DNA of 64,000 nt from Segatella copri. Its GTDB lineage: Bacteria; Bacteroidota; Bacteroidia; Bacteroidales; Bacteroidaceae. Shown piece after piece: positions 1 to 64,000 of this stretch. Position 1 is the stretch's first letter; each line of letters starts with the position of its first letter. Made by a program: the position numbers and the translations under genes. The stretch covers positions 434,001-498,000 of the forward strand of contig NZ_CATKVU010000006.1 of the NCBI RefSeq assembly GCF_949820605.1, written 5' to 3'. The notes under the pieces were generated by a model. It was given only the letters and a program-made list of their open reading frames with translations. It was not told the DNA's origin and did not search any database.

Positions 1-1368
1 GGTGAAAATGGTGCTGGCGGTTGTGCTTATTGGGAACAATGTGCCCAGTGGCAGTCGTTCCAGGATTATCCTAACGAGTGTTTTGACCAGGACGCTCATT
101 ATGCTGTTTGGCTCAAGAATCATCATCGCCACTTCAACCATGAGTTCATGCGTTACGCAAGCTACTGGTTCCAGTATTGGTTTACTGAAAAGCATGGCAT
201 CGAGTCATACGCCCGTATCTGGAAAGAAAGCAAATATCCGGAGGATCCGCTCCAGACTTATATGCGCATCTATTGCAACAATAGTCTTGATGCACTCTAC
301 AAGGATTTGTATGCGTATAGTGCTCATTGTGCTGACTATGATTTCAAGGTTGTGCATCAGTATAAGAAGGAGGCTGCCATCAACTATTCTACCAAACTGT
401 ATAAGAACGATGGCTATTATCAGGTGGCTTATACTAACTGCCCGGGTACAACAGGTTTCAATCTCATCCCGCTGAATGTTCCTGCTTCGGGCAAGGTAAG
501 TGCAATGCTTGAGGGTTTGGCTCCTGGCTCTGCTTTGGCAGCTGGTGATCCAGGCACTGTGGTAGATGGAGATGGTAATGCCAAGAGTACTGTGACCAAG
601 TATAATTCACAGAGCAATACTCAGCAGAATTATCGTTATGGTTTTGTGGCTATCACCAAGGATGGTAAGTCGCATTATGGCGAGATGCATACAGGCAAGA
701 AAGGCACAGCAAACTACGAAGTTCCTGCCAATACCGAGCGCTTGTACCTCTGTGTGCTGGCTGCTCCTGATAAGTATAATCGCAATGCCTGGGATGATGA
801 TGAGACCAATGATGAGCAATGGCCTTATCGTGTGAAGTTCTCGGGTGCCGACTTGCTGGGCAACGTGACGATACCGGAAGGAGACCCTACTGACGTGGAG
901 ACTTCACTTGAAGTAAGTCTTGACGCAAGCAGCGAAAGCTATCCTCTGTATACCTTCAATCTCTTGAATGATGGTGTCATGGAGAAGATTGCAAAGGCAT
1001 TCAAGTTGCAGCCTTCTGAGATTGCAAGTGCTACATTGGAGGCTGGCGTTGTGAAAGCTGAGGGCTTCACGGGTCCTGCTGATGACAAGGTGGCTGTGGG
1101 CTTGACTAATCCTGATGGCAAGGTGTCGTATGCTTACTCTGCCAATGGAATCGGCTTCTGGATTGCAGAAGATGGTTCTTCCGGTGTTTGGGGAGATGGT
1201 ACGAAAATCTACTTCGAATATGATGCCGGGGGCTATGCTCTTACTGTGGGTCATAAGCCTGGTTCTTCTGAAAAGGGCAAGACTTATATCATCAAACCAA
1301 CCATGGTCTATAATAAGAATGGTAAACTGCATAAGGCAGTTATCACCATCAAGATGAAATTCGCATAG
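1..1368 (+). CDS. DUF6055-like secreted protein with C-terminal DUF4859 domain, 5' end outside window
   Basis: The reading frame is open from base 1, so about 455 C-terminal residues are visible and the start lies upstream. The first ~230 residues align by eye with the product at 3449-4801: both have an aromatic-rich stretch around a Y-W-F-x-Y-W / E-W-W segment, an E-K-H-G motif, and a following beta-rich module with an R-Y-G-(F/L)-V sequence. The last ~150 residues resemble DUF4859, a small beta domain common in Bacteroidota surface proteins. The HExxH region seen in the paralogue would lie upstream of the window. Function is unknown; a secreted or surface metallopeptidase-like protein is an inference from the paralogue. 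A hairpin terminator follows. Confidence 0.75.
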   Translation, partial: GENGAGGCAYWEQCAQWQSFQDYPNECFDQDAHYAVWLKNHHRHFNHEFMRYASYWFQYWFTEKHGIESYARIWKESKYPEDPLQTYMRIYCNNSLDALYKDLYAYSAHCADYDFKVVHQYKKEAAINYSTKLYKNDGYYQVAYTNCPGTTGFNLIPLNVPASGKVSAMLEGLAPGSALAAGDPGTVVDGDGNAKSTVTKYNSQSNTQQNYRYGFVAITKDGKSHYGEMHTGKKGTANYEVPANTERLYLCVLAAPDKYNRNAWDDDETNDEQWPYRVKFSGADLLGNVTIPEGDPTDVETSLEVSLDASSESYPLYTFNLLNDGVMEKIAKAFKLQPSEIASATLEAGVVKAEGFTGPADDKVAVGLTNPDGKVSYAYSANGIGFWIAEDGSSGVWGDGTKIYFEYDAGGYALTVGHKPGSSEKGKTYIIKPTMVYNKNGKLHKAVITIKMKFA

Positions 1369-1381
1369 TTAATATAGTTAC

Positions 1382-1433
1382 TTCCGTTGCTGACGTAAAA
1401 CTGTTGTTTTGCGGAATGCAACGGAACTTTTTT
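1382..1433 (+). terminator. Rho-independent terminator after the first gene
   Basis: TTCCGTTGC (1382-1390) pairs perfectly with GCAACGGAA (1418-1426) and is followed by C and six T. It starts 13 bases after the stop codon. Confidence 0.8.
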
Positions 1434-1724
1434 GTTTCTCCACTTATATTGATAACACTCTCGTTTCTCCTTTTAATACGTACATATCCGAAGCGTAAGA
1501 TGTGTTGTCTTAATACCCTATAATTCATAGTTTAAACAGTCATACATCCACGTTTATTTGGTTTGAACATCTTGATTTGTGTGGTTGCTGCCATATGCCG
1601 GCAATCACACGAATCTAATTCTTTAAGGTCTGATGCCATCTATCGCAAGCTTTTCAACAATGATATGCAGTATCTGATAGAGTGTAGTGAGAAAATCGTG
1701 AGGGATACCCCCAAATCGTGATGG

Positions 1725-1770
1725 ATAGCGTGATGGATATTTCCGTTTTCGAAGTATCTATCACGCTATT
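1725..1770. repeat. Imperfect inverted repeat
   Basis: The arm at 1725-1740 (ATAGCGTGATGGATAT) is the near-reverse complement of 1755-1770, with a 14-base loop. There is no T-run, so it is not a typical terminator. The half-site recurs singly near 1695, 1715 and 1817. Confidence 0.5.
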
Positions 1771-1868
1771 CAAGTGTCTGTATATTAGTATATTAAGATG
1801 TGTAATACATATAAATCGTGATGGATGATAGATTATTACATAAAATTTGTTCATATGAAGACTGCGCT

Positions 1869-2000
1869 GGGTTACTGATATTACTGCATCGGGTTACAGA
1901 TATTACTGCATCGGGTTACAGATATTACTGCATCGGGTTACAGATATTACTGCATCGGGTTACAGATATTACTGCATCGGGTTACAGATATTACTGCGTA
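1869..2000. repeat. Six-copy 22-bp tandem repeat array
   Basis: Six head-to-tail units of exactly 22 bases begin with GGGTTACAGATATTACTG. Unit 1 has one change (TTACTGA for TTACAGA), and unit 6 diverges in its last four bases. There are no spacers, so it is not a CRISPR array. Because 22 is not divisible by three, any open frame through it is a by-product. Confidence 0.9.
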
Positions 2001-2157
2001 AGCTAACGGAGCCGTATCCGTAGGCTTATCGAGACGTCTGCATCAGCTAACTGAGACGTCTGAACTCGCTTACTGAACTACTTGAGGTGCTTGGCTGAAC
2101 AGCTTGAATTGCTTGGCAGAAGTGTGATACAGCTACTTATTATGGACGCAAACTTGT

Positions 2158-2220
2158 CGCCCTGTAAGGGCAAAAGCTTTAAAAACCAAGGATTTATAAA
2201 GCTTTTGCCCTTACAGGGCG
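2158..2220. repeat. Perfect 24-bp inverted repeat downstream of the Rpn gene
   Basis: 2158-2181 (CGCCCTGTAAGGGCAAAAGC plus four bases) is the exact reverse complement of 2197-2220, with a 15-base loop. The flank at 2221-2300 continues with repeat-like sequence (GGGCGCTGCCCT near 2247, GGGCCTTCAGCCC near 2273). The core GGGCAAAAGC recurs in the hairpin at 26895-26946. It resembles the REP-like palindromes often met in Bacteroidota intergenic DNA; that family link is from memory. Confidence 0.75.
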
Positions 2221-2315
2221 CCTTGCTGATTGCTATTATACCCAGGGCGCTGCCCTGAGCTAGGAGCTTTTGGGCCTTCAGCCCGTTCTTGAACCACATG
2301 CGAAAGTTCTGTTGT

Positions 2316-3188
2316 TTAAACAAGTCTCTCTATATATTCTATTGAAAGGTCTGTACCTTTGGCAACTTGCTCTTGTGTGAGCCCCATGCCGAGAAGACGT
2401 TTTGCGGTGGCCAACTTTTCTTTGGCAACACCTTCTTCTCTGCCTTCTTTCCTGCCTTCTTCCTTCGCAGTATCGATTGAATTTTTTATGTCTCGATAGG
2501 CCTTAAGACTATCCTCGTATTCTCGTAATTCTTGTTGACTGAATTTAGCGATTTCAGCTTCTTCAAACAATTTCGTGAAAATTCTTTCTTTTAAAGCTTT
2601 CGGTCGTTTGTCAAGCTTGGGTAAATTCTTGAGTACATAGAGCCATTTGTCATACAGAGTTTCTAGCTCAGCCTCGCTTTTGTTGAATTTGGCAATTTCA
2701 ATATACTTGAAAGAAAGCTTGTCGTTAAAGACCTTGAATGTCTTTTTGTCTAGCAGACCAACATCGTGATTGATTTCTTTTTGGTCGAAAGCTTCTTCCT
2801 TAAAATCAAAATTGAGCAATGCTACTGTATAAACGTGGTCTAGCTTGAAATTCCAATCCTGTCCTTTTGGGGCTTGCTCTCTGATAGGAAATGTAGAGTA
2901 GAAGAGAGAACGGTCTTTGAAGTATTTCTGAAAAGCGTTCTGCATTTCAACGATGAACTTTTCTCCTTTCTCATTTTCACAGTACACGTCAAAGATAGCT
3001 TTGCGCTCAGCGAAAACATCACCAACGTGCTCGCTATTGAGGTAGCGGACATCCTTAATGACCTGCTCTCCATCGAAAAGTGAATTCAGAAAGTTGATGA
3101 GCAAGTCTTTATTTGGCTTTGTTCCAAATATACGTTTGAAACCAAAGTCGGTAAGTAAGCTAATATATCGTTCTTCTGATAATCTCAT
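2316..3188 (-). CDS. Rpn family recombination-promoting nuclease / putative transposase (PD-(D/E)XK)
   Basis: The 290-residue product starts with the family's typical D-F-G-F-K-R-I-F-G segment (residues ~14-22). Around residues 67-84 it has the PD-(D/E)XK core: F-D-V-Y, then a turn and F-I-V-E-M-Q, giving the D...E-x-Q metal and catalytic set. The C-terminus has a K/E-rich region with R-K-E-G-R-E-E-G, followed by a short helix-turn-helix-like segment; both are usual in the family. Rpn proteins are PDDEXK nucleases that raise RecA-independent recombination in E. coli. It has its own -7 element at 3235-3228 and lies alone between two DUF6055-like genes, next to the palindrome at 2158-2220, so it may be a mobile insertion. 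Host benefit is unknown. Confidence 0.85.
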   Translation of the reverse strand: MRLSEERYISLLTDFGFKRIFGTKPNKDLLINFLNSLFDGEQVIKDVRYLNSEHVGDVFAERKAIFDVYCENEKGEKFIVEMQNAFQKYFKDRSLFYSTFPIREQAPKGQDWNFKLDHVYTVALLNFDFKEEAFDQKEINHDVGLLDKKTFKVFNDKLSFKYIEIAKFNKSEAELETLYDKWLYVLKNLPKLDKRPKALKERIFTKLFEEAEIAKFSQQELREYEDSLKAYRDIKNSIDTAKEEGRKEGREEGVAKEKLATAKRLLGMGLTQEQVAKGTDLSIEYIERLV

Positions 3189-3227
3189 AATCTGTTCTTT
3201 TTATAGAATTCTTTTGGCAAAGATACG

Positions 3228-3235
3228 ACTTTTTA
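3228..3235 (-). promoter_or_regulatory. Bacteroidota -7 element for the Rpn gene
   Basis: On the minus strand this reads TATCTTTG (TAnnTTTG consensus), 40 bases before the ATG at 3188. Confidence 0.6.
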
Positions 3236-3371
3236 TAATATCTCCCAAGTTTTTTTGCACAAATCTATCATTTTGATGTAATTTTTGACAAATCTCTAAG
3301 ATGTTCTTTGAGAAGATACGATATTTATATCATTTTAGACGATATTGCGAGCGTTTTTGCAAGATTATCAG

Positions 3372-3438
3372 TACTTTTGTGGCGAAATATCAATAACGAA
3401 AAGAATAAATAACGCAAAAATATAAATAACGCAAAAAT
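3372..3438 (+). promoter_or_regulatory. Promoter and repeated leader of the DUF6055 gene
   Basis: TACTTTTG at 3372-3379 fits the -7 consensus. The leader then holds two adjacent perfect 17-base copies (ATAAATAACGCAAAAAT) at 3405-3421 and 3422-3438, ending 10 bases before the ATG. Confidence 0.55.
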
Positions 3439-3448
3439 CATAACCGAA

Positions 3449-4801
3449 ATGAAACGAATCTTTTTATCGCTGATACTCACAGCGGCAACCTTGCCTTGGG
3501 CTACTGCAGTCCTGGCACAGCAGGACCCATCTGAGGCTCCTGCCACCAGACCCGTAAATCCTGTTTCTGCACCACAGAAACTCATCTTCGTACCGGACTC
3601 TCTGAAACCCTATGATTTCAACAAGGATGATGAGAGATGGTGCTGGCGACATAGTGCACAGACCCAGAATATCGTGTATTTCTGGGAAAAGCCATTCGGA
3701 GACAATCCGCAGAATCCTCCTTCGCTCGAAGGTAAGCCGATGAAATTCGACCTGGGCAATCTACAGACTCAGGTAGAACGGTTCTATCGTTTCTTCCGTG
3801 ACACCCTGAAGTTCTCTCTACCAGGCAGCATCTGCGACAAGTATAAGATGATGGTGATGGTGAACTATTCGCTGGAAGGAACTGCTTACGGCGGAACTTA
3901 CGATGACTTTATCGGCGCGCTCTGGGTAACCCCTAACCGTATTCAAGATAAGAAACTCAACTGTCTGGCTCATGAGTTGGGACATAGTTTCCAACTTCAG
4001 ATTATGGCAGACAAAACGGGCGAAGCCTGGGGAGGAAGTGGCTTCTTCGAGATGACATCCCAATGGATGCTCTGGAGAGTGAATCCCGACTGGATAACAG
4101 ATGAGAAGTATCATTTCGATGCCTTCAGACAGCTTACCCATAAGGGGTATCTGCATCTGGACAACATCTATCATTCGCCATACGTGATAGAATGGTGGGC
4201 TGAGAAGCATGGTTTGGAAAGCATCGCCCAGCTCTATCGTGAGGGAAAAGTAGGAGAGGACCCGGTTGTTACCTACAAGCGGAAGTATAAGATGAGTCAG
4301 AAGCTGTTTAATGATGAGATGTTCGACTGCTACCGTCATCTCGTGAACTTCGATTTCGATTATGCCCGTAAGGAGACCCGACCTTATGCCTGCACCTTTG
4401 ATACCAGGATGCTGGAGCAGAAAAATGGTTATCTCCGTCCGGATACAGCTTCGGTTCCAGAGAACTATGGTTTCAATGCCATTAAGCTGGAAATCCCGAA
4501 GGCTGGCAAGAAGGTTACAGTAGATTTCAGAGCTCTCGATGCCGAGGGTAAGGTGTTCAAGGCATCTAAGGACAAGATGGCACGAACCATCGGCTACCGT
4601 TATGGTTTGGTGGGAGTAACTGCCGATACCGATGAATGCATCTACAGCCCGATGGGCGAAGCGATGAATGGAAAGGTTTCGCTTGTGGCTCCAAAGTCCC
4701 AGCCTCTCAAGGCGCTCTATCTCGTGGTGATGGGTGCTCCTTCGAATCATTCGCTCGATCCATCTTCCCGCCGTTTCCCTTATGAGGTAAGAGTGAAGTA
4801 G
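3449..4801 (+). CDS. DUF6055-like secreted putative zinc metallopeptidase
   Basis: The 450-residue product begins with a clear signal peptide (residues 1-23, ending V-L-A). A Pro-rich linker precedes an F-V-P-D-S-L-K-P-Y-D-F entry segment. The zinc-binding motif HELGH is at residues 175-179, with W-G-G-S-G-F-F-E about 17 residues later offering a candidate third ligand (gluzincin-like spacing). Residues ~250-330 match the N-terminal part visible in the gene at 1-1368. The family is annotated only as a domain of unknown function, so peptidase activity is inferred from HExxH and from the M64 and S9 peptidases directly downstream on the same strand. It ends 30 bases before the next start, consistent with an operon. 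Confidence 0.75.
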   Translation: MKRIFLSLILTAATLPWATAVLAQQDPSEAPATRPVNPVSAPQKLIFVPDSLKPYDFNKDDERWCWRHSAQTQNIVYFWEKPFGDNPQNPPSLEGKPMKFDLGNLQTQVERFYRFFRDTLKFSLPGSICDKYKMMVMVNYSLEGTAYGGTYDDFIGALWVTPNRIQDKKLNCLAHELGHSFQLQIMADKTGEAWGGSGFFEMTSQWMLWRVNPDWITDEKYHFDAFRQLTHKGYLHLDNIYHSPYVIEWWAEKHGLESIAQLYREGKVGEDPVVTYKRKYKMSQKLFNDEMFDCYRHLVNFDFDYARKETRPYACTFDTRMLEQKNGYLRPDTASVPENYGFNAIKLEIPKAGKKVTVDFRALDAEGKVFKASKDKMARTIGYRYGLVGVTADTDECIYSPMGEAMNGKVSLVAPKSQPLKALYLVVMGAPSNHSLDPSSRRFPYEVRVK

Positions 4802-4831
4802 ATATCATTATTAAAGAGAATGAAATAAAAA

Positions 4832-6160
4832 ATGAAGAATAAGACTTTATTTACTGCATCCCTCGCCTTGATGATGGCTTTGCCGATGCAGGCACAGCGC
4901 TTTGAAGACAACTTCGAAGATAAGACGCTGCGACTGGATTACATCGTGGCGGGCGATAGCGTGAACCAGGCTATCTATTTTGAACAGGCTTACAGCAACC
5001 CTACCTGGGCGGGCAGAAAGACAAGACTGGATGAGAAATTCCTGAACGGAAACGGACAGGTGACCGTGTATGAGCATGGCACCAACAAGGTGCTCTATGT
5101 AAACACCTTCTCTACACTCTTCCAGGAGTGGCAGCTTACACAGGAGGCTAAGCATCTGCAGAAATCATTCGAGAGCAGTTTCCTCGTGCCGTTCCCGAAG
5201 AAGCCGGTGGATGTAAGCATCACCCTGAGCGATACGCATCAGAAGGTGACTGCAGAACTGCGCCATACCATCAATCCACAGGATATCCTCATCCGACCAT
5301 TGGGCGAGAATGGCATCCCTTACCGCTATATCGTGAAGAGCGGAGAGACTGCCGACTGTGTTGACCTCGCCATCATCGCCGAGGGCTATCGCCAGGACCA
5401 GATGGATAAGTTCTATCAGGATGCGCAGCGGGCAGCTGATGCCATCTTCGAGCGCGAACCTTTCGCTTCGCTCAAGTCGAGATTCAACGTGGTGGCTGTT
5501 GCGGCTCCATCGCTCGATGAGGGACCAAGTATTCCGCACGAAGGGAAATGGAAGAACACGATGGCTTGCTCTCATTACGATACTTTTTATTCGAACCGTT
5601 ATCTCACCACGAGCAAGATTCATCGCATCTATGATGCCTTGAGTAATGTGCCTTTCGAGCAGATTATCGTATTGGTGAATTCTCCTACGTATGGTGGCGG
5701 CGGCATCTACAACCAGGTTACGCTTTCCACCTCTGATCATCCTACGTTCAAGAAGGTGCTGGTACATGAGTTCGGTCATGGCTATGCGGGCTTGGGTGAT
5801 GAGTACAGTACCGATGAGTACGACCCGATGTATCCTGGTGATACCGAGCCTTGGGAGCCTAACCTCACCACGCTGAAGGATTTCCAGAGCAAGTGGGCGG
5901 ATATGATGCCGAAGGGCGTGAAGATTCCTACGCCGCTTGCCAAACTTCCGGATCATAAGAATATCAGAAATGAGAAGGAGCAGAAGAAACTCAACGAAGC
6001 CGTCTTCAAGATTGGTGTATTCGAGGGGGCGGGCAACCAGAGCAAGGGATGTTACCGTCCGGCACAGGTTTGCCGTATGCGAATCAACGAAGTGGATGAT
6101 TTCTGTCCGGTTTGCCAGCGTGCCATCCGACGCATCACCGATTTCTATACTGGGAAATAA
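4832..6160 (+). CDS. M64 family (IgA peptidase-type) secreted metallopeptidase
   Basis: The 442-residue product has a signal peptide (residues 1-21, ending M-Q-A). The N-terminal ~130 residues form the beta-rich M64_N-type domain. The catalytic domain contains V-D-L-A-I-I-A-E-G-Y (~170) and the zinc motif HEFGH at residues 312-316, followed by G-Y-A-G-L-G-D-E-Y, the M64 signature. A Cys-rich end (C-Y-R-P...C-R-M-R...F-C-P-V-C-Q) is also typical. The family is named for the Clostridium ramosum IgA peptidase, but Bacteroidota members are generally uncharacterised, so IgA as substrate should not be assumed. It lies 30 bases after the DUF6055 gene and 60 before the S9 peptidase. Confidence 0.88.
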   Translation: MKNKTLFTASLALMMALPMQAQRFEDNFEDKTLRLDYIVAGDSVNQAIYFEQAYSNPTWAGRKTRLDEKFLNGNGQVTVYEHGTNKVLYVNTFSTLFQEWQLTQEAKHLQKSFESSFLVPFPKKPVDVSITLSDTHQKVTAELRHTINPQDILIRPLGENGIPYRYIVKSGETADCVDLAIIAEGYRQDQMDKFYQDAQRAADAIFEREPFASLKSRFNVVAVAAPSLDEGPSIPHEGKWKNTMACSHYDTFYSNRYLTTSKIHRIYDALSNVPFEQIIVLVNSPTYGGGGIYNQVTLSTSDHPTFKKVLVHEFGHGYAGLGDEYSTDEYDPMYPGDTEPWEPNLTTLKDFQSKWADMMPKGVKIPTPLAKLPDHKNIRNEKEQKKLNEAVFKIGVFEGAGNQSKGCYRPAQVCRMRINEVDDFCPVCQRAIRRITDFYTGK

Positions 6161-6220
6161 TATTTTCCTAACTGGAGAAAAAAGATACTAAAGAAGTCAA
6201 CAAGTAAAATATCAAGCATA

Positions 6221-8368
6221 ATGAAGAATAAGATTTTAGGCCTTTCGCTGTTGAGCGCAGTTCTGGCGATGCCGGCAGCTACAGCTTCAGCACAGGGCAC
6301 ATTAGAAGATTACAACAGAGCCTATGCGCTGCGTCATCAGTTTTCAGCCGACTCCGTGTTCCATTGGGCACGCTCATCGGCTTGGTGCGATTCTACCCAT
6401 GTATTGCATTATCAGATTTCTACTCCTCAGGGCAAGAAGTTTGTATCCTATGATGCCGACAAGGATGAGATGAAGACTTATGAGTCGCAGGAAGCGATGG
6501 AGAAGGCGCTGGGCATCAAGCCTCGCCGCCCTTATAAACCTCAGTTTGGCAGACGCCACGAGCGCCATTGGATGGAGGTAGATGAGGAGAAGGAGGCTTA
6601 TCCGGTACTTTCGCCCGACGGCAAGATGGAAGCCTACATCGAAGGTTACAACGTGGTGGTTCATGAGGCAGGAAAACCTTATACCGAAGCCAAGCGAATC
6701 CTCACTCAGGATGGTACCATCGGATGCTATTACAGCAACCGCATCCAATGGAGTCCAGACGGCAAGCACATCTTCGTATGCAAGCGTGTGCCGGTAGAGA
6801 AGCGCTATGCTTACTACGTGGAATCTTCGCCTGCCGACCAGCTGCAGCCTATCCTCCACAAGCAGGAGTATGCCAAGCCGGGCGATGCCCTGCCACAGCA
6901 CTATCCGGTCATCATCGATGTGGCTACCGGAAAGAAGGTGGAGGCTGACAAGCATCAGATAGAAAACCAGTATGAACTGGAGTGGATGCAATGGACACCA
7001 GACAGCAAGGAGGTGACGATGGAGTACAACCAGCGTGGGCATCATCTCTATCAGATGCTGGCGATGAATGCCGAAACCGGCAAGCTTCGTACCGTGGTAG
7101 AGGAGCGTGCCAATACTTTCGTAAACTATGGTCGTCTGTGGCGTCAGTTTATCAAGGATGGCAAGCAACTGCTCTGGATGAGCGAGCGCGACAACTGGAA
7201 TCATCTCTATCTCTACGATGTGCAGAAATCGAAGGTTATCCGACAGATTACAAAGGGCGACTGGTTTGTTCGCGGCATCCAGCGTGTGGATGAAGAGAAG
7301 GGAGAAATTTATTTCTCGGCTAGTGGCGTGAACAAGAATGAGGACCCATATCTGGTACATTATTATAAAATAGGTATCGACGGCAAGAATATGGTGGCGC
7401 TCACTCCCGAAGAGGGCAATCATAGTGCCCAGTACACCTACGATTACCATTATCTCCTGGATACCTATTCTAAGGTGGATGCCGCTCCTGTTACCGTGCT
7501 CAGAGATGCGCAGACCGGTAAGCTCGTCAAGACTCTGGAGACGGCTGATATTGCTACTTTGAAGAAGCACGGATGGGTAGCTCCTGAGGTGTTTGTGGCT
7601 AAGGGGCGTGATGGCAAGACCGATATGTGGGGCATCATCCAGCGCCCTACCAATTTCGATCCGAACAAGAAATATCCGGTTATTGAGTATATCTATTCGG
7701 GTCCGGGCGATGCCTATACTCCGAAGAGTTTCATGCCATACAACTGGTACACCACTTCGCTTGCCGAACTCGGTTTCATCGTAGTCCAGCTCGATGCGAT
7801 GGGAACTTCCTATCGCGGCAAGAAGTTTGAGGAGGTTTGCTACAAGAATCTGAAGGATGCCGGATTCCCAGACCGTGAGCTCTGGATCAAGGCTGCAGCC
7901 AAGAAGTATCCTTATATGGATGCTGATAATGTGGCAATCTATGGCTGTTCGGCAGGCGGACAGGAGAGTACCACAGCCGTATTGCTGCATGGCGATTTCT
8001 ACAAGGCTGCCTATAGTGCCTGCGGCTGTCACGATAACCGGATGGATAAAATCTGGTGGAACGAGCAATGGATGAGCTGGCCTATCGATTCCAGTTACGT
8101 AGAGTGCAGCAACGTGGAGAACGCCCACAAGCTGGAGCGCCCGTTGATGCTGGTGGTAGGCGAGATAGATGACAACGTAGATCCTTCGAGCACCTATCAG
8201 GTGGTGAATGCCCTGGAAAAGGCGAACAAGGATTTCGAACTCGTGGTGATTCCTGGAGCCCATCATACCATGGGCGAACTCTATGGCGAGCACAAGCGTT
8301 ACGATTTCTTCGTGAAGAATCTGCTGGGTGTGAAACCGCCTAAATGGAGTGATGTAAAGAGCAAGTAA
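6221..8368 (+). CDS. S9 family dipeptidyl-peptidase IV-like serine peptidase
   Basis: The 715-residue product has a signal peptide (residues 1-24), an N-terminal beta-propeller (about 40-460) and an alpha/beta-hydrolase domain at the C-terminus. The nucleophile is Ser577 in Y-G-C-S-A-G-G (G-x-S-x-G-G); the acid is probably Asp650 in E-I-D-D-N-V-D-P; and the base lies in G-A-H-H-T-M-G near residue 687. The order and length fit prolyl-oligopeptidase/DPP IV relatives, which remove N-terminal dipeptides in the periplasm or at the surface. It is last in the peptidase run and is followed by a strong terminator, so the two-component gene after it is transcribed separately. Confidence 0.9.
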   Translation: MKNKILGLSLLSAVLAMPAATASAQGTLEDYNRAYALRHQFSADSVFHWARSSAWCDSTHVLHYQISTPQGKKFVSYDADKDEMKTYESQEAMEKALGIKPRRPYKPQFGRRHERHWMEVDEEKEAYPVLSPDGKMEAYIEGYNVVVHEAGKPYTEAKRILTQDGTIGCYYSNRIQWSPDGKHIFVCKRVPVEKRYAYYVESSPADQLQPILHKQEYAKPGDALPQHYPVIIDVATGKKVEADKHQIENQYELEWMQWTPDSKEVTMEYNQRGHHLYQMLAMNAETGKLRTVVEERANTFVNYGRLWRQFIKDGKQLLWMSERDNWNHLYLYDVQKSKVIRQITKGDWFVRGIQRVDEEKGEIYFSASGVNKNEDPYLVHYYKIGIDGKNMVALTPEEGNHSAQYTYDYHYLLDTYSKVDAAPVTVLRDAQTGKLVKTLETADIATLKKHGWVAPEVFVAKGRDGKTDMWGIIQRPTNFDPNKKYPVIEYIYSGPGDAYTPKSFMPYNWYTTSLAELGFIVVQLDAMGTSYRGKKFEEVCYKNLKDAGFPDRELWIKAAAKKYPYMDADNVAIYGCSAGGQESTTAVLLHGDFYKAAYSACGCHDNRMDKIWWNEQWMSWPIDSSYVECSNVENAHKLERPLMLVVGEIDDNVDPSSTYQVVNALEKANKDFELVVIPGAHHTMGELYGEHKRYDFFVKNLLGVKPPKWSDVKSK

Positions 8369-8424
8369 TTCAGGTTTCAATCTGTTGATAGTGAAACTTC
8401 TCACTTGAATCATTATTTAAGTTT

Positions 8425-8491
8425 TGCCCTGAAGCAAACAGATAGTCTTACTATTAAAAAGTAGCTATTTGTTTGTTTCGGGGCTTTTTTT
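8425..8491 (+). terminator. Terminator after the peptidase operon
   Basis: A long imperfect hairpin (GCCCTGAAGCAAACAGATAG ... CTATTTGTTTGTTTCGGGGC) is followed by seven T. Confidence 0.85.
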
Positions 8492-8497
8492 GTTCTT

Positions 8498-8532
8498 TTT
8501 GTTGTATTTCTCGTTATATTTTTGTAATTTTG
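8498..8532 (+). promoter_or_regulatory. Promoter of the hybrid two-component gene
   Basis: TTTG at 8498-8501 (-33) and TAATTTTG at 8525-8532 (-7) match the Bacteroidota sigma-ABfr consensus. The ATG is 43 bases further on. Confidence 0.7.
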
Positions 8533-8574
8533 CGGCATTATTTTATCTAACAACAGAAAATAAAGACCCATATA

Positions 8575-11500
8575 ATGAGAAAGATATCTACTCTAATGGT
8601 TGCTGTGCTCTGCATGATGATGCCTGTAGGGGCTGAGGCGCAGGTGCCGATAGCCTTTGTTTCGAAAGGGGCTACGGATATTCAGGCGCAGCCACATACG
8701 ATAACGCAAACCAACTCGGGTGCACAATGGGCTCCTATCGACCCTATGGTGCGCTCTATCACAATGGATGATGGTTTGCCGAGTAATGCTGTGCGTAGCG
8801 TGGTTCAGGGTTCCAAGGGATACATGTGGTTTGGTACAGACAACGGATTGTGCCGTTTTGACGGATACGATGTCAAAACCTATTATAATCCCTTTACGAC
8901 TGTAGACCAGTTTGTGAGCGCCCTTACTGCTTGCGAAGAAGGCCTGCTGGTAGGTTGCAATAATGGAGCCTATCTGTTCTGTAATGCAACTGACCGATTC
9001 CAGAAACTGAGTGATAAGATTACGGCGCCTGTCCTTAATTTTTCGCTTGACGGCGATCAGAATATTTGGATTTCTACCAACGGACAGGGCGTGTTCAGAT
9101 ACAATCGGACTACTCACGAACTGCATCAGTATCCGATGAAGAATATTCAGGGTAAAGTGCAAAGTACGCTGGTCGATGCCAACAATCAGGTATGGATGCT
9201 CTGTAACCATGGTGATGCCAGCATCTATCATCTCAACAAGTCGACCGACCAGTTTGAAGCATTCCCTCTGAAGGGCGATGCAACCATGTTTTACGGCATG
9301 GCGATGCTGGCTGCTCCCGATGGCAATCTTTATGTCGGAACCTGGGAAAACGGACTTTATAAGTTCAACGCTGATGGTAGTGCCGAACAGCTCATCAGCG
9401 GAACCTTGAGTAATGCTGTTCATCATATCCACCAGCTTTACAACAACAGCAACAAGTATATTCTCATAGCCAGCGATGATGGATTGGTGCAGTATGACAT
9501 CCAGAACCGCTCTTGGAGTATGCTGTCGGAAGTAAACGATCCGAGCCGGAGTACCAACGAGCGTTTTGTTTATGGTATTGCTGGCGATAATGAGGGCGGC
9601 ATCTGGGTAACTACTTTCTATGGTGGCGTAAGTTATCTTCCTTCTACGAGTGTTGAAGAACGTTTCCGTGCTTACTCAGCTCGACAGGGGGGATTGCGCG
9701 GTAATGTGGTAGGAAGATTCTTCGAAGACCAGCAGCATCGCATCTGGATAGCTACCGATGATGCCGGACTTGACTGCTTCAATCCCCAGACCAACAGTTT
9801 TGTTTCTTATCCGGGCAAGGCGGCTATGGGCAAGTATAATGTTCATGCTCTCTTTGCCAATGGTAATGATTTGTGGGTGGGAACCTATGGTAATGGTGTC
9901 ATCAGAATGAATATGGCTACCGGAGCGCAGCAGATTTTCCAAACCGATGGAATGGCTTCGGGAAGTAATGCCTATTGTATTTATCGCGACCGGAAGAATC
10001 GGCTGTGGGCGGCTTCGATGGATGGAGCCAGCCTTTTCGATGAAGGGCAGCAGAAGTTTAGAAAAATCAAGTCGTTCAAGTCGCTTACCATCGATATCAA
10101 GGAAGATCCTCAGGGCAACGTATGGTTTGCTACCCAGGGAGGTGGCTTGTGGCGCTTGGACAAGAATAATGCCTGGAAACAGTATAAGCATGTTGAGAAT
10201 GATTCTACTTCGCTGGGGAGTGATCAGGTAAACTGTCTGGTTATTGGCGAAAAGGGGCAGCTCTATGCCGCAACTGGCGATGGGCTTTGCGAATTTCTGC
10301 CTTCAAAAGGTATATTCCGACGCATCTCCATCGATGCGCCTAGTCAGGAATTCTCGAGTCTTGTCATTTCGCAGGGAGTAATGTGGATTTCTACCAGCAA
10401 GGGAATTGTGAAATATACGCCGGGTGAACCTGTCCAGCTGTTCAATAAATATGACGGACTCACTTGTGATCAGTTTATGCCAAACGCCAGACTCCTGGCT
10501 TCTGATGGCAGAATCTATTTCGGTTCTACAAGAGGTTTCAACTGCTTCTATCCATATCTCGTCAAGATTAACCAGGTAGCTCCTCCTGTGGCAATCACCT
10601 CGGTAGAACTCTTCGGACAGCCGATAGAGGCGGGGAGCGACCAGCTGGAGAAATCTCTGAGTCATGCAGCAGAACTCAATCTGTCTCATAACGAGAATAC
10701 CATCAATATCTCGTTTGCCGCCCTGAGCTATGTATCGCCTGAGAAGAACCAGTATGCTTACAAACTTGAGGGAGTAGACAAGGATTGGATTTATACCCAC
10801 GAGCATCGTGCCAACTATACCAATCTTCCTGCCGGAACCTATACCTTCCTGGTTAAGGCAACCAATAATGATGGTGTATGGTCGAAGAATGAGGCAAAAC
10901 TGCAGATTGTGGTTCATCCGCCGTTCTGGTGGTCTTTGCCAGCCAAGATTCTGTATCTTCTGCTCATCGGTTACGCAATCTACTGGTTCATGCAGAGCCG
11001 GTTGAAACGTGAGAAACTCCGTCATCAGGAAGAACTCGACCAGTTGGAACTCAAGCAGGAACAGGAGATGAGAGATGCCCGCCTGCAGTTCTTCACGATG
11101 ATTGCCCATGAAATCCGTACGCCGGTAACGCTTATCATCGGACCTTTGGAGAGTCTGAAAGAGCATTGGAAACAGGTTTCCGAAAAACTTACCGATGGTG
11201 AGACTATCACGCAGACGCTTTCTGTTATCGACCGTAACGCCCAGCGTTTGCTCCTGCTAGTAAATCAGTTGCTCGATTTCAACAAAGTGCAGCAGAAGGG
11301 CATGCAGGTTCATTTCCATTTGAACAACATTTCGAAGCTGATGCATGCTGTGGCAGAGCGCTTTGCTCCTACCTTCGAGCAGAAAAGCATCCGTTTTGAG
11401 GTAGATTATCCAGCCGATGAGCTCGTGGCGATGATTGACCAGGAGGCCATTACCAAGGTTATCAGCAATCTGATGACCAACGCCTTGAAATATACCGAGG

Positions 11501-12663
11501 ATTATGTACGCTTGTCCTGCCGCTTGCTGGAGGATGGAAACCATTTCCGCATAGAGGTGGAAGACAACGGATTGGGAATCAGTCCTGACGAAAAGGAGAA
11601 AATCTTCGGAGCCTTCTATCAGGCACGCGACAACAAACCGGGAACTGGAATCGGTCTCAACATCGTGAAGAATCTCGTTGAGGCTCATCATGGTATGGTT
11701 GAAGTAGAATCTGCAGTAGGTAAGGGAGCTACCTTTATCGTAACCCTGCCGCTCAACCAGTTGGATGCTGTGGTAGAGAAGGCGGATGAAATGGTGAAGG
11801 AAGAAGAAACTGTTGCTGAGGAAAATCTGCTGACAGATGAAACTCCAGTTGAGCAAGGTTCTCAAAAGGCAGGCGTTGCTGTTGCCAGTCCGCTTCGTGA
11901 ACCGGCAAAACCGGTGATGCTGATTGTGGATGATGATGAAGACATGCGCCAGTTTGTGAAGGCTCATTTCGAAAAGATGTATACGGTTTATACCGCCGAC
12001 AACGGAAAGAATGCGCTCCGTAAACTGGAGAAACATCCGGTTTCGCTCATCATAAGCGACTGGATGATGCCGGAGATGGATGGTCCGGAGTTCTGCCGTA
12101 GGGTGCGTGAAAATTCTGAATATTCTCATCTCCCGTTCGTGATGCTCACGGCAAAGACCGATGATGCGGCGAAGACGGAGAGTATGAACTGTGGAGCCGA
12201 TGTCTACATAGAAAAGCCGTTCTCGATGAAGTATCTTGAGGCAAGCGTAAGACAGCTTCTTGAGATGCGCCGTCTGTTGAGGAGTAAGTTCTCTCATACT
12301 CCGCTTGAGCCGATAGCAGAGATAGCTCCAACTCAGGTTGATAATGCGTTCCTGGAACGGATGTCTCGCATCATCGAAGAGAATGTGGCGAATCCGGAAC
12401 TCAACGTGGCGTTCCTTGCCGAAAAGATGGGCATGAGCCGCTCTTCGCTCTTTAATAAGATTCGCGGTCTTGCCGATGTTACGCCAAACGAGATGATCCA
12501 GCTCGTGAAACTGAAGAAGGGCGCAAAGCTCCTGAAAGAAGGAAACTACCGCATCAGCGAAATCAGCTATATGGTAGGTTTCAGCAGTCCTAGCTATTTT
12601 GCCAAGTGCTTCCAGAAGCAGTTTGGCGTCAAGCCGATGGATTTCGTAGCTGCGGAATCGTAG
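8575..12663 (+). CDS. Hybrid two-component system sensor/response regulator (HTCS, AraC output)
   Basis: This 1362-residue one-protein phosphorelay has, in order: a signal peptide (1-22); two seven-bladed Reg_prop beta-propellers (about 50-670); a Y_Y_Y domain (about 710-785); a transmembrane helix (about 790-810); a HisKA domain with His845 in I-A-H-E-I-R-T-P; an HATPase domain with N (S-N-L-M-T-N-A), G1 (V-E-D-N-G-L-G) and G2 (G-T-G-I-G-L-N) boxes; a receiver with Asp1162 in I-S-D-W-M-M-P-E-M-D-G; and an AraC-type double helix-turn-helix. HTCS proteins usually sense glycan breakdown products and control polysaccharide loci. Here no glycan genes are nearby; the neighbours are peptidases and an oligopeptide transporter, so a peptide-related signal is inferred. 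Confidence 0.95.
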   Translation: MRKISTLMVAVLCMMMPVGAEAQVPIAFVSKGATDIQAQPHTITQTNSGAQWAPIDPMVRSITMDDGLPSNAVRSVVQGSKGYMWFGTDNGLCRFDGYDVKTYYNPFTTVDQFVSALTACEEGLLVGCNNGAYLFCNATDRFQKLSDKITAPVLNFSLDGDQNIWISTNGQGVFRYNRTTHELHQYPMKNIQGKVQSTLVDANNQVWMLCNHGDASIYHLNKSTDQFEAFPLKGDATMFYGMAMLAAPDGNLYVGTWENGLYKFNADGSAEQLISGTLSNAVHHIHQLYNNSNKYILIASDDGLVQYDIQNRSWSMLSEVNDPSRSTNERFVYGIAGDNEGGIWVTTFYGGVSYLPSTSVEERFRAYSARQGGLRGNVVGRFFEDQQHRIWIATDDAGLDCFNPQTNSFVSYPGKAAMGKYNVHALFANGNDLWVGTYGNGVIRMNMATGAQQIFQTDGMASGSNAYCIYRDRKNRLWAASMDGASLFDEGQQKFRKIKSFKSLTIDIKEDPQGNVWFATQGGGLWRLDKNNAWKQYKHVENDSTSLGSDQVNCLVIGEKGQLYAATGDGLCEFLPSKGIFRRISIDAPSQEFSSLVISQGVMWISTSKGIVKYTPGEPVQLFNKYDGLTCDQFMPNARLLASDGRIYFGSTRGFNCFYPYLVKINQVAPPVAITSVELFGQPIEAGSDQLEKSLSHAAELNLSHNENTINISFAALSYVSPEKNQYAYKLEGVDKDWIYTHEHRANYTNLPAGTYTFLVKATNNDGVWSKNEAKLQIVVHPPFWWSLPAKILYLLLIGYAIYWFMQSRLKREKLRHQEELDQLELKQEQEMRDARLQFFTMIAHEIRTPVTLIIGPLESLKEHWKQVSEKLTDGETITQTLSVIDRNAQRLLLLVNQLLDFNKVQQKGMQVHFHLNNISKLMHAVAERFAPTFEQKSIRFEVDYPADELVAMIDQEAITKVISNLMTNALKYTEDYVRLSCRLLEDGNHFRIEVEDNGLGISPDEKEKIFGAFYQARDNKPGTGIGLNIVKNLVEAHHGMVEVESAVGKGATFIVTLPLNQLDAVVEKADEMVKEEETVAEENLLTDETPVEQGSQKAGVAVASPLREPAKPVMLIVDDDEDMRQFVKAHFEKMYTVYTADNGKNALRKLEKHPVSLIISDWMMPEMDGPEFCRRVRENSEYSHLPFVMLTAKTDDAAKTESMNCGADVYIEKPFSMKYLEASVRQLLEMRRLLRSKFSHTPLEPIAEIAPTQVDNAFLERMSRIIEENVANPELNVAFLAEKMGMSRSSLFNKIRGLADVTPNEMIQLVKLKKGAKLLKEGNYRISEISYMVGFSSPSYFAKCFQKQFGVKPMDFVAAES

Positions 12664-12690
12664 GATAGAAAAACTATTCGGATAGAATAA

Positions 12691-12733
12691 AAAATCGCCT
12701 GGGTGCTCAGATGCATCCAGGCGATTGTCTTAT
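12691..12733. terminator. Bidirectional terminator between convergent HTCS and OPT genes
   Basis: ATCGCCTGGGTGC (12694-12706) pairs with GCATCCAGGCGAT (12713-12725) with one G-T pair. A-rich and T-rich flanks let it serve both strands. Confidence 0.8.
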
Positions 12734-12751
12734 TTGTAAAAAGCCTATTCT

Positions 12752-14731
12752 TTATTTCTTTGTGGCTCTGATAAAGAAACCGATGAGGCAGATGTAAGCC
12801 AGGAGCGAACAAACCTCAGACATCGGATTAACCCACCAGCTGTCGGCGATACTTACCTCGATGCCGCCAAACTTCAGAAGGGCGCTAACCACACCCATCA
12901 GGGCTCCACCGGCGATGAAGCCGCTGGCGATGAGCGTTCCCTTCTCACCACGTTCGCTGTTCACCTTGGCATCCTTGCTGCGCGAAGTAACATACCAGTT
13001 GATGGCTCCACCCACGAGCAGAGGAACGTTCAGTTCCAGCGGAATAAACATACCCAGCGCGAAAGCCAGGGCAGGAATCTTGAAATAAGTCAGCACGATG
13101 GCTATTACGGCTCCGATGCCATAGAGCACCCAAGGAGCTCCCACGCCATTCATCAAAGGGTCGATAACCGCAGCCATCGCATTAGCCTGAGGAGCTGCAA
13201 GCGAACCCGATGCGAAACCGTAAGTCTCGTTGAGCAGCATCATCACGCCGCCCACGGTAGCCGCACTCACCAGGGTACCGAGGAATTTCCATCCCTCCTG
13301 TTTCTTAGGAGTTGTTCCCAGCCAGTAACCTATTTTCAGGTCGGTAATAAACGAACCTGCTACCGAGAGGGCTGTACAAACCACACCACCCATAATCAGG
13401 GCAGCCAGCATGCCGCCAGGACCTTTCAGGCCTACAGCCACCATCACCACAGAGGCAAAGATGAGCGTCATCAGGGTCATTCCCGAAACAGGGTTTGAAC
13501 CCACGATAGCGATGGCATTAGCCGCTACGGTAGTAAAGAGGAAGGCGATGGCAGCCACGAGCAGAATGGCGATAATGGCGAAGAGAAGGTTGCCCTCCAT
13601 CACGCCAAACCAGAAGAAGAGGAAGGTTACGAGGATAGTAACAAGCGAACCGATAGCGATAATCTTGAAAGAGATGTCGCGCTGGGTACGCTTCACGTTC
13701 TCATCCACATCGCTCTTGCCCTTCAGCTCCTTGGCAGCCAGACCTACGGCACTCTTGATGATGCCCCAGCTCTTGATGATGCCGATGATACCTGCCATGG
13801 CGATACCGCCGATACCGATGCTGCGGGCGTAGGCACGGAAGATTTCCTCCGGACTCATCGCACCCACGGTCTTCACGATGCTAGGATCCCAGGCGCTCAG
13901 CACGCTATCATGGAAGATAACGCTCATGCCCGGAACAATCAGCCACCATACTACGAGCGAACCCAAACAGGTGAAGAAGGCATACTTCAGACCGATGATG
14001 TAACCCAGACCTAATACGGCAGCACCTGTGTTCACCTTGAACACGAGCTTTGCCTTGTCGGCAAGGTCGCATCCCAGACTTACCACACGGGAAGTGAAGT
14101 TCTCGTTCCACCATCCCAGGCTGGCTACGATAAAGTCGTAAAGACCACCCACCAGTCCGGCTATGAGCAGCGGCTTAGCCTGGTCGCCTCCCTTGGCTCC
14201 GCTCACCAGTACCTGCGTGGTAGCCGTAGCCTCAGGGAACGGATACTTGCCGTGCATATCGCTTACGAAGTACTTGCGGAAAGGAATAAGAAAAAGGATT
14301 CCCAAGACTCCTCCCAAGGCCGAAGCCATGAAAATTTTCATAAACGAAGTTGTCATCTCCGGATATTTAGCCTGCAGGATGTAGATGGCTGGCAGGGTAA
14401 AGATGGCTCCTGCCACCACAGCACCCGAACAGGCTCCGATGCTCTGGATGATGACATTCTCGCCCAGCGCCTTGCTACGCTTGGTAGCGGTACTTACGCC
14501 CACGGCGATGATGGCGATAGGGATGGCTGCTTCGAACACCTGACCCACCTTCAAGCCCAGATAAGCTGCGGCGGCAGAGAAGATGACTGCCATCACGATT
14601 CCCCATGTAACTGACCATCCGTTCACCTCAGGATAAACCTTGTCAGGCGACATCAGCGGCTTATATTCCTCCCCGTCTTTCAGTTCGCGGAATGCGTTCT
14701 CGGGGAGTTGCAAATTGTCTTTTTCTTCCAT
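12752..14731 (-). CDS. OPT family oligopeptide transporter
   Basis: The 659-residue integral membrane protein has about 14-16 hydrophobic segments. The N-terminal L-P-E-N-A-F-R-E-L region and S-W-G-I-V-M-A-V-I-F-S-A-A-A-A-Y-L-G-L-K-V-G-Q first helix are characteristic of bacterial OPT proteins. Members import small peptides or metal-chelate complexes by proton coupling. Its ATG (14731-14729) overlaps the stop codon of the aldose epimerase by one base (TAATG on the minus strand), so translation is probably coupled. Next to secreted peptidases and a sensor it may take up the peptides they release; import of an iron chelate is the main alternative. Confidence 0.9.
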   Translation of the reverse strand: MEEKDNLQLPENAFRELKDGEEYKPLMSPDKVYPEVNGWSVTWGIVMAVIFSAAAAYLGLKVGQVFEAAIPIAIIAVGVSTATKRSKALGENVIIQSIGACSGAVVAGAIFTLPAIYILQAKYPEMTTSFMKIFMASALGGVLGILFLIPFRKYFVSDMHGKYPFPEATATTQVLVSGAKGGDQAKPLLIAGLVGGLYDFIVASLGWWNENFTSRVVSLGCDLADKAKLVFKVNTGAAVLGLGYIIGLKYAFFTCLGSLVVWWLIVPGMSVIFHDSVLSAWDPSIVKTVGAMSPEEIFRAYARSIGIGGIAMAGIIGIIKSWGIIKSAVGLAAKELKGKSDVDENVKRTQRDISFKIIAIGSLVTILVTFLFFWFGVMEGNLLFAIIAILLVAAIAFLFTTVAANAIAIVGSNPVSGMTLMTLIFASVVMVAVGLKGPGGMLAALIMGGVVCTALSVAGSFITDLKIGYWLGTTPKKQEGWKFLGTLVSAATVGGVMMLLNETYGFASGSLAAPQANAMAAVIDPLMNGVGAPWVLYGIGAVIAIVLTYFKIPALAFALGMFIPLELNVPLLVGGAINWYVTSRSKDAKVNSERGEKGTLIASGFIAGGALMGVVSALLKFGGIEVSIADSWWVNPMSEVCSLLAYICLIGFFIRATKK

Positions 14732-15603
14732 TATTTCTCAATTCTGATGATATACTCACTCATGAAACTTGCACCTGGCTGCAGACGGTTCATCAGATAC
14801 TTGTCCTTAAACTCGCCATCATATTCAGCCCAGTCGCTCAAACCATACCATGGCTCGATGCAGATGAATGGAGCGTGCTTGCCTGTTGGGTTCCAGATAC
14901 CTACGGCTGGAGTCTTGAACTCGAGGGTTACATGAGGTTCGCCCTGCTCGTTGAGAATGCTCACCTGCTTAACCTGACTCTTGTCGAAGATAACAGCATC
15001 TTCTGCGAAAGTCTCCTCGTTTACTTCCCAGATACCCTTGTCGGTTTCTACGGTTTCCTTAGCCTGACGGTCGATGCATCCGCCTACGTTACCATAGAGA
15101 CGAACAGGAGCCTCGTTGTCGAGTTTCAGGGTAGCCTTCATTTCTTCGCCCTTCTTGCAGCCAGGAACCATGAATGCTGGGTGACCGCCAATCTGGAAGA
15201 AGATTTCCTTGTCGTCGGTATTCTCTACGTGCCAGATGACATGAATCTCGTTGCCCTGCAGGCGGTAAGAGATGGCAAGGTTGAAGTGGTAAGGATAGTT
15301 CTTCTGAGTCTCTTCGTTGTCGATGAGCGCGAAGGTGAGGCGGTCGGCAGTCTTGCCAACGAGTTTGAACTCTGTATCGCGTGCGAAACCATGGCGAGAA
15401 AGGTGATACTCCTTGCCCTCTGTGCGATAAGTGTCTTTCCACAATCCGCATACGATAGGGAAGAGGATAGGAGAGTGGCGGTTCCAGTATTTCTCGTCGC
15501 CATCCCAGAGATATTCATTACCATTAGCATCCTTGATGCTCTGAAGTTCTGCTCCGAGAGATGAAATCTCAAGTGTGAGCTGATCATTCTTAATCTGTTC
15601 CAT
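14731..15603 (-). CDS. Aldose 1-epimerase family protein (galactose mutarotase-like)
   Basis: The 290-residue product contains the LacX/YeaD-like signature I-G-G-H-P-A-F (near residue 142) and an N-terminal L-G-A-E-L-Q-S-I-K-D...Y-L-W-D-G segment, both typical of the aldose-epimerase beta-sandwich. It lacks a signal peptide, so it is cytoplasmic. The family interconverts alpha and beta hexose anomers, and the sugar cannot be read from sequence. It is first in a two-gene unit with the OPT transporter, an odd pairing unless the transporter cargo is glycosylated or the unit simply shares a housekeeping promoter (15674-15667). Confidence 0.85.
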   Translation of the reverse strand: MEQIKNDQLTLEISSLGAELQSIKDANGNEYLWDGDEKYWNRHSPILFPIVCGLWKDTYRTEGKEYHLSRHGFARDTEFKLVGKTADRLTFALIDNEETQKNYPYHFNLAISYRLQGNEIHVIWHVENTDDKEIFFQIGGHPAFMVPGCKKGEEMKATLKLDNEAPVRLYGNVGGCIDRQAKETVETDKGIWEVNEETFAEDAVIFDKSQVKQVSILNEQGEPHVTLEFKTPAVGIWNPTGKHAPFICIEPWYGLSDWAEYDGEFKDKYLMNRLQPGASFMSEYIIRIEK

Positions 15604-15666
15604 TGTTATTAATTCTTTTGTTTAGTTTTTAATGTTTCATCTGATTATCTTTTTTCAAAGATATTG

Positions 15667-15777
15667 CAAAGGTACAATTTATTTTCGTAAAGCACAAGAA
15701 AAGAGCGTTTTTTCTCAGATATTACAATATATTTATACGATTTTGTTAGCTTATCTCGAATATTTGCTGTAACTTTG
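15667..15777. promoter_or_regulatory. Divergent promoters for aldose epimerase (-) and DMT exporter (+)
   Basis: CAAAGGTA at 15667-15674 reads TACCTTTG on the minus strand. TAACTTTG at 15770-15777 faces plus, with TTTG at 15742-15745 as a possible -33. Confidence 0.65.
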
Positions 15778-15833
15778 CAGCCCGAAATAGATAGATAACA
15801 AGAAGTATAAGAAAGAAAATAGTATTTAATCTA

Positions 15834-16715
15834 ATGACAAGCAGTAATAAAGTTAAAGGCTTTGCGGCGGGTATTGTTGCCGCAGTATGTTATGGTACCA
15901 ATCCTTTGGGCACGCTCGAACTCTATGGAGACGGATTCAATTCCAGTTCTGTACTCATCTATCGTTATCTCTTGGCGGTACTGATGTTTGCCGTGGTGAT
16001 GCTGTTTCGCAAGGAGAGTTTCAAGGTGAAGTGGGGACATCTGATTCGTCTTGGCGTGCTGGGCTGCATGTTTTCGCTCTCATCAGCTACGCTTTATGTC
16101 AGTTTCCATTATATGGCGGCAGGTATTGCCAGCACCATCCTCTTCGTTTATCCTATTATGACGGCCATCCTGATGACGGTCTTCTTCCACGAGAAGGTAA
16201 CGTGGTCTACCTCGCTTGCCATTCTTCTGGCGGTATCGGGAGTAGGATTGCTCTATCAGGGCGATGGAAACGATAAGTTGAGCACGGCGGGTTTTGCCCT
16301 CGTCATGTGTTCATCCCTGCTCTATGCCCTTTACATCATCTCCATCAACCAATGGAAGAATCCGGGCATGTCGAACATCAAGTTTACCTTCTACATTCTG
16401 GTGTTCGGACTCATCACGATGCTCATCTATTCGTTTATTGCGGGCGAGCCGATACAGATGCTGCAAACGCCTAAACAATGGCTCAGTGCTGCCCAGCTGG
16501 CTTTGTTGCCAACGGTATTGTCGCTCTTCTTCATGACCATCTCCATCAATCTCATCGGCAGCACGCCAGCCGCCATCATGGGAGCCCTGGAGCCTGTAAC
16601 GGCGGTAATCATCGGCGTCTGCGTCTTCGGCGAGAGCTTCTCTCTGCAGCTGGCGATAGGCATCCTCGCTATTCTGGCTGGCGTAACGATTATCATCGCA
16701 AGAAAGAAAGGGTAA
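15834..16715 (+). CDS. DMT superfamily EamA-type exporter
   Basis: The 293-residue product has ten predicted membrane helices formed by two EamA repeats (about 8-140 and 155-290). The second-repeat motif P-A-A-I-M-G-A-L-E-P-V-T-A-V-I-I-G is diagnostic. EamA proteins export amino acids or metabolites; the substrate is unknown. It has its own promoter and a bidirectional terminator, and is convergent with the LysR gene. Confidence 0.85.
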   Translation: MTSSNKVKGFAAGIVAAVCYGTNPLGTLELYGDGFNSSSVLIYRYLLAVLMFAVVMLFRKESFKVKWGHLIRLGVLGCMFSLSSATLYVSFHYMAAGIASTILFVYPIMTAILMTVFFHEKVTWSTSLAILLAVSGVGLLYQGDGNDKLSTAGFALVMCSSLLYALYIISINQWKNPGMSNIKFTFYILVFGLITMLIYSFIAGEPIQMLQTPKQWLSAAQLALLPTVLSLFFMTISINLIGSTPAAIMGALEPVTAVIIGVCVFGESFSLQLAIGILAILAGVTIIIARKKG

Positions 16716-16731
16716 AAAGCCCCCTTGCGTC

Positions 16732-16765
16732 CCCCGTTCCCAGCGATTCCATCGCTGGTCCCCAT
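16732..16765. repeat. Small palindromic REP-like segment
   Basis: A C-rich run precedes CAGCGATTCCATCGCTG (16741-16757), a hairpin with 6-base arms. It lies between the exporter stop codon and its terminator, and GGTAAAAAG-type sequence follows. Confidence 0.4.
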
Positions 16766-16780
16766 AAAGGTAAAAAGAAG

Positions 16781-16823
16781 AAAAAATCCTCGCTCGAAAA
16801 AGAACTCGAGCGAGGATTTTTTT
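16781..16823. terminator. Bidirectional terminator between exporter and LysR gene
   Basis: AAAAAATCCTCGCTCGA (16781-16797) is the exact reverse complement of 16806-16822, with an 8-base loop and A/T tails on both sides. Confidence 0.9.
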
Positions 16824-16876
16824 ATCTGTTCTAGCCGCAAGCAAATAGGCTCGCAAGCCGCCAGGCGTTAAGATGA

Positions 16877-17788
16877 TTATCTCAGGATATCCTTCAGGGC
16901 AAAATTGGCAAGGATGGATGTTGACTGGCTCAGCATGCGGATGAACTCCTGGGCTGAGTTTTTCATGTAAGCATCTTTCAGAATGTGGATGCAGCCATCC
17001 ATTTCGTTGTCGGCAGCATCGATAGGAATCGCCTTCATGCCGTTCTGCAGAATGGTGGTCGATTCGGAGAGAATGGTCACCAGATTGCTGCGGCTCAGAA
17101 GGTCGAAGATGATGTTTACATTATTCACCTCTACCATAATCTTGTAGTTCAAGTCCTTGCCCTCTACCATGTGCTCAAAGGCGTTGCGTGCCTGCAGACC
17201 CTTGCAAGGAAGGATGAGGTCGTAGCGCTCCAGATCGGAAAGCTTGACCGATGAAAGACGCGCCAGCGGATGATTCTCGTTCACGATGGCGGCAAGACGG
17301 TTGCTGAAAATAGCTCGGCTGTCTACCGCCTTTTCGTTCTTCAGAGGCTTGAAAGCCAGAACGAGGTCGAGTTCGCGCTTCTTCAGTCCGTCCATCAGTT
17401 CCTGCATGGTGCGGTATTGGATGTTGAGCTTTACATGAGGATAGGCGTGGAGAAAGGCGATGAGCGTCTCGGACATGATGTTGCTGAAGGAGAACGTTAC
17501 GCCGATGTTCAGTTCGCCTGTAAGCATTTCCTTCAGATCGTTCATGTGGTCTACACAGGCTTCGGCAGAATTGACCGCGTTTTGGGCATAAGGTCTCAAT
17601 TCCTTGCCCGCCTCTGTGAGGTAAACCTCATGAGAATTGCGCTCGAAGAGAGGCAGACCTATCTCTTGTTCCAGATGCGAAATCTGCTGTGAGAGGGTGC
17701 TCTGGGTGATGTATAACTTGCGCGAAGCTTCTGAGAAGTTGAGCGTCTCGGCTACCTTCAAGAAATATTTCAGTTGTCGTATTTCCAT
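16877..17788 (-). CDS. LysR family transcriptional regulator
   Basis: The 303-residue product has an N-terminal winged helix-turn-helix (residues 1-60; F-S-E-A-S-R-K-L-Y-I-T-Q-S-T-L-S-Q-Q-I is the LysR recognition helix) and a periplasmic-binding-protein-like effector domain (about 90-290). It resembles the CynR/CbbR side of the family. It is not divergent from a neighbour, so its target cannot be read from context; ThrE and YidE genes lie upstream on the same strand, separated by the 22-bp array and its own -7 element. Confidence 0.9.
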   Translation of the reverse strand: MEIRQLKYFLKVAETLNFSEASRKLYITQSTLSQQISHLEQEIGLPLFERNSHEVYLTEAGKELRPYAQNAVNSAEACVDHMNDLKEMLTGELNIGVTFSFSNIMSETLIAFLHAYPHVKLNIQYRTMQELMDGLKKRELDLVLAFKPLKNEKAVDSRAIFSNRLAAIVNENHPLARLSSVKLSDLERYDLILPCKGLQARNAFEHMVEGKDLNYKIMVEVNNVNIIFDLLSRSNLVTILSESTTILQNGMKAIPIDAADNEMDGCIHILKDAYMKNSAQEFIRMLSQSTSILANFALKDILR

Positions 17789-17845
17789 ATTGTTCCTTTA
17801 TTGAAGCTATCGGCTATAGAAATAACCGATAGCTAAATTTGGGTG

Positions 17846-17853
17846 CAAAGATA
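17846..17853 (-). promoter_or_regulatory. -7 element of the LysR gene
   Basis: The minus strand reads TATCTTTG, 58 bases before the ATG. Confidence 0.6.
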
Positions 17854-17927
17854 AAACATTTATTTTAATATCCTCCTTTTTTGAAGAATAAAATGATGTT
17901 TTATCGCATCTCTACTTCTTTTTATCC

Positions 17928-18033
17928 GGTTATCATCAGATGAAAAAACTGATTATCATAGGATGAAAAACCGGTTAACATCGGATGAATTTCTGATTAT
18001 CATCCGATGAAAAACTGATTTTCAACCAGATGA
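17928..18033. repeat. Degenerate 22-bp tandem array with a dyad in each unit
   Basis: Five units of 22-23 bases (17928, 17951, 17973, 17995, partial 18017) follow the pattern GRTTATCATCnGATGAAAAA. Each has the dyad TCATC-n-GATGA or a one-base variant. Sequence identity between units is only about 70-80 percent, but the spacing is kept. The array ends exactly at the stop codon of the ThrE gene. Confidence 0.8.
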
Positions 18034-19485
18034 TTATTTGATTTCTACTTCGTGCAAATCTACGAATTCGCCATTCTTCTTCTTTCTTTCTACCAGCATG
18101 GCAAGCAGCTTGCGCTTGCGGTTGTCGGCGATGAAACGGCGGAAGAATACGTTTGGAATTGCCACACCCAGGGCGATGCAGATGATGGCGAGCGAAGCCT
18201 TGATGAGGTTGTTCATACCTACGGTTACTTCGCCTACCACGCCATGCATGTCGATGAAGGCGAACAGGGCGCGATACATCAGAACTCCCGGTACCATTGG
18301 GATAACGCTAGGAATGGTAATGCATTGGTGAGGGGTATGGAACCAATGGCGCGCCTTGATCACGATGATGCTGATGAGCGCAGAACCGGCAAGCGAACCG
18401 ATGCTCAGACCCATGTCAAGACCGATGTTGTCGTTAGATGGACCCAGATTGACGAAATTGCGGAAGCATACGGCGATGATACCGCCCACAGCTACAACCG
18501 GCAACAGACGGCGAGGTATGCTGAAGATGGTAGAGAAGCCCATGGCCGATACGGCAGCTGCGATGGCAAACTCCCAGTATTCGTGATGAGGAGTCATCGT
18601 AAGATCCTTCACGAAGTTGTCGATGTGGCAAACCTGGATGGCGAAGGCGATACCGAAAGCCATCGCGAAGAGCATCAGTAGGGTGTTCAGGGCACGAACC
18701 ATTCCCACCTCAATATATCCGTCTAGCATATCGCTTACAAAGTTGATGAGTGGAACTCCTGGCACGATGAAGAGGGCACACGCCATCAGCGGATGCCAAG
18801 GGGTATCTGAATGCATGAAGGCTGGAAGCGCTTTGGCAATCGATGGGTTGAGCGAAAGGAATGAGGTCAACCAGGCTATCAGAGTGGCTATGAAAGCCGA
18901 AATACCGATGGCTACATAGTTGTTGCAGCCCTTGGTTGGCAAGAACATTCTCAGGCGGAAACCCAGAATGGCTGCAAGCGAACAGAAGAAGAAGGCTGGC
19001 CAGTCGCAACCGAACTGGATGCAGAATCCGCCGCAGGCAAAACCGCCGCCGATGGCTACCTGCCAAGGGGTAAAGCTGCGTGGGGTGGCCTTGATGTCGT
19101 TCAGGGCCTGCTCATACTGTTCGAGTGAATAGTTATCCTTGATGGCCTTCCAGGTGAGCTTACTTACCTGGGAAATAGAGGTGAGGTTGATACCATGCTT
19201 CTCGCATCGCTGGAACTTGGAGAAGGAATGCTCCTCGTCGCTATAGTTTACCATCAGCACGTTCCAGTTGATGTAAAGGTGCATGTATCGCTCGTCGAGA
19301 CCGAGGAAAGCTGCTGCACGCTTCATGGTTCGCATGATGCGGGATGTGTCGGCAGCACTCTCCATGAGAATGCTACCGGTACGTAATAATAAGTCGAGTT
19401 TTCTCCTGAGTTCTGATTCTGCTATTTCCTTGCAGTTGCAGTTATCCTCTCCGCAAGCGCAGGTTTTCAATTCTTTTTCTGTCAT
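18034..19485 (-). CDS. Threonine/serine exporter family protein (ThrE, two-domain)
   Basis: The 483-residue product has an N-terminal Cys-rich stretch (C-A-C-G-E-D-N-C-N-C), then the ThrE/DUF1212 domain (about 25-300, with G-S-I-L-M-E-S-A-A-D-T-S-R-I and G-G-G-F-A-C-G-G-F) and a ThrE_2/DUF3815 membrane domain (about 310-450). Around ten membrane helices are visible. Corynebacterium ThrE exports Thr and Ser; this family assignment is firm, substrate less so. It begins 6 bases after the stop of the YidE-type transporter, so the two are co-transcribed. Confidence 0.88.
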   Translation of the reverse strand: MTEKELKTCACGEDNCNCKEIAESELRRKLDLLLRTGSILMESAADTSRIMRTMKRAAAFLGLDERYMHLYINWNVLMVNYSDEEHSFSKFQRCEKHGINLTSISQVSKLTWKAIKDNYSLEQYEQALNDIKATPRSFTPWQVAIGGGFACGGFCIQFGCDWPAFFFCSLAAILGFRLRMFLPTKGCNNYVAIGISAFIATLIAWLTSFLSLNPSIAKALPAFMHSDTPWHPLMACALFIVPGVPLINFVSDMLDGYIEVGMVRALNTLLMLFAMAFGIAFAIQVCHIDNFVKDLTMTPHHEYWEFAIAAAVSAMGFSTIFSIPRRLLPVVAVGGIIAVCFRNFVNLGPSNDNIGLDMGLSIGSLAGSALISIIVIKARHWFHTPHQCITIPSVIPMVPGVLMYRALFAFIDMHGVVGEVTVGMNNLIKASLAIICIALGVAIPNVFFRRFIADNRKRKLLAMLVERKKKNGEFVDLHEVEIK

Positions 19486-19491
19486 ATATGT

Positions 19492-21180
19492 TTATCCGAA
19501 TACAAAAATAATAATCTGAATGGTTACTATTCTGAGGAACATGGCGAATGGATATACATTCGCATAGCCTACAGTTGGCGCATCTGCCGAAGTCTGCTCA
19601 CGTACGTAAGCCAGGGCAGAAGGGTTGGTGTTGGCACCTGCCAATACGCCGAGTAATGTATAATAATTGATGTGGAACACGAGCTTGCCGATGATGCCGC
19701 CCAGAATGATTGGTATCATGGTGATGGCGATGCCGTAGAGAATCCAGGTCAGTCCGCTTTCTGATGCTACGGTCTGGATAAACTGTTCGCCTGTGCCGAG
19801 ACCCACGCAAGCCAGGAAGATGCAGATTCCGATTTCGCGAAGCATCAGGTTGGCTGAAATGGTATTGTAGGTAACGAGGTTGTATTTCGGTCCGAAATAA
19901 CCTATCAGAATGGCTACTACCAATGGACCGCCGGTAAGTCCGAGACGCAGATTCTCGTTGATGCCTGGGATGAAGAACGGAATGTTGGCTACGATACAAC
20001 CCAGCATGATGCCCAGGAAGATTGGGATGAGGTTAGGGTAGTTCAGACGCTTCATCTGGTTACCCAGCACCTTCTCGGTATGAGCGATGGCGAGTTCCTT
20101 GCCCACTACGGTTACGCGGTCGCCCAACTGGAGTTTCAGGTCTGGGGTTGCGATGAGGTCTACACCATTTCTGTTTACGCGGGTAATGTTGGCGCCAAGG
20201 TTGCTTCTAATCTGCAACTGGCTGATGCTCTTTCCGTTGATACCCGGTTTGGTAATCAGGATTCGGCGGTTGATGAGCTCGCTGCTGAATTCCTCGTCCT
20301 TTACGTCAACCTTCTCGCCGAGCAGGGCGATGATAGGTTCTTCTACGGTAGGATGAGCCACAATCTGCAGAATGTCGCCCTCTTCTATCACGGTCTGTCC
20401 GTTAACCACCTCGTCCTGGCGTTCGCCGTTATGACGGATAATCTTGGAAACCATGAAGTCGCGCTTCAGGAGATAGCGAATCTGCTTGACGGTATCTTTG
20501 AAAACCATCTGGTTAGAAACCTTTACGGCGAAGGTGTTCAGGGTCATCGCTTCAAGATGTCCCTTGCCTCGCTTAGCTTCATCCTCTTCCTTCTGCTTGT
20601 CTACGCGTAGCGCGAACCTTAATATAATGAAGCTGAGGATAACGCCGAGCACACCCATAGGATAGGCGATGGCATAGCCGGCTGCGATGGATGGGGCGTC
20701 GATGTGGCGCAAGTCGCTGAATGCCTGCTGGGCTGCACCCAATCCAGGAGTGTTGGTTACGGCACCCGAAAGGATACCTGCCATAGAGGTGATGGATGTT
20801 CCCGAAAATGAGAAGATGACCAAGGTAGTAATGATACTCAGGGCCACAACAATCATGCTGAGCAGGTTGAGACTCTTGCCGCCGTTCTTGAACGAAGCGA
20901 AGAAGCCCGGACCTACCTCCAGACCGATAGAGTAGACAAAGAGGATCAAGCCAAATTCCTTGAGGAAGTGGAGCAGATGCTCGTCAAGGTTGAGAGAGAA
21001 ATGTCCAAAGATAAGACCGATGAACAGAATCCAAGCCAAGCCCAGGGAAACACCTTTTACTCTGAGCTTACCTAAACACAAACCCAAGGCGATGACCAGC
21101 GAAAGAATCATCACAGAGTGGGCTACTCCGCCTCCCCAAAGGTCTGGGAAGCCATAAAATAGATTTTTTAAAATCTCCAT
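19492..21180 (-). CDS. AspT/YidE/YbjL family putative transporter with two RCK_C domains
   Basis: The 562-residue product has two membrane halves of 5-6 helices (about 1-185 and 385-562) around a cytosolic region with two TrkA-C/RCK_C modules (about 205-285 and 290-370). The duplicated membrane motif (G-P-G-F-F-A-S-F in the first half, L-G-x-G-T-G-E-Q-F in the second) is typical of aspartate:alanine exchanger relatives. Substrate is unknown. A -7 element lies at 21260-21253. Paired with ThrE, a role in amino-acid efflux or exchange is a reasonable inference. Confidence 0.85.
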   Translation of the reverse strand: MEILKNLFYGFPDLWGGGVAHSVMILSLVIALGLCLGKLRVKGVSLGLAWILFIGLIFGHFSLNLDEHLLHFLKEFGLILFVYSIGLEVGPGFFASFKNGGKSLNLLSMIVVALSIITTLVIFSFSGTSITSMAGILSGAVTNTPGLGAAQQAFSDLRHIDAPSIAAGYAIAYPMGVLGVILSFIILRFALRVDKQKEEDEAKRGKGHLEAMTLNTFAVKVSNQMVFKDTVKQIRYLLKRDFMVSKIIRHNGERQDEVVNGQTVIEEGDILQIVAHPTVEEPIIALLGEKVDVKDEEFSSELINRRILITKPGINGKSISQLQIRSNLGANITRVNRNGVDLIATPDLKLQLGDRVTVVGKELAIAHTEKVLGNQMKRLNYPNLIPIFLGIMLGCIVANIPFFIPGINENLRLGLTGGPLVVAILIGYFGPKYNLVTYNTISANLMLREIGICIFLACVGLGTGEQFIQTVASESGLTWILYGIAITMIPIILGGIIGKLVFHINYYTLLGVLAGANTNPSALAYVREQTSADAPTVGYANVYPFAMFLRIVTIQIIIFVFG

Positions 21181-21252
21181 TTTTCTTTATCTATTAATGT
21201 AAATACTGATTTTTCAAAAACATTCTTTCTTATCGATTTCTGAAATCGATTG

Positions 21253-21423
21253 CAAAGGTATAGATAAAAACGAAAGCAAAACTCGTTTTATGTTTAAAAG
21301 CTACGAATGCGGCTATAAGTGTTTACTATAGCGAAAATAGGCTTTGCGGGCTTTTCTTTTCTCTTTCTCATGCATTTCTAGCCCTTTCTATGTTCTTTAT
21401 ATCAGTTTTTTTTCGTAATTTTG
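21253..21423. promoter_or_regulatory. Divergent promoters for YidE-type transporter (-) and mnmA (+)
   Basis: CAAAGGTA at 21253-21260 reads TACCTTTG on the minus strand. TAATTTTG at 21416-21423 is the plus-strand -7 element, 29 bases before the mnmA ATG. Confidence 0.65.
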
Positions 21424-21452
21424 CAACCGGATTATTATAAACAGGAAAGAAT

Positions 21453-22535
21453 ATGCTGAATATTGATGAAATAAAGGATAAGAGAATTGCCGTGCTCCTT
21501 TCGGGGGGTGTCGACAGTTCGGTTGTGGTTTGGGAGTTTGCCCAGCTGGGCCTGCATCCTGATTGCTTCTACATCAAGATTGGTCCTGAGGAGAAAGAGG
21601 AGTGGGACTGCTCTTCGGAGGAGGACCTGGAGATGGCTACGGCTGTGGCTAGAAAGTATGGGTGCAAGCTGCAAGTGGTTGACTGCCATCATGAATATTG
21701 GAACGAGGTAACCCGTTATACGATGGAGAAGGTGAAGGCTGGTTTTACGCCTAATCCGGATGTAATGTGCAACCGCCTGATTAAGTTTGGTGCCTTCGAT
21801 GAGAAGATGGGTCACAACTACGACCTCATCGCCACGGGGCATTATGCGCAGACCGAAACGGATGAAAATGGCGATAAATGGCTTGTCACGAGTCCTGATC
21901 CTGTGAAAGACCAGACCGATTTCCTGGCTCAGATAGAGAGCTGGCAATTGAAAAAAGCGATTTTCCCTATCGGCCATCATATCAAGAATGAGGTTCGCGA
22001 GATAGCCGAAGAGGAGCATCTGATAAATGCTAAGCGCAAGGACAGTCAGGGAATCTGCTTCCTGGGACAGATAAATTATAATGATTATATCCGCCGTTAT
22101 CTGGGCGAAAAGCCGGGCGATGTCATAGAGATGGAAACGGGCAAGCGCATAGGCGAGCACAAGGGTTTGTGGTTTCATACCATCGGCCAGCGCAAGGGCT
22201 TGGGCTTTGGCGGCGGTCCCTGGTTCGTGATTAAGAAGGATGTAGAGAACAATATCCTGTATGTGAGTCATGGTTATGATCCGCAGTCGGCATACAAGAA
22301 GGATTTTCCTCTCCATGATTTCCATTTCCTCACACGCGAGGTTGCGATGCAGAAGGTAACTTTCAAGATTCGCCATACGCCGGAGTATCATCCTGCTAAG
22401 ATAGAAAAGCTAGAAGACGGCCGCTGGATGATTCATTCAGAAGAGGCGATTCATGGTGTGGCTCCCGGCCAGTTCTGTGTAGTTTATGATGAGCATCATC
22501 ATCGTTGCTATGGCTCGGGCGAGATTACGGTATAA
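21453..22535 (+). CDS. mnmA: tRNA-specific 2-thiouridylase MnmA
   Basis: The 360-residue product has the PP-loop S-G-G-V-D-S-S at residues 17-23 for ATP binding. The catalytic pair is Cys106 (N-P-D-V-M-C-N-R) and Cys202 (S-Q-G-I-C-F-L-G). Together these thiolate U34 of tRNA Lys/Glu/Gln, using sulfur relayed from a desulfurase. Length and domain order (PP-loop, central, C-terminal beta barrel) are standard, apart from a slightly divergent G-x-D-S substitute spacing at the start. It is monocistronic with its own promoter and terminator. Confidence 0.95.
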   Translation: MLNIDEIKDKRIAVLLSGGVDSSVVVWEFAQLGLHPDCFYIKIGPEEKEEWDCSSEEDLEMATAVARKYGCKLQVVDCHHEYWNEVTRYTMEKVKAGFTPNPDVMCNRLIKFGAFDEKMGHNYDLIATGHYAQTETDENGDKWLVTSPDPVKDQTDFLAQIESWQLKKAIFPIGHHIKNEVREIAEEEHLINAKRKDSQGICFLGQINYNDYIRRYLGEKPGDVIEMETGKRIGEHKGLWFHTIGQRKGLGFGGGPWFVIKKDVENNILYVSHGYDPQSAYKKDFPLHDFHFLTREVAMQKVTFKIRHTPEYHPAKIEKLEDGRWMIHSEEAIHGVAPGQFCVVYDEHHHRCYGSGEITV

Positions 22536-22544
22536 AAAGAAAAA

Positions 22545-22584
22545 GGGAGTATCATCAGCATTTTTTCATTTGCTGAATACTCCC
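22545..22584. terminator. Terminator after mnmA
   Basis: GGGAGTATCATCAGCA (22545-22560) pairs with TGCTGAATACTCCC (22571-22584) with a small bulge. The T-run lies in the loop rather than after the stem, and AT-rich sequence follows. Confidence 0.6.
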
Positions 22585-22602
22585 AATATTTATAATTCTG
22601 TT

Positions 22603-22875
22603 TCAGGCATTTTGCTCGTGGGCATAATTTGCATAGTTGCCCAAAATCTGTTCAATATGGATTACTTCTGGACAAGAATCCCAAGTAAAGCCACCCCCCA
22701 TGAGATACCAGTTGTTTCTTTCTTTTACTGGGACTTTTTTCATGCTTGGGAATGCAGAGATAGGCATCGTTATGGAACGGCCATCTTGCAGGGTAACTTC
22801 AAACTTACCTCTTTTGGGAAAGGATAAAGCCTTTATCTTTGGCTTCACATCCCAATAACCTTCTTTCTGATACAT
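22603..22875 (-). CDS. DUF2442 domain protein
   Basis: The 90-residue product has the DUF2442 pattern: K-A-L-S-F...F-E-V-T-L-Q-D-G-R-S-I-T-M-P-I-S-A-F-P. DUF2442 genes recurrently follow DUF4160 genes and the pair has been discussed as a possible toxin-antitoxin module. Here the gap is 4 bases. DUF2442 would be the likely DNA-binding or antidote partner; this is inferred from pairing alone. Confidence 0.7.
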   Translation of the reverse strand: MYQKEGYWDVKPKIKALSFPKRGKFEVTLQDGRSITMPISAFPSMKKVPVKERNNWYLMGGGFTWDSCPEVIHIEQILGNYANYAHEQNA

Positions 22876-22879
22876 ATTC

Positions 22880-23170
22880 TTACTCTTTTATTTTAATGAT
22901 TTTTATTGTCTTACCTTTCTTAAACTGCTTCCATTGATGAAGTAATTTAGATTGGTATTTTTCTGCTATCTTAATCACTTCTTTGACCTGCTTATCTGTT
23001 AAGTCACCTTGTTTTGCCAATTCTATATTTGGCTCTAACCAAATTTTGCAGAGTTCTTCTGTCCCTCGTTTACCCACATGAACATGAGCTCTGTTTTCAT
23101 GGAAATCTGTATTGTAAAACAGAAAGTTCCATATTATTTTGGCAGTTATATAGAGAAGTACTTTAGGCAT
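22880..23170 (-). CDS. DUF4160 domain protein
   Basis: The 96-residue product starts M-P-K-V-L and has the family's core H-E-N-R-A-H-V-H-V near residues 24-32, followed by an acidic/basic helix with W-L-E-P and a C-terminal K-rich tail. DUF4160 is a small domain of unknown function, often the first gene of a two-gene unit with DUF2442, as here. The unit has its own -7 element (23216-23209). Confidence 0.75.
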   Translation of the reverse strand: MPKVLLYITAKIIWNFLFYNTDFHENRAHVHVGKRGTEELCKIWLEPNIELAKQGDLTDKQVKEVIKIAEKYQSKLLHQWKQFKKGKTIKIIKIKE

Positions 23171-23208
23171 AATTTAATATAATCTTATTGCTTTAACAAA
23201 TCTATTTG

Positions 23209-23216
23209 CAAAGATA
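23209..23216 (-). promoter_or_regulatory. -7 element of the DUF4160-DUF2442 pair
   Basis: The minus strand reads TATCTTTG, 39 bases before the DUF4160 ATG. Confidence 0.6.
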
Positions 23217-23293
23217 CAAAGTTTTAGCGAAACAATAGCACTTTTATTGATTTATTTCTCTAAAAAATCAAACTGCATAGGAATTTATACTTT

Positions 23294-23782
23294 TTACCCT
23301 TCCCCGATAATGTTGTCCAGCAATCCCTGGCAGGCATCTTCGAGAAGCGTGATGACGAGCTCGAAGTCGCTATAGTCGCCATAATACGGATCGGGAACGG
23401 TGGTGTATTCACGATGGTGGGTCAGGAAATCGGCCATGCGCACTACTTTCTTCCTATCAGACTCTGAAGAAGCCATGGAGGTTATGGCACGGTAGTTTTC
23501 GTTGTCCATTACCACGATGGTTTCGAAACGGGCGAAGTCTGACTTCTGAAACTGGCGGGCATGGCTGTTGAAATTGTAGCCATGCTCGGCGCCACATTTG
23601 CGCATGCGGCTGTCGGGCAACTGACCTATGTGCCAGCCACCGATGCCCGCAGAATCGATTTCAAACTCATCCTGAAGCCCTGCTTTTTCTACAAGACTCT
23701 TCATGATTCCCTCGGCTGCCGGAGAGCGGCAGATGTTGCCCAGGCAGATAAATAATACGGTATGTTTACCTTTCTTTGTCAT
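23294..23782 (-). CDS. Low-molecular-weight protein-tyrosine phosphatase
   Basis: From the ATG at 23782 the product is 162 residues. The P-loop C-L-G-N-I-C-R-S (C-x5-R, residues 13-19) and the general-acid loop V-P-D-P-Y-Y identify the LMW-PTP fold. Members dephosphorylate Tyr on proteins such as capsule-synthesis kinases, or low-molecular-weight phosphoesters. The frame is open to 23836, but the -7 element at 23813-23806 would put transcription start after that point, so the internal ATG is chosen. Confidence 0.9.
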   Translation of the reverse strand: MTKKGKHTVLFICLGNICRSPAAEGIMKSLVEKAGLQDEFEIDSAGIGGWHIGQLPDSRMRKCGAEHGYNFNSHARQFQKSDFARFETIVVMDNENYRAITSMASSESDRKKVVRMADFLTHHREYTTVPDPYYGDYSDFELVITLLEDACQGLLDNIIGEG

Positions 23783-23805
23783 GTTGCTAACTTTTTTTTT
23801 GTTTG

Positions 23806-23813
23806 CAAAGTTA
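23806..23813 (-). promoter_or_regulatory. -7 element that fixes the LMW-PTP start
   Basis: The minus strand reads TAACTTTG. It lies 24 bases before the ATG at 23782 and inside the longer open frame, excluding the upstream start. Confidence 0.65.
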
Positions 23814-23888
23814 GCATAAATCTCTGTATTATGCAAGATTTTTCTTCATTTTTCTTCCCACAAATTCTTAATTCTCACTTTATTTCCG

Positions 23889-23896
23889 TATATTTG
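23889..23896 (+). promoter_or_regulatory. -7 element of the SLC13 gene
   Basis: TATATTTG matches the TAnnTTTG consensus, 17 bases before the ATG. Confidence 0.6.
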
Positions 23897-23913
23897 CAGC
23901 CAAAAAACAGCAC

Positions 23914-25776
23914 ATGACAACAACACTTATCATATTGGTTATTACGGTAGCCCTATTCATCTGGGGCAGGGTGAGGGCCGACATCGTGGCGCTTACCGCC
24001 CTGGCAGCACTCCTGGTTCTGGGTATCCTGACGCCTGCCGAGGCGCTGGCGGGCTTCTCTTCGCCCATCGTCATCATGATGATAGGACTCTTCGTGGTGG
24101 GTGGAGCTATCATGCAGACCGGACTTGCCAAGCTTACGGGCAATAAACTCATGGCGCTCTCGCGCGGCAACGAAACCGTTACCTTTCTGCTCGTAATGCT
24201 CGTAACCTCCTTTATCGGCGCCTTCGTGAGCAATACCGGAACGGTGGCCCTCATGATGCCTATCATCATGAGCATAGCTGCGGGCTCGGGCATGCAGTCG
24301 TCGCGTTTCCTCATGCCGCTCGCCTTTGCCGGAAGTCTGGGCGGAATGCTCACCCTCATCGGTACGCCGCCCAACCTGGTTATCGATGAAGTATTGACCG
24401 AGAGCGGTTATCAGCCGCTTGCCTTCTTCAGCTTCTTCCCTGTGGGCATCATCGTCATCGCCATCGGCATCATCGTGCTCATGCCGCTCAGCAAAATCTT
24501 CCTCAGCAAAAAGCAGAGCGGTAAGAAAAAGAAGCAGGGCAAATCGCTTGATGACCTGGTAGACGAATATCAGCTGCTTGATAATTTGCATCGCTACATC
24601 GTGCCTAGCCGCCGCCCTTCTGCCACCCTCGACGAGAATGGCGAGCAGATGGATATCGTGGGCAAAACCCTGAAGGATCTGAGCATCCAGAAGAAATATG
24701 GCGTGAGTATCATCGAGATAAGAAACGAGAAGAAATCACGACTGGGACTGGTGAAGGATGTGAGCCAGAACATGGCGAAGAGCAGCAGCACCATTCAGGT
24801 TCACGATACCTTATATATAATAGGTGAGGAGGAGAAGATGAAATGCTTTGCCAACGATTACGGCCTCAGGAAGATGAAGGATGTGAAGATTGATTTCTAC
24901 GACTTGGGACTGACCGAAATCGTGGTGATGCCTACGTCTAATTTTGCCGGTCTGCGCATAGGCGATGCCAACCTGCGCAAGCGTTTCGGCATCAACGTGC
25001 TGGGCGTAAAGCGTGGCGATGAATATATTACCGACAATCTGATAGCCACCAAGCTGCATGTGGGCGATATGCTCCTGGTGCAGGGCGAATGGACCAATTT
25101 GGCTCATCTGGCTACCGATACGAGCAACTGGGTGGTTATCGACCAGCCAGAGAAGACTGCCGACAAGGTGCTCTTGGATTACAAGGCGCCTGTTGCGGCT
25201 GCCATCATGCTGCTGATGATTGCGATGATGGTATTCGATTTCATTCCTGTGGCTCCGGTCACGGCGGTCATCATCGCCGGACTGCTGACCGTCTTTGCCG
25301 GTTGTTTCCGGAATGTGGAGGCGGCTTACAAGACCATCAACTGGGAGAGCATCGTGCTGATAGCCGCCATGATGCCGATGTCTACGGCGCTTGAGAAGAC
25401 GGGTGCTTCTGCCTTGGTTTCTCAGGGGCTGGTAGAGAGTTTGGGTTCGATGGGACCTACAGCTCTCTTGGCAGGTATCTACTTCACCACTTCTCTGATG
25501 ACGATGTTTATCAGCAATACTGCCACGGCTGTGCTGATGGCTCCTATTGCCCTGGTGGCGGCCCGACAGGTAGGTGTGAGTCCTTATTCCTTCCTCTTTG
25601 CGGTTACGTTGGGCGCCAGCATGTGCTTTGCCTCTCCGTTCTCCACGCCTCCTAATGCGCTGGTGATGAAGGCGGGTGGTTATACGTTTATGGATTACGT
25701 GAAGGTAGGTTTGCCTCTGCAGATTATCATCGGCGTTGTGATGACCTTCGTTCTTCCGCTCCTTTTTCCTTACTAA
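23914..25776 (+). CDS. SLC13 / CitT-type carrier with two RCK_C domains
   Basis: The 620-residue product has membrane halves at about 1-190 and 425-620 with a cytosolic insert holding two TrkA-C/RCK_C domains (about 225-310 and 320-400). The two S-N-T motifs (V-S-N-T-G-T-V-A and I-S-N-T-A-T-A-V) are the substrate/Na+ motifs of the divalent-anion family. Relatives transport dicarboxylates, sulfate or similar anions; the RCK insert suggests nucleotide or ligand control. It is monocistronic with promoter and terminator. Confidence 0.87.
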   Translation: MTTTLIILVITVALFIWGRVRADIVALTALAALLVLGILTPAEALAGFSSPIVIMMIGLFVVGGAIMQTGLAKLTGNKLMALSRGNETVTFLLVMLVTSFIGAFVSNTGTVALMMPIIMSIAAGSGMQSSRFLMPLAFAGSLGGMLTLIGTPPNLVIDEVLTESGYQPLAFFSFFPVGIIVIAIGIIVLMPLSKIFLSKKQSGKKKKQGKSLDDLVDEYQLLDNLHRYIVPSRRPSATLDENGEQMDIVGKTLKDLSIQKKYGVSIIEIRNEKKSRLGLVKDVSQNMAKSSSTIQVHDTLYIIGEEEKMKCFANDYGLRKMKDVKIDFYDLGLTEIVVMPTSNFAGLRIGDANLRKRFGINVLGVKRGDEYITDNLIATKLHVGDMLLVQGEWTNLAHLATDTSNWVVIDQPEKTADKVLLDYKAPVAAAIMLLMIAMMVFDFIPVAPVTAVIIAGLLTVFAGCFRNVEAAYKTINWESIVLIAAMMPMSTALEKTGASALVSQGLVESLGSMGPTALLAGIYFTTSLMTMFISNTATAVLMAPIALVAARQVGVSPYSFLFAVTLGASMCFASPFSTPPNALVMKAGGYTFMDYVKVGLPLQIIIGVVMTFVLPLLFPY

Positions 25777-25796
25777 GGATTTTTGATATCAAAATA

Positions 25797-25840
25797 AAAG
25801 CCCCTGATGTTTTTCCCGCATTGGGGGCTCTTTTTTTTTA
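25797..25840. terminator. Bidirectional terminator after the SLC13 gene
   Basis: AGCCCCTGATG pairs with CATTGGGGGCT around a short loop. Nine T follow on plus and TTTTATTTTG on minus. Confidence 0.8.
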
Positions 25841-25926
25841 TCGGATTAAATCAGGCCTTTTTATTTTCCCAATTAGGGAGATTTTTTTCTCCAACTGGGC
25901 AAATGATTTTGCGCGCTTTCTGAATC
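25797..25926 (-). ncRNA. Candidate small RNA
   Basis: A minus-strand -7 element (TATCTTTG, 25940-25933) with no coding frame below it is followed by a hairpin of about 13-base arms (25868-25898, CCCAATTAGGGAGA against TCTCCAACTGGG) and then the terminator at 25840-25797. The predicted transcript is about 130 bases. It could instead be a decayed promoter. Confidence 0.3.
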
Positions 25927-25961
25927 ACGATGCAAAGATACGAAATCCCGTTTTATCAGTT

Positions 25962-26090
25962 GTGCGATAGCGTGCGATGTCGTGCGATAGCGGAACATTT
26001 TCCGCTAATCTCTTTTCTTCGTGTTCACGGAAGTTGGGACAGATGTTTTCAACGATGTTGGACAGTTGTTTTCAACGATGTTGGACAGTT
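25962..26090. repeat. 10-bp and 23-bp tandem repeats
   Basis: Three 10-base copies of GTGCGATAGC (middle copy GTGCGATGTC) lie at 25962-25991. Two perfect 23-base units beginning GTTTTCAACGATGTTGGACA lie at 26045-26067 and 26068-26090, with a decayed partial copy just before (26029-26044). Confidence 0.75.
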
Positions 26091-26148
26091 GTTCCTTATT
26101 ATAGCTCGAATCGGCAACAAGATAGGTCTTCATACGGCATGATTTCTC

Positions 26149-26334
26149 CTAATTGAGGGCGGAATACTGAAAAATAGCCCCATTTATCTCCACTTCGAGT
26201 ATCGGGAAGAGCATCGGAAATAAGGTTTCCTGCATGTCTTTTGATGCCTGAGAGATGGCAAATTTTACAAATTCAGTACCCTTGCTGGGTTTGGGCTTCG
26301 CCGGAGCGATGTTGCTAAAAATATTATAATCCAT
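26149..26334 (-). pseudogene. N-terminal fragment of a DUF3987-type (primase/helicase-like) gene
   Basis: A 61-residue frame begins M-D-Y-N-I-F-S-N-I-A and runs through F-A-I-S-Q-A-S-K-D-M-Q-E-T-L-F-P-M-L-F-P to a stop. This resembles the start of much longer Bacteroidota DUF3987 proteins associated with mobile elements, as I recall them; the rest of the gene is missing. The truncation point runs into tandem repeats. It is most likely a remnant of an excised or decayed element, though a small functional protein cannot be excluded. Confidence 0.45.
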
Positions 26335-26383
26335 TGCTTTTTAGAGAGTTAAATCAAATTTCATGTTCATTTTTTCTTGCTTG

Positions 26384-26541
26384 CAGTCTCAGTCTCAGAG
26401 TCTCAGTTGTTTTTTTATGGTCTCGCTTCCTATATATATTATATATAACTAATTAATAATCATTAAGTTATAACGATTTAAGAAGCGGGTTTGAAGTTGG
26501 AATGTGACATTTTTCCTAACTGAGACTGAGATTTGAGACTG
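26384..26541. repeat. Imperfect inverted CTCAGT-rich repeats around an AT-rich core
   Basis: CAGTCTCAGTCTCAGAGTCT at 26384 is mirrored by AACTGAGACTGAGATTTGAG at 26518. The core between them (26420-26500) is very AT-rich with TATATATATTATATATA. Confidence 0.6.
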
Positions 26542-26691
26542 TTTTGAAGAGGAAATGAGGGTAGGGATAATCCTGTTACCGGCCCCCCGAAATCCCCATT
26601 TCCTCTAGAAAGCCTCACTCCGTTTTATCTCTTTTTACCCTCGCAATCATCAAAAAATTGTTTGCGGTTCTCTGTCATCTCTTAATAGTAG

Positions 26692-26889
26692 TATAGTAGT
26701 ATCAACATTCCTCTTCTGGAGTTTTCAAGTCGTTATTTCAGCGAAGAACGCAACGAAGAAGGGGTGGAAGTTCATTCAAAAATAGAACTGCAGCCACTCA
26801 ATAAGGATGGCTTCGAGACCATAGAAATTCCGGAAGATAATGAAGCCAAGATTGCTACCATCGGCGTTTTGAAATACATTATCCGTTAA
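26692..26889 (+). pseudogene. 3' remnant of a protein-coding gene
   Basis: An open frame of 65 codons without any start codon ends at TAA 26887. Its translation (ending K-I-A-T-I-G-V-L-K-Y-I-I-R) has ordinary codon use and a mix of charged and hydrophobic residues, as expected of a real C-terminus. The family is not recognised. Upstream the frame is closed by TAG at 26689. Confidence 0.35.
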
Positions 26890-26894
26890 AGATA

Positions 26895-26946
26895 AAAGGG
26901 CAAAAGCATTACCTTGTCAATATATGGTATGATGCTTTTGCCCTTT
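26895..26946 (-). terminator. Hairpin terminator downstream of the AAA-ATPase gene
   Basis: AAAGGGCAAAAGCAT (26895-26909) pairs perfectly with 26932-26946 across a 22-base loop. It shares GGGCAAAAGC with the palindrome at 2158-2220. Confidence 0.6.
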
Positions 26947-26990
26947 CTTTCTGTATGTCTTTTATTCCCCTTTCTTTTCTTCCGTTTTAT

Positions 26991-28757
26991 TTATTCCACC
27001 TCCTCGCACATCGCCATCTCTGCTCCCCGGTAAATCACAACGAGCTGATGAAGCTTCGTGGTTTTCACGGATTTGTGCACGATGTCGCTATTGGCGTAGC
27101 GCCTTATCTGGGCTGAGGCTTCCTCGAAGAGATGGTTCAGCTGCTCATCGCTGGTGCCCGGCTTGCAATATTTCAATTCCACGATGTAGGAATCTTCTAT
27201 GTCCTTATAGATGTCGCAGAGGGGTAGCAGGAAGATGTCGGCATAACCGCCATCGTTGTCAAGTTCAGAAATAGGACGGTAGAACTTGCATTGGCTCGTC
27301 ATCGCCAGAGTGAAACCATGAACGTAGGCTTCGCCCTTCTGCTTGTCGCGCTGGGAGGAGAAGCGCTTCAGGCAATCGGCTATGTAGGCAAAGTAGGGCT
27401 TGAATGCACCTTCGTAAGCCAACTTGCTCTCCAGCTGGGTCTTGTCGTATTGCTCAAAGGTGAGGTCGTTCTCCTTGTAGGTATCCAGCAGATAGGTGTA
27501 CATCTGGTCGCGCACCACCTCGTTGGGAACCACAAAGCGGGTGTTGCCCTGGTAGGTGCCGTCTATCGTTACCATGCCGAAATAGAAGAGCAGACTCAGG
27601 AAATTATCTGGGTCGTTGATGCGCTCGGCAGGGAAATTCTCCATCAGGGTTCCCGTGGTGAATCCCCTGGTCACGATATCCTGAATGATGCTGGCATCGT
27701 GGGCAAACTCCTTGTCATGGCGGATGAGCATGCGAATCTTGTCGTAGTCGATGCGGATGTTGGTTTCCACCAGTTTCTTCGGAATATCATAATCGTTGCG
27801 GATGTAATTATCTACAAAGTAGAGTACCATCACGGAGTTGTACATGGTTGTCTTGCTGTACTCTTCTTCTGAGAAGCAATAATTATCATACCATGGCTTC
27901 ATCACTTCTATCAGCTCATCCACGCTGTGGTGAAATGGCAGCACGCTGGCGTAATAAGCCAGCATTTCACGCACTTCCTCCTCGGTGAATCCTACCATCT
28001 CGTTGAACTCCTGAGACAGGGAATAGTTGGTACCGATGTTGAAACCGCTGGTCAGATCATCCATGGTTACGGGACTTACTCCTGTAACAAAAACTCTGCC
28101 CAAAGAATCTCCGGCGGCTCCCTTGATTGTGTCGAAGAAATGTCGCAGATATCCCTCACCGTGAGTCTGCTCGCGGTATCGTTTTTCATGCTCCTTGTGG
28201 GCAAGAATCTGATTGGTAAAGTGGTCGTATTCATCGATGAAGAGATAAATCTTCAAGCCTGCTTCAGCACATTTGTCGCATAGAAATCCCAATTGGGCAA
28301 CGGCATCTTCCTTTTGGTTCATCTCTTCCTTTGTGTGCGGTGGCAAAAGGTGGGCGTATCTGCTGCAGAAGGTATTGAACTTGTTGCTGCAATGGGCATC
28401 AAGTCCTTTTTTATAATTATCCAATCCTGCTGAAATCATGGCAAAATTCAGGTGAAGGATGAGATAGCTGTTGCGTTCGGGGGTAGGATTCTCTCCGATG
28501 TAAAGCTTGCCGAAGAGGCTTTCGAACTTATCCTTCTTGTTGATGTCGTAATAGTTTTCGAGCATGGAGAGGGTAAGGCTCTTGCCAAATCGGCGAGGGC
28601 GAATGAAGAAGAAATACATGTTAGATTCTTCTATTTTCTCAATGAATGGGGTCTTGTCAACATAGTAACAATCTCTTTCCATTACATCTTCAAAGTTCTG
28701 CATTCCGTAAGGGATGCGTTTGCGATAGATTCGCTTTTGTCTTTCTATTTTTGCCAT
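26991..28757 (-). CDS. AAA-ATPase_like / PD-(D/E)XK nuclease superfamily 9 protein
   Basis: From the ATG at 28757 the product is 588 residues. The N-terminal I-P-Y-G-M-Q-N-F-E-D-V and Y-Y-V-D-K-T-P-F-I motifs, then a P-loop-like R-R-F-G-K-S-L-T-L-S segment, define the AAA-ATPase_like family. The C-terminal domain has A-D-I-F-L-L-P and Y-I-V-E-L-K-Y (D...E-x-K), the PD-(D/E)XK core (DUF1703). These proteins occur in many copies in Prevotella and Bacteroides; their role is not known. Upstream codons to 28790 overlap the -7 element (28795-28788), so the internal ATG is preferred. Confidence 0.9.
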   Translation of the reverse strand: MAKIERQKRIYRKRIPYGMQNFEDVMERDCYYVDKTPFIEKIEESNMYFFFIRPRRFGKSLTLSMLENYYDINKKDKFESLFGKLYIGENPTPERNSYLILHLNFAMISAGLDNYKKGLDAHCSNKFNTFCSRYAHLLPPHTKEEMNQKEDAVAQLGFLCDKCAEAGLKIYLFIDEYDHFTNQILAHKEHEKRYREQTHGEGYLRHFFDTIKGAAGDSLGRVFVTGVSPVTMDDLTSGFNIGTNYSLSQEFNEMVGFTEEEVREMLAYYASVLPFHHSVDELIEVMKPWYDNYCFSEEEYSKTTMYNSVMVLYFVDNYIRNDYDIPKKLVETNIRIDYDKIRMLIRHDKEFAHDASIIQDIVTRGFTTGTLMENFPAERINDPDNFLSLLFYFGMVTIDGTYQGNTRFVVPNEVVRDQMYTYLLDTYKENDLTFEQYDKTQLESKLAYEGAFKPYFAYIADCLKRFSSQRDKQKGEAYVHGFTLAMTSQCKFYRPISELDNDGGYADIFLLPLCDIYKDIEDSYIVELKYCKPGTSDEQLNHLFEEASAQIRRYANSDIVHKSVKTTKLHQLVVIYRGAEMAMCEEVE

Positions 28758-28787
28758 AATCGAAACCTGCTTTTTGTTTTTATGCCG

Positions 28788-28867
28788 CAAAGTTAAGATT
28801 ATTATTTGGAATAAGCAAAGTTTTCGGGGCTTTTTCTTGGTGGTTTATCAGAAAATGAGTAGTTTTG
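28788..28867. promoter_or_regulatory. Divergent promoters for AAA-ATPase (-) and MBL hydrolase (+)
   Basis: CAAAGTTA at 28788-28795 reads TAACTTTG on minus and decides the AAA-ATPase start. TAGTTTTG at 28860-28867 faces plus, 33 bases before the MBL ATG. Confidence 0.65.
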
Positions 28868-28900
28868 CGGACGTGAATCAAATAGATAACGAATAAGATA

Positions 28901-29725
28901 ATGGATAAGATCACGACTCAAATTACGATGCTCGGAACGGGAAATGCTACGGTTTCCCAGATTTATAATACCTGTTTTGTGCTCCAGACTCCCAGCACCC
29001 TGATGCTGGTGGATGCGGGCGGAGGAAACGGAATACTGGCGCAGCTGAAGAAGGTGAATGTTCAGATTTCTGATATTCATCACCTCTTCGTTACCCATGC
29101 CCATACCGACCATGTGTTGGGTGTGATCTGGGTAATCCGAATGGTGGCACAATGTAAGGGATATGAGGGATTGCTGCATGTGTATGGAAACGACAAGGTG
29201 ATGAAGGTGATCAAGACCATCATCGACATGATTCTTGCCAAGAAGCAACTGACTAAGGTGGCAGAAAGGGTGGTGTTCCATCAGCTGGAAGATGGCGATT
29301 GTTTCGAAGTGGGGGATATGAAGCTGGAATGCTTTGATATTCAGTCTACTAAGGAAAAACAGTTCGGATTCCGAGCAGAGTTGCCTTCTTCTGATGAATC
29401 GGGTAAGCCTTTGGTCTTGGCGTGCCTGGGTGATGAACCTTATAACGAGCAGAACCGACGCTACATAGTGGGGGCTGACTGGATGATGTGCGAGGCGTTC
29501 TGTCTCTATGCCGACCGCGATACTTTCAAGCCTTATGAGAAGTGCCACAGCACGGCGCTTGATGCCGGAAAACTGGCGGAGGAACTGGGCGTGAAGAATC
29601 TTATCCTGTATCATACGGAGGAGAAAACACTCGCTAATCGTAAAGAAAATTACACCCGTGAAGCTGCCAAGAACTTCAAGGGTAGAATCTTCGTTCCGGA
29701 TGATTTGGAGGTGATAGAGCTGTAG
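28901..29725 (+). CDS. MBL-fold metallo-hydrolase (RNase Z-like)
   Basis: The 274-residue product has the metal motif T-H-A-H-T-D-H (H-x-H-x-D-H, near residues 65-71) and an N-terminal M-L-G-T-G-N-A segment as in RNase Z/arylsulfatase-type beta-lactamase-fold enzymes. Later ligands are likely in C-E-A-F-C-L-Y (D/E-A-T-F equivalent) and L-I-L-Y-H-T-E. Substrate is unknown; it lacks the long exosite arm of true RNase Z. It is single with its own promoter, and convergent with cydB. Confidence 0.85.
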   Translation: MDKITTQITMLGTGNATVSQIYNTCFVLQTPSTLMLVDAGGGNGILAQLKKVNVQISDIHHLFVTHAHTDHVLGVIWVIRMVAQCKGYEGLLHVYGNDKVMKVIKTIIDMILAKKQLTKVAERVVFHQLEDGDCFEVGDMKLECFDIQSTKEKQFGFRAELPSSDESGKPLVLACLGDEPYNEQNRRYIVGADWMMCEAFCLYADRDTFKPYEKCHSTALDAGKLAEELGVKNLILYHTEEKTLANRKENYTREAAKNFKGRIFVPDDLEVIEL

Positions 29726-29752
29726 GATTTTATTTGTCCCACAGATTTCTTT

Positions 29753-29902
29753 GTCCCACAGATTTCACAGATTTACACAGATTCTTGACCTGTTCGGTCT
29801 TTGGATAAAAAGGCACGCAGATTTTTTGTTTGAATATTTAGGGAATTATCCTCCCGATTATGGCAAGAATGAATCTGTGTAAATCTGTGGTATCTGTGGG
29901 AC
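29753..29902. repeat. 31-bp imperfect inverted repeat of CACAGATTT words
   Basis: 29753-29783 (GTCCCACAGATTTCACAGAT...) and 29872-29902 are inverted copies with 29 of 31 bases matching, 88 bases apart. An extra direct half-copy lies at 29734-29748. The arms are built from about 9-base CACAGATTT words. It sits between the convergent MBL and cydB genes. Confidence 0.7.
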
Positions 29903-29928
29903 TTTTGAAGAGACTCACTTTTTCAGTC

Positions 29929-29998
29929 TTTTTTAATACGCTTCTCCCTGCCTTTTTTAATACGCTTCTCCCTGCCTTTTTTAATACGCTTCTCTCTG
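29929..29998 (-). repeat. 24-bp tandem repeat carrying the cydB stop codon
   Basis: Three copies of a 24-base unit (minus strand core GAGAAGCGTATTAAAAAA) occur at this site. The cydB stop TAA is inside the first copy; the later copies repeat the same in-frame TAA. Confidence 0.8.
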
Positions 29999-31114
29999 CT
30001 CTATTTCTTCCTGCGTAATGCGCTTGCGGTCGATGGCGCGCCAGGCAAAGACGATGTAGGCGAGCACGAACGGGATGAGGAGGGAAACTATCGCCATGGT
30101 GCGGAGCGTGAACTCGCTGCTGCAACTGTTGGCGAGAGTGAGCGAACTCTGAAGGTCGATGTTGGATGGATAGTAGGCGGTATTGTTCCAGCCGGCTATC
30201 AGCAGCAGAACCAGCACGGTGAGCACGGTTCCGATGCCCGTAAACCAGATTCCCTTTCTATACTGCACGCTCCTCGATGACTTGAAAATGCCGAAAAGAA
30301 CGAGTACTACACCTATTAATAATATTACAATCAAGATTGGCATCTCCAGAAGATTGTGAAGATACTTCATGCTCTCAATCGTAATACCGGAAGAAGTGCT
30401 GAATCCATCCTTTACCAGCAATCTGATGAGGAATGGCAGGAAGAACAATAGGAAGAGCAGGGCATTCCATGGTAACTGGCGGGTGCAACGCTCCTGAATC
30501 TGCGGGTGCTCGATGTTGTTCTTGATGTAGAGCATGCCCAGAATGCGGGCTAGCATCAGTACGGCAAGTCCCAGCACCACGTTCCATGGGTCGAGCAGGG
30601 CATCAAGACCATGACTGGCGTTTGCCCAGCGGCTGATGACGGGTTGCAGACTGTTGGTAATATTGCCTTTGTCTATCAGGAAATTGCTGCCGTTGAAGAA
30701 AGTGGCTACGGCTCCGCCAAGAAGCAGCGGACCCACGATGCCGTTGATGATGAGGCAGATCTGAAAGGTCTTCGGTCCAAGAAAATTACCTATCTTGTTC
30801 TGGAATTCATAGCTCACGGCTTGAATCACAAACGAGAAAAGGATGATCATCCACAGCCAGTAGGCTCCGCCGAAACTGGTGCTGTAGAACAGCGGGAACG
30901 AGGCAAAGAAGGCTCCGCCGAAGGTGACGAGCGTGGTGAAGGTGAACTCCCATTTTCGTCCCGTAGAGTTGATGATGAGGCGACGCTCTTCTTCCGTTTT
31001 TCCCAAACAGAATATCAAGGTGTTGGCTCCCTGTACAAACATGAGAAACACCAGCAGGGCTCCTAATAATGATACGAGGAACCACCAGTATGATTGCAAA
31101 AATTCGTATGTCAT
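29981..31114 (-). CDS. cydB: Cytochrome bd ubiquinol oxidase subunit II
   Basis: The 377-residue membrane protein has eight or nine helices and the N-terminal Y-E-F-L-Q-S-Y-W-W and V-Q-G-A-N-T-L-I-F segments expected of Bacteroidota CydB. With CydA it forms the high-affinity quinol oxidase that removes trace oxygen and supports nanoaerobic growth. It lies 86 bases after cydA on the same strand. The last codons (E-A-Y-stop) fall in a 24-base tandem repeat, so the native C-terminus may have been altered slightly. Confidence 0.93.
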   Translation of the reverse strand: MTYEFLQSYWWFLVSLLGALLVFLMFVQGANTLIFCLGKTEEERRLIINSTGRKWEFTFTTLVTFGGAFFASFPLFYSTSFGGAYWLWMIILFSFVIQAVSYEFQNKIGNFLGPKTFQICLIINGIVGPLLLGGAVATFFNGSNFLIDKGNITNSLQPVISRWANASHGLDALLDPWNVVLGLAVLMLARILGMLYIKNNIEHPQIQERCTRQLPWNALLFLLFFLPFLIRLLVKDGFSTSSGITIESMKYLHNLLEMPILIVILLIGVVLVLFGIFKSSRSVQYRKGIWFTGIGTVLTVLVLLLIAGWNNTAYYPSNIDLQSSLTLANSCSSEFTLRTMAIVSLLIPFVLAYIVFAWRAIDRKRITQEEIEQREAY

Positions 31115-31200
31115 AATACTTTCGGGTTTTGTTGTTTACTGAAAAACTATCCTATGATTCTTTTCGAAATCTTTCTGAAAAACATTGATTATCAGAGAGA

Positions 31201-32739
31201 TTATTCATATTCCGGTCCTTTCTTAATCTGCTTCACCAGGATGCTGATTTCCACGGCAAGCATGGTGGTGAAGAGTGCCAGGAAGATGAAGAAGGTGGTG
31301 GCCACGCTGCCTGCCTCGATGTCGGAGATGGCGGCACTTACTGGCAGCAGGTCTTGGATGGTCCAAGGCTGGCGACCGATTTCTGCTACTATCCAGCCCG
31401 ATTCTGAGGCGATGTAAGCCAGCGGAATCATGATGATGGCGGAAATGAGAAACCATCGGTATTGGGCGATTTCCTTCTTATAGACCAAGAATAGGCTGAG
31501 GGCGAAGAAGAGGATGAGCAGGCATCCTACTCCCACCATCAGGCGGAAGGCGTAGAAGCAGATAGGGATGCTCGGCACCAGTTCCTTGGCGTCCTTGATG
31601 TAACCATATCCGAAGTATTTCATATTTTCCTTTAAGATAGGGAGCTGGTCTTGCGCCTTGGTTTCACGATAGGTTTTCAGGGCAACTATCGCCTTCTTGC
31701 CCCGGGCTATCTTTTCCTGCGCGGATGGTTCCCGGGTGCCATCCTCTTTAGTGTAACCCTTGAGAATATCGTTTACGCCTGGCACGTAGCCATCGGCTGT
31801 GCGGGTGGCTAAGAACGAGAGCATGTTGGGGATGGCGATGCGCATGGCTGGCTCCTGCTCGCTTTCGTAATCGGGCTGCTTGAAGGGGTGAACGGCTGCT
31901 ATCGCCGTAAGGCTCTCGCCCTTTCCACCATTATATAAGGCTTCCATTGCTGCCAGTTTCATCGGCTGCACCTGTGCCACCTGATAGGCAGAGCTGTCGC
32001 CGGTCATCGCAGCCAGCAGGGTGGCGATGAGTCCTACTCCGGCACCCATCTTGATGCTCGCCTTCGCCAGTTGGGTTTCTCTCTTCTTCAGGAGATACCA
32101 GCAGCTTACGGCTACTACGAAGGTGGCGCCGATAATCCAGGAGGAAGTAACGGTATGGGTGAACTTGTTGATGGCGAATGGCGAGAGTGCCACATCCATA
32201 AACGAAGTCATCTCGAAGCGCATGGTGTCGGGATTAAATTCTTGACCTACAGGATATTGCATCCATGCGTTGGCTACGAGAATCCACCAGGCAGAAATGG
32301 TGGCGCCAAGTCCCGTGAGCCAGGTGGAGGCAAGGTGGAAGCCCCGGCTCACCTTATCCCAGCCGAAGAACATTACGGCTACAAAGGTGCTCTCCATGAA
32401 GAATGCCAGGATGCCTTCTATGGCTAGGGGAGCGCCGAATACGTCGCCCACAAACCAGGAGTAGTTGCTCCAGTTAGTGCCGAATTCAAACTCCAGGATG
32501 ATGCCTGTGGCAACACCTATGGCGAAGTTCACGCCAAAGAGTTTTTGCCAGAAACGGCTTACGTGTTTCCAGAACGGCTTGTTGGTGCGGTAGTAGCATG
32601 TTTCGGCGATGCCCATGATTACTGCCAGTCCCAGGGTGAGCGGCACGAACAGCCAATGGTAGATGGCCGTGAGTGCGAATTGCGCCCTCGACCAGTCGAT
32701 GGTGGCTGATGTAATGTCTAACAATAAATTTGTCATCAT
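31201..32739 (-). CDS. cydA: Cytochrome bd ubiquinol oxidase subunit I
   Basis: The 512-residue product carries the CydA signatures: W-S-R-A-Q-F-A-L-T-A-I-Y-H (heme-ligand region), F-G-T-N-W-S, A-F-F-M-E-S-T-F, and G-R-Q-P-W-T-I-Q in the C-terminal half. It binds hemes b558, b595 and d, and holds the quinol-oxidising Q loop (about residues 250-370). It starts with two adjacent ATG codons. It is the second gene of the DUF4492-cydA-cydB operon. Confidence 0.96.
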   Translation of the reverse strand: MMTNLLLDITSATIDWSRAQFALTAIYHWLFVPLTLGLAVIMGIAETCYYRTNKPFWKHVSRFWQKLFGVNFAIGVATGIILEFEFGTNWSNYSWFVGDVFGAPLAIEGILAFFMESTFVAVMFFGWDKVSRGFHLASTWLTGLGATISAWWILVANAWMQYPVGQEFNPDTMRFEMTSFMDVALSPFAINKFTHTVTSSWIIGATFVVAVSCWYLLKKRETQLAKASIKMGAGVGLIATLLAAMTGDSSAYQVAQVQPMKLAAMEALYNGGKGESLTAIAAVHPFKQPDYESEQEPAMRIAIPNMLSFLATRTADGYVPGVNDILKGYTKEDGTREPSAQEKIARGKKAIVALKTYRETKAQDQLPILKENMKYFGYGYIKDAKELVPSIPICFYAFRLMVGVGCLLILFFALSLFLVYKKEIAQYRWFLISAIIMIPLAYIASESGWIVAEIGRQPWTIQDLLPVSAAISDIEAGSVATTFFIFLALFTTMLAVEISILVKQIKKGPEYE

Positions 32740-32816
32740 AGTTGAATGGTTTTATAATTGTTATTATATAATGTTTTTGTATTTATTTTGATGGTATAGG
32801 ATTGAAATCCAGAGTT

Positions 32817-33077
32817 TTATCTGTTCAGAACTTCCTTGGAAACGAAGCCAGCCTTGTCTCCGTTCTTGGCATTCGTATTGATAAAATCTGGAAAGAAAAA
32901 GAGCTTGAGCACCAGGAAGATGATGGCAAGCTTGATGAGGATGACAGCCCACAACGTCTTGCCCAGGGTCATCGTCCTGAAACCATCGTAATAGAGATGG
33001 AATATCCGGGACAGCAGTCCTTGTTTCATCGGTTTTACATCCGTTTTCATCAGGTTTTTATCCTTTTTCTTCTGCAT
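32817..33077 (-). CDS. DUF4492 small membrane protein of the cytochrome bd operon
   Basis: The 86-residue product has a basic N-terminus, a F-H-L-Y-Y-D-G-F-R-T-M-T-L-G-K motif and one membrane helix. DUF4492 genes stand immediately before cydA in Bacteroidota, suggesting an accessory or small-subunit role comparable to CydX; that is inference from location. The start at 33077 is chosen because AAGGAG lies five bases before it, an unusually good Shine-Dalgarno for this phylum. A GTG two codons earlier overlaps that site. Confidence 0.82.
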   Translation of the reverse strand: MQKKKDKNLMKTDVKPMKQGLLSRIFHLYYDGFRTMTLGKTLWAVILIKLAIIFLVLKLFFFPDFINTNAKNGDKAGFVSKEVLNR

Positions 33078-33105
33078 AAGCACTCCTTCTTTAAAAAATC
33101 TGCTG

Positions 33106-33113
33106 CAAATCTA
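33106..33113 (-). promoter_or_regulatory. -7 element of the cydAB operon
   Basis: The minus strand reads TAGATTTG, 29 bases before the DUF4492 start. Confidence 0.6.
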
Positions 33114-33498
33114 CAATAAAATTATGTAACTACCAAATATTTTCTTGAAAAAGTTACAAAAAGGTTGTTTTTAGATATCCCATAAGGGAGTTATTTTAAA
33201 GTTTTTCTTTTTAATTTCATCTGTTTATCCATCAAAAAGTAATCTATCTTCTCTAAAAACTCTCGTTTTATTCCTTTGTGTTAAAATCTTCTCCCCCAAA
33301 AATCGCCTATCTTTGCAGTCTCATTACAATAAAAAGTTACAATAATCTTTGTACTTTAAAGAGAAAACATCGTAGAATTCGTTGTGCTGGAAAATCTGAT
33401 GTTTTTTTGTGGAATAAGTTTTGCGGTTTCATTAGAATTCATTATCTTTGTCCCCTAAAACATAGAAACATTTTAATCAGAAATAATCAGAAGAAATT
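33114..33498. other. Intergenic region with two plus-strand promoters
   Basis: No supported gene. TATCTTTG at 33308-33315 is followed by ~85 bases ending in a wide-looped hairpin with a T7 run (AACATC near 33367, GATGTT then T at 33399-33407), a weak small-RNA candidate. TTTG (33420-33423) and TATCTTTG (33443-33450), 19 bases apart, form a consensus promoter for the YjbR gene. Confidence 0.45.
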
Positions 33499-33867
33499 AT
33501 GAATATAGAATCTGTTAGAGAGTATTGCCTCTCGCTTCCCCTCGTAACCGAGGCTTTTCCTTTTGATGAGCAGACCTTGGTGTTTCGCATCTTGGGCAAG
33601 ATCTTTGCCTGTGCTGACCTGGAGTGCCCGGAATGGGTTACGATGAAATGTAATGCCGATTACGCCCTCGAACTCCGGGAAGTGCATCCCGAAATAGAAG
33701 GCGCATGGCATTGGAATAAGAAATACTGGAATCAGGTAAACCTTTATGGCACGCTGGAAGATGATTTCATCCAGGCCCTGATTCGCCACAGTTATTCCGA
33801 AGTAGTGAAGAAGCTCAAGAAACAGGAAAAGCTTGAGCATCCTGAAATCATGGAGGTGGTGGAGTAG
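33499..33867 (+). CDS. MmcQ/YjbR family protein
   Basis: The 122-residue product has the family's typical N-terminus (R-E-Y-C-L-S-L-P-L-V-T-E-A-F-P-F) and the W-H-W-N-K-K-Y-W-N-Q-V motif in the centre. YjbR has a CyaY-like DNA-binding fold; its biological role is not established. The stop codon is 3 bases from that of the convergent cupin gene. Confidence 0.88.
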   Translation: MNIESVREYCLSLPLVTEAFPFDEQTLVFRILGKIFACADLECPEWVTMKCNADYALELREVHPEIEGAWHWNKKYWNQVNLYGTLEDDFIQALIRHSYSEVVKKLKKQEKLEHPEIMEVVE

Positions 33868-33870
33868 TTT

Positions 33871-34320
33871 CTACCACTCCACCTTATCGTTGAGAATCAC
33901 GCCGTCGGTTGCATCTTCGGCTGTAAAGGTTTTGGTCTTATACTGCACGCAGAGCATCACGAGTGGTTCTGTACCGTTGTTGCGAACAGAGCGCTTGCCG
34001 GCTGGTGCTACTCTCACCACGCTTCCCTCCTGAATAGGGAATACCTTGCCATCTACCTGGAACTCGCCCTTGCCGCTGAGGAAGAAATACAGTTCCTCGT
34101 GGTTCTTGTGGGTGTGGAGGAATCCTGTCTCTGTGCCAGGAGCAAAGCTCTGGAATGAGAACTCGCCACCAGTAGCGTTCACGCTCTGACCTCCGAATAC
34201 CTTTCCAGGAATCTTAATCTCAGGACCCATCTCTAAGGTGTAATCCTTGATTTCACTCATCTTACCAAAATCTGTGGCTGTGAAGTTTTCTGCCTTTGCA
34301 ATAATCTTTGTTTCTTTCAT
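33871..34320 (-). CDS. Cupin domain protein
   Basis: The 149-residue product has cupin motif 1 (F-L-H-T-H-K-N-H-E-E-L-Y-F-F-L-S-G-K-G) with H-x-H...E metal ligands and a shortened motif 2. Single-domain cupins bind a metal and small ligands or act as isomerases/dioxygenases; the substrate is unknown. It is divergent from the HxlR regulator, which may control it. Its -7 element (34459-34452) is about 130 bases upstream, so the leader is long and contains a 30-base direct repeat. Confidence 0.85.
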   Translation of the reverse strand: MKETKIIAKAENFTATDFGKMSEIKDYTLEMGPEIKIPGKVFGGQSVNATGGEFSFQSFAPGTETGFLHTHKNHEELYFFLSGKGEFQVDGKVFPIQEGSVVRVAPAGKRSVRNNGTEPLVMLCVQYKTKTFTAEDATDGVILNDKVEW

Positions 34321-34390
34321 CTTGTCTGTTATTTTAAAATGTTTATATTTCTTTTTTTTTTATTTCTTATTGTGAATTTGTGAATACTTC

Positions 34391-34450
34391 TGCTTTCAGC
34401 TTTCAATTCTGAATAGCGCTTGCTTTCAGCTTTCATTTCTGAATTGCGCT
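34391..34450. repeat. 30-bp direct duplication in the cupin leader
   Basis: Copies starting TGCTTTCAGCTTTCAATTCT at 34391 and TGCTTTCAGCTTTCATTTCT at 34421 differ at very few positions. The second ends next to the cupin -7 element. Confidence 0.75.
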
Positions 34451-34451
34451 G

Positions 34452-34610
34452 CAAAGATACTGCGAAAAACTGGTTCCTGCAAGAGGGCACTTGGGGGTAA
34501 GATGGTTACCGGGAGGTAACTATTGCGAGGGAATGGGAGAAAGAAAAATGAAGCGTTAACTTAGATTAACTTGGTATGTTTGGTATCTTTCCGGATATTA
34601 GTTACTTTTG
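34452..34610. promoter_or_regulatory. Divergent promoters for cupin (-) and HxlR (+)
   Basis: CAAAGATA at 34452-34459 reads TATCTTTG on minus. TTTG (34579-34582) and TACTTTTG (34603-34610), 20 bases apart, make a consensus plus-strand promoter. The HxlR leader then has repeated TTGCAGAA/ATTATAG words (34618-34680). Confidence 0.65.
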
Positions 34611-34695
34611 TAGCCTATTGCAGAATATTATAGAGTTTTGCAGAACATTATTGCAGAAAATTATAGATTATTGTAGAATATAAAGAAGATAGATT

Positions 34696-35064
34696 ATGGG
34701 AAGAATGATAAAAGAAATGGTAGTGCAGGACTGTCCCATCCGTAACGTTCTGGCGCGCGTTTGCGACAAGTGGTCGCTACTGGTAATCTACACCCTGAAA
34801 AATCATCAGGATGGTCCCCTCCGGTTTAATGCCCTGCGTAAGCTGATTCCGGATATTTCGCAGAAAATGCTTACCAGCACGTTAAAATCGTTGGAGGCTG
34901 ATGGCTACGTTACCCGCAAGGCTTATGCCGAAGTGCCGCCAAGAGTGGAGTATTCTCTCACACCCCGTACTGAAACCCTTATTCCTATTATGGATCATCT
35001 GATAGGATGGGCGCTGGATAACATGGCTGTGATTCTGAAGGATAGGGATAAGGCTGCAGGCTGA
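34696..35064 (+). CDS. HxlR family transcriptional regulator
   Basis: The 122-residue product has the HxlR winged helix-turn-helix: C-P-I-R-N-V-L-A-R-V-C-D-K-W-S-L-L-V-I-Y-T-L (Cys near residue 12, sometimes redox active), F-N-A-L-R-K-L-I-P-D-I-S-Q-K-M-L-T-S-T-L (recognition helix) and the wing V-P-P-R-V-E-Y-S-L-T. HxlR proteins often respond to aldehydes, quinones or disulfide stress. The divergent cupin is the natural candidate target. Confidence 0.92.
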   Translation: MGRMIKEMVVQDCPIRNVLARVCDKWSLLVIYTLKNHQDGPLRFNALRKLIPDISQKMLTSTLKSLEADGYVTRKAYAEVPPRVEYSLTPRTETLIPIMDHLIGWALDNMAVILKDRDKAAG

Positions 35065-35166
35065 TTTCCAAGATGAGTTTTCCTGAAGAATAATCCTAGA
35101 TGAGATTTCCGGAAAAACATTCATTTTTTCTGTAGTTGGGGTAATGCGTGTTTTCGAGAATCTTCG

Positions 35167-35174
35167 TATCTTTG
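35167..35174 (+). promoter_or_regulatory. -7 element that fixes the DXS-like start
   Basis: TATCTTTG places transcription start near 35181, downstream of the first in-frame start at 35144. Translation therefore begins at the ATG 35219. Confidence 0.65.
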
Positions 35175-35218
35175 CACTCGGAAATCATGATCATCATATA
35201 ACTATAAGTATAAAAAAT

Positions 35219-37009
35219 ATGTATATTGAGAAAATAAAGTCGCCAGCCGACTTGAAGAAGCTGGATTTGAAGGAGCTGCAGGTGGTGGCTGATGAAACCA
35301 GACAGGCTGTGCTGAACCGTGTAAGCAAGCATGGCGGTCATGTGGGACCGAACCTGGGATTCGTAGAGGCTACCGTGGCGCTTCACTACGTTTTTAATGC
35401 GCCAAAGGATAAGCTCGTGTTTGACGTAAGCCACCAATGTTATCCGCATAAGGTGCTCACCGGACGAGCTGCGGGATTCCTCGGCGATGTGGATGACATG
35501 AATGCCATTTCGGGCTATTCTTCTCCTGCCGAATGTCCGGAGTATGATAACTTTGAGGTGGGGCATACTTCCACTTCCGTGAGTCTTGCCACCGGTTTGC
35601 AGAAGGCGCGCGACATCAAGGGAACCGATGAGAACATCATCGCCATTATCGGCGACGGCTCCCTTTCTGGCGGCGAGGCTTTCGAGGGACTGGATGAGGC
35701 TTCGGAACTCGGTACGGGCATCATCATCGTGGTGAACGACAACGAAATGTCTATCGCCGAAAATCATGGCGGAATCTACAAGAACTTGCGTGCCCTGCGC
35801 CAGAGCAACGGCACCTGCGAGCACAACTGGTTCAAGGCGTGGGGTTTTGAATACAAGTATCTGGAAGAGGGTAACGACATCGAAAAACTCATCCAGGTTT
35901 TCGAGAGCGTAAAGGATACGGATAAGCCTACCGTGGTTCACATTCACACAGAGAAAGGTCATGGATTTGCGCCAGCCGTAGCCAACAAGGAGGCTTGGCA
36001 TTGGGGAATGCCTTTCAATCTGGAAGACGGTTCGCGACCAAGAAGGAATGCCGATGGAACCCTCCCGAAGGTTGCTCCGACTGAAGATTACGGTACATTA
36101 TTCTCTGACTGGATGCTCAGCAAGATGAAGCAGGATAATACCCTCATCGCCGTAACCGCCGGTACTCCTACTGCTGGCGGCTTTACTGCCGATAAACGCC
36201 AACTGGCTGGCAAGCAGCACATCGATATGGGAATCGCCGAAGAGCAGGCGGTAGCCATGATTTCGGGAATGGCGAAGGGTGGATTGCATCCGGTATGGAC
36301 GGTTTACAGCACCTTCATCCAACGTGCCTACGACCAGATAGCGCAAGACCTCTGCATCAATTCCAACCCAGCCGTAATCAACGTGGTAGGAGGTGGAGTG
36401 AACTCGATGAACGACATCACCCACATCTGCCTTTTCGATATTCCGATGCTCTGCAGCATTCCGGGGCTCATCTATCTGGCTCCAACCACCTGCGAGGAGT
36501 ATTTCGCCATGCTTCGCTGGAGCATTCTGCAGGATAAGAAACCTGTTGCCATCCGCGTGCCAAGCAATGGCGTGGTTCATACTTCAGAAACCGTTGATAC
36601 AGAGTATGGTTACGAGGCAAAGTACAAGGTGATGCACCAGGGCGAGAAGGTGGCAGTCATCGCCGCCGGTTCGTTCTATCAGAAGGGCGAGAATGTAGTC
36701 CGCCTGTTGGCTGATAAGGGTATCGATGCTACTCTCATCAATCCCCGTTATCTGAATGAGGTGGATGCCGAAGTGCTGGATAGCCTGAAGGCAAACCATC
36801 AGTTGGTGGTAACCCTGGAGGATGGTTCGAAGGATGGCGGATTCGGCGAGCGTATCGCCTCTTACTATGGCACTTCAGAAATGAAGGTGATGGTGGGCGG
36901 CATCAGGAAGGGACTCTACGACAGATACGATGTGAAGGAATTGCTTTCGGATAATCGCCTGCTCGATGAGCAGATTGTGGAAGACGTTTTGTTAGTTATT
37001 AATGATTAA
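35219..37009 (+). CDS. 1-deoxy-D-xylulose-5-phosphate synthase-like transketolase
   Basis: The 596-residue product has the DXS/transketolase order: TPP domain with H-V-G-P-N-L-G-F-V-E and G-D-G-S-L-S-G-G-E-A...N-D-N-E-M-S-I (Mg/TPP motif), pyrimidine domain with the catalytic Glu in G-I-A-E-E-Q-A-V, and a C-terminal transketolase domain ending in a D-G-S-K-D-G-G-F-G-E segment. It is shorter and more divergent than the standard DXS: the usual G-H-A/S-S motifs are replaced (H-G-G-H-V-G-P-N, G-H-T-S-T-S). It is probably a paralogue rather than the sole DXS, so no gene symbol is given. It is monocistronic with its own promoter and terminator. Confidence 0.8.
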   Translation: MYIEKIKSPADLKKLDLKELQVVADETRQAVLNRVSKHGGHVGPNLGFVEATVALHYVFNAPKDKLVFDVSHQCYPHKVLTGRAAGFLGDVDDMNAISGYSSPAECPEYDNFEVGHTSTSVSLATGLQKARDIKGTDENIIAIIGDGSLSGGEAFEGLDEASELGTGIIIVVNDNEMSIAENHGGIYKNLRALRQSNGTCEHNWFKAWGFEYKYLEEGNDIEKLIQVFESVKDTDKPTVVHIHTEKGHGFAPAVANKEAWHWGMPFNLEDGSRPRRNADGTLPKVAPTEDYGTLFSDWMLSKMKQDNTLIAVTAGTPTAGGFTADKRQLAGKQHIDMGIAEEQAVAMISGMAKGGLHPVWTVYSTFIQRAYDQIAQDLCINSNPAVINVVGGGVNSMNDITHICLFDIPMLCSIPGLIYLAPTTCEEYFAMLRWSILQDKKPVAIRVPSNGVVHTSETVDTEYGYEAKYKVMHQGEKVAVIAAGSFYQKGENVVRLLADKGIDATLINPRYLNEVDAEVLDSLKANHQLVVTLEDGSKDGGFGERIASYYGTSEMKVMVGGIRKGLYDRYDVKELLSDNRLLDEQIVEDVLLVIND

Positions 37010-37046
37010 TGATTAGTTAGACGGCATAGTTAGTTTTTATTTAACG

Positions 37047-37086
37047 AGAAATCCAAGCCGGAGAATCATCTCTAGCTTGGATTTCT
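37047..37086 (+). terminator. Terminator after the DXS-like gene
   Basis: AGAAATCCAAGC (37047-37058) pairs perfectly with GCTTGGATTTCT (37075-37086), and TCTGTTTTATC follows. Confidence 0.8.
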
Positions 37087-37153
37087 TCTGTTTTATCATC
37101 GAATGTTTGTCTTAATCTCAGTCTTAATCTTAGTCATCATCCCAGTCATTATC

Positions 37154-37708
37154 TCAATCATCATCATCATCCCAATCTCTATCGTGCTTCCACTTCTTCT
37201 TGTCGTGCTTCCACTTCTTATCGTGCTTGTGATGCTTGTGATGCTTGCCCGGCTTTCCTGGTCCGTAAGTTTCATGAGTTCCGCCTGGCCATCCTGGTCT
37301 TCCGTAGCTGCACTCAGGGCGAGGGCGGCGCTTGTCGTGTCCCCAGTTATGCTTTGGATACTTGGTGTAAATATGGTGAACATACACATGATTATTCCAA
37401 CCGATAGGGCGATAGAAATAGTAAGAGTCCTTGAATCTCTTCCATTGTCTGGCGGTCATCATGCGCTTGAGCTGCTTGTTGCGATAATGCCAGCCGTAGG
37501 CATCGATGTCGCGATAGCTGCGGATGCCGTCCAGGTAGGTGAAGTTGATGTTCAGGAGATTGTTGCGCTGGGCGTTGCTCAATCCCAGTTCTACCACCAT
37601 CTTATCTGTGATAAAACGAGCCTCTGCCTGAATGTTTGTCAGTCTCTGAGCATTCATAGATGTAATCATCATCCATACTGCTACCAATGTCATAATCATT
37701 CTTTTCAT
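37154..37708 (-). CDS. Secreted small protein with His/Lys/Asp-rich tail
   Basis: The 184-residue product has a signal peptide (residues 1-20) and a helical middle (about 25-100; I-T-D-K-M-V-V-E-L-G-L-S-N-A-Q is like Spy/CpxP-type or DUF4890 helical proteins). From residue ~115 it becomes low-complexity: basic, then H-K-H-H-K-H, K-K-W-K-H-D repeats and a final D-W-D-D-D-D-D. A metal-binding or envelope-stress role is a guess. After the TGA stop the same Asp-coding pattern goes on for about 16 codons, interrupted by stops. A -7 element lies at 37765-37758. Confidence 0.7.
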   Translation of the reverse strand: MKRMIMTLVAVWMMITSMNAQRLTNIQAEARFITDKMVVELGLSNAQRNNLLNINFTYLDGIRSYRDIDAYGWHYRNKQLKRMMTARQWKRFKDSYYFYRPIGWNNHVYVHHIYTKYPKHNWGHDKRRPRPECSYGRPGWPGGTHETYGPGKPGKHHKHHKHDKKWKHDKKKWKHDRDWDDDDD

Positions 37709-37757
37709 AACTATCTTCTCTTTAAAGGGTTATTACTGCATTTATTTATTTCTGGTG

Positions 37758-37920
37758 CAAAGATAGGGAGAATAGCTGAAAACAACAAGGGGAAAACCAT
37801 AAACCTGCGTATGATTTTCCCTAAAAGCATCGGGGAGATTCCTGTAACAAAATTGTAGCATTCTTTATCTGCAAATTCAAATCCTTGTAACCCCTTTGAC
37901 ATATTATACCCTTACCTTTG
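37758..37920. promoter_or_regulatory. Divergent promoters (secreted protein -, phosphoesterase +)
   Basis: CAAAGATA at 37758-37765 reads TATCTTTG on minus. TACCTTTG at 37913-37920 faces plus; the leader to the phosphoesterase ATG is about 80 bases. Confidence 0.6.
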
Positions 37921-38004
37921 CACCCGAAATTTAACAAGTATTGCCCTGAAAGGGGAAATAGTTTAATATAGTTTAATAAGGTATTATAGTCAGATAAAGA
38001 AAAA

Positions 38005-39078
38005 ATGGAAAAGAAAGTTTCGGGTAAGTATGGCAATAGCAAAGGCTTTGCTATGATGAAAGGTAGAGTAGCAACTGTAGTTTTGGCTTCGGCTTTATTA
38101 TTGGGCGGAGGCTTGACTGCACAGGCTCAAAACTCAGCATTAACCACTTGTTCTCAGAGTGCAGCAACCGCTATTCCGCAGAATCCTAACTGGAAGGCGA
38201 ATGCTGCCGAATGGCAGAAACTGAAGGGCGAAATCACCCTCTACATGACCAATGATATGGGTCGCAACGGCTACTACGACCAGAAGTCTATCGCCGAACT
38301 GATGGGCGAGATGGCTGGCACGGTAGATCCTGAATGCGTACTTGCCGTAGGCGACATCCACCATTTCAATGGCGTGGCTTCCACCCAGGATCCTCTGTGG
38401 CTTACCAATTACGAATACGTTTATTCTCATCCAGACCTGATGCTCGACTGGTTCCCGGTTTGTGGCAACCATGAGTATCGTGGTAATACTCAGGCTTTTA
38501 TGGACTATGGTAAGGTGAGCCGACGCTGGATGATGCCAGCCAAATATTACACCAAGGTGTTCGACCACGAGGGAACCACCATCCGTGTCATCTTCCTCGA
38601 CACCACACCTCTTATCGATTCTTATCGCAAGGCGACAGAAAAATATCCTGATGCCTGCAAGCAGGATGCTGAGGCTCAGCTCTCCTGGCTCGATGAAACC
38701 CTGAAGAATGCCAAGGAAGACTGGGTCATCGTGGTAGGTCATCATCCTATCTACGCCTACACCGAGAAGAAGGAGAGTGAGCGTCTCGACATGCAGAAGC
38801 GCCTTCTTCCTATCCTCCATAAATATAATAATGTGGCGATTTATGCCTGCGGCCATATCCACAACTTCCAGCACATCCAGAAGAAGGGCGACAACATCGA
38901 CTACGTAGTCAATTCCTCTTCATCTCTGGCTCGCCCTGTGAAGCCTATCGATGGTACTGTGTTCTGCAGTTCTGCCGATGGTTTCTCTGTATTTACAGTA
39001 GATAAGAAGCAGCTGAGAATGTCGATGATAGACAAGGATGGAAAAATCATCCACACGGTTCTAAAGGTAAAAAAGTAA
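38005..39078 (+). CDS. Secreted calcineurin-like metallophosphoesterase (purple acid phosphatase type)
   Basis: The 357-residue product has all metallophosphoesterase motifs in order: D-M-G (after Y-M-T-N), V-G-D-I-H-H, G-N-H-E, V-G-H-H-P and G-H-I-H-N, which bind two metals. A signal peptide begins at the internal M-M-K-G-R (residues 17-21) and ends A-Q-A, so either start is possible; the earlier one gives a longer n-region. The closest type is TRAP/purple acid phosphatase. It likely releases phosphate from organic esters in the periplasm. A TonB receptor and a lipoprotein follow on the same strand. Confidence 0.87.
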   Translation: MEKKVSGKYGNSKGFAMMKGRVATVVLASALLLGGGLTAQAQNSALTTCSQSAATAIPQNPNWKANAAEWQKLKGEITLYMTNDMGRNGYYDQKSIAELMGEMAGTVDPECVLAVGDIHHFNGVASTQDPLWLTNYEYVYSHPDLMLDWFPVCGNHEYRGNTQAFMDYGKVSRRWMMPAKYYTKVFDHEGTTIRVIFLDTTPLIDSYRKATEKYPDACKQDAEAQLSWLDETLKNAKEDWVIVVGHHPIYAYTEKKESERLDMQKRLLPILHKYNNVAIYACGHIHNFQHIQKKGDNIDYVVNSSSSLARPVKPIDGTVFCSSADGFSVFTVDKKQLRMSMIDKDGKIIHTVLKVKK

Positions 39079-39113
39079 AAAGGCTTTTAAAGGTAAAAAA
39101 GTAAAAGGAGCTT
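39064..39113 (+). repeat. GGTAAAAAAGTAAAA-type A-rich repeat after the phosphoesterase
   Basis: Two copies of AAAGGTAAAAAAGTAAAA, separated by AGGCTTTT, span the stop codon. Related tracts occur at 41958-42010, 16767-16785 and, inverted, 63566-63602. Confidence 0.65.
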
Positions 39114-39155
39114 TTTTGCGAAAAGAAACGAATGAAGATTTCAATAGCGATATAG

Positions 39156-41957
39156 ATGAAAAGAATTTTACTGAGTGCGGCGCTTCTAGCCGCTGCGACT
39201 ACCTCCATCCAGGCACATACGCTGGATGGTATAGTCAAGGATAACAAAACGGGTGAACCCCTCATCGGAACCGTAATCCGAGTAAAGGAGCTGCCTAACG
39301 TGAGTACCACCACCGGACTCGATGGTACTTTCACCCTGCATGAATTGCCTGATAAAGGCAAGTTTACCATCATCGTTTCCTACATGTCGTACAAGACCAG
39401 GGAGATGGTAGTAGATGTGGCTAAGAAAGACAAGGTGGATATTCCGATGGATGAAGACCTGAAGCAGTTGGGCGAAGTGGTGGTCACAGGCCACCGTGAA
39501 TACCGCAGCGACCGTAGCGCCATAGAAACCGTGAAGAATGCCGGCAACGTGCTCAACGTGATGAGCCAGCAGAGCATCCAGCTTTCGCCTGATGTCAACG
39601 TGGCGAGCGTTCTGCAGCGTGTGTCGGGTGTAACCATGGAGCGTGATGCATCGGGCGAGGCTTCCTACGCCATCCTTCGAGGCATGGACAAGCGCTACAA
39701 CTACACCCTGGTAAACGGCGTGAAGATTCCAAGTCCGGATGATAAAAACCGCTATATTCCGCTGAATATCTTCCCTTCAGATCTGATGGATCGCCTGGTA
39801 GTATCCAAGTCTCTGACAGCTGATATGGAAGGTGATGCAGCTGGCGGCGTAGTCGATATGGTGATGAAGGATGCCCCATCCCGCTTCCAGATTCAGGCGA
39901 ATGCAGCCATCGGAGCAAGTGATTATTTCTGGAAGGATGGCAGAGATTATCTTACCAGCAACCGCTCTGATTATACAAAGAAGGCTCCTTACGAGGCTTT
40001 CGGAAAAGACTACAAGGCGCAGATGAGTGATTTCAAGAACGGCCCTGTTCAGTTGAAGAGCCATTCCATGCCATCTCCTAATTTCATTGGAGGTCTGAGC
40101 ATCGGCAACCGCTTCTGGGGCGACCGCCTGGGCGTGATGCTCGCCGGAAGCGTGCAGAATACTTTCCGTGGCACCGAGCGCACCTACAATTCCGTAAAGA
40201 TGGCTTCGGGCGAGCAGGCAATGTACATTTCCAATCTGCAACATCGCTACTACAGCATCCATGATCTTACCACGGGTGCTCATGCCAAGATAGATTTAAC
40301 CCTGCCTGGCCACAAGCTGGAATGGTACAACATGTATGTGCACACCAATTCCAAGGGCATCAGATACAATAACAGCGTCAACACCGAATACATCGGAGCC
40401 GACAGCTATACCCAGGACGATGAGGTGCGCTCTCTCTCAACCACCCAGAGCATCTTCGCCACTAACCTGAAGGGTACGCATCATCTTACCAAGGATTTTA
40501 CCGTAGATTGGTCGGGCGTATTCTCGCAGGCAAAGGAGGAAGATCCAGACAGAACCTACGTAACCCTGACGAATACCGTGAGCAGAAAAGCCGAGAATGG
40601 CGGCGATGCCGTATCGGGTTCCATCTGGGATGCCGACAAGAACATCACCAAGACCCTGCCAAAGAGTGCCGAGCGCCGGTTCCAGCACAACAAGGATACC
40701 GACTGGGCGGGTTACATCAACCTTTCTTACGATACCCATTTCGCCAATGATGTGGAGGCTCTCTGGAAGGCGGGTGCGCAGTATCGCAGAAAAGAGCGCA
40801 GCAACAGATATTATTCTTACATCTTCAATCCTGCTGACATCTCGCAGACGATGGATGGAAACGGATTAGAGCAGTATGCCAATATCGATTGGGTTTGCAA
40901 AACTCCTTATTCTCAGGCTTCGCAACTCAACTACGATTCCAAGGAGCACATCGGAGGCGCCTACGCCATGGTAACCCTGAAGAGCGAGGTGGGTGAACTG
41001 AATGCCGGTTTCCGTGCCGAGCATACCAACCAGATTTACACCATGCTCCAGCACTTCCGCAACATGGGACAGGTAGGCGAGCAGAGCTACTGGGATTATC
41101 TGCCATCTGCATCCATCAAATGGACTCCAACCAAGAAGATGAACGTGCGTCTCTCTTACTATCGCTCCATCAACCGTCCGGGCTTCTATGAGATTGTGCC
41201 TTATCAGATTATGGGCGAGGAGTATCAGGAGAAGGGAAATCCAAACCTGAAGCGTGCGCGCATCGACAACATCGACCTGCGCTGGGAGTGGTTCCCAAGC
41301 AAGACCGAGCAGATTCTTGCCGGCGTATTCTATAAGTATCTGAAGGACCCGATTGAGCAGGTGTTCGTAACTTCTGATGGCAAGATTGGTGCCGGAACCG
41401 ATGCCTACTATACACCGGATAACCTGGGTAATGCCAAGAACATGGGATTCGAAATTGATGTAATCAAGTACATCCGCCACTTCGGAGTAAAGGCGAATTA
41501 TACTTACACCCATTCAGAAATTACCACCTCGAAGCGTGAGTATAATGAGGGTAGTGCCGAGTATAAATCGGGCGTAACCCAGACCCGTCCGCTGGTTAAC
41601 CAGGCTCCTCATACCGCCAATATCTCCTTATTATATAAGGATACGGAGAATGGCTGGAATGCTCAGCTTGCCTCTTCCTTCACGGGTACCAAGCTCGCCC
41701 TGGTTTCTCCTTTTAAGGATGCCGACCAGTGGGATAAGGCGATGTTCGGTCTCGACCTGAGTGCCGAGAAGCAATTCAAGAACGGCATCTCCGTCTTCTT
41801 CAAGGCAAACAATCTGCTCGATGCCAAGCGCGAGAGATACTTGAAGACCGTGAACAAGAGCAACCTGGAGTATGAGGGACAGAAGAGCGATAAGACCATC
41901 GTAGGTACATATAAGTACGGTAGAACCTTCCTACTGGGCGTAAGATACAAGCTTTAA
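39156..41957 (+). CDS. TonB-dependent receptor with CarboxypepD_reg-like domain
   Basis: The 933-residue outer-membrane protein has a signal peptide (1-20), a carboxypeptidase-regulatory-like beta-sandwich (about 21-105, I-V-K-D-N-K-T-G-E-P-L-I-G), a plug (about 110-230, L-G-E-V-V-V-T-G and R-G-M-D-K-R-Y) and a 22-strand barrel ending R-Y-K-L. It has no SusD partner, so it belongs with FecA/CirA-like receptors rather than glycan SusC. Next to a phosphoesterase and a surface lipoprotein it may import a phosphorylated compound or a metal chelate; the substrate is not readable. Confidence 0.92.
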   Translation: MKRILLSAALLAAATTSIQAHTLDGIVKDNKTGEPLIGTVIRVKELPNVSTTTGLDGTFTLHELPDKGKFTIIVSYMSYKTREMVVDVAKKDKVDIPMDEDLKQLGEVVVTGHREYRSDRSAIETVKNAGNVLNVMSQQSIQLSPDVNVASVLQRVSGVTMERDASGEASYAILRGMDKRYNYTLVNGVKIPSPDDKNRYIPLNIFPSDLMDRLVVSKSLTADMEGDAAGGVVDMVMKDAPSRFQIQANAAIGASDYFWKDGRDYLTSNRSDYTKKAPYEAFGKDYKAQMSDFKNGPVQLKSHSMPSPNFIGGLSIGNRFWGDRLGVMLAGSVQNTFRGTERTYNSVKMASGEQAMYISNLQHRYYSIHDLTTGAHAKIDLTLPGHKLEWYNMYVHTNSKGIRYNNSVNTEYIGADSYTQDDEVRSLSTTQSIFATNLKGTHHLTKDFTVDWSGVFSQAKEEDPDRTYVTLTNTVSRKAENGGDAVSGSIWDADKNITKTLPKSAERRFQHNKDTDWAGYINLSYDTHFANDVEALWKAGAQYRRKERSNRYYSYIFNPADISQTMDGNGLEQYANIDWVCKTPYSQASQLNYDSKEHIGGAYAMVTLKSEVGELNAGFRAEHTNQIYTMLQHFRNMGQVGEQSYWDYLPSASIKWTPTKKMNVRLSYYRSINRPGFYEIVPYQIMGEEYQEKGNPNLKRARIDNIDLRWEWFPSKTEQILAGVFYKYLKDPIEQVFVTSDGKIGAGTDAYYTPDNLGNAKNMGFEIDVIKYIRHFGVKANYTYTHSEITTSKREYNEGSAEYKSGVTQTRPLVNQAPHTANISLLYKDTENGWNAQLASSFTGTKLALVSPFKDADQWDKAMFGLDLSAEKQFKNGISVFFKANNLLDAKRERYLKTVNKSNLEYEGQKSDKTIVGTYKYGRTFLLGVRYKL

Positions 41958-42010
41958 ATGGTAAAAAGGCTTTTAAAGGCAAAAAGGTAAAAAAGAAAAA
42001 AAGGTAAAAA

Positions 42011-43405
42011 ATGAAAAAGATAAATACTTTTGCAGTTTTGCTTATGATGGTAGCAGCTGCAATGTTCTCCACATCTTGCGAGAACGATAATATAAATCCA
42101 TACGATTACGTGAATAATGGCGCTAATGGTAGTGATGGCAACCAGAACCAGGGTTCTAAAGATGTCATTACAACTAAGGTGGCAGAATATCCTAAAGGCT
42201 CTCTGGTTTGGAGCAAGGATACTACCCTCAGCGAGAGCGTGGAGATTCCTGTAGGAACATCGCTCTACATCGAGCCGGGCGTAACTGTTACCTGCAAATC
42301 AGAGGTTCAGGTACCGGTAGAAATCGTGGTATTGGGCAATCTCTATTGTCTGGGAACCGCCGAGAAGCCAGTTACTATCACTTCTGATACCAAGAAACCT
42401 GCCGATTGGGGCGGCATCATCTGCGGCTACAATTCAGAAGAGGTGGTGCTCAACCACGTAGATGTGGCCTATGCCGGTGCTACTCCTACCGAGAGTTCTG
42501 CTTCTTTCCAGAACAAGCTTTTCAAGACTACCATTGATGGTGGTGTGCCAGCCTTCCACTTCTGTAATGTGAATGGTAAGTTCGTGATGGCAAACAGTTT
42601 CTTCCATGACAACTACAACGATCAGACTTACTTTACTGGTGGTAACGGTGTGATTATCAACAATATATTCGCTGATAGCGGAAATGCTGCCGATGGCGGC
42701 GAGGCTATCAACGTAAAGGCTGGTTGCAAACTTGATGTAGCCAACAACATCATCTACAACGCCTGCACCAACGCCTTCAAACTCTCTAATGCCGGCAATA
42801 GTGAGGTGATTCCGCTTACCGAGATGACTGCTTACAACAATACCGTAGTTAATTGCGGATGGCGCCGTGCCAAGAACAAGAAGGGTGGTTCTGTATGGGT
42901 AGAGAAGGCTGCGAAGCCAATCTTTGTGAACAACCTCATCTATGATTCACGTTTCGGCCTGAAGCAGCCAAAGAAGGATGGTGCTGATATGGAGCACAGC
43001 CGTCTTACTCCAAACTACTACTTTGCATCTACCGCAACAGGAGTAGAGCAGATGGCGAAGGATGCAGCTTTGGGCATCTGGTTTGATACTGATATCAAGA
43101 GCAGCGTGGCTGGTCAGTTCAACCCTCTCTTCAAGAGTTTCACTCAGAGCGACAAGATGAACATCAACTGCGAGATTGATAAAGTGGAGAATGGTGCTCC
43201 ATTGGCATTCGATAAGACTTGGAATTTCGAGTATCAGGATAACAGTCCTGCTCTCTCTGGTGGTGTAACCGATTTTACTCCGCTCTTCCCTGGTGGTCTG
43301 CCATTCTTCGGTATGAAGCAGGTGAATTTCCTGGATAAGAATAACGACCAGAACTATTACTTTACCGCTCCATTGCCAAGCGCAAGATTCGGAGCGAGAT
43401 TGTAA
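42011..43405 (+). CDS. Lipoprotein with right-handed parallel beta-helix
   Basis: The 464-residue product has a lipoprotein signal (M-M-V-A-A-A-M-F-S-T-S-C, Cys23 followed by E-N-D-N, acidic residues as in Bacteroidota surface-export signals). Repeats such as L-Y-I-E-P-G-V-T-V, V-L-G-N-L-Y-C-L-G-T-A-E-K-P-V-T-I-T-S and V-I-I-N-N-I-F-A-D-S-G suggest a parallel beta-helix. It starts 53 bases after the TonB receptor and is probably its surface partner. Enzyme or binding protein cannot be decided. Confidence 0.78.
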   Translation: MKKINTFAVLLMMVAAAMFSTSCENDNINPYDYVNNGANGSDGNQNQGSKDVITTKVAEYPKGSLVWSKDTTLSESVEIPVGTSLYIEPGVTVTCKSEVQVPVEIVVLGNLYCLGTAEKPVTITSDTKKPADWGGIICGYNSEEVVLNHVDVAYAGATPTESSASFQNKLFKTTIDGGVPAFHFCNVNGKFVMANSFFHDNYNDQTYFTGGNGVIINNIFADSGNAADGGEAINVKAGCKLDVANNIIYNACTNAFKLSNAGNSEVIPLTEMTAYNNTVVNCGWRRAKNKKGGSVWVEKAAKPIFVNNLIYDSRFGLKQPKKDGADMEHSRLTPNYYFASTATGVEQMAKDAALGIWFDTDIKSSVAGQFNPLFKSFTQSDKMNINCEIDKVENGAPLAFDKTWNFEYQDNSPALSGGVTDFTPLFPGGLPFFGMKQVNFLDKNNDQNYYFTAPLPSARFGARL

Positions 43406-43447
43406 AAAGCTATTATATATCATAGCGCGATTAAATAAAAAGAGGAT

Positions 43448-43485
43448 GCGTGCAGGCGACAGAGATGTAGCTTGCACGCTTTTCT
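43448..43485 (+). terminator. Terminator after the lipoprotein gene
   Basis: GCGTGCAG (43448) pairs with CTTGCACGC (43471-43479), followed by TTTTCTTG. Confidence 0.6.
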
Positions 43486-43632
43486 TGTATAATCGGTTTT
43501 AGTTCAAGATAGAAACAACGTCTTTTCTTCATCTCTCTTATCTCCTTTCTTCCTTCTTCCTGTATTAATAATGTGTTAATCTCGGGAAAAATCTTGGTTG
43601 ATTATAGGATAAAATGTTCTTTAACCCTATTG

Positions 43633-43728
43633 AAATCTCCGTTCATAGACGTTGAACGGCGGTTCGGCGTCTTTGAACGGCGGTTCAACGTCTTTGAACG
43701 GACATTCAACGTCTATGAACGGAGATTT
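43633..43728. repeat. 21-bp tandem array that is also a large palindrome
   Basis: Four 21-base units (from 43642, 43663, 43684, 43705) follow TTCaacGTCTtTGAACGG. Each has the dyad TTCA...TGAA. In addition, 43633-43656 is the perfect 24-base reverse complement of 43705-43728, so the whole array can fold into one long hairpin. It lies in the 462-base gap between the lipoprotein and uraA; the rest of the gap holds only the two terminators. Confidence 0.9.
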
Positions 43729-43823
43729 TATCTAGGTATAAATGTTTTTTTTCTTAGTTGAAAGAACTGTTTTAGTAGGTTAAAATCCTTGTTTTACCCC
43801 TCTTCTTGTTCTAATAAAAAAGA

Positions 43824-43861
43824 AAAAAGCTTTGAAAACAATCTCGTTTTCAAAGCTTTTT
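43824..43861 (-). terminator. Terminator after uraA
   Basis: AAAAAGCTTTGAAAAC (43824-43839) pairs perfectly with 43846-43861. On minus a T-rich tail follows. Confidence 0.9.
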
Positions 43862-43867
43862 CCTTAT

Positions 43868-45070
43868 TTATGCCTCTTTCTTCTTCGTCTTAGGAAGAAC
43901 GAGGTTGAGAACAACGCCGATGACGGCGGAAAGACCGATGCCGGAAATGGCGAAGGAACCGGATGAGAGAACGGCGCCACCCAAGCCCATCGTCAGCATC
44001 ACAGAGATGATGATAACATTGCGGGTTTCATTCATGTCTACCTTGTTCTGCATCAGATTCTGAACGCCCACACTTGCGATGGTTCCAAAAAGCAGCAGCA
44101 TGATGCCACCTAAAACCGCCTGAGGAATACTCTGCAACAAAGCACTCAACTTGCCCACGATGGAGAAACAGATGGCGGTGGCTGCGGATATGCGAATCAC
44201 GGCAGGACTCGTTACCTTGGTGATAGACATCGCACCTGTTACCTCTGAATAAGTGGTCTCAGGAGGTCCGCCCAGAAAGGCTGAACAGAGACATGCCAGT
44301 CCATCGCCCAACATCGTGCGATGCAATCCCGGATCTGCCACGAAATCCTTCTTGGCTACGGCACTCACCACATATACATCGCCGATATGCTCCAGCACCG
44401 GAGCTATTGCCACGGGCAACATATAGAGGAATGGAGCCCAGGAGAAATGGGTGATGGTATCGAAGGATACAGGACATGAGAACCATGATGCCGCTGCCAC
44501 GCCCGAGAAATCTACCTCGCCCATGCAGATGGCGATGACATAGCCCACGATAACTCCCGAAATGATAGGAACCAGCTTCATCAAGCCCTTGCAGAAGTTA
44601 AGCACCAGGATAGCGGTGATGAGCGATGCAAAGGAGAGAATCCAGTTGGTCTTTGCCATATCCACAGCGCTGCCCGAAAGGGAGAGACCGATGAGGATGA
44701 TGGCGGGACCGATGACTACCGGAGGAAAAATCCTGTCCAGCAGTTTCTTGCCCTGCCATTTCACTAGGGCGCTCATGACGAAATACACCAGAGAAACGCT
44801 GGTTAGTCCGGCGATTGTTCCCGGCAGTCCCCATTGCTTGGTTGCAGCGATGATAGGGGCGATAAAGGCGAAGGAACTGCCCAGAAAAATAGGCACCTTA
44901 CCCTTGGTGATGAAGTGAAAAAGAAAGGTTCCTACACCAGCGGTGAAGAGAGCCGTTGCCGGATCGATGCCTATCAGAAGAGGCACCAGAACCGTTGCAC
45001 CGAAAGCCACAAACAGAAACTGTACTCCCACAAGGGTTTTCTTGGTCATAGAAAGTTGTTCTGTATCCAT
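43868..45070 (-). CDS. uraA: Uracil/xanthine permease (NCS2 family)
   Basis: The 400-residue product has 14 hydrophobic segments and the NCS2 motifs F-L-G-S-S-F-A-F-I, V-V-I-G-P-A-I-I-L-I-G-L, and the C-terminal G-G-P-P-E-T-T-Y-S-E-V-T-G-A-M (Q/E-N-x-G-x4-T/T-R equivalent). Length and motifs are nearest UraA-type uracil:proton symporters. It follows fcl by 15 bases, so it is the last gene of the minus-strand series. The symbol is by family; xanthine specificity is not excluded. Confidence 0.85.
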   Translation of the reverse strand: MDTEQLSMTKKTLVGVQFLFVAFGATVLVPLLIGIDPATALFTAGVGTFLFHFITKGKVPIFLGSSFAFIAPIIAATKQWGLPGTIAGLTSVSLVYFVMSALVKWQGKKLLDRIFPPVVIGPAIILIGLSLSGSAVDMAKTNWILSFASLITAILVLNFCKGLMKLVPIISGVIVGYVIAICMGEVDFSGVAAASWFSCPVSFDTITHFSWAPFLYMLPVAIAPVLEHIGDVYVVSAVAKKDFVADPGLHRTMLGDGLACLCSAFLGGPPETTYSEVTGAMSITKVTSPAVIRISAATAICFSIVGKLSALLQSIPQAVLGGIMLLLFGTIASVGVQNLMQNKVDMNETRNVIIISVMLTMGLGGAVLSSGSFAISGIGLSAVIGVVLNLVLPKTKKKEA

Positions 45071-45085
45071 AGTCGATATTCTTTA

Positions 45086-46294
45086 TTAGCCTTTCAGACT
45101 CTCCTGATACCAGTCGAAGAGTTTCTTCACACCATCTTCAATCTCTACCTTATGCGTCCATCCGAGGCTATGGAGCTTATCTACAGAGATGAGCTTGCGC
45201 ATGGTTCCATCTGGCTTGCTGGCGTCAAACTCTACTTCGCCTTCGAAACCTACTGCCTTTACTACAAGTTCAGAAAGTTCACGGATGGTGAGCTCCTTGC
45301 CGGTACCCACGTTGATGTGGCAGTTGCGAATCTCACCGAGAGAAGGGATAGCGCCACCACGGCCCTCAGAGTTGTTTCTATCCACAGCACCATCTACCTT
45401 GGCACCATAGAATACAGAACTGTACTTCTCGATACCGATGATGTCCTTGAAATCTACATTCAGGAGCACGTGAACGCTGGCATCTGCCATATCCTCGCTC
45501 CAGAGGAATTCACGCAATGGTTTGCCTGTTCCCCAAAGCACTACCTTGTTGTCGTAGATGCCATAGAACTCCAGCGCCTTCAGAATGCGCTCGTGAGAGT
45601 TGCTGCCGTCTACGTTATCCTCGCCGATGATTTCGCGGAGCTTATCAGTAGGGTTGATAGGGCGCTTGTTCATATCCACCTCGATACTGTGCCAGTCGCC
45701 ATCGTGGATGAGTTTGGCAAGATAAATCTTGCGCATCATCGCAGGCATTACGTGGCTGTTCTCCAGATGGAAGTTATCGTTTGGACCATAAAGGTTGGTT
45801 GGCATCACAGCGATATAGTTGGTACCATACTGAAGGTTGTAGCTCTCGCACATCTTCAGTCCGGCAATCTTGGCGATGGCATATTCCTCGTTGGTATATT
45901 CCAGCGGAGAGGTAAGGAGTACATCTTCACTCATAGGCTGCGGTGCATTCTTAGGATAGATGCAGGTAGAGCCCAGGAAGAGGAGTTTCTTCACGCCATG
46001 AGAATAAGCGTTGCTGATTACGTTACATTGCATCTTCATGTTCTGCATGATGAAGTCTGCACGATACAATGAATTCGCCATGATACCGCCCACGAAGGCA
46101 GCAGCCAATACTACTGCATCAGGCTTTTCCTCGTCAAAGAACTTCTCTACTGCATACTGGTCGGTCAAGTCGAGTTCTTTGTGAGAACGACCTACCAGGT
46201 TGTTATAACCTCTCTTCTTAAGGTTATTCCAGATAGCAGAACCCACGAGTCCGTGGTGTCCTGCAATATAAATCTTTGAATTCTTATCCAACAT
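45086..46294 (-). CDS. fcl: GDP-L-fucose synthase
   Basis: The 402-residue SDR enzyme has the NADP motif G-H-H-G-L-V-G (residues ~12-18), active-site S-T-C-I-Y-P and Y-T-N-E-E-Y-A-I-A-K (Y-x3-K). It makes GDP-L-fucose from the Gmd product. It is about 80 residues longer than E. coli Fcl, with two inserts: about 205-245 (S-I-E-V-D-M-N-K-R-P) and about 285-320. Neither insert touches the catalytic motifs. It starts 2 bases after gmd stops. Confidence 0.95.
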   Translation of the reverse strand: MLDKNSKIYIAGHHGLVGSAIWNNLKKRGYNNLVGRSHKELDLTDQYAVEKFFDEEKPDAVVLAAAFVGGIMANSLYRADFIMQNMKMQCNVISNAYSHGVKKLLFLGSTCIYPKNAPQPMSEDVLLTSPLEYTNEEYAIAKIAGLKMCESYNLQYGTNYIAVMPTNLYGPNDNFHLENSHVMPAMMRKIYLAKLIHDGDWHSIEVDMNKRPINPTDKLREIIGEDNVDGSNSHERILKALEFYGIYDNKVVLWGTGKPLREFLWSEDMADASVHVLLNVDFKDIIGIEKYSSVFYGAKVDGAVDRNNSEGRGGAIPSLGEIRNCHINVGTGKELTIRELSELVVKAVGFEGEVEFDASKPDGTMRKLISVDKLHSLGWTHKVEIEDGVKKLFDWYQESLKG

Positions 46295-46296
46295 AA

Positions 46297-47406
46297 TTAC
46301 TTGACAATTCCCTTTTCCAAATATTCTGCAAGATTGCAGCGAACCTTCTGACCGGCATCCTCGGCAGCTACCTTCGCCATATCGCTCTCTACCATGATCT
46401 TTACGAGATCCTCGAAAGAGGTGGTGTTAGGATTCCAGTTGAGCTTAGCCTTTGCCTTTGTTGGGTCACCCCAGAGGTTCACCACGTCGGTAGGACGGTA
46501 GAAATCAGGAGAAACCTCAACGAGTGTCTTGCCGATGAGTTCCTCAGGACCCTCAACGCAGATACCCTTCTCGTTCTCGTCCTTGCCTTCCCATTTCAGT
46601 TCGATTCCTACATAGTGGAACGCCAGCTGGGCGAACTCACGGACAGAGTGTTGCTTACCTGTTGCAATCACAAAGTCCTCTGGCTTCTCTGCCTGGAGAA
46701 TCAGCCACATACACTCTACATAATCCTTGGCATAACCCCAGTCGCGGAGCGAATCCAGGTTACCGAGATAGAGCTTGTCTTGCTTGCCCTGCTTGATGCG
46801 GGCTGCAGCCAAAGTAATCTTGCGGGTTACGAAAGTCTCACCACGGCGCTCACTTTCATGATTGAAGAGGATACCCGAGCAGCAGAACATATCATAAGCC
46901 TCACGATACTCCTTGACAATCCAGAAACCATACTGCTTGGCAACAGCGTATGGAGAATAAGGGTGGAATGGAGTGTTCTCGTTCTGCGGAACCTCTTCTA
47001 CCTTACCGTAGAGCTCAGATGTTGAAGCCTGATACATACGGCAGGTCTTCTCCAGACCGCATTGGCGGATAGCCTCCAGGATACGGAGCACACCGGTAGC
47101 ATCTACATCTGCTGTAAACTCAGGGGAGTCGAAGCTCACCTGTACGTGGCTCTGTGCTGCCAGATTATATACCTCAGTAGGTTTCACCTTGTTCATTACC
47201 TGGATGATACTCATAGAGTCACCGAGGTCAGCATAGTGAAGATGGAAATTAGGTGTACCTTCCAAATGGGCAATTCTTTCGCGGTAGTCGGTAGATGATC
47301 GGCGGATAGTTCCGTGAACATCATACCCTTTTTCCAACAATAATTCAGCCAAGTATGAACCATCCTGGCCTGTAATACCTGTAATTAAAGCTACTTTTCT
47401 ATTCAT
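46297..47406 (-). CDS. gmd: GDP-mannose 4,6-dehydratase
   Basis: The 369-residue product has the Rossmann motif [12 protein letters not shown] (~9-20), R-R-S-S, and Y-S-P-Y-A-V-A-K with the catalytic Tyr/Lys. Length is standard. It converts GDP-D-mannose to GDP-4-keto-6-deoxymannose, feeding fcl. Fucose made here goes to capsule and surface glycans. Upstream is a HAD phosphatase and pgi, which supplies the fructose-6-P precursor. Confidence 0.97.
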
Positions 47407-47471
47407 GTCATTATATGTTTTTAATGATGTCTTTTTATTGAATAAGTCAGAATATCTGTGGGTGAACCGGA

Positions 47472-48197
47472 TTAAGCCTTAGCAATCAGGTTTTCAAAGT
47501 CATCACAGAATTCAGTCATCTGGTGATAGAGTAGATTGCAACCCTTATTGGATAATTCTTCATCTGGTAGCGGACCGCTGTTAATTGCTACCGTAAAAAT
47601 GTTGGCTGCCACGCCGGCACGGACGCCCAAAGGAGCATTCTCTACCACGATGCCTTCCCAGGGTTTCAGGTTTCCTGCCTTCTGCAATCCCATGAGATAT
47701 GGGTCAGGATTTGGTTTGCCGCGCTTTACATCATAGGCGGTTACGATATGTGCTTCATCCAAAAAATCGCCGAAGTCGTTGAGCAGTCGCATGATGAGCG
47801 GGCGCTGTCCGCTTCCTGTTACCACTCCTACCTGCATGCCGGCATCTTTAATCTTCTGCATGATTTCCTTTACGCCAGGAAATATTCCGGCAGTAGGCAT
47901 CGAGTGGAATATTTCGGTCTTCACATCATACATCTTCTGTGCTTCGTCCAGCGTGATGTCGATGCCCTTCTGCTTCTTCACCATCATCTGGATGGTGTCA
48001 ATGCCTCGGGCTCCTTCGGTGGCATAAGCATCGGCTGCTGTCATGTGGATATCAAACTGTTTCATCGATTCCTGCCATGCCACAGCATGATTTGGCATAC
48101 TGTTGTACAGCACGCCGTCCATATCAAAAAGCACGGCTTTAGGGTTGAATTCCCCAAAGCCGTGTTCTTTCATATATTTAAAAATAATTTCCTTCAT
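47472..48197 (-). CDS. HAD hydrolase, beta-phosphoglucomutase-like
   Basis: From the ATG at 48197 the product is 241 residues. HAD motif I is F-D-M-D-G-V-L (residues ~24-30), motif II V-V-T-G-S-G, motif [14 protein letters not shown]. It has the alpha-helical C1 cap of the pgmB/phosphoserine-like subgroup. It could act on a sugar phosphate. A TTG directly before the ATG also opens the frame, but the ATG is preferred. It starts 3 bases after pgi. Confidence 0.87.
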
Positions 48198-48200
48198 CAA

Positions 48201-49556
48201 TTATTCATTCTTCAAGCGCTCCTGGATAGCTTTGCTCTCTGCCTCATAACCTGGCTTGTTGAGCAATGCGAACATATTCTTCTTGTATGCCTCAACACCA
48301 GGCTGGTTGAATGGGTTTACCTCTTCCAAGAGACCGCTGATACCGCAAGCCTTCTCGAAGAAGTAGATCAGCTGACCGAGGTAGTAAGCGTTCAACTCTG
48401 GTACGTTAACCAGGATGTTAGGAACACCACCGTCAACGTGAGCCAGACGTGTACCGAGCTCTGCCATCTTGTTCACCTCGTCAACACGCTTGCCCTCGAG
48501 GAAGTTCAAACCGTCGAGGTTCTCATCATCGTGAGGGAAGAGTAACTTCTCGTTAGGAGTCTCTACGCTGATAACAGTCTCGAAGATAGAGCGCTCGCCC
48601 TGCTGAATCCACTGGCCCATAGAGTGAAGGTCGGTAGTGAAGTCGCAAGCTGCTGGGAAGATACCCTTCTGGTCCTTACCCTCGCTCTCACCATAGAGCT
48701 GCTTCCACCACTCAGCGAAGTAGTGAAGTTTAGGCTGGAAGTTGCATACAATCTCAATCTTCTTGCCAGCCTGAGTATAGAGAGCCTGACGTGTAGCTGC
48801 ATAGATAGCAGCAGGATTCTCCTCGAAAGCTACGTCCTTGCCGCAAGCCTTCTCCATGTCAGCCGCACCAGCAACGAGCTGCTTTACATCGAAACCAGCT
48901 ACTGCGATAGGCAACAAACCTACTGGGGTCAAAACAGAGAAACGGCCACCTACATTGTCAGGGATGATGAAGCTCTTGTAGCCCTCCTTGTCAGCACAAG
49001 TACGTGCAGCACCCTTCTTGGCGTCGGTTACAGCTACGATAACATCCTTAGCCTCTTCCTTACCGCGCTGATCCTCGCATTGCTTCTTCAAAAGACGGAA
49101 AGCGAGAGCAGTCTCAGTAGTGGTACCAGACTTAGAGATGTTGATGACACCAAACTTCTTGTCCTTCAAGAAAGAAGTCAGCTCGAAGAGGTAGTCCTCA
49201 CCGATATTGTTACCTGCGAAGAGGATAGTAGGGTTCTTCTTGTCGTTTACGAGCCAAGCGAAAGAGTTGCCGAGGCCTTCGATAACGGCGCGTGCACCGA
49301 GGTAGCTACCACCGATACCTGCTACAACAACCACCTCACACTTTTCGCGCAAAGTATTGGCAACAGCCTGAATCTCATTGAGGAACTCAGGAGTGATAGA
49401 AGATGGCAAATGCAACCATCCCAAGAAATCGTTACCTTCACAAGTGCCGTTCTCAAGAGCTTCCTGAGCGGCCTTAACCTTAGGCTCGTAAGCCTTTACT
49501 GCACCTTCTGCAAGGAATGATGCAGCCTTTGTAATGTTTAAGCTGATACTTTTCAT
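48201..49556 (-). CDS. pgi: Glucose-6-phosphate isomerase
   Basis: The 451-residue product has [23 protein letters not shown] (sugar-phosphate loop) and the C-terminal catalytic K in Q-P-G-V-E-A-Y-K-K. Length corresponds to the shorter bacterial PGI class. Cytoplasmic: interconverts glucose-6-P and fructose-6-P. It lies between gpsA and a HAD phosphatase in a conserved Bacteroidota order. Confidence 0.97.
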
Positions 49557-49640
49557 TTTTTCTTTTAATTTCTAAATGAATGTGTTAATGTTACTACTTG
49601 AAGACAAACTCTTCTGCCGAAACCGAAGGATAGGATGTGC

Positions 49641-50639
49641 CTATCTGAACGAGTCGGTCAAGAGTTTGATTTCGATTTGCGGACTGATGCGCTCGTACAA
49701 TATATTATATACAGCATCGAGAATCGGCATGTTGACGTGCATGTGGCGATTGATTTCCTTCATACACTTGGTGCCGAAATATCCTTCTGCAATCATCTCC
49801 ATCTCTATCTGCGCACTCTTCACGCTGTAGCCCTTGCCTATCATGGTTCCGAAGGTGCGGTTGCGGGAAAAGTTGCTGTAACCTGTTACGAGCAAGTCGC
49901 CCAGATAAACTGAGTCGTACATGCTTCGGTCGATAGGGTGGACGGCTGTCAGGAAGCGGTGCATCTCCTGAACGGCATTTGACATGAGTACCGCCTGGAA
50001 GTTGTCACCATACTTCAGTCCGCCACAGATACCTGCTGCGATGGCGTATACGTTCTTCAGAACCGAAGAGTATTCGATACCGATGACATCGCTCGAAGTC
50101 TTGGTCTTGATGAATTCACTCGCCAGACAATCGTTGGCGAAGGCACGCGCCTTTTCGGTATCGCTACAGCCCACGGTGAGATAGCTCAGTCGCTCCAGTG
50201 CCACCTCCTCGGCATGAGAAGGACCTCCGATGCAGGCGAGGTTCTCGTAAGGCACATCGTAAACCTGATGGAAATACTCTGAGCAAACGAGGTTTTCATC
50301 AGGCACAATACCTTTGATGGCTGTGATGATGAACTTGTCGCTGAGTCGCGTCTTGAGCTTTTTGAGATGATTCTTCAGATAAGGCGACGGGGTGACGAAC
50401 ACGAGTGTATCGTAGTTCTGCACTATCTTGTTGATGTCGGAAGAGAAGAAAATCTCATCTACATTGAATCGTGCCGACATCAGATAGGCAGGGTTGTGCC
50501 CCATGCGCTTGAAGTCCTCGATGCGGTCATCGCGACGCATATACCAGCCTATGTGATGAGTATGACCCACCACAATCTTGGCTATTGCCGTAGCCCAGCT
50601 ACCGCCGCCAATTATCGCTATTTTACCGCAATTATACAT
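49641..50639 (-). CDS. gpsA: NAD(P)-dependent glycerol-3-phosphate dehydrogenase
   Basis: From the ATG at 50639 the product is 332 residues. G-G-G-S-W-A-T-A (~10-17) binds NAD(P), and the catalytic Lys is expected near the I-K-G-I-V region. It makes sn-glycerol-3-phosphate for phospholipids. The frame remains open to 50690, but the added residues (Q-L-N-I-Q-H-S-T-F-N-I-N) only translate heptanucleotide repeat DNA, so the internal ATG is used. Confidence 0.95.
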   Translation of the reverse strand: MYNCGKIAIIGGGSWATAIAKIVVGHTHHIGWYMRRDDRIEDFKRMGHNPAYLMSARFNVDEIFFSSDINKIVQNYDTLVFVTPSPYLKNHLKKLKTRLSDKFIITAIKGIVPDENLVCSEYFHQVYDVPYENLACIGGPSHAEEVALERLSYLTVGCSDTEKARAFANDCLASEFIKTKTSSDVIGIEYSSVLKNVYAIAAGICGGLKYGDNFQAVLMSNAVQEMHRFLTAVHPIDRSMYDSVYLGDLLVTGYSNFSRNRTFGTMIGKGYSVKSAQIEMEMIAEGYFGTKCMKEINRHMHVNMPILDAVYNILYERISPQIEIKLLTDSFR

Positions 50640-50643
50640 GTTA

Positions 50644-50671
50644 ATGTTGAATGTTGAATGTTGAATGTTGA
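50644..50671. repeat. Heptanucleotide repeat, gpsA-side end of the four-helix element
   Basis: Four exact copies of ATGTTGA lie directly upstream of the gpsA start codon. They are inverted relative to the ATTCAAC repeats at 51068-51095. Confidence 0.9.
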
Positions 50672-50707
50672 GTTGGCATACGCCTTGCATGCTGGATGTT
50701 GTGAGAC

Positions 50708-51066
50708 TTAATGGCTGTCTGGTTGTAATTTCTTAGTAACAGAAGCAAGAAGACTTACCATTTCATTGGCATCCTTATATATAGGTATAGCTTTTCGTCT
50801 AAGTATTTAGTTCGATACAAAAGCTCTATCCAATATAATGTCTCTTTACTTTCTTTGAGAGAAATGTAAACCTTTGCAGCAAAGTCTGCTTTGCTGATTG
50901 CTGACTGAGCTTCGGAAAGATTAGCTCCGATACTAGTACCAGAACGAAGGAGTTGTTTGCTTAAAACAAACTCCTTCTTCTCGTTACATAACCATTTGTA
51001 TAGATTAACGATGCGTACAGCAAAATCCATACTCTTGGTCATAAGTAAATCTTTTGCGCTGCTCAT
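50708..51066 (-). pseudogene. Four-helix-bundle (S23/IVS-type) protein gene with a frameshift
   Basis: From ATG 51066 the frame encodes a typical S23-family protein (M-D-F-A-V-R-I-V-N-L-Y-K-W-L, then R-S-G-T-S-I-G-A-N-L-S-E-A-Q-S-A, S-K-A-D-F), but after L-D-E-K it runs into a stop at about residue 103. In another frame the expected C-terminus (I-Y-K-D-A-N-E-M-V-S-L-L-A-S-V) follows to TAA at 50710-50708. One missing base in the A-run at 50795-50792 (minus) would restore a 119-residue protein, the usual family length. It may be a real mutation, a slippage-prone switch, or a sequencing error. Confidence 0.8.
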
Positions 51067-51067
51067 A

Positions 51068-51095
51068 ATTCAACATTCAACAATCAACATTCAAC
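51068..51095. repeat. Heptanucleotide repeat, lysS-side end of the four-helix element
   Basis: ATTCAAC, ATTCAAC, AATCAAC, ATTCAAC. It overlaps the lysS C-terminus and stop codon (51084) and ends at the four-helix-bundle ATG. Confidence 0.88.
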
Positions 51096-52820
51096 ATTAC
51101 TACGATCAATCCAGCCCTGGATGTCGTCAACAGAAGGCTTCTCGTAGCCGAGCTTGTACTTCTTGTTGATTTCGCCGATTTTCTGCTGGAGACCCTGAGC
51201 CTTTTCTTCACGGATATCAGAGATGAGGTTGAAGCCTGCCTTGCGGAGCACGTATGCCCAATCCTCTGGCACGCCAATCTCTGCCCATTCCTTGATGGTG
51301 CTCTGTGGCATCTTCTTCTCTGGCTTCATCTGTGGGAAGAACAGTACCTCCTGAATGAAGGTCTTGCCGGTCATCAACATGACCAAGCGGTCGATACCGA
51401 TACCGATACCTGATGTTGGAGGCATACCATACTGGAGGGCACGGAGGAAGTCCTGGTCAATGATCATTGCCTCGTCATCACCCTTGTCAGCAAGCTTCAT
51501 CTGGTCGATGAAACGCTCTTCCTGGTCAATTGGGTCGTTGAGCTCAGAGTATGCATTGGCAAGCTCCTTACCGTTTACCATCAACTCGAAACGCTCGGTC
51601 AAGCCTGGCTTAGAACGGTGCATCTTGGTCAATGGAGACATCTCTACAGGATAGTCGGTGATGAAGGTTGGCTGGAGGAAAGTGCCCTCGCAGAACTCAC
51701 CGAAGAGCTCATCAATCAACTTACCCTTACCCATGGTCTCATCTACGTCCATGCCCTTCTCCTTGCAGAATGCGCGGATCTCTTCCTCTGTCTTGCCGTT
51801 GCAGTCGAAACCGGTCTTTTCCTTGATGGCATCGAGGATAGGCAGACGGCGATATGGAGCCTTGAAACTGATGATGTTGCCATCAATCTCGCGCTCTGGC
51901 TTACCGTTTACGGCGATACAGATCGTTTCGAGCAACTTCTCTGTGAAAGCCATCATCCAGTTGTAGTCCTTGTACTGAACATAAAGCTCCATACAGGTAA
52001 ACTCAGGGTTGTGGTTGCGGTCCATACCCTCGTTGCGGAAGTTCTTGCCGATTTCATAAACACCCTCGAAACCACCTACGATGAGGCGCTTCAGGTAGAG
52101 CTCGGTAGCGATACGCATGTACATATCCTGATCGAGCGCATTGAAGTGGGTGATGAATGGGCGGGCAGAAGCACCACCGGCAATGCTCTGCAGGGTAGGA
52201 GTCTCTACCTCAGTATAACCTGCGTTGTCGAGTACGCTGCGGAGTGTGCGGAGTACGGTAGCACGCTGCATGAAAGTATCCTTTACGCCATCATTAACGA
52301 TGAGGTCAACGTAGCGCTGGCGGTAACGCAACTCCGGATCATCGAACTTGTCGTAAGCCACGCCATCCTTATACTTCACGATAGGGAGTGGCTTCAAGCT
52401 CTTAGAGAGCAGGCACAGTTCCTTGGCGTGAACAGAAATCTCGCCAGTCTGTGTGCGGAATACGAAACCCTTTACACCGATGAAGTCACCGATATCGAGA
52501 AGTTTCTTGAATACAGTATTATAAAGGTCCTTGTTCTCGTCTGGACAAATCTCGTCGCGGGCGATATAAACCTGGATTCTTCCCTTTGAGTCCTGCAACT
52601 CAGCGAAGCTAGCTTTACCCATTACGCGGCGACCCATCATACGTCCGGCGATAACTACCTGGCGTGGCTCGTCCTCGTCCTTGAATTCAGCTTTGATATC
52701 TGTGCTGAATGCATTGGTTGGAAACTCTGCTGCTGGGTATGGGTCGATACCCATCTCGCGCAATGTCTGAAGACTCTGTCTGCGAACGATTTCCTGTTCG
52801 CTTAGCTCTAAAATGTTCAT
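51084..52820 (-). CDS. lysS: Lysine--tRNA ligase, class II
   Basis: The 578-residue product has an OB-fold anticodon-binding domain (about 55-160) and a class II catalytic domain with motif 1, motif 2 ([15 protein letters not shown]) and motif 3 (G-I-G-I-G-I-D-R). It is somewhat longer than E. coli LysS, with a C-terminal ~75-residue extension found in Bacteroidota. The last residues (S-N-V-E-C-stop) are encoded by ATGTTGA repeat DNA, so the original end was probably replaced. A -7 element is at 52868-52861. Confidence 0.97.
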
Positions 52821-52860
52821 ATTCTATTCAGATATATCTTTTATTTTCTTATTTTTGGTG

Positions 52861-52868
52861 CAAAAATA
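52861..52868 (-). promoter_or_regulatory. -7 element of the lysS series
   Basis: The minus strand reads TATTTTTG, 41 bases before the lysS ATG. Confidence 0.6.
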
Positions 52869-52971
52869 CAAAATAAATCTGAACTATATGCCGTTTTTTA
52901 TGTTTTTTATTATTAAAGAAAGGAAAAGGTATGTAAAGTTTGCCCTTTATCAAATAAAAAGTGCGATAAAT

Positions 52972-53002
52972 TTTGTTTTCTCTAAAGAAAGTCTTACCTT
53001 TG
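52972..53002 (+). promoter_or_regulatory. Promoter of the men genes
   Basis: TTTG (52972-52975) and TACCTTTG (52995-53002) are 19 bases apart, an excellent sigma-ABfr match. The leader to the first gene is about 85 bases. Confidence 0.75.
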
Positions 53003-53093
53003 CGTTGAGTTTATCAGAAACATACTTTGGAGCGATGAGAAAACGAATAGCTCTGAATCAATAACAAAATACGAAAAAATAGGAGATAATAAG

Positions 53094-53540
53094 ATGAACA
53101 TAGATGAATTAGTAAAAAGAATCAGCAAGACTGATGGATTATCCAAGACCCTCGGAATGCATTTCATTTCTACCCCTGAGCCTGATACGCTTCAGGCAAC
53201 GATGAAGGTAGATGAGCGTAATCGCCAACCTTTCGGCTTCTTGAGTGGAGGTGCTTCTTTGGCTCTTGCCGAGAATGTGGCGGGTATCGGTTCCCTGGCG
53301 CTCTGTCCGGGACAGATTGCCGTGGGCATCAACGTGAGCGGTACTCATGTTCAGGCGGTCAGCGAGGGCGATACGGTTACTGCCTTTGCCAAGATTGTGC
53401 ACAAGGGCAGAACCTTGCATACCTGGCAGGTGGATATCAAGAATACGGCTGGTGAGGTAATCTGTACCGTACAGGTAACCAACTATGTGTTCACTCCAAA
53501 GAAAGATAATCAGAAAAAGGGGGCAGAAACAAAGGTATGA
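53094..53540 (+). CDS. menI: Hotdog-fold thioesterase, probable DHNA-CoA hydrolase
   Basis: The 148-residue product has the PaaI/MenI hotdog pattern: R-Q-P-F-G-F-L-S-G-G-A-S-L-A-L-A-E-N with the catalytic Glu, then V-G-I-N-V-S-G-T-H-V. The usual L-H-G-G His is Ser here. Its position directly before menF (4-base ATGA overlap) supports hydrolysis of 1,4-dihydroxy-2-naphthoyl-CoA in menaquinone synthesis. The symbol rests on context; other acyl-CoA substrates are possible. Confidence 0.8.
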   Translation: MNIDELVKRISKTDGLSKTLGMHFISTPEPDTLQATMKVDERNRQPFGFLSGGASLALAENVAGIGSLALCPGQIAVGINVSGTHVQAVSEGDTVTAFAKIVHKGRTLHTWQVDIKNTAGEVICTVQVTNYVFTPKKDNQKKGAETKV

Positions 53541-54715
53541 TAGCTTTTGCGTATTATCGTCTGCCTTATCTGCACCATGCTACCTATGTGGCTCAGCATG
53601 TGGGAGAACCTGAGGTTCTCTCTTCTGTGGCAGAACTGAATGGCAAGGAAGGTTTCGTGATAGCTCCTTTCGCGCCATCCAGCGAATGTCCCGTGGTGCT
53701 GATGCATCCGGATGAAAGCAAACTTCTCTCTGCCGAGGGGGCTGAAAATGCATCGCGATGCGGCACTTCCTACGTCGTGACGCAGCAGGATTTACGTCGT
53801 GACGTAGCAGAATCTACGTCGGGACGTAATTTTGAAGCCTATGCAAGGGAGTTTGAATGCTTTCACCGGCAGCTCTCTGAAGGTAAATTCAGCAAGATTG
53901 TTCTGGCAAGAAAACTGCGTATTCAGAGCAATCGGCAGCCTTTAGGATCTGTCCAGACTTCAGCAGTGCAAGATGCCGGCAAGCCTTCAGATGTGCAGAA
54001 TACAGCCAATGCTTCAGTTGTGCAGGATTCAGACTCTTTAAAGGCTCTGTTTCTGAAGACCTGCCGGATGTATCCCCGTCTTTTTGTAGCCTTGATTTAT
54101 ACACCCCAGTCGGGTTTATGGCTGATGGCTACACCTGAAATTCTGCTCAAAGGTGAACAGAATCAGATGGCAACCATGTCGCTGGCAGGCACCCAAAAGG
54201 CTGAACCTTCCAAGACCGAAGCCGATTATCCGGTAGAAGGGATAGAATGGTCGGAGAAGAACAGAGAGGAACAGCAGTATGTAACCGATTATATCGAGGA
54301 TTGCATCAAGGTCTTTTCGGATGATTATCAGAAGAAGGGACCTTATACCACGATGGCTGCCAATCTCTATCATCTCCGTACCGACATCGCTTTCCGTCTG
54401 CATGATACGGGGCGTCTGGGCGATGTGCTCGATGCCTTATATCCTACGCCTGCCGTCTGCGGAATACCGAAGGATGAAGCTCGCCGGTTTATCCTGCAGC
54501 ATGAACATCAGTCGCGCAAATACTACAGTGGTTTTGTGGGACCGATTTCGCCGAAAGGTAAGACGCATCTCTATGTTTCCCTGCGCTGCATGAATATCCT
54601 GGATGATGGTTCCTGCGAACTCTATGCCGGAGGCGGATTGCTGAAGGAGAGCGAGATGGAGAAGGAGTGGAAGGAAACTGAAGCTAAGATGCAGACCATT
54701 CTGTCGGTTCTGTAA
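53537..54715 (+). CDS. menF: Isochorismate synthase with two repeat-derived inserts
   Basis: The 392-residue product carries the chorismate-binding domain: F-S-K-I-V-L-A-R-K, A-T-P-E-I-L-L, S-L-A-G-T-Q, Y-H-L-R-T-D-I, Y-P-T-P-A-V-C-G (usual H-P-T-P-A-V-G-G), H-E-H-Q-S-R-K-Y-Y-S-G-F-V-G. It converts chorismate to isochorismate, the first menaquinone step. Two segments look foreign: residues ~79-100, from a 22-base tandem repeat, and ~141-168, from a 27-base tandem repeat (S-A-V-Q-D, S-D-V-Q-N, S-V-V-Q-D). Both lie in loops before the catalytic core, so activity may be kept. Confidence 0.9.
   Translation: MIAFAYYRLPYLHHATYVAQHVGEPEVLSSVAELNGKEGFVIAPFAPSSECPVVLMHPDESKLLSAEGAENASRCGTSYVVTQQDLRRDVAESTSGRNFEAYAREFECFHRQLSEGKFSKIVLARKLRIQSNRQPLGSVQTSAVQDAGKPSDVQNTANASVVQDSDSLKALFLKTCRMYPRLFVALIYTPQSGLWLMATPEILLKGEQNQMATMSLAGTQKAEPSKTEADYPVEGIEWSEKNREEQQYVTDYIEDCIKVFSDDYQKKGPYTTMAANLYHLRTDIAFRLHDTGRLGDVLDALYPTPAVCGIPKDEARRFILQHEHQSRKYYSGFVGPISPKGKTHLYVSLRCMNILDDGSCELYAGGGLLKESEMEKEWKETEAKMQTILSVL
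53771..53836. repeat. 22-bp tandem repeat with dyad inside menF
   Basis: Three 22-base units start at 53771, 53793 and 53815 with TACGTCGTGACGTAGCAG. Each includes TACGTC-GT-GACGTA or a variant, a perfect dyad in unit 2. As 22 is not divisible by 3, each copy is read in a different frame. Confidence 0.85.
53958..54038. repeat. 27-bp in-frame tandem repeat inside menF
   Basis: Three diverged 27-base units start at 53958, 53985 and 54012 with CTTCAGnnGTGCA. They encode three 9-residue copies (S-x-V-Q-D/N). Confidence 0.75.
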
Positions 54716-54823
54716 AGGTCTTGCAGAGAAAATGATAGGGATTCATTCTGATTTTATAATGCTAAAAGACAAAGGGTCTTCAAGAATCTGAAAACATAAA
54801 AATAACCTAAAAAATAAGGTGAA

Positions 54824-56632
54824 ATGTATAGCAATAAAGAAAACGTCAATATTTTGACAAGTTTACTGGTAGCGCATGGTGTTCGCCATGCTGTAGTGTG
54901 TCCGGGCAGCAGAAATGCAGCCATAGTTCACAATCTCAACGAGTGTGAAGACATCACTTGCTATCCTGTAACCGACGAACGTAGTGCCGGCTTCCAAGCT
55001 CTTGGACTTTCTATGGCTGAAGGTTATCAGCCTGTCGTAGTGTGTGTGACTTCGGGTTCTGCATTGCTCAATCTTTATCCGGCAGTAGCTGAGGCTTATT
55101 ATCAGCAAATCCCGCTCATAGTGATTTCTGCCGACAGACCGGCACAGTGGATCAACCAGCTGGATGGTCAGACGCTTCCTCAGCCTGATGCTTTGGGGCA
55201 GATGGTAAGAAAATCGGTATCTCTGCCAGAAGTGTTCGAAGGTGAGCAGCAGGAAGAGATGCATTGGTATTGCAACCGGCTGGTCAACGAAGCGCTGTTG
55301 AAAAGCATGGGGCGGGTAAAGGGACCTGTACACATCAATGTACCTATCTCTGAGCCTTTCTATTCGTTTACGAAAGAAACTTTGCCCGTAGAGCGCAAGA
55401 TAGAGGTTGCTTACTGCAGGGCAAATATTGACACATTTGATGGGACCCCTTTTGAATGTGTGTTAGAAGCCAAACGGCCATTGTTGGTAATAGGACAGTT
55501 GGACAATACCGAAAAATATGTAGACTTGTTGGCTTATATTGACCGAATGCCTATATTATGGGAATCTCTGGCAATGCCACCTTATTTATATAAGGTTCAG
55601 GAAGAACTGGGAGAAGATTGGAATAAAACCACCCTGTATGGCGCTTTCGAGAATTTGCTGGATGAAATAAAGGACGATGAAAGATTCCGTCCTGACCTGG
55701 TGGTTTATATAGGTGGACATATTGTAAGCAAGAAACTGAAATCTTATCTGCGTTCGCTTAAAGGAGTTGAGCAGATAAGAATTTCGCAAGAGGCTGATAT
55801 CGAAGATACGTTCATGCATCTTACTAAAGTGATGGATTTGCCAAACAGTGATGCCATGTCATGGTTGGATAATTTTGGCTGGCACAACCACTGGGAGGAT
55901 TATCGCAAATTGTGGATGGACGCGTTGGCTAAAAGCTATGAACGCAAAGAGAACTTCAAGCCTGAGTTCAGCAGTCTGGCTACCGTAAAGGAATTCTTCA
56001 GCCAGCTTCAGAAGGTTGAGCCTCAGGATTTCAAAGCGTTCACCTTAGGCGGTAAAGATGCTCAGGACGATGGTATCTATGACCGCGAATTCGATACATT
56101 CCTTCCTGGTCTGATGAGCAGCGTCATCTCCGGTAACAGTTCTGCCATCCGGTTGATGAATCTGTATGCCGACCGCCATGTTTACTGCAATCGTGGTGTG
56201 AACGGCATAGAAGGTTCTCTTTCTACGGCTGTAGGTTTCTCGATGTGCAAGAACAAGTCTGATAAGCATGTATACTGCGTTCTCGGCGACCTGAGTTTCT
56301 TCTATGACCAGAATGCGCTCTGGAGTAGAAATCTGAACGGCAAGCTCCGTATCATCGTGCTCAATAATGGTGGCGGTGCCATCTTTGGCAAGTTCCAGGG
56401 ATTAAAGGAGAGTCAGGCTCGTGAAGAAATAATAATGGCAAAGCATCATGCAACGGCTGAAGGAATCTGTAGTCAGAATGAGGTAAAATATCTCGCAGCT
56501 CATACGATGGAAGAGATGGAACAGGGCATCAGCCAATTGATTCATGCCGAGAGCGAGCGCCCGATGCTCCTGGAGATTTTCACCGATATGGATGTAGATA
56601 ACGAGATGCTGGAAGCCGTTCAGAAGTGCTGA
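54824..56632 (+). CDS. menD: SEPHCHC synthase
   Basis: The 602-residue TPP enzyme has V-C-P-G-S-R-N-A-A-I (N-terminal), catalytic Glu near C-Y-P-V-T-D-E-R-S-A, and TPP/Mg motif G-D-L-S-F-F-Y-D-Q-N-A...N-N-G-G-G-A-I-F. It condenses isochorismate with 2-oxoglutarate. Length is a little above the usual ~555. It follows menF by 108 bases. Confidence 0.95.
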   Translation: MYSNKENVNILTSLLVAHGVRHAVVCPGSRNAAIVHNLNECEDITCYPVTDERSAGFQALGLSMAEGYQPVVVCVTSGSALLNLYPAVAEAYYQQIPLIVISADRPAQWINQLDGQTLPQPDALGQMVRKSVSLPEVFEGEQQEEMHWYCNRLVNEALLKSMGRVKGPVHINVPISEPFYSFTKETLPVERKIEVAYCRANIDTFDGTPFECVLEAKRPLLVIGQLDNTEKYVDLLAYIDRMPILWESLAMPPYLYKVQEELGEDWNKTTLYGAFENLLDEIKDDERFRPDLVVYIGGHIVSKKLKSYLRSLKGVEQIRISQEADIEDTFMHLTKVMDLPNSDAMSWLDNFGWHNHWEDYRKLWMDALAKSYERKENFKPEFSSLATVKEFFSQLQKVEPQDFKAFTLGGKDAQDDGIYDREFDTFLPGLMSSVISGNSSAIRLMNLYADRHVYCNRGVNGIEGSLSTAVGFSMCKNKSDKHVYCVLGDLSFFYDQNALWSRNLNGKLRIIVLNNGGGAIFGKFQGLKESQAREEIIMAKHHATAEGICSQNEVKYLAAHTMEEMEQGISQLIHAESERPMLLEIFTDMDVDNEMLEAVQKC

Positions 56633-56700
56633 TAGATGACTTATAAGGAACTATAACTGATAGTTCTGACAAAAGAATAAGATAGTAAGTAATCATAAAG

Positions 56701-56735
56701 TTCAAAGTTCAAAGTTCAAAATTCAAAGTTCAAAG
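56701..56735. repeat. Heptanucleotide repeat before menB
   Basis: TTCAAAG occurs five times in tandem (third copy TTCAAAA), ending 7 bases before the menB ATG. Confidence 0.9.
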
Positions 56736-56742
56736 TAATAAA

Positions 56743-57564
56743 ATGAGAGAATGGAAAAAAATAGAAGGTTTTGATTTCAAGGAAATCATCTTCGAGGAGT
56801 ATAATCATATCGCTAAGATTACCATCAACCGTGAGCGCTACCGTAATGCCTTCACGCCGTTGACCACTTGGGAGATGGCACAGGCATTCAACTATTGCCG
56901 CGACTGTCTGGATATCCGTGTGGTCATCCTGACGGGTGCTGGCGATAAGGCGTTCTGTGCAGGAGGTGACATGCATGTAAAGGGCCGAGGCGGTTATGTG
57001 GGTAACGATGGTGTGCCTCGCCTGAATGTGCTTGATGTACAGATGCAGATTCGCCGTTTGCCAAAGCCGGTTATCGCTATGGTGAATGGTTATGCCATCG
57101 GTGGCGGTCATGTGCTTCATGTGATGTGCGACCTGACCATCGCTTCAGAGAATGCCATCTTCGGACAGACTGGTCCTAAGGTAGGAAGCTTCGATGCCGG
57201 TTTCGGTTCTTCTTATCTGGCAAGAATGGTGGGTCAGAAGAAGGCTCGCGAAATCTGGTTCCTCTGCAAGCAGTATTCTGCCAAGGAGGCTGAAGAGATG
57301 GGAATGGTGAACAAGGTGGTGCCTCTCGAAAAGTTGGAAGATACCTGTGTAGAGTGGGCTGAAATCATGATGGAACGTTCGCCTCTGGCACTCCGTATGA
57401 TCAAGGCTGGCTTGAATGCCGAACTGGATGGTCAGGCTGGTATTCAGGAGTTGGCTGGCGATGCCACGATGCTCTATTATACGATGGATGAGGCTCAGGA
57501 GGGCGGCAAGGCATTCCTTGAGAAGCGCAAGCCTCGCTTCGAGGATTATCCTCAGTTCCCATAA
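56743..57564 (+). CDS. menB: 1,4-dihydroxy-2-naphthoyl-CoA synthase
   Basis: The 273-residue crotonase-fold enzyme has [12 protein letters not shown] and [11 protein letters not shown] (oxyanion hole), [15 protein letters not shown] (MenB-specific), and the C-terminal F-L-E-K-R-K-P. It closes the naphthoyl ring. menC and menE, the intervening steps, are not in the window. It ends in a strong terminator. Confidence 0.96.
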
Positions 57565-57587
57565 TTTCATCAGCAATAAACAATAAA

Positions 57588-57628
57588 AAACCTCGGAAGA
57601 AAAGCAATCTGCCAATCTTCCGAGGTTT
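57588..57628. terminator. Bidirectional terminator between menB and queF
   Basis: AAACCTCGGAAGA (57588-57600) pairs perfectly with TCTTCCGAGGTTT (57616-57628), with A and T tracts on the two sides. Confidence 0.9.
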
Positions 57629-57635
57629 CTTGTTT

Positions 57636-58091
57636 TTATTCGTGAGTAGCGAATCTCTGCTCTGCCAGTTTCTCGTATTTGGTGCCTGGCTTGCCATAGT
57701 TGGCATACGGCCAGATGCTGATGCCGCCACGAGGAGTAAAGATGCCTGTTACCTCTATATATTTAGGGTCCATCAGTTTGATGAGATCCTTCATGATGAT
57801 GTTTACGCAGTCTTCATGGAAATCGCCATGGTTGCGGAAACTGAAGAGATAAAGTTTCAGACTCTTGCTCTCTACCATCTTTACGTCAGGAATATAGCTG
57901 ATGCGAATCTCTGCGAAATCTGGCTGTCCCGTAATAGGGCAGAGCGATGTAAACTCAGGGCAGTTGAAACGTACCCAGTAATCGTTGCCAGGATGCTTGT
58001 TCACGAAAGTTTCGAGCACCTCTGGCGCATAATCCATTCTATATGTAGTCTTGGCACCTAATGCCTGAAGACCGTCTTCTTTTCTATCCAC
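57636..58091 (-). CDS. queF: NADPH-dependent 7-cyano-7-deazaguanine reductase
   Basis: The 151-residue unimodular QueF has the nucleophile Cys in [14 protein letters not shown] and the NADPH motif [13 protein letters not shown]. It reduces preQ0 to preQ1 for queuosine tRNA modification. The start is GTG at 58091; this matches the N-terminal length of relatives, and no ATG lies nearby upstream. It follows the precursor transporter by 40 bases. Confidence 0.95.
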
Positions 58092-58131
58092 GCTTGGTAA
58101 TGTTTTAATGTTTGATATTTACTGATGTCTT

Positions 58132-58824
58132 TTAGCCGAGGCTGAAGATCTTGAATACATTGTAGGAGATGTTATTGTCGTATGCATCTTCACCTTCATG
58201 CTTCTTTACGTATTTCACTACACGGATGGTCAGAGGCAATACCACAATCTCGTAGGCTGTCTTCAGTATCACCTGCCAGAGCATGAGCCAAGGCAATTCT
58301 GATGTAGGCACCACACCGCCCAGGGCAAGTGGGAAGAAGATAAGACTGTCGCAACTCTCACCTGCAATGGTACTGAGGATGGCACGGGCAGAGAAATGCT
58401 TGCCACCATCGCGGATTTTCATCACGCTCATTACATAAGCATTAGCAAACGAACCGATGATGAAGGCTACGAAAGAGGCTGCTGCAATGCGGGGTGCCAG
58501 ACCGAAGATGGCATGAAAACCGGCATCATTGGTCCAATAAGGCGCTGCAGGAATTACATCGCAGATAGCACCCAGTGCCACGAAGAAGAAGTTCATCGCA
58601 AAGCCGGTCCAGATCAACAGACGCGCTTTCTGATAGCCCCATACTTCACATACCACATCGTTGATGATGTAACTTACAGGGAATACGATGAGTCCACCGG
58701 TAAGGGAAACTGGCCCGAAGGCGATTTGCTTTGTTTCGAGTACGTTTGCTGCAATCAGGCAAACGCAGAAGAGGATGCTGAAAAGCATAAACAGCACGCT
58801 CACTTGAGTTTTTTTCTTGTCCAT
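58132..58824 (-). CDS. Queuosine precursor transporter (YhhQ/QPTR family)
   Basis: From ATG 58824 the product is 230 residues with six or seven helices. Family motifs are visible: L-I-A-A-N-V-L-E-T-K (near residue 27), G-L-I-V-F-P-V-S-Y-I-I-N-D-V-V-C-E-V-W-G-Y, and G-E-S-C-D-S-L-I-F-F. YhhQ of E. coli imports preQ0/preQ1. The TTG-started longer frame (58851) would run through the pseudoknot and is rejected. Directly upstream is a preQ1-I-like pseudoknot, and queF follows. Confidence 0.92.
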   Translation of the reverse strand: MDKKKTQVSVLFMLFSILFCVCLIAANVLETKQIAFGPVSLTGGLIVFPVSYIINDVVCEVWGYQKARLLIWTGFAMNFFFVALGAICDVIPAAPYWTNDAGFHAIFGLAPRIAAASFVAFIIGSFANAYVMSVMKIRDGGKHFSARAILSTIAGESCDSLIFFPLALGGVVPTSELPWLMLWQVILKTAYEIVVLPLTIRVVKYVKKHEGEDAYDNNISYNVFKIFSLG

Positions 58825-58827
58825 TTT

Positions 58828-58858
58828 CTTGTTTTTTACGAGGTTTACCAAGCACTCG
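58828..58858 (-). promoter_or_regulatory. PreQ1-I-like riboswitch (H-type pseudoknot)
   Basis: RNA from 58858 down: P1 CGAG (58858-58855), L1 UG, P2 CUUG (58852-58849), L2 GUAAAC, P1' CUCG (58842-58839), L3 UAAAAAA, P2' CAAG (58831-58828), then AAA and the AUG. The layout, the six-base L2 ending in AC, and the A-rich L3 match class I preQ1 aptamers, in which the last C of L2 pairs with the ligand. P2' closes three bases before the start codon, so ligand binding should block translation. P1 is only 4 bp. Confidence 0.65.
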
Positions 58859-58896
58859 GGTTATTGAATATGATGATTCTTTTCAGAAATCGGCTG

Positions 58897-58904
58897 CAAA
58901 ATTA
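58897..58904 (-). promoter_or_regulatory. -7 element of the queuosine unit
   Basis: The minus strand reads TAATTTTG, placing transcript start ~30 bases before the pseudoknot. Confidence 0.65.
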
Positions 58905-58937
58905 CAACATTTCTTCTTAATAGCCAAATATTTGGGC

Positions 58938-58979
58938 AAAAAAAATGGCTCCAAATACTAATCACTAGCACTTGGAGCC
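58938..58979 (-). terminator. Terminator of the PiT gene
   Basis: GGCTCCAA (58947-58954) pairs with TTGGAGCC (58972-58979). On minus a run of eight T follows. The 184 bases between it and the PiT stop are rich in CTAAA words and hold no gene. Confidence 0.8.
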
Positions 58980-59163
58980 CTTATCTAACTAAAAACCTAA
59001 AACTTTTTTCTAAAAACTAAACCTAACAATCTTAACCTATGAGAAACTAACCTTTTCAGATTATATTGTGATAGCGAAATAACACTCTTGTTATCCGCTG
59101 TCATCTGTCAACAAGCAACAGATATACCAAAAAGTAGTTTCATGACAAGATGTCAGAGAAAAT

Positions 59164-61410
59164 TTACTTTTCCATAAACTTCTTTGCAGCTCTTAACTGA
59201 TGTCTCATCACACTCAGGAATTCCTGACTCTCCTGCAGTACGTTGAGATAAACCAGAGAAATCTGCATCAGCGTATTGTCAGTCATGTGCTGGATGCGGT
59301 CGATATGCTTCTTGCGGAGAACTGAAAGCTCGTCTTTGCAGGCATCTGCCTCGGCAAGTATCTCGCGATAGCTGTCATATCTGCCAGTTTCAATCAGTTC
59401 GCAGCTCATGCGCATCAGGTCGTTGATCTTCTGGCGTACAGGAGCAAACTCCTTGATGTATTCAGCAGGAAGCGGATTGAAGTTGTTGTCAACATGTTCC
59501 TTGATTGGGTCGAGCATACGGCGCAGAGAGTAGATAAACTGCTGGTTGCTGTTGGCACCCAGATGGAACCAGGTGTTGCGCTCGATGGCAATCTCGATAG
59601 GCGATTTCTTCAAACCGAGCATCTCCTGACGGCGGAACTTCTTCAGCATATCCTGTTCCTTCTTCAGATCCTTGTTGGCATGACGAAGGTTGCGGGTATT
59701 CTCGTTGGCAAGACCATCCATAATCTGGTTGAACTCGTTCAGGGCGAAGTGGCAGACGTAAGACTGGGTGCGTGAAACCTGACGGCGAAGCAAATCCCAT
59801 ACAATCTCTGGGTCGCGAGAACGCATCATCAGTTGGAAGGTAGTACTCTTGCTCTCTTCCTTAGCCTTCTTGTTATACTGGATGTTGCTGCGGATGAGCA
59901 GGTAGATAACCAAGCCCATGAAGCAAGCCTGGATGCCCACACCACCGAAGTGCATGATGATACAAACAATGGCACAGGCTGCGAAAGCTACACCGGCTGT
60001 GATGAACCAACCACCGATTACACTTAATACACCTGTTACACGGAATACGGCACTCTCGCGGCTCCATGCTCTATCAGCAAGTGAAGAACCCATAGCTACC
60101 ATGAAGGTAACGTAGGTGGTAGAGAGAGGCAACTTCAGGTTGGTACCGATGGTGATCAGCATAGAAGCAAGTACCAGGTTTACGGCTGCACGAACCACGT
60201 CGAAAGCAGCACTCTCCTCGAGTTCAACATCATTCTTGTCGAAACGGCTGTTGATCCAGTTCATCAGTGCCTTTGGCATAAACTGCTTCAACCATGAATC
60301 TGTAGCCTGGCAGTTGCGTACAATCACGCGGGCTGCAGAAGAACTGCCGAACATCTCATCGCCTTCGTCCTGACGGCTCAGGTCAACAGAAGTCTTGATT
60401 ACGTTCTGTGCTTTCTTGGATGTCGCCATGGCGATAATCATTATGGCACCGGCAGCAAGCAGGAAGCCTGGAGTAGTCTTGGCACTCTCCATCAATGAAG
60501 TCATCATAAACTGGTCTGGCGCTGCACCGTTGGCATTTGCCATATAGTCCTGATAAGAAGAGAGACCAGCCAGAGGCACACCGATGAAGTTTACCAGGTC
60601 GTTACCAGCGAAAGCCATAGCCAGGGCGAAAGTACCCATCAGCACTGTAAACTTGAAGATGTTGACACGGCAGAGGTGCAGGAATTCCATTACAACAGCA
60701 GATACCACGAAGGTGATGCAGATGAGGAAACCGAGATTCTGGTCGATGTAATCGCGCACCTCAGCAGGCAGGTAAGGACTCTTGCCCAAACCCTTCATGA
60801 AGATGAAGTAAGAGAGGGCTGTAAAGGCGATACCGCCGAAGATAGCGATGCTGTAGCGGCTGTGCTTGCGGTAGTTAAAGGTGAAAATGATACGGGAAAG
60901 CCACATCACAAAGGCACCAAACACGAAGGCAATGATGACAGATGAGAAGATACCCATGATTACCTCCAACGCCTTGTTGCTATTGAGCAATACGCCATAG
61001 TTGAGGCTGTCGTCGCCATACATCTTCAATGTAGCGAGGATGAAAGCACCACCCAGCAACTCGAATACCAGAGAGACGGTAGTAGAGGTTGGCATACCTA
61101 AGGTGTTGAACACATCCAGGATGATGACATCAGTCACCATGACCGCCAGGAAGAGCGTCATTACCTCTTCGAATGTAAAGTGTTCAGGACTTATGAGACC
61201 ATGGCGGGCGATATCCATCATTCCCGATGACATGATGGCTCCGAGAACCACACCGCAGGATGCGATAATCAGCACCGTGCGAAACTTAGCCACCTTAGCT
61301 CCGATGGCAGATTGCAGGAAGTTGACAGCATCGTTGCTGACTCCTACGAAGAGATCGAACACTGCTAGACAGAGCAGGAAGATCACAATACATAAATAAA
61401 TTGTACCCAT
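59164..61410 (-). CDS. Inorganic phosphate transporter (PiT) with C-terminal PhoU-like domain
   Basis: The 748-residue product has the PiT repeat G-V-S-N-D-A-V-N-F near the N-terminus and A-G-N-D-L-V-N-F-I-G-V-P in the second half, with about ten helices up to residue ~520. Residues ~530-748 form a soluble alpha-helical tail with heptad-like runs, similar to PhoU/DUF47. PiT proteins are low-affinity Pi:cation symporters. The fused tail could regulate transport; in other bacteria it is a separate Pit accessory protein. It is monocistronic. Confidence 0.9.
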   Translation of the reverse strand: MGTIYLCIVIFLLCLAVFDLFVGVSNDAVNFLQSAIGAKVAKFRTVLIIASCGVVLGAIMSSGMMDIARHGLISPEHFTFEEVMTLFLAVMVTDVIILDVFNTLGMPTSTTVSLVFELLGGAFILATLKMYGDDSLNYGVLLNSNKALEVIMGIFSSVIIAFVFGAFVMWLSRIIFTFNYRKHSRYSIAIFGGIAFTALSYFIFMKGLGKSPYLPAEVRDYIDQNLGFLICITFVVSAVVMEFLHLCRVNIFKFTVLMGTFALAMAFAGNDLVNFIGVPLAGLSSYQDYMANANGAAPDQFMMTSLMESAKTTPGFLLAAGAIMIIAMATSKKAQNVIKTSVDLSRQDEGDEMFGSSSAARVIVRNCQATDSWLKQFMPKALMNWINSRFDKNDVELEESAAFDVVRAAVNLVLASMLITIGTNLKLPLSTTYVTFMVAMGSSLADRAWSRESAVFRVTGVLSVIGGWFITAGVAFAACAIVCIIMHFGGVGIQACFMGLVIYLLIRSNIQYNKKAKEESKSTTFQLMMRSRDPEIVWDLLRRQVSRTQSYVCHFALNEFNQIMDGLANENTRNLRHANKDLKKEQDMLKKFRRQEMLGLKKSPIEIAIERNTWFHLGANSNQQFIYSLRRMLDPIKEHVDNNFNPLPAEYIKEFAPVRQKINDLMRMSCELIETGRYDSYREILAEADACKDELSVLRKKHIDRIQHMTDNTLMQISLVYLNVLQESQEFLSVMRHQLRAAKKFMEK

Positions 61411-61505
61411 TATTATCTTAATGTTTATTGTTATTGTTTACTTTGTGGGGGACATTTCTTTCCCTTATTTGCGGGAGTTATCCATTTTCTCCTTCTTTTC
61501 GGCTG

Positions 61506-61605
61506 CAAAAGTACGTAGGAAATGTTACAGGCTATTTAAACAGATGTTACATTCTTGTTAAAAACGATTTTTCTTCTGTTTTTCTGAAAGAAAGTAGTAT
61601 CTTTG
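61506..61605. promoter_or_regulatory. Divergent promoters for PiT (-) and HAD hydrolase (+)
   Basis: CAAAAGTA at 61506-61513 reads TACTTTTG on minus. TATCTTTG at 61598-61605 faces plus, 44 bases before the HAD ATG. Confidence 0.65.
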
Positions 61606-61649
61606 CAGTCAGAACGCCTATATATAATAAGGTGTAAAACATAACAAAC

Positions 61650-62366
61650 ATGAAAATGGATAGATTTAAAGATATCAGGGCGATAGCCTTCGATGCCGAT
61701 GATACGCTCTGGGCATTACAGGAATATTTCGAAGAGGTGGAGCATGAATATTGCGAACTTCTTTCTGAATACGGAAAAGAGAAAGAAATTTCTGCCGCTC
61801 TTCTGGAGACGGAAAGTGGTAATATGGCTGACTTGGGGTATGGCTGCAAGGCTTTCACCATTTCGCTGGTAGAGAATGCCGTGAAGGTAAGTAAGGGCAA
61901 GATTTCTGCCTATGTGATTGCTCAGATTATAGGGCTGGGAAAGAGTCTGCTGCATCTTGATGCCAAACCGCTGGAGGGGGTAGAGGAGACGCTGGCTCTG
62001 CTGCATGAAAAGAAGAATGAGGGCAGGGGATTGAAACTTGCCGTCTTTACGAAGGGAGAGTTGCAGGATCAGGAGAATAAATTATGGCGCTCGGGGTTGC
62101 AGCGTTATTTTGATGTGGTAAGTATCGTGAGCGATAAAAAGCCTGAAGCTTACCGCCGCCTCTGTAGGGAGTTGGATGTCCAGCCTTCAGAACTCGTGAT
62201 GGTGGGTAACAGTTTCAAAAGTGATATTGCTCCTGCGCTGAGCATCGGCTGTTCTGCCATCCATATTCCTGCCCAATCTATCTGGGCGCATGAGAAGACT
62301 GAAGAGTATGAACACCCGAAACTCCGCCGCATCTCATATTTCAAGGAAATTCTTGATTGGATATAA
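61650..62366 (+). CDS. HAD family hydrolase
   Basis: The 238-residue product has motif I F-D-A-D-D-T-L-W (15-22), motif II V-F-T-K-G (near 130), motif III S-D-K-K-P-E and motif IV G-N-S-F-K-S-D-I. The helical cap (20-95) is of C1 type, as in YjjG-like phosphatases. Substrate is unknown; nucleotide monophosphates or sugar phosphates are usual for this group. Confidence 0.87.
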   Translation: MKMDRFKDIRAIAFDADDTLWALQEYFEEVEHEYCELLSEYGKEKEISAALLETESGNMADLGYGCKAFTISLVENAVKVSKGKISAYVIAQIIGLGKSLLHLDAKPLEGVEETLALLHEKKNEGRGLKLAVFTKGELQDQENKLWRSGLQRYFDVVSIVSDKKPEAYRRLCRELDVQPSELVMVGNSFKSDIAPALSIGCSAIHIPAQSIWAHEKTEEYEHPKLRRISYFKEILDWI

Positions 62367-62410
62367 AGGGGGAGAATATCGATCTTTCCTCTTTATCTGC
62401 TGATACCCAT

Positions 62411-62530
62411 CTACCGCGTTTTACGGTTTTATGTATGTTAAATATCTGAAAATCAGTTAGTTTGCTACCTTGTTACGGAGTTTTACCGTATTATGTATGT
62501 TAAGTGCTTGAAAATCAGTAAGTTTACCCA
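62411..62530. repeat. ~62-bp imperfect direct repeat
   Basis: Two copies share TTATGTATGTTAA (62430, 62492) and CTGAAAATCAGT/CTTGAAAATCAGT followed by AGTTT, with small indels at the front. Each has the dyad CTGAAAATCAG or a variant. Confidence 0.65.
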
Positions 62531-62605
62531 CTTGACCCCTTAAAATAAGGGGTCAAGCCTTACTTTAGGATAACTCTTAGTAAAAAGGGACTAAGAGTTA
62601 TCCTA
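62531..62605. terminator. Two consecutive hairpins at the miaA 3' end
   Basis: CTTGACCCCTTA-AAA-TAAGGGGTCAAG (62531-62557) is perfect. TAGGATAACTCTTAGT (62566-62581) pairs perfectly with 62590-62605 and overlaps the miaA stop codon (62600-62598). T-rich tails are short, so they may be structural or stabilising rather than strict terminators. Confidence 0.6.
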
Positions 62606-63500
62606 TTTCTTTATCAATATACGCAAGGATTTCTTCTTGCTGTTCTGGATGGAACCATTGGATAGTGGTATCCCGCTTAAACCAGGTAAGCTGCTTGCGC
62701 ATGTATTCACGGCTGTGCGACTGGATTTGTCTGATAGCTTCATCGCGGTCTATCTCGCCGTCAAAGTAAGAGAACATTTCTTTGTAGCCTACGGTTCTCA
62801 ACGAGGTGAGTCCCTTCTGCGGATATACGCTGCGTGCTTCTGCCTCCAGACCTTCGTCCATCATCATCAGTACACGCTGGTTGATGCGGTCGTAGAGTTC
62901 AGTTCTGTCGCGGTTCAGACCTATCTTGATGATGCGGAAAGGGCGCTGCTTCTTTTCGGCTGTGCGGAAAGAAGTATAAGTCTTGCCGGTTTGATGGCAG
63001 ATTTCCAGGGCATGAACCACGCGGCGTGGATTCTTCCTGTCTACTATCGCCCAGTGCTCCGGATCCATCTTGTGGAGTTCTTCTACCAGCGCCTCCAGCC
63101 CTTCCTCTTCCAGACGCTGTTTCATCCAAGTGCGGATGTCGTCACGAACAGTAGGGATGTCGTCGATTCCTTTGCATACAGCATCGATATACATCATGCT
63201 GCCACCTGTAAGCAGAGCCACATCGTGATTCTTGAAGATGTCTTCCTGCAGGAGATTCATCACATCAGCCTCGTATTGGGCAGCGCTGTAATAATCTTCG
63301 ATGTGGTGGTTTCCTACGAAATAATGCTTTACCCGCTGCTGCTGTTCGGCAGTAGGGGCTGCGGTTCCGATGGGGAGTTCGGCGAAGATCTGGCGGGAGT
63401 CGGCATTGATAATAGGTATAGCGAGATGCTCTGCCAGTGAAAGGCAAAGCTCCGTTTTACCTACACCGGTAGGACCTAAAACCACAATCAATGTTTTCAT
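62598..63500 (-). CDS. miaA: tRNA dimethylallyltransferase
   Basis: The 300-residue product has the P-loop G-P-T-G-V-G-K-T (residues 9-16), [14 protein letters not shown] and the D-x-x-N-P-R-R segment. It adds dimethylallyl to A37 of tRNAs reading U-starting codons. It follows lpxA, as often in Bacteroidota, but a terminator hairpin lies between them. Confidence 0.96.
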
Positions 63501-63526
63501 ATATCATTCTTTATATTCAAGAAAAA

Positions 63527-63565
63527 AGCATCCTTGCTCGTTTCATAAACCTATGCAAGGATGCT
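63527..63565 (-). terminator. Terminator between lpxA and miaA
   Basis: AGCATCCTTGC (63527-63537) pairs perfectly with GCAAGGATGCT (63555-63565). On minus, six T follow. It stands only 26 bases before the miaA ATG. Confidence 0.85.
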
Positions 63566-63602
63566 CTTTTTACCTTTTTACTTTTTTACCCTTTTACTTT
63601 TA
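63566..63602 (-). repeat. GTAAAAAAGTAAAA-type A-rich repeat after lpxA
   Basis: On minus it reads AAAAGTAAAAGGGTAAAAAA followed by GTAAAAAGGTAAAAAG, similar to the tract after the phosphoesterase (39064-39113). Confidence 0.6.
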
Positions 63603-64000
63603 TCGGATAATGCCTCGCTGAGAACTCTCTACGAAGTCGATAATATACTGAATCTCCTTGGTAACCTCAAGATTCTTCTTGATTTCCTCGATACCTTCCT
63701 TCAAAATACCCTTGCTGTAGAGCAGACGGTAAGCCTCGTGGATGTTTTGGATGGTCTCATTGCTGAAACCGCGACGGCGCAGACCGATGAGGTTGATGCT
63801 GCAGTAGCGGGTTGGCTCCTTGCCGGCAATGATGTATGGAGGAATATCCTGAGAGAAACGGCAACCGCCCTGGATCATTACGTAACCTGCGATATGGCAG
63901 AACTGGTGAACGAGAACGTTGGCGCTGACGATGGCGTTGTCGTCTACTACCACCTCACCGGCAAACTTGGTAGAGTTGCCGATAATCAAGCCGCTGCCGA
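63600..64000 (-). CDS. lpxA: UDP-N-acetylglucosamine acyltransferase, C-terminal part (5' end outside window)
   Basis: About 133 C-terminal residues are visible and the frame runs off the right edge. The first part shows hexapeptide-repeat beta-helix (G-L-I-I-G-N-S-T-K-F-A-G-E, D-N-A-I-V-S-A-N-V-L-V-H-Q), then H-I-A-G-Y-V-M-I-Q-G-G and I-P-P-Y-I-I-A-G-K-E-P, followed by the helical tail with N-L-I-G-L-R-R-R-G-F. These are LpxA signatures; it starts lipid A synthesis by acylating UDP-GlcNAc. Confidence 0.93.
   Translation of the reverse strand, partial: GSGLIIGNSTKFAGEVVVDDNAIVSANVLVHQFCHIAGYVMIQGGCRFSQDIPPYIIAGKEPTRYCSINLIGLRRRGFSNETIQNIHEAYRLLYSKGILKEGIEEIKKNLEVTKEIQYIIDFVESSQRGIIR

What the first reader, a model, noticed from the sequence alone, without database searches (positions are those of the whole stretch)
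58824..58904. PreQ1-I-like pseudoknot directly controlling a queuosine-precursor transporter in a Bacteroidota
P1 (CGAG/CUCG), P2 (CUUG/CAAG), a six-base L2 ending in AC and an A-rich L3 reproduce the class I preQ1 aptamer, upstream of a YhhQ-type transporter and queF. It ends three bases before AUG, so regulation would act on translation initiation in a phylum that hardly uses Shine-Dalgarno sites. Class I aptamers are best known from Firmicutes and Proteobacteria.
Basis: partly seen in the sequence, partly recalled or inferred. Interest (0 to 1): 0.75.

Follow-up and report, generated by a model that had tools for sequence, protein, structure and literature searches.

The report
PreQ1 riboswitch before queuosine-precursor transporter
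A tiny folded RNA switch that most likely senses a tRNA-modification precursor (preQ1) sits right in front of the gene that imports such precursors in a gut bacterium; it belongs to a group common in its relatives that the standard RNA-family search does not report, and some relatives carry two or three switches in a row or an extra stem.

Summary
On the minus strand, 58858-58828 reads CGAG-UG-CUUG-GUAAAC-CUCG-UAAAAAA-CAAG, an H-type pseudoknot ending 3 nt before the AUG of a TIGR00697 queuosine-precursor transporter, with queF-II next. Rfam reports nothing at gathering threshold, but relatives settle it. Of 148 distinct transporter leaders examined, 99 carry the strict pseudoknot beside the start codon, 38 a near or variant form, 1 lacks P2, 10 show none; shuffles gave 2 hits in 7400. 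P1 shows compensatory changes (covariation 0.273 against 0.062 shuffled, 0/500); P2 compensation rests on few lineages. A model trained on transporter leaders also finds queC and queD leaders: 31 of 35 matches in 247 genomes of the order lie before queuosine genes. The L2 ending in AC, the A-rich L3 and the gene context fit a class I, type II preQ1 aptamer. Most likely mechanism: repression of Shine-Dalgarno-free translation initiation (inferred). PreQ1-I in Bacteroidota is already in print. What looks new lies in relatives: double and triple tandem aptamers (a 2022 survey lists preQ1-I as not found in tandem) and a hairpin inserted in L2 (23 of 249 same-genus genomes). Ligand binding is untested.

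The parts
58925..58928 (-). TTTG, -33-like element of a Bacteroidetes-type promoter, 20 nt before the -7-like box
   Evidence: sequence; the consensus TTTG / TAnnTTTG is recalled, not from a call
58897..58904 (-). TAATTTTG, -7-like box (TAnnTTTG)
   Evidence: TAnnTTTG upstream of the aptamer in 91 of 102 leaders with a strict aptamer; mononucleotide-shuffled 110-nt upstreams 213 of 2960; only 34 of 102 also have TTG 18-26 nt before it
58875..58891 (-). small hairpin GAUUUCU-GAAA-AGAAUC near the likely 5' end of the mRNA; same letters in L043 (nearest genome), not apparent by eye in L001-L004; role unknown
   Evidence: MFE fold; leaders
58855..58858 (-). P1 5' strand CGAG
58853..58854 (-). L1 UG; the U is nearly invariant (90% or more) in the 41 rows of A1
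58849..58852 (-). P2 5' strand CUUG
58843..58848 (-). L2 GUAAAC; ends in AC before the P1 3' strand; C58843 is the predicted preQ1 specificity base (its equivalence to Bsu C17 / Tte C15 is recalled numbering)
   Evidence: A and C invariant in 41 of 41 rows of A1; AC rule for type II from PMC11625349
58839..58842 (-). P1 3' strand CUCG
58832..58838 (-). L3 UAAAAAA, A-rich loop
58828..58831 (-). P2 3' strand CAAG, positions -7 to -4 of the mRNA
58132..58824 (-). queuosine-precursor transporter (TIGR00697), AUG 3 nt after P2
   Evidence: 106.8 bits, cut-off 50.95
57636..58091 (-). QueF-II, preQ1 synthase (GTG start likely)
   Evidence: TIGR03139 170.6 bits, cut-off 86.9
57585..57640 (-). probable intrinsic terminator after queF: CCUCGGAAGA / UCUUCCGAGG then U-run
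   Evidence: sequence by eye; not listed by the automatic scan, whose loop limit of 8 it exceeds
58947..58979 (-). terminator-like hairpin with U-run just upstream, which would end the preceding unit so that the leader starts its own
   Evidence: 1 found; shuffles mean 1.2, so by itself no more than chance

Best explanation
A class I, type II-like preQ1 riboswitch. When preQ1 is plentiful it binds between P1 and P2, its guanine-like face pairing with C58843. Binding locks CAAG (-7 to -4) into P2 and the A-rich L3 (-14 to -8) against P1, so a folded RNA stands 3 nt before AUG. Without ligand the P2 strand is free and the gene is translated. Shown here: the pseudoknot, its conservation and covariation, its gene context, and that no terminator fits between aptamer and AUG. 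Inferred: ligand identity, direction of control, translational level.
For: Anatomy and position. Covariation: 92.5% of 840 cells paired, 5 of 9 pairs with a change on both sides, score 0.273 against 0.062 +/- 0.008, 0/500 shuffles, slid controls at most 0.098. P2 compensation: AUUG/CAAU (L030), CUAG/CUAG (L055, L071), CCUG/CAGG in upstream tandem copies. RF00522: the only E<=0.001 match in 151 family genomes is this site in G116, 29.6 bits, below its cut-off (L051); 5 of 18 relative loci give RF00522 at E<=2, all five at the leader. Model R1, trained on transporter leaders: 31 of 35 matches at E<=0.01 in 247 genomes of the order lie before the transporter (24) or queC (7); one more before queD in G065. 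AGGGG-type Prevotella leaders share UUAACAAAACAAG letter for letter with the Tte aptamer. Mechanism: in Prevotella bryantii a structure of -5.2 kcal/mol at the usual Shine-Dalgarno place gave 0.12 and one of -11.1 gave 0.007 of the protein, with mRNA 0.72 and 0.997, while a -9 kcal/mol hairpin at -21 gave 1.34 (PMC3155529 sections 11-12).
Against: Rfam gathering score not reached in the window or in any of 151 family genomes. The window's own RF00522 alignment (13.5 bits) misses P1. P2 is nearly invariant in A3: its two pairs with double changes owe them to one sequence each. The outermost P1 pair is unpaired in 51 of 93 rows. Nested folding of the leader is no more stable than shuffles (z +1.0), though that program cannot model pseudoknots. 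10 of 148 leaders show no motif and one lacks P2. 4 of 35 R1 matches are not before queuosine genes. No binding or expression data.
Confidence: 0.88

Rival explanations
1. The same aptamer acts, but through premature transcription termination, pausing or mRNA decay, and not through ribosome access.
For: Bsu type II acts on transcription (PMC11625349 section 4). In L177 and L198 the aptamer ends 80 nt before the queC-like start, and in L197 still further (start not resolved), so another expression platform probably exists there.
Against: In the window only 3 nt separate P2 and AUG; in 99 of 148 leaders the strict aptamer ends beside the start codon. No hairpin plus U-run fits between.
Confidence: 0.12
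2. A class I fold with shifted ligand: preQ0, queuine or a related 7-deazapurine, or a second ligand as in type I.
For: The operon has a preQ0-reducing enzyme (QueF) and an importer; class I members differ in stoichiometry and discrimination (PMC11625349, section 4 and passages).
Against: AC before the P1 3' strand is the type II mark; A and C there are invariant in 41 of 41 rows of A1, which were not chosen by the scan. In the scanned leaders AC was required, so those do not test it.
Confidence: 0.12
3. A conserved translational operator bound by a protein, not a metabolite aptamer.
For: Adjacent to the start codon; ligand binding untested.
Against: Topology, L2 AC, A-rich L3 and queuosine-gene linkage all coincide with a known metabolite aptamer, including 13 identical letters with Tte L3-P2' in relatives.
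Confidence: 0.04
4. Chance pairing in an A-rich leader.
For: Rfam is silent at gathering score; nested MFE z is +1.0.
Against: 2 of 7400 shuffles against 100 of 148 leaders; covariation 0/500.
Confidence: 0.01

Closest known systems
PreQ1-I type II riboswitch (Bsu, Tte; RF00522)
   Same: H-type pseudoknot, 2-nt L1 starting with U, 4-bp P2, L2 ending in AC, A-rich L3; AGGGG-type Prevotella leaders share UUAACAAAACAAG with Tte; the mismatched P2 of Bacteroides-like leaders recalls the non-canonical G8-A31 and A10-A32 of Tte
   Different: P1 is only 4 bp in the window; no Shine-Dalgarno sequence; score far below Rfam gathering; in some relatives tandem copies or a hairpin inserted in L2
PreQ1-I type III riboswitch (E. 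coli yhhQ)
   Same: Translational control of a queuosine-precursor transporter gene; AC before the P1 3' strand (PMC11625349 section 4 and passages)
   Different: Type III has UU after the P1 5' strand and buries an AAGG Shine-Dalgarno; here L1 is UG and there is no Shine-Dalgarno
PreQ1-I type I riboswitch (Can)
   Same: Same class and topology; reported from Bacteroidota among other phyla
   Different: Type I has UC before the P1 3' strand and binds two preQ1; here AC
PreQ1-II and preQ1-III riboswitches
   Same: Also preQ1 sensors; PreQ1-II carries an extra hairpin (PMC11262651 passages)
   Different: Larger HLout pseudoknots, reported from Bacillota and Ruminococcaceae (passages); the L2 hairpin of Prevotella relatives is inserted in a class I frame

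Membership tests
PreQ1-I (class I) | H-type pseudoknot P1-L1-P2-L2-P1'-L3-P2' with conserved pairing | tested here: met
PreQ1-I (class I) | A-rich L3 and specificity C just before the P1 3' strand | tested here: met
   window; A1: C and preceding A invariant in 41 of 41 rows, chosen by transporter homology and presence of an AACAAG/T-like tail, not by the AC rule
PreQ1-I (class I) | Lies before queuosine synthesis or transport genes | tested here: met
   transporter, queC, queD
PreQ1-I (class I) | Rfam RF00522 gathering score 39 (a detection threshold, not a structural criterion) | tested here: not met
   window 13.5 bits; relatives at the same site 29.6 and 23.5-27.1
PreQ1-I (class I) | Binds preQ1 selectively and changes fold | not testable with these tools
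   needs in-line probing or ITC
PreQ1-I type II | AC before the P1 3' strand | tested here: met
   GUAAAC; rule from PMC11625349 section 4
PreQ1-I type I | UC before the P1 3' strand and UU after the P1 5' strand | tested here: not met
   AC and UG
PreQ1-I type III | UU after the P1 5' strand and AAGG Shine-Dalgarno in P2 | tested here: not met
   UG, and CAAG followed by AAA
PreQ1-II / PreQ1-III | Match to the Rfam models of these classes | tested here: not met
   neither is listed at E<=10 for 58750-58960 or 58815-58870

The most novel reading that the evidence does not exclude
Bacteroidales use a large preQ1-I lineage, not reported by Rfam at its cut-off, that regulates without Shine-Dalgarno sites and has evolved two architectures that I did not find described for this class: head-to-tail double and triple aptamers before one start codon, and a three-stem form with a fast-evolving hairpin inserted in L2. 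Upstream tandem copies lie beyond the reach of simple start-site occlusion (inferred from the -21 hairpin of P. bryantii), so they would have to work by cooperation, by strand exchange between repeated CUUG/CAAG arms, or by hiding a ribosome standby site.
Probability: 0.6. Interest if true: 0.75.

Novelty: new variant of a known kind. Interest (0 to 1): 0.6.

Why it matters
It gives the Prevotella/Bacteroides group a metabolite switch on queuosine-precursor uptake that the current Rfam cut-off misses, in hosts where the usual translational output (hiding a Shine-Dalgarno site) is not available. That makes SD-free riboswitch control directly testable with a 31-nt element and published Prevotella reporter data. 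The tandem arrays go against a 2022 survey that lists preQ1-I as not found in tandem, and the L2-hairpin form widens what this very small aptamer tolerates. It also qualifies a conclusion, reported in a 2024 review, that preQ1-I riboswitches are absent from commensal bacteria and therefore suitable antibacterial targets (PMC11625349 passage). The window's own copy is a plain single aptamer; the variants are in relatives.

Tried and rejected
Rfam at gathering threshold on the window: nothing. RF00522 over 151 family genomes: 0 over cut-off, 1 sub-threshold, with B. subtilis found as control; Rfam alone would have spoken against the finding. Nested folding of the leader: uninformative. Alignment A2 of 84 cores did not right-justify L3/P2' and was not used for counts; A3 replaced it. 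The sigma-70 scan found nothing on the right strand. Phylum-wide model search: 5 of 395 genomes matched; two (G832, G856) match before or inside unrelated genes, taken as chance; genomes whose leaders do carry a form (G092, G073) were missed, so that search is insensitive. The same holds for the order search (216 of 247 genomes without match, among them G039, G044 and G057, whose leaders L055, L056 and L053 carry forms). In one search four of 35 matches (L183, L187, L188 and G503/L202; E 0.0019-0.0063) are not before queuosine genes. In one search, beside 16 top matches, two tandem copies and the queD site, four weak matches (E 0.055-0.078) were not examined. Three apparent doubles in the relaxed tandem scan (L003, L105, L140) and L231 were judged spurious because the first element lacks the aptamer core; L142/L235 has degenerate upstream copies and is not counted among the 6 of 158. 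The tandem pattern's reversed control gave 1 match (G228) in 399 genomes. L040 and L042 were left out of A1. The leaders without motif, sorted by eye from the 17 'other', are L040, L042, L058, L059, L066, L068, L090, L104, L150, L151; L062 lacks P2. L2 inserts: all 23 fold to a hairpin, but several are singly no better than shuffles; only the mean (z -1.56 over 22 distinct, mononucleotide shuffles) speaks. In one search five loci (L044, L047-L050) were printed from the wrong strand; one search corrected this. In one search L175 was read at a wrong place; searches corrected it (L201). Considered and rejected on the tests listed: chance pairing, type I, type III, preQ1-II/III.

Sampling limits: of the 38 places listed I took 28 (8 given, 20 fetched). 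One search had matches in 239 of 301 genomes, its list of places was capped, and I took the 30 given loci (3 already held) plus 60 chosen by me, leaning to well-conserved transporters; the many weak transporter homologues (E about 1e-20 to 1e-30) were not examined. So 148 is not an even sample.

Full report
WHAT IS THERE. The element is on the minus strand. Read 5' to 3' it is CGAG (58858-58855) UG CUUG (58852-58849) GUAAAC CUCG (58842-58839) UAAAAAA CAAG (58831-58828), then AAA and AUG at 58824-58822. P1 and P2 interlock as an H-type pseudoknot. The downstream gene is a queuosine-precursor transporter (TIGR00697, 106.8 bits, cut-off 50.95); the E. coli YhhQ equivalog model stays far below its cut-off (40.4 against 252). 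Next comes QueF-II (170.6 bits, cut-off 86.9), and after it CCUCGGAAGA...UCUUCCGAGG and a U-run, a probable terminator seen by eye. A terminator-like hairpin at 58979-58947 lies upstream (one such site is no more than shuffles give). TAATTTTG at 58904-58897 fits a Bacteroidetes -7 box (that consensus is recalled). TAnnTTTG lies before the aptamer in 91 of 102 leaders, against 213 of 2960 shuffled upstreams, while only 34 of 102 also have a TTG at the right distance. If the box is used, the mRNA leader is about 65 nt.

IS IT MORE THAN CHANCE? Rfam release 15 gives nothing at gathering threshold in the window; RF00522 appears only at 13.5 bits, and its alignment does not include P1. So the window alone would not convince. 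Relatives do. A strict scan finds the pseudoknot beside the start in 100 of 148, and in 2 of 7400 dinucleotide shuffles. Sorted by form (in which one scan hit of the UUCU type is moved to the Bacteroides-like form): 99 strict, 16 Bacteroides-like with a mismatched P2, 9 with a 3-bp P1, 5 with an L2 hairpin, 2 strict but further upstream, 17 other. By eye, 6 of these 17 are near forms (L034, L035, L036, L038, L117, L130), L062 has lost P2, and 10 show no motif.

COVARIATION. On the first 41 rows (38 distinct): 90.9% of 342 cells paired, score 0.260 against 0.082, 0/500 shuffles. On 94 matches from 100 sources, aligned by a model that contains P1 but not P2: 92.5% of 840 cells, 5 of 9 pairs with a change on both sides, score 0.273 against 0.062 +/- 0.008, 0/500; slid controls at most 0.098. 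The second P1 pair occurs as CG 37, GC 24, AU 23, UG 3, GU 1, UA 1, unpaired 4; the fourth as AU 58, GC 21, UA 15; the outermost is unpaired in 51 of 93. P2 is nearly constant (CUUG/CAAG), with one double change in each of two pairs. Seen over more loci its compensations are AUUG/CAAU (L030), CUAG/CUAG (L055, L071) and CCUG/CAGG in upstream tandem copies. The alignment was fitted to P1, so the P1 figures lean that way; P2 was not modelled. Shuffles do not remove relatedness.

INDEPENDENT SUPPORT. RF00522, built by others, gives in 151 family genomes one match at E<=0.001, below its cut-off, and it is this site in G116 (29.6 bits, L051). In 18 of the relative loci (65,837 bases) its 5 matches at E<=2 are all at the leader; 13 of 18 gave none. 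Model R1, trained on transporter leaders, ranks the transporter leader first in 16 of 16 genomes that I chose for having one. In 247 genomes of the order it gives 35 matches at E<=0.01 in 31 genomes: 24 before the transporter (23 by BLASTP, one by eye), 7 before queC-like genes, 4 elsewhere. Family models confirm QueC in the three of the seven that I tested (L196, L167, L185) and QueD in G065, a same-genus genome whose queD leader carries a copy; the other four queC assignments rest on sequence likeness. The R1 searches miss known carriers (G092, G073, G039, G044, G057), so their counts are lower bounds.

HOW IT PROBABLY WORKS. AC before the P1 3' strand is the type II mark, UC that of type I, and UU plus an AAGG Shine-Dalgarno that of type III (PMC11625349, section 4 read whole and passages elsewhere). 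Published constructs (PMC10639078 passages) contain Bsu AGAGGUUCUAGCUACACCCUCUAUAAAAAACUAAGG and Tte CUGGGUCGCAGUAACCCCAGUUAACAAAACAAGG; AGGGG-type Prevotella leaders carry UUAACAAAACAAG exactly as Tte does, while the window's L3 is closer to Bsu. Tte P2 has non-canonical G8-A31 and A10-A32 (PMC3905878 passages), which recalls the mismatched P2 of the Bacteroides-like leaders. With P2 at -7 to -4 and P1 at -18 to -15 there is no room for a terminator, so ribosome access is the likely output. Bacteroidota lack Shine-Dalgarno sites, and initiation is tuned by mRNA structure and nucleotides before the start (PMC6847099, abstract). In Prevotella bryantii a -5.2 kcal/mol structure there cut protein to 0.12 and -11.1 to 0.007, with mRNA at 0.72 and 0.997, while a -9 kcal/mol hairpin at -21 gave 1.34 (PMC3155529, abstract and sections 11-12). 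A ligand-stabilised pseudoknot ending at -4 would sit in the sensitive zone. Ligand, direction and level of control are inferred.

VARIANTS IN RELATIVES. (a) Tandem copies: L033 two, L050 three, L144 three, L146 two, L147 three (middle P2 with one mismatch), L148 three (middle P2 with two mismatches), that is 6 of 158 loci. A pattern search gave 9 of 399 family genomes, with 1 match for the reversed pattern; 8 of the 9 belong to one genus and are tandem (one, L235, with degenerate upstream copies), one is spurious. A 2022 survey of tandem riboswitches lists PreQ1-I among classes not found in tandem (PMC9481103 section 40, read whole). (b) L2 hairpin: 23 of 249 same-genus genomes carry an L2 of 17-37 nt in the AGGGG frame, with 0 for the reversed pattern. 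In 23 of 23 a transporter and a queF homologue are on the same locus, and all inserts fold to a hairpin; in 20 of 23 the aptamer ends 3-10 nt before the estimated first codon, and in 3 (L212, L223, L225) that estimate falls upstream. The 22 distinct inserts average z -1.56 against shuffles, several near 0 singly. [quoted passage not shown] The window's own copy has neither feature.

WHAT IS NEW. Class I aptamers in Bacteroidota are in print, as is control of yhhQ genes by preQ1 switches. A 2013 survey called preQ1 switches mostly limited to Firmicutes (PMC3766115 passages); passages of three further papers named no preQ1 switch in Prevotella. My searches of an open-licence library listed no paper that I recognised as describing tandem preQ1-I, an L2 hairpin, or a preQ1 switch in Prevotella; several listings were capped and most papers were not opened. 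The 2014 primary survey was not held, so prior listing of these very leaders cannot be excluded. The distribution seems centred on Bacteroidales: 3 of the 5 matching genomes among 395 of the phylum belong to the window's order, and the other two matches are unrelated to queuosine genes, under filters that lose weak matches. The window's nearest named relatives are Segatella copri and kin (97% best-segment protein identity to strain iA622). In G001, the nearest whole genome held, queC exists but only the transporter leader matches R1.

Noticed in passing
L144:397-490(+); L147:478-574(+); L148:1257-1354(-); L050:2185-2291(-); L033:1410-1499(+); L146; L232-L234, L236-L240: Two or three preQ1-I-like aptamers in a row before one transporter start codon; in L144, L146, L147 and L148 the first copy has CCUG/CAGG as P2. 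A 2022 survey lists preQ1-I as not found in tandem.
   Followed up: partly
L063, L064, L065, L069, L070 and L208-L230: Aptamers with a hairpin of variable sequence inserted in L2, still ending in AC before the P1 3' strand (the search pattern required AC), in 23 of 249 same-genus genomes.
   Followed up: partly
L177, L198, L197: Aptamer 80 nt (L177, L198) or further (L197, start not resolved) upstream of a queC-like gene, not beside the start codon, so a different expression platform is likely there.
   Followed up: no
L200:2403-2442(-) in genome G065: A same-genus genome carries a second aptamer before queD, followed by a gene that looks like queE (by eye).
   Followed up: partly
L036, L038, L053, L099-L101, L103, L105, L107, L109 and similar: Leaders with mismatched P2 (CCUAG/CAAGG, CCCAG/CAAGG, or UUCUAG with CAGG), like the non-canonical P2 of Tte.
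   Followed up: partly
L150, L151: Second, diverged transporter copies in genomes G219 and G192, whose other copies (L097, L095) have an aptamer form; these two leaders lack the motif.
   Followed up: no
window 58875-58891 (-): Small hairpin at the predicted 5' end of the leader; present in the near-identical L043, not apparent by eye in L001-L004.
   Followed up: no
window 59164-61410 (-): 748-aa ORF upstream with no NCBIfam family at E<=0.001; looks like a membrane protein by eye.
   Followed up: no
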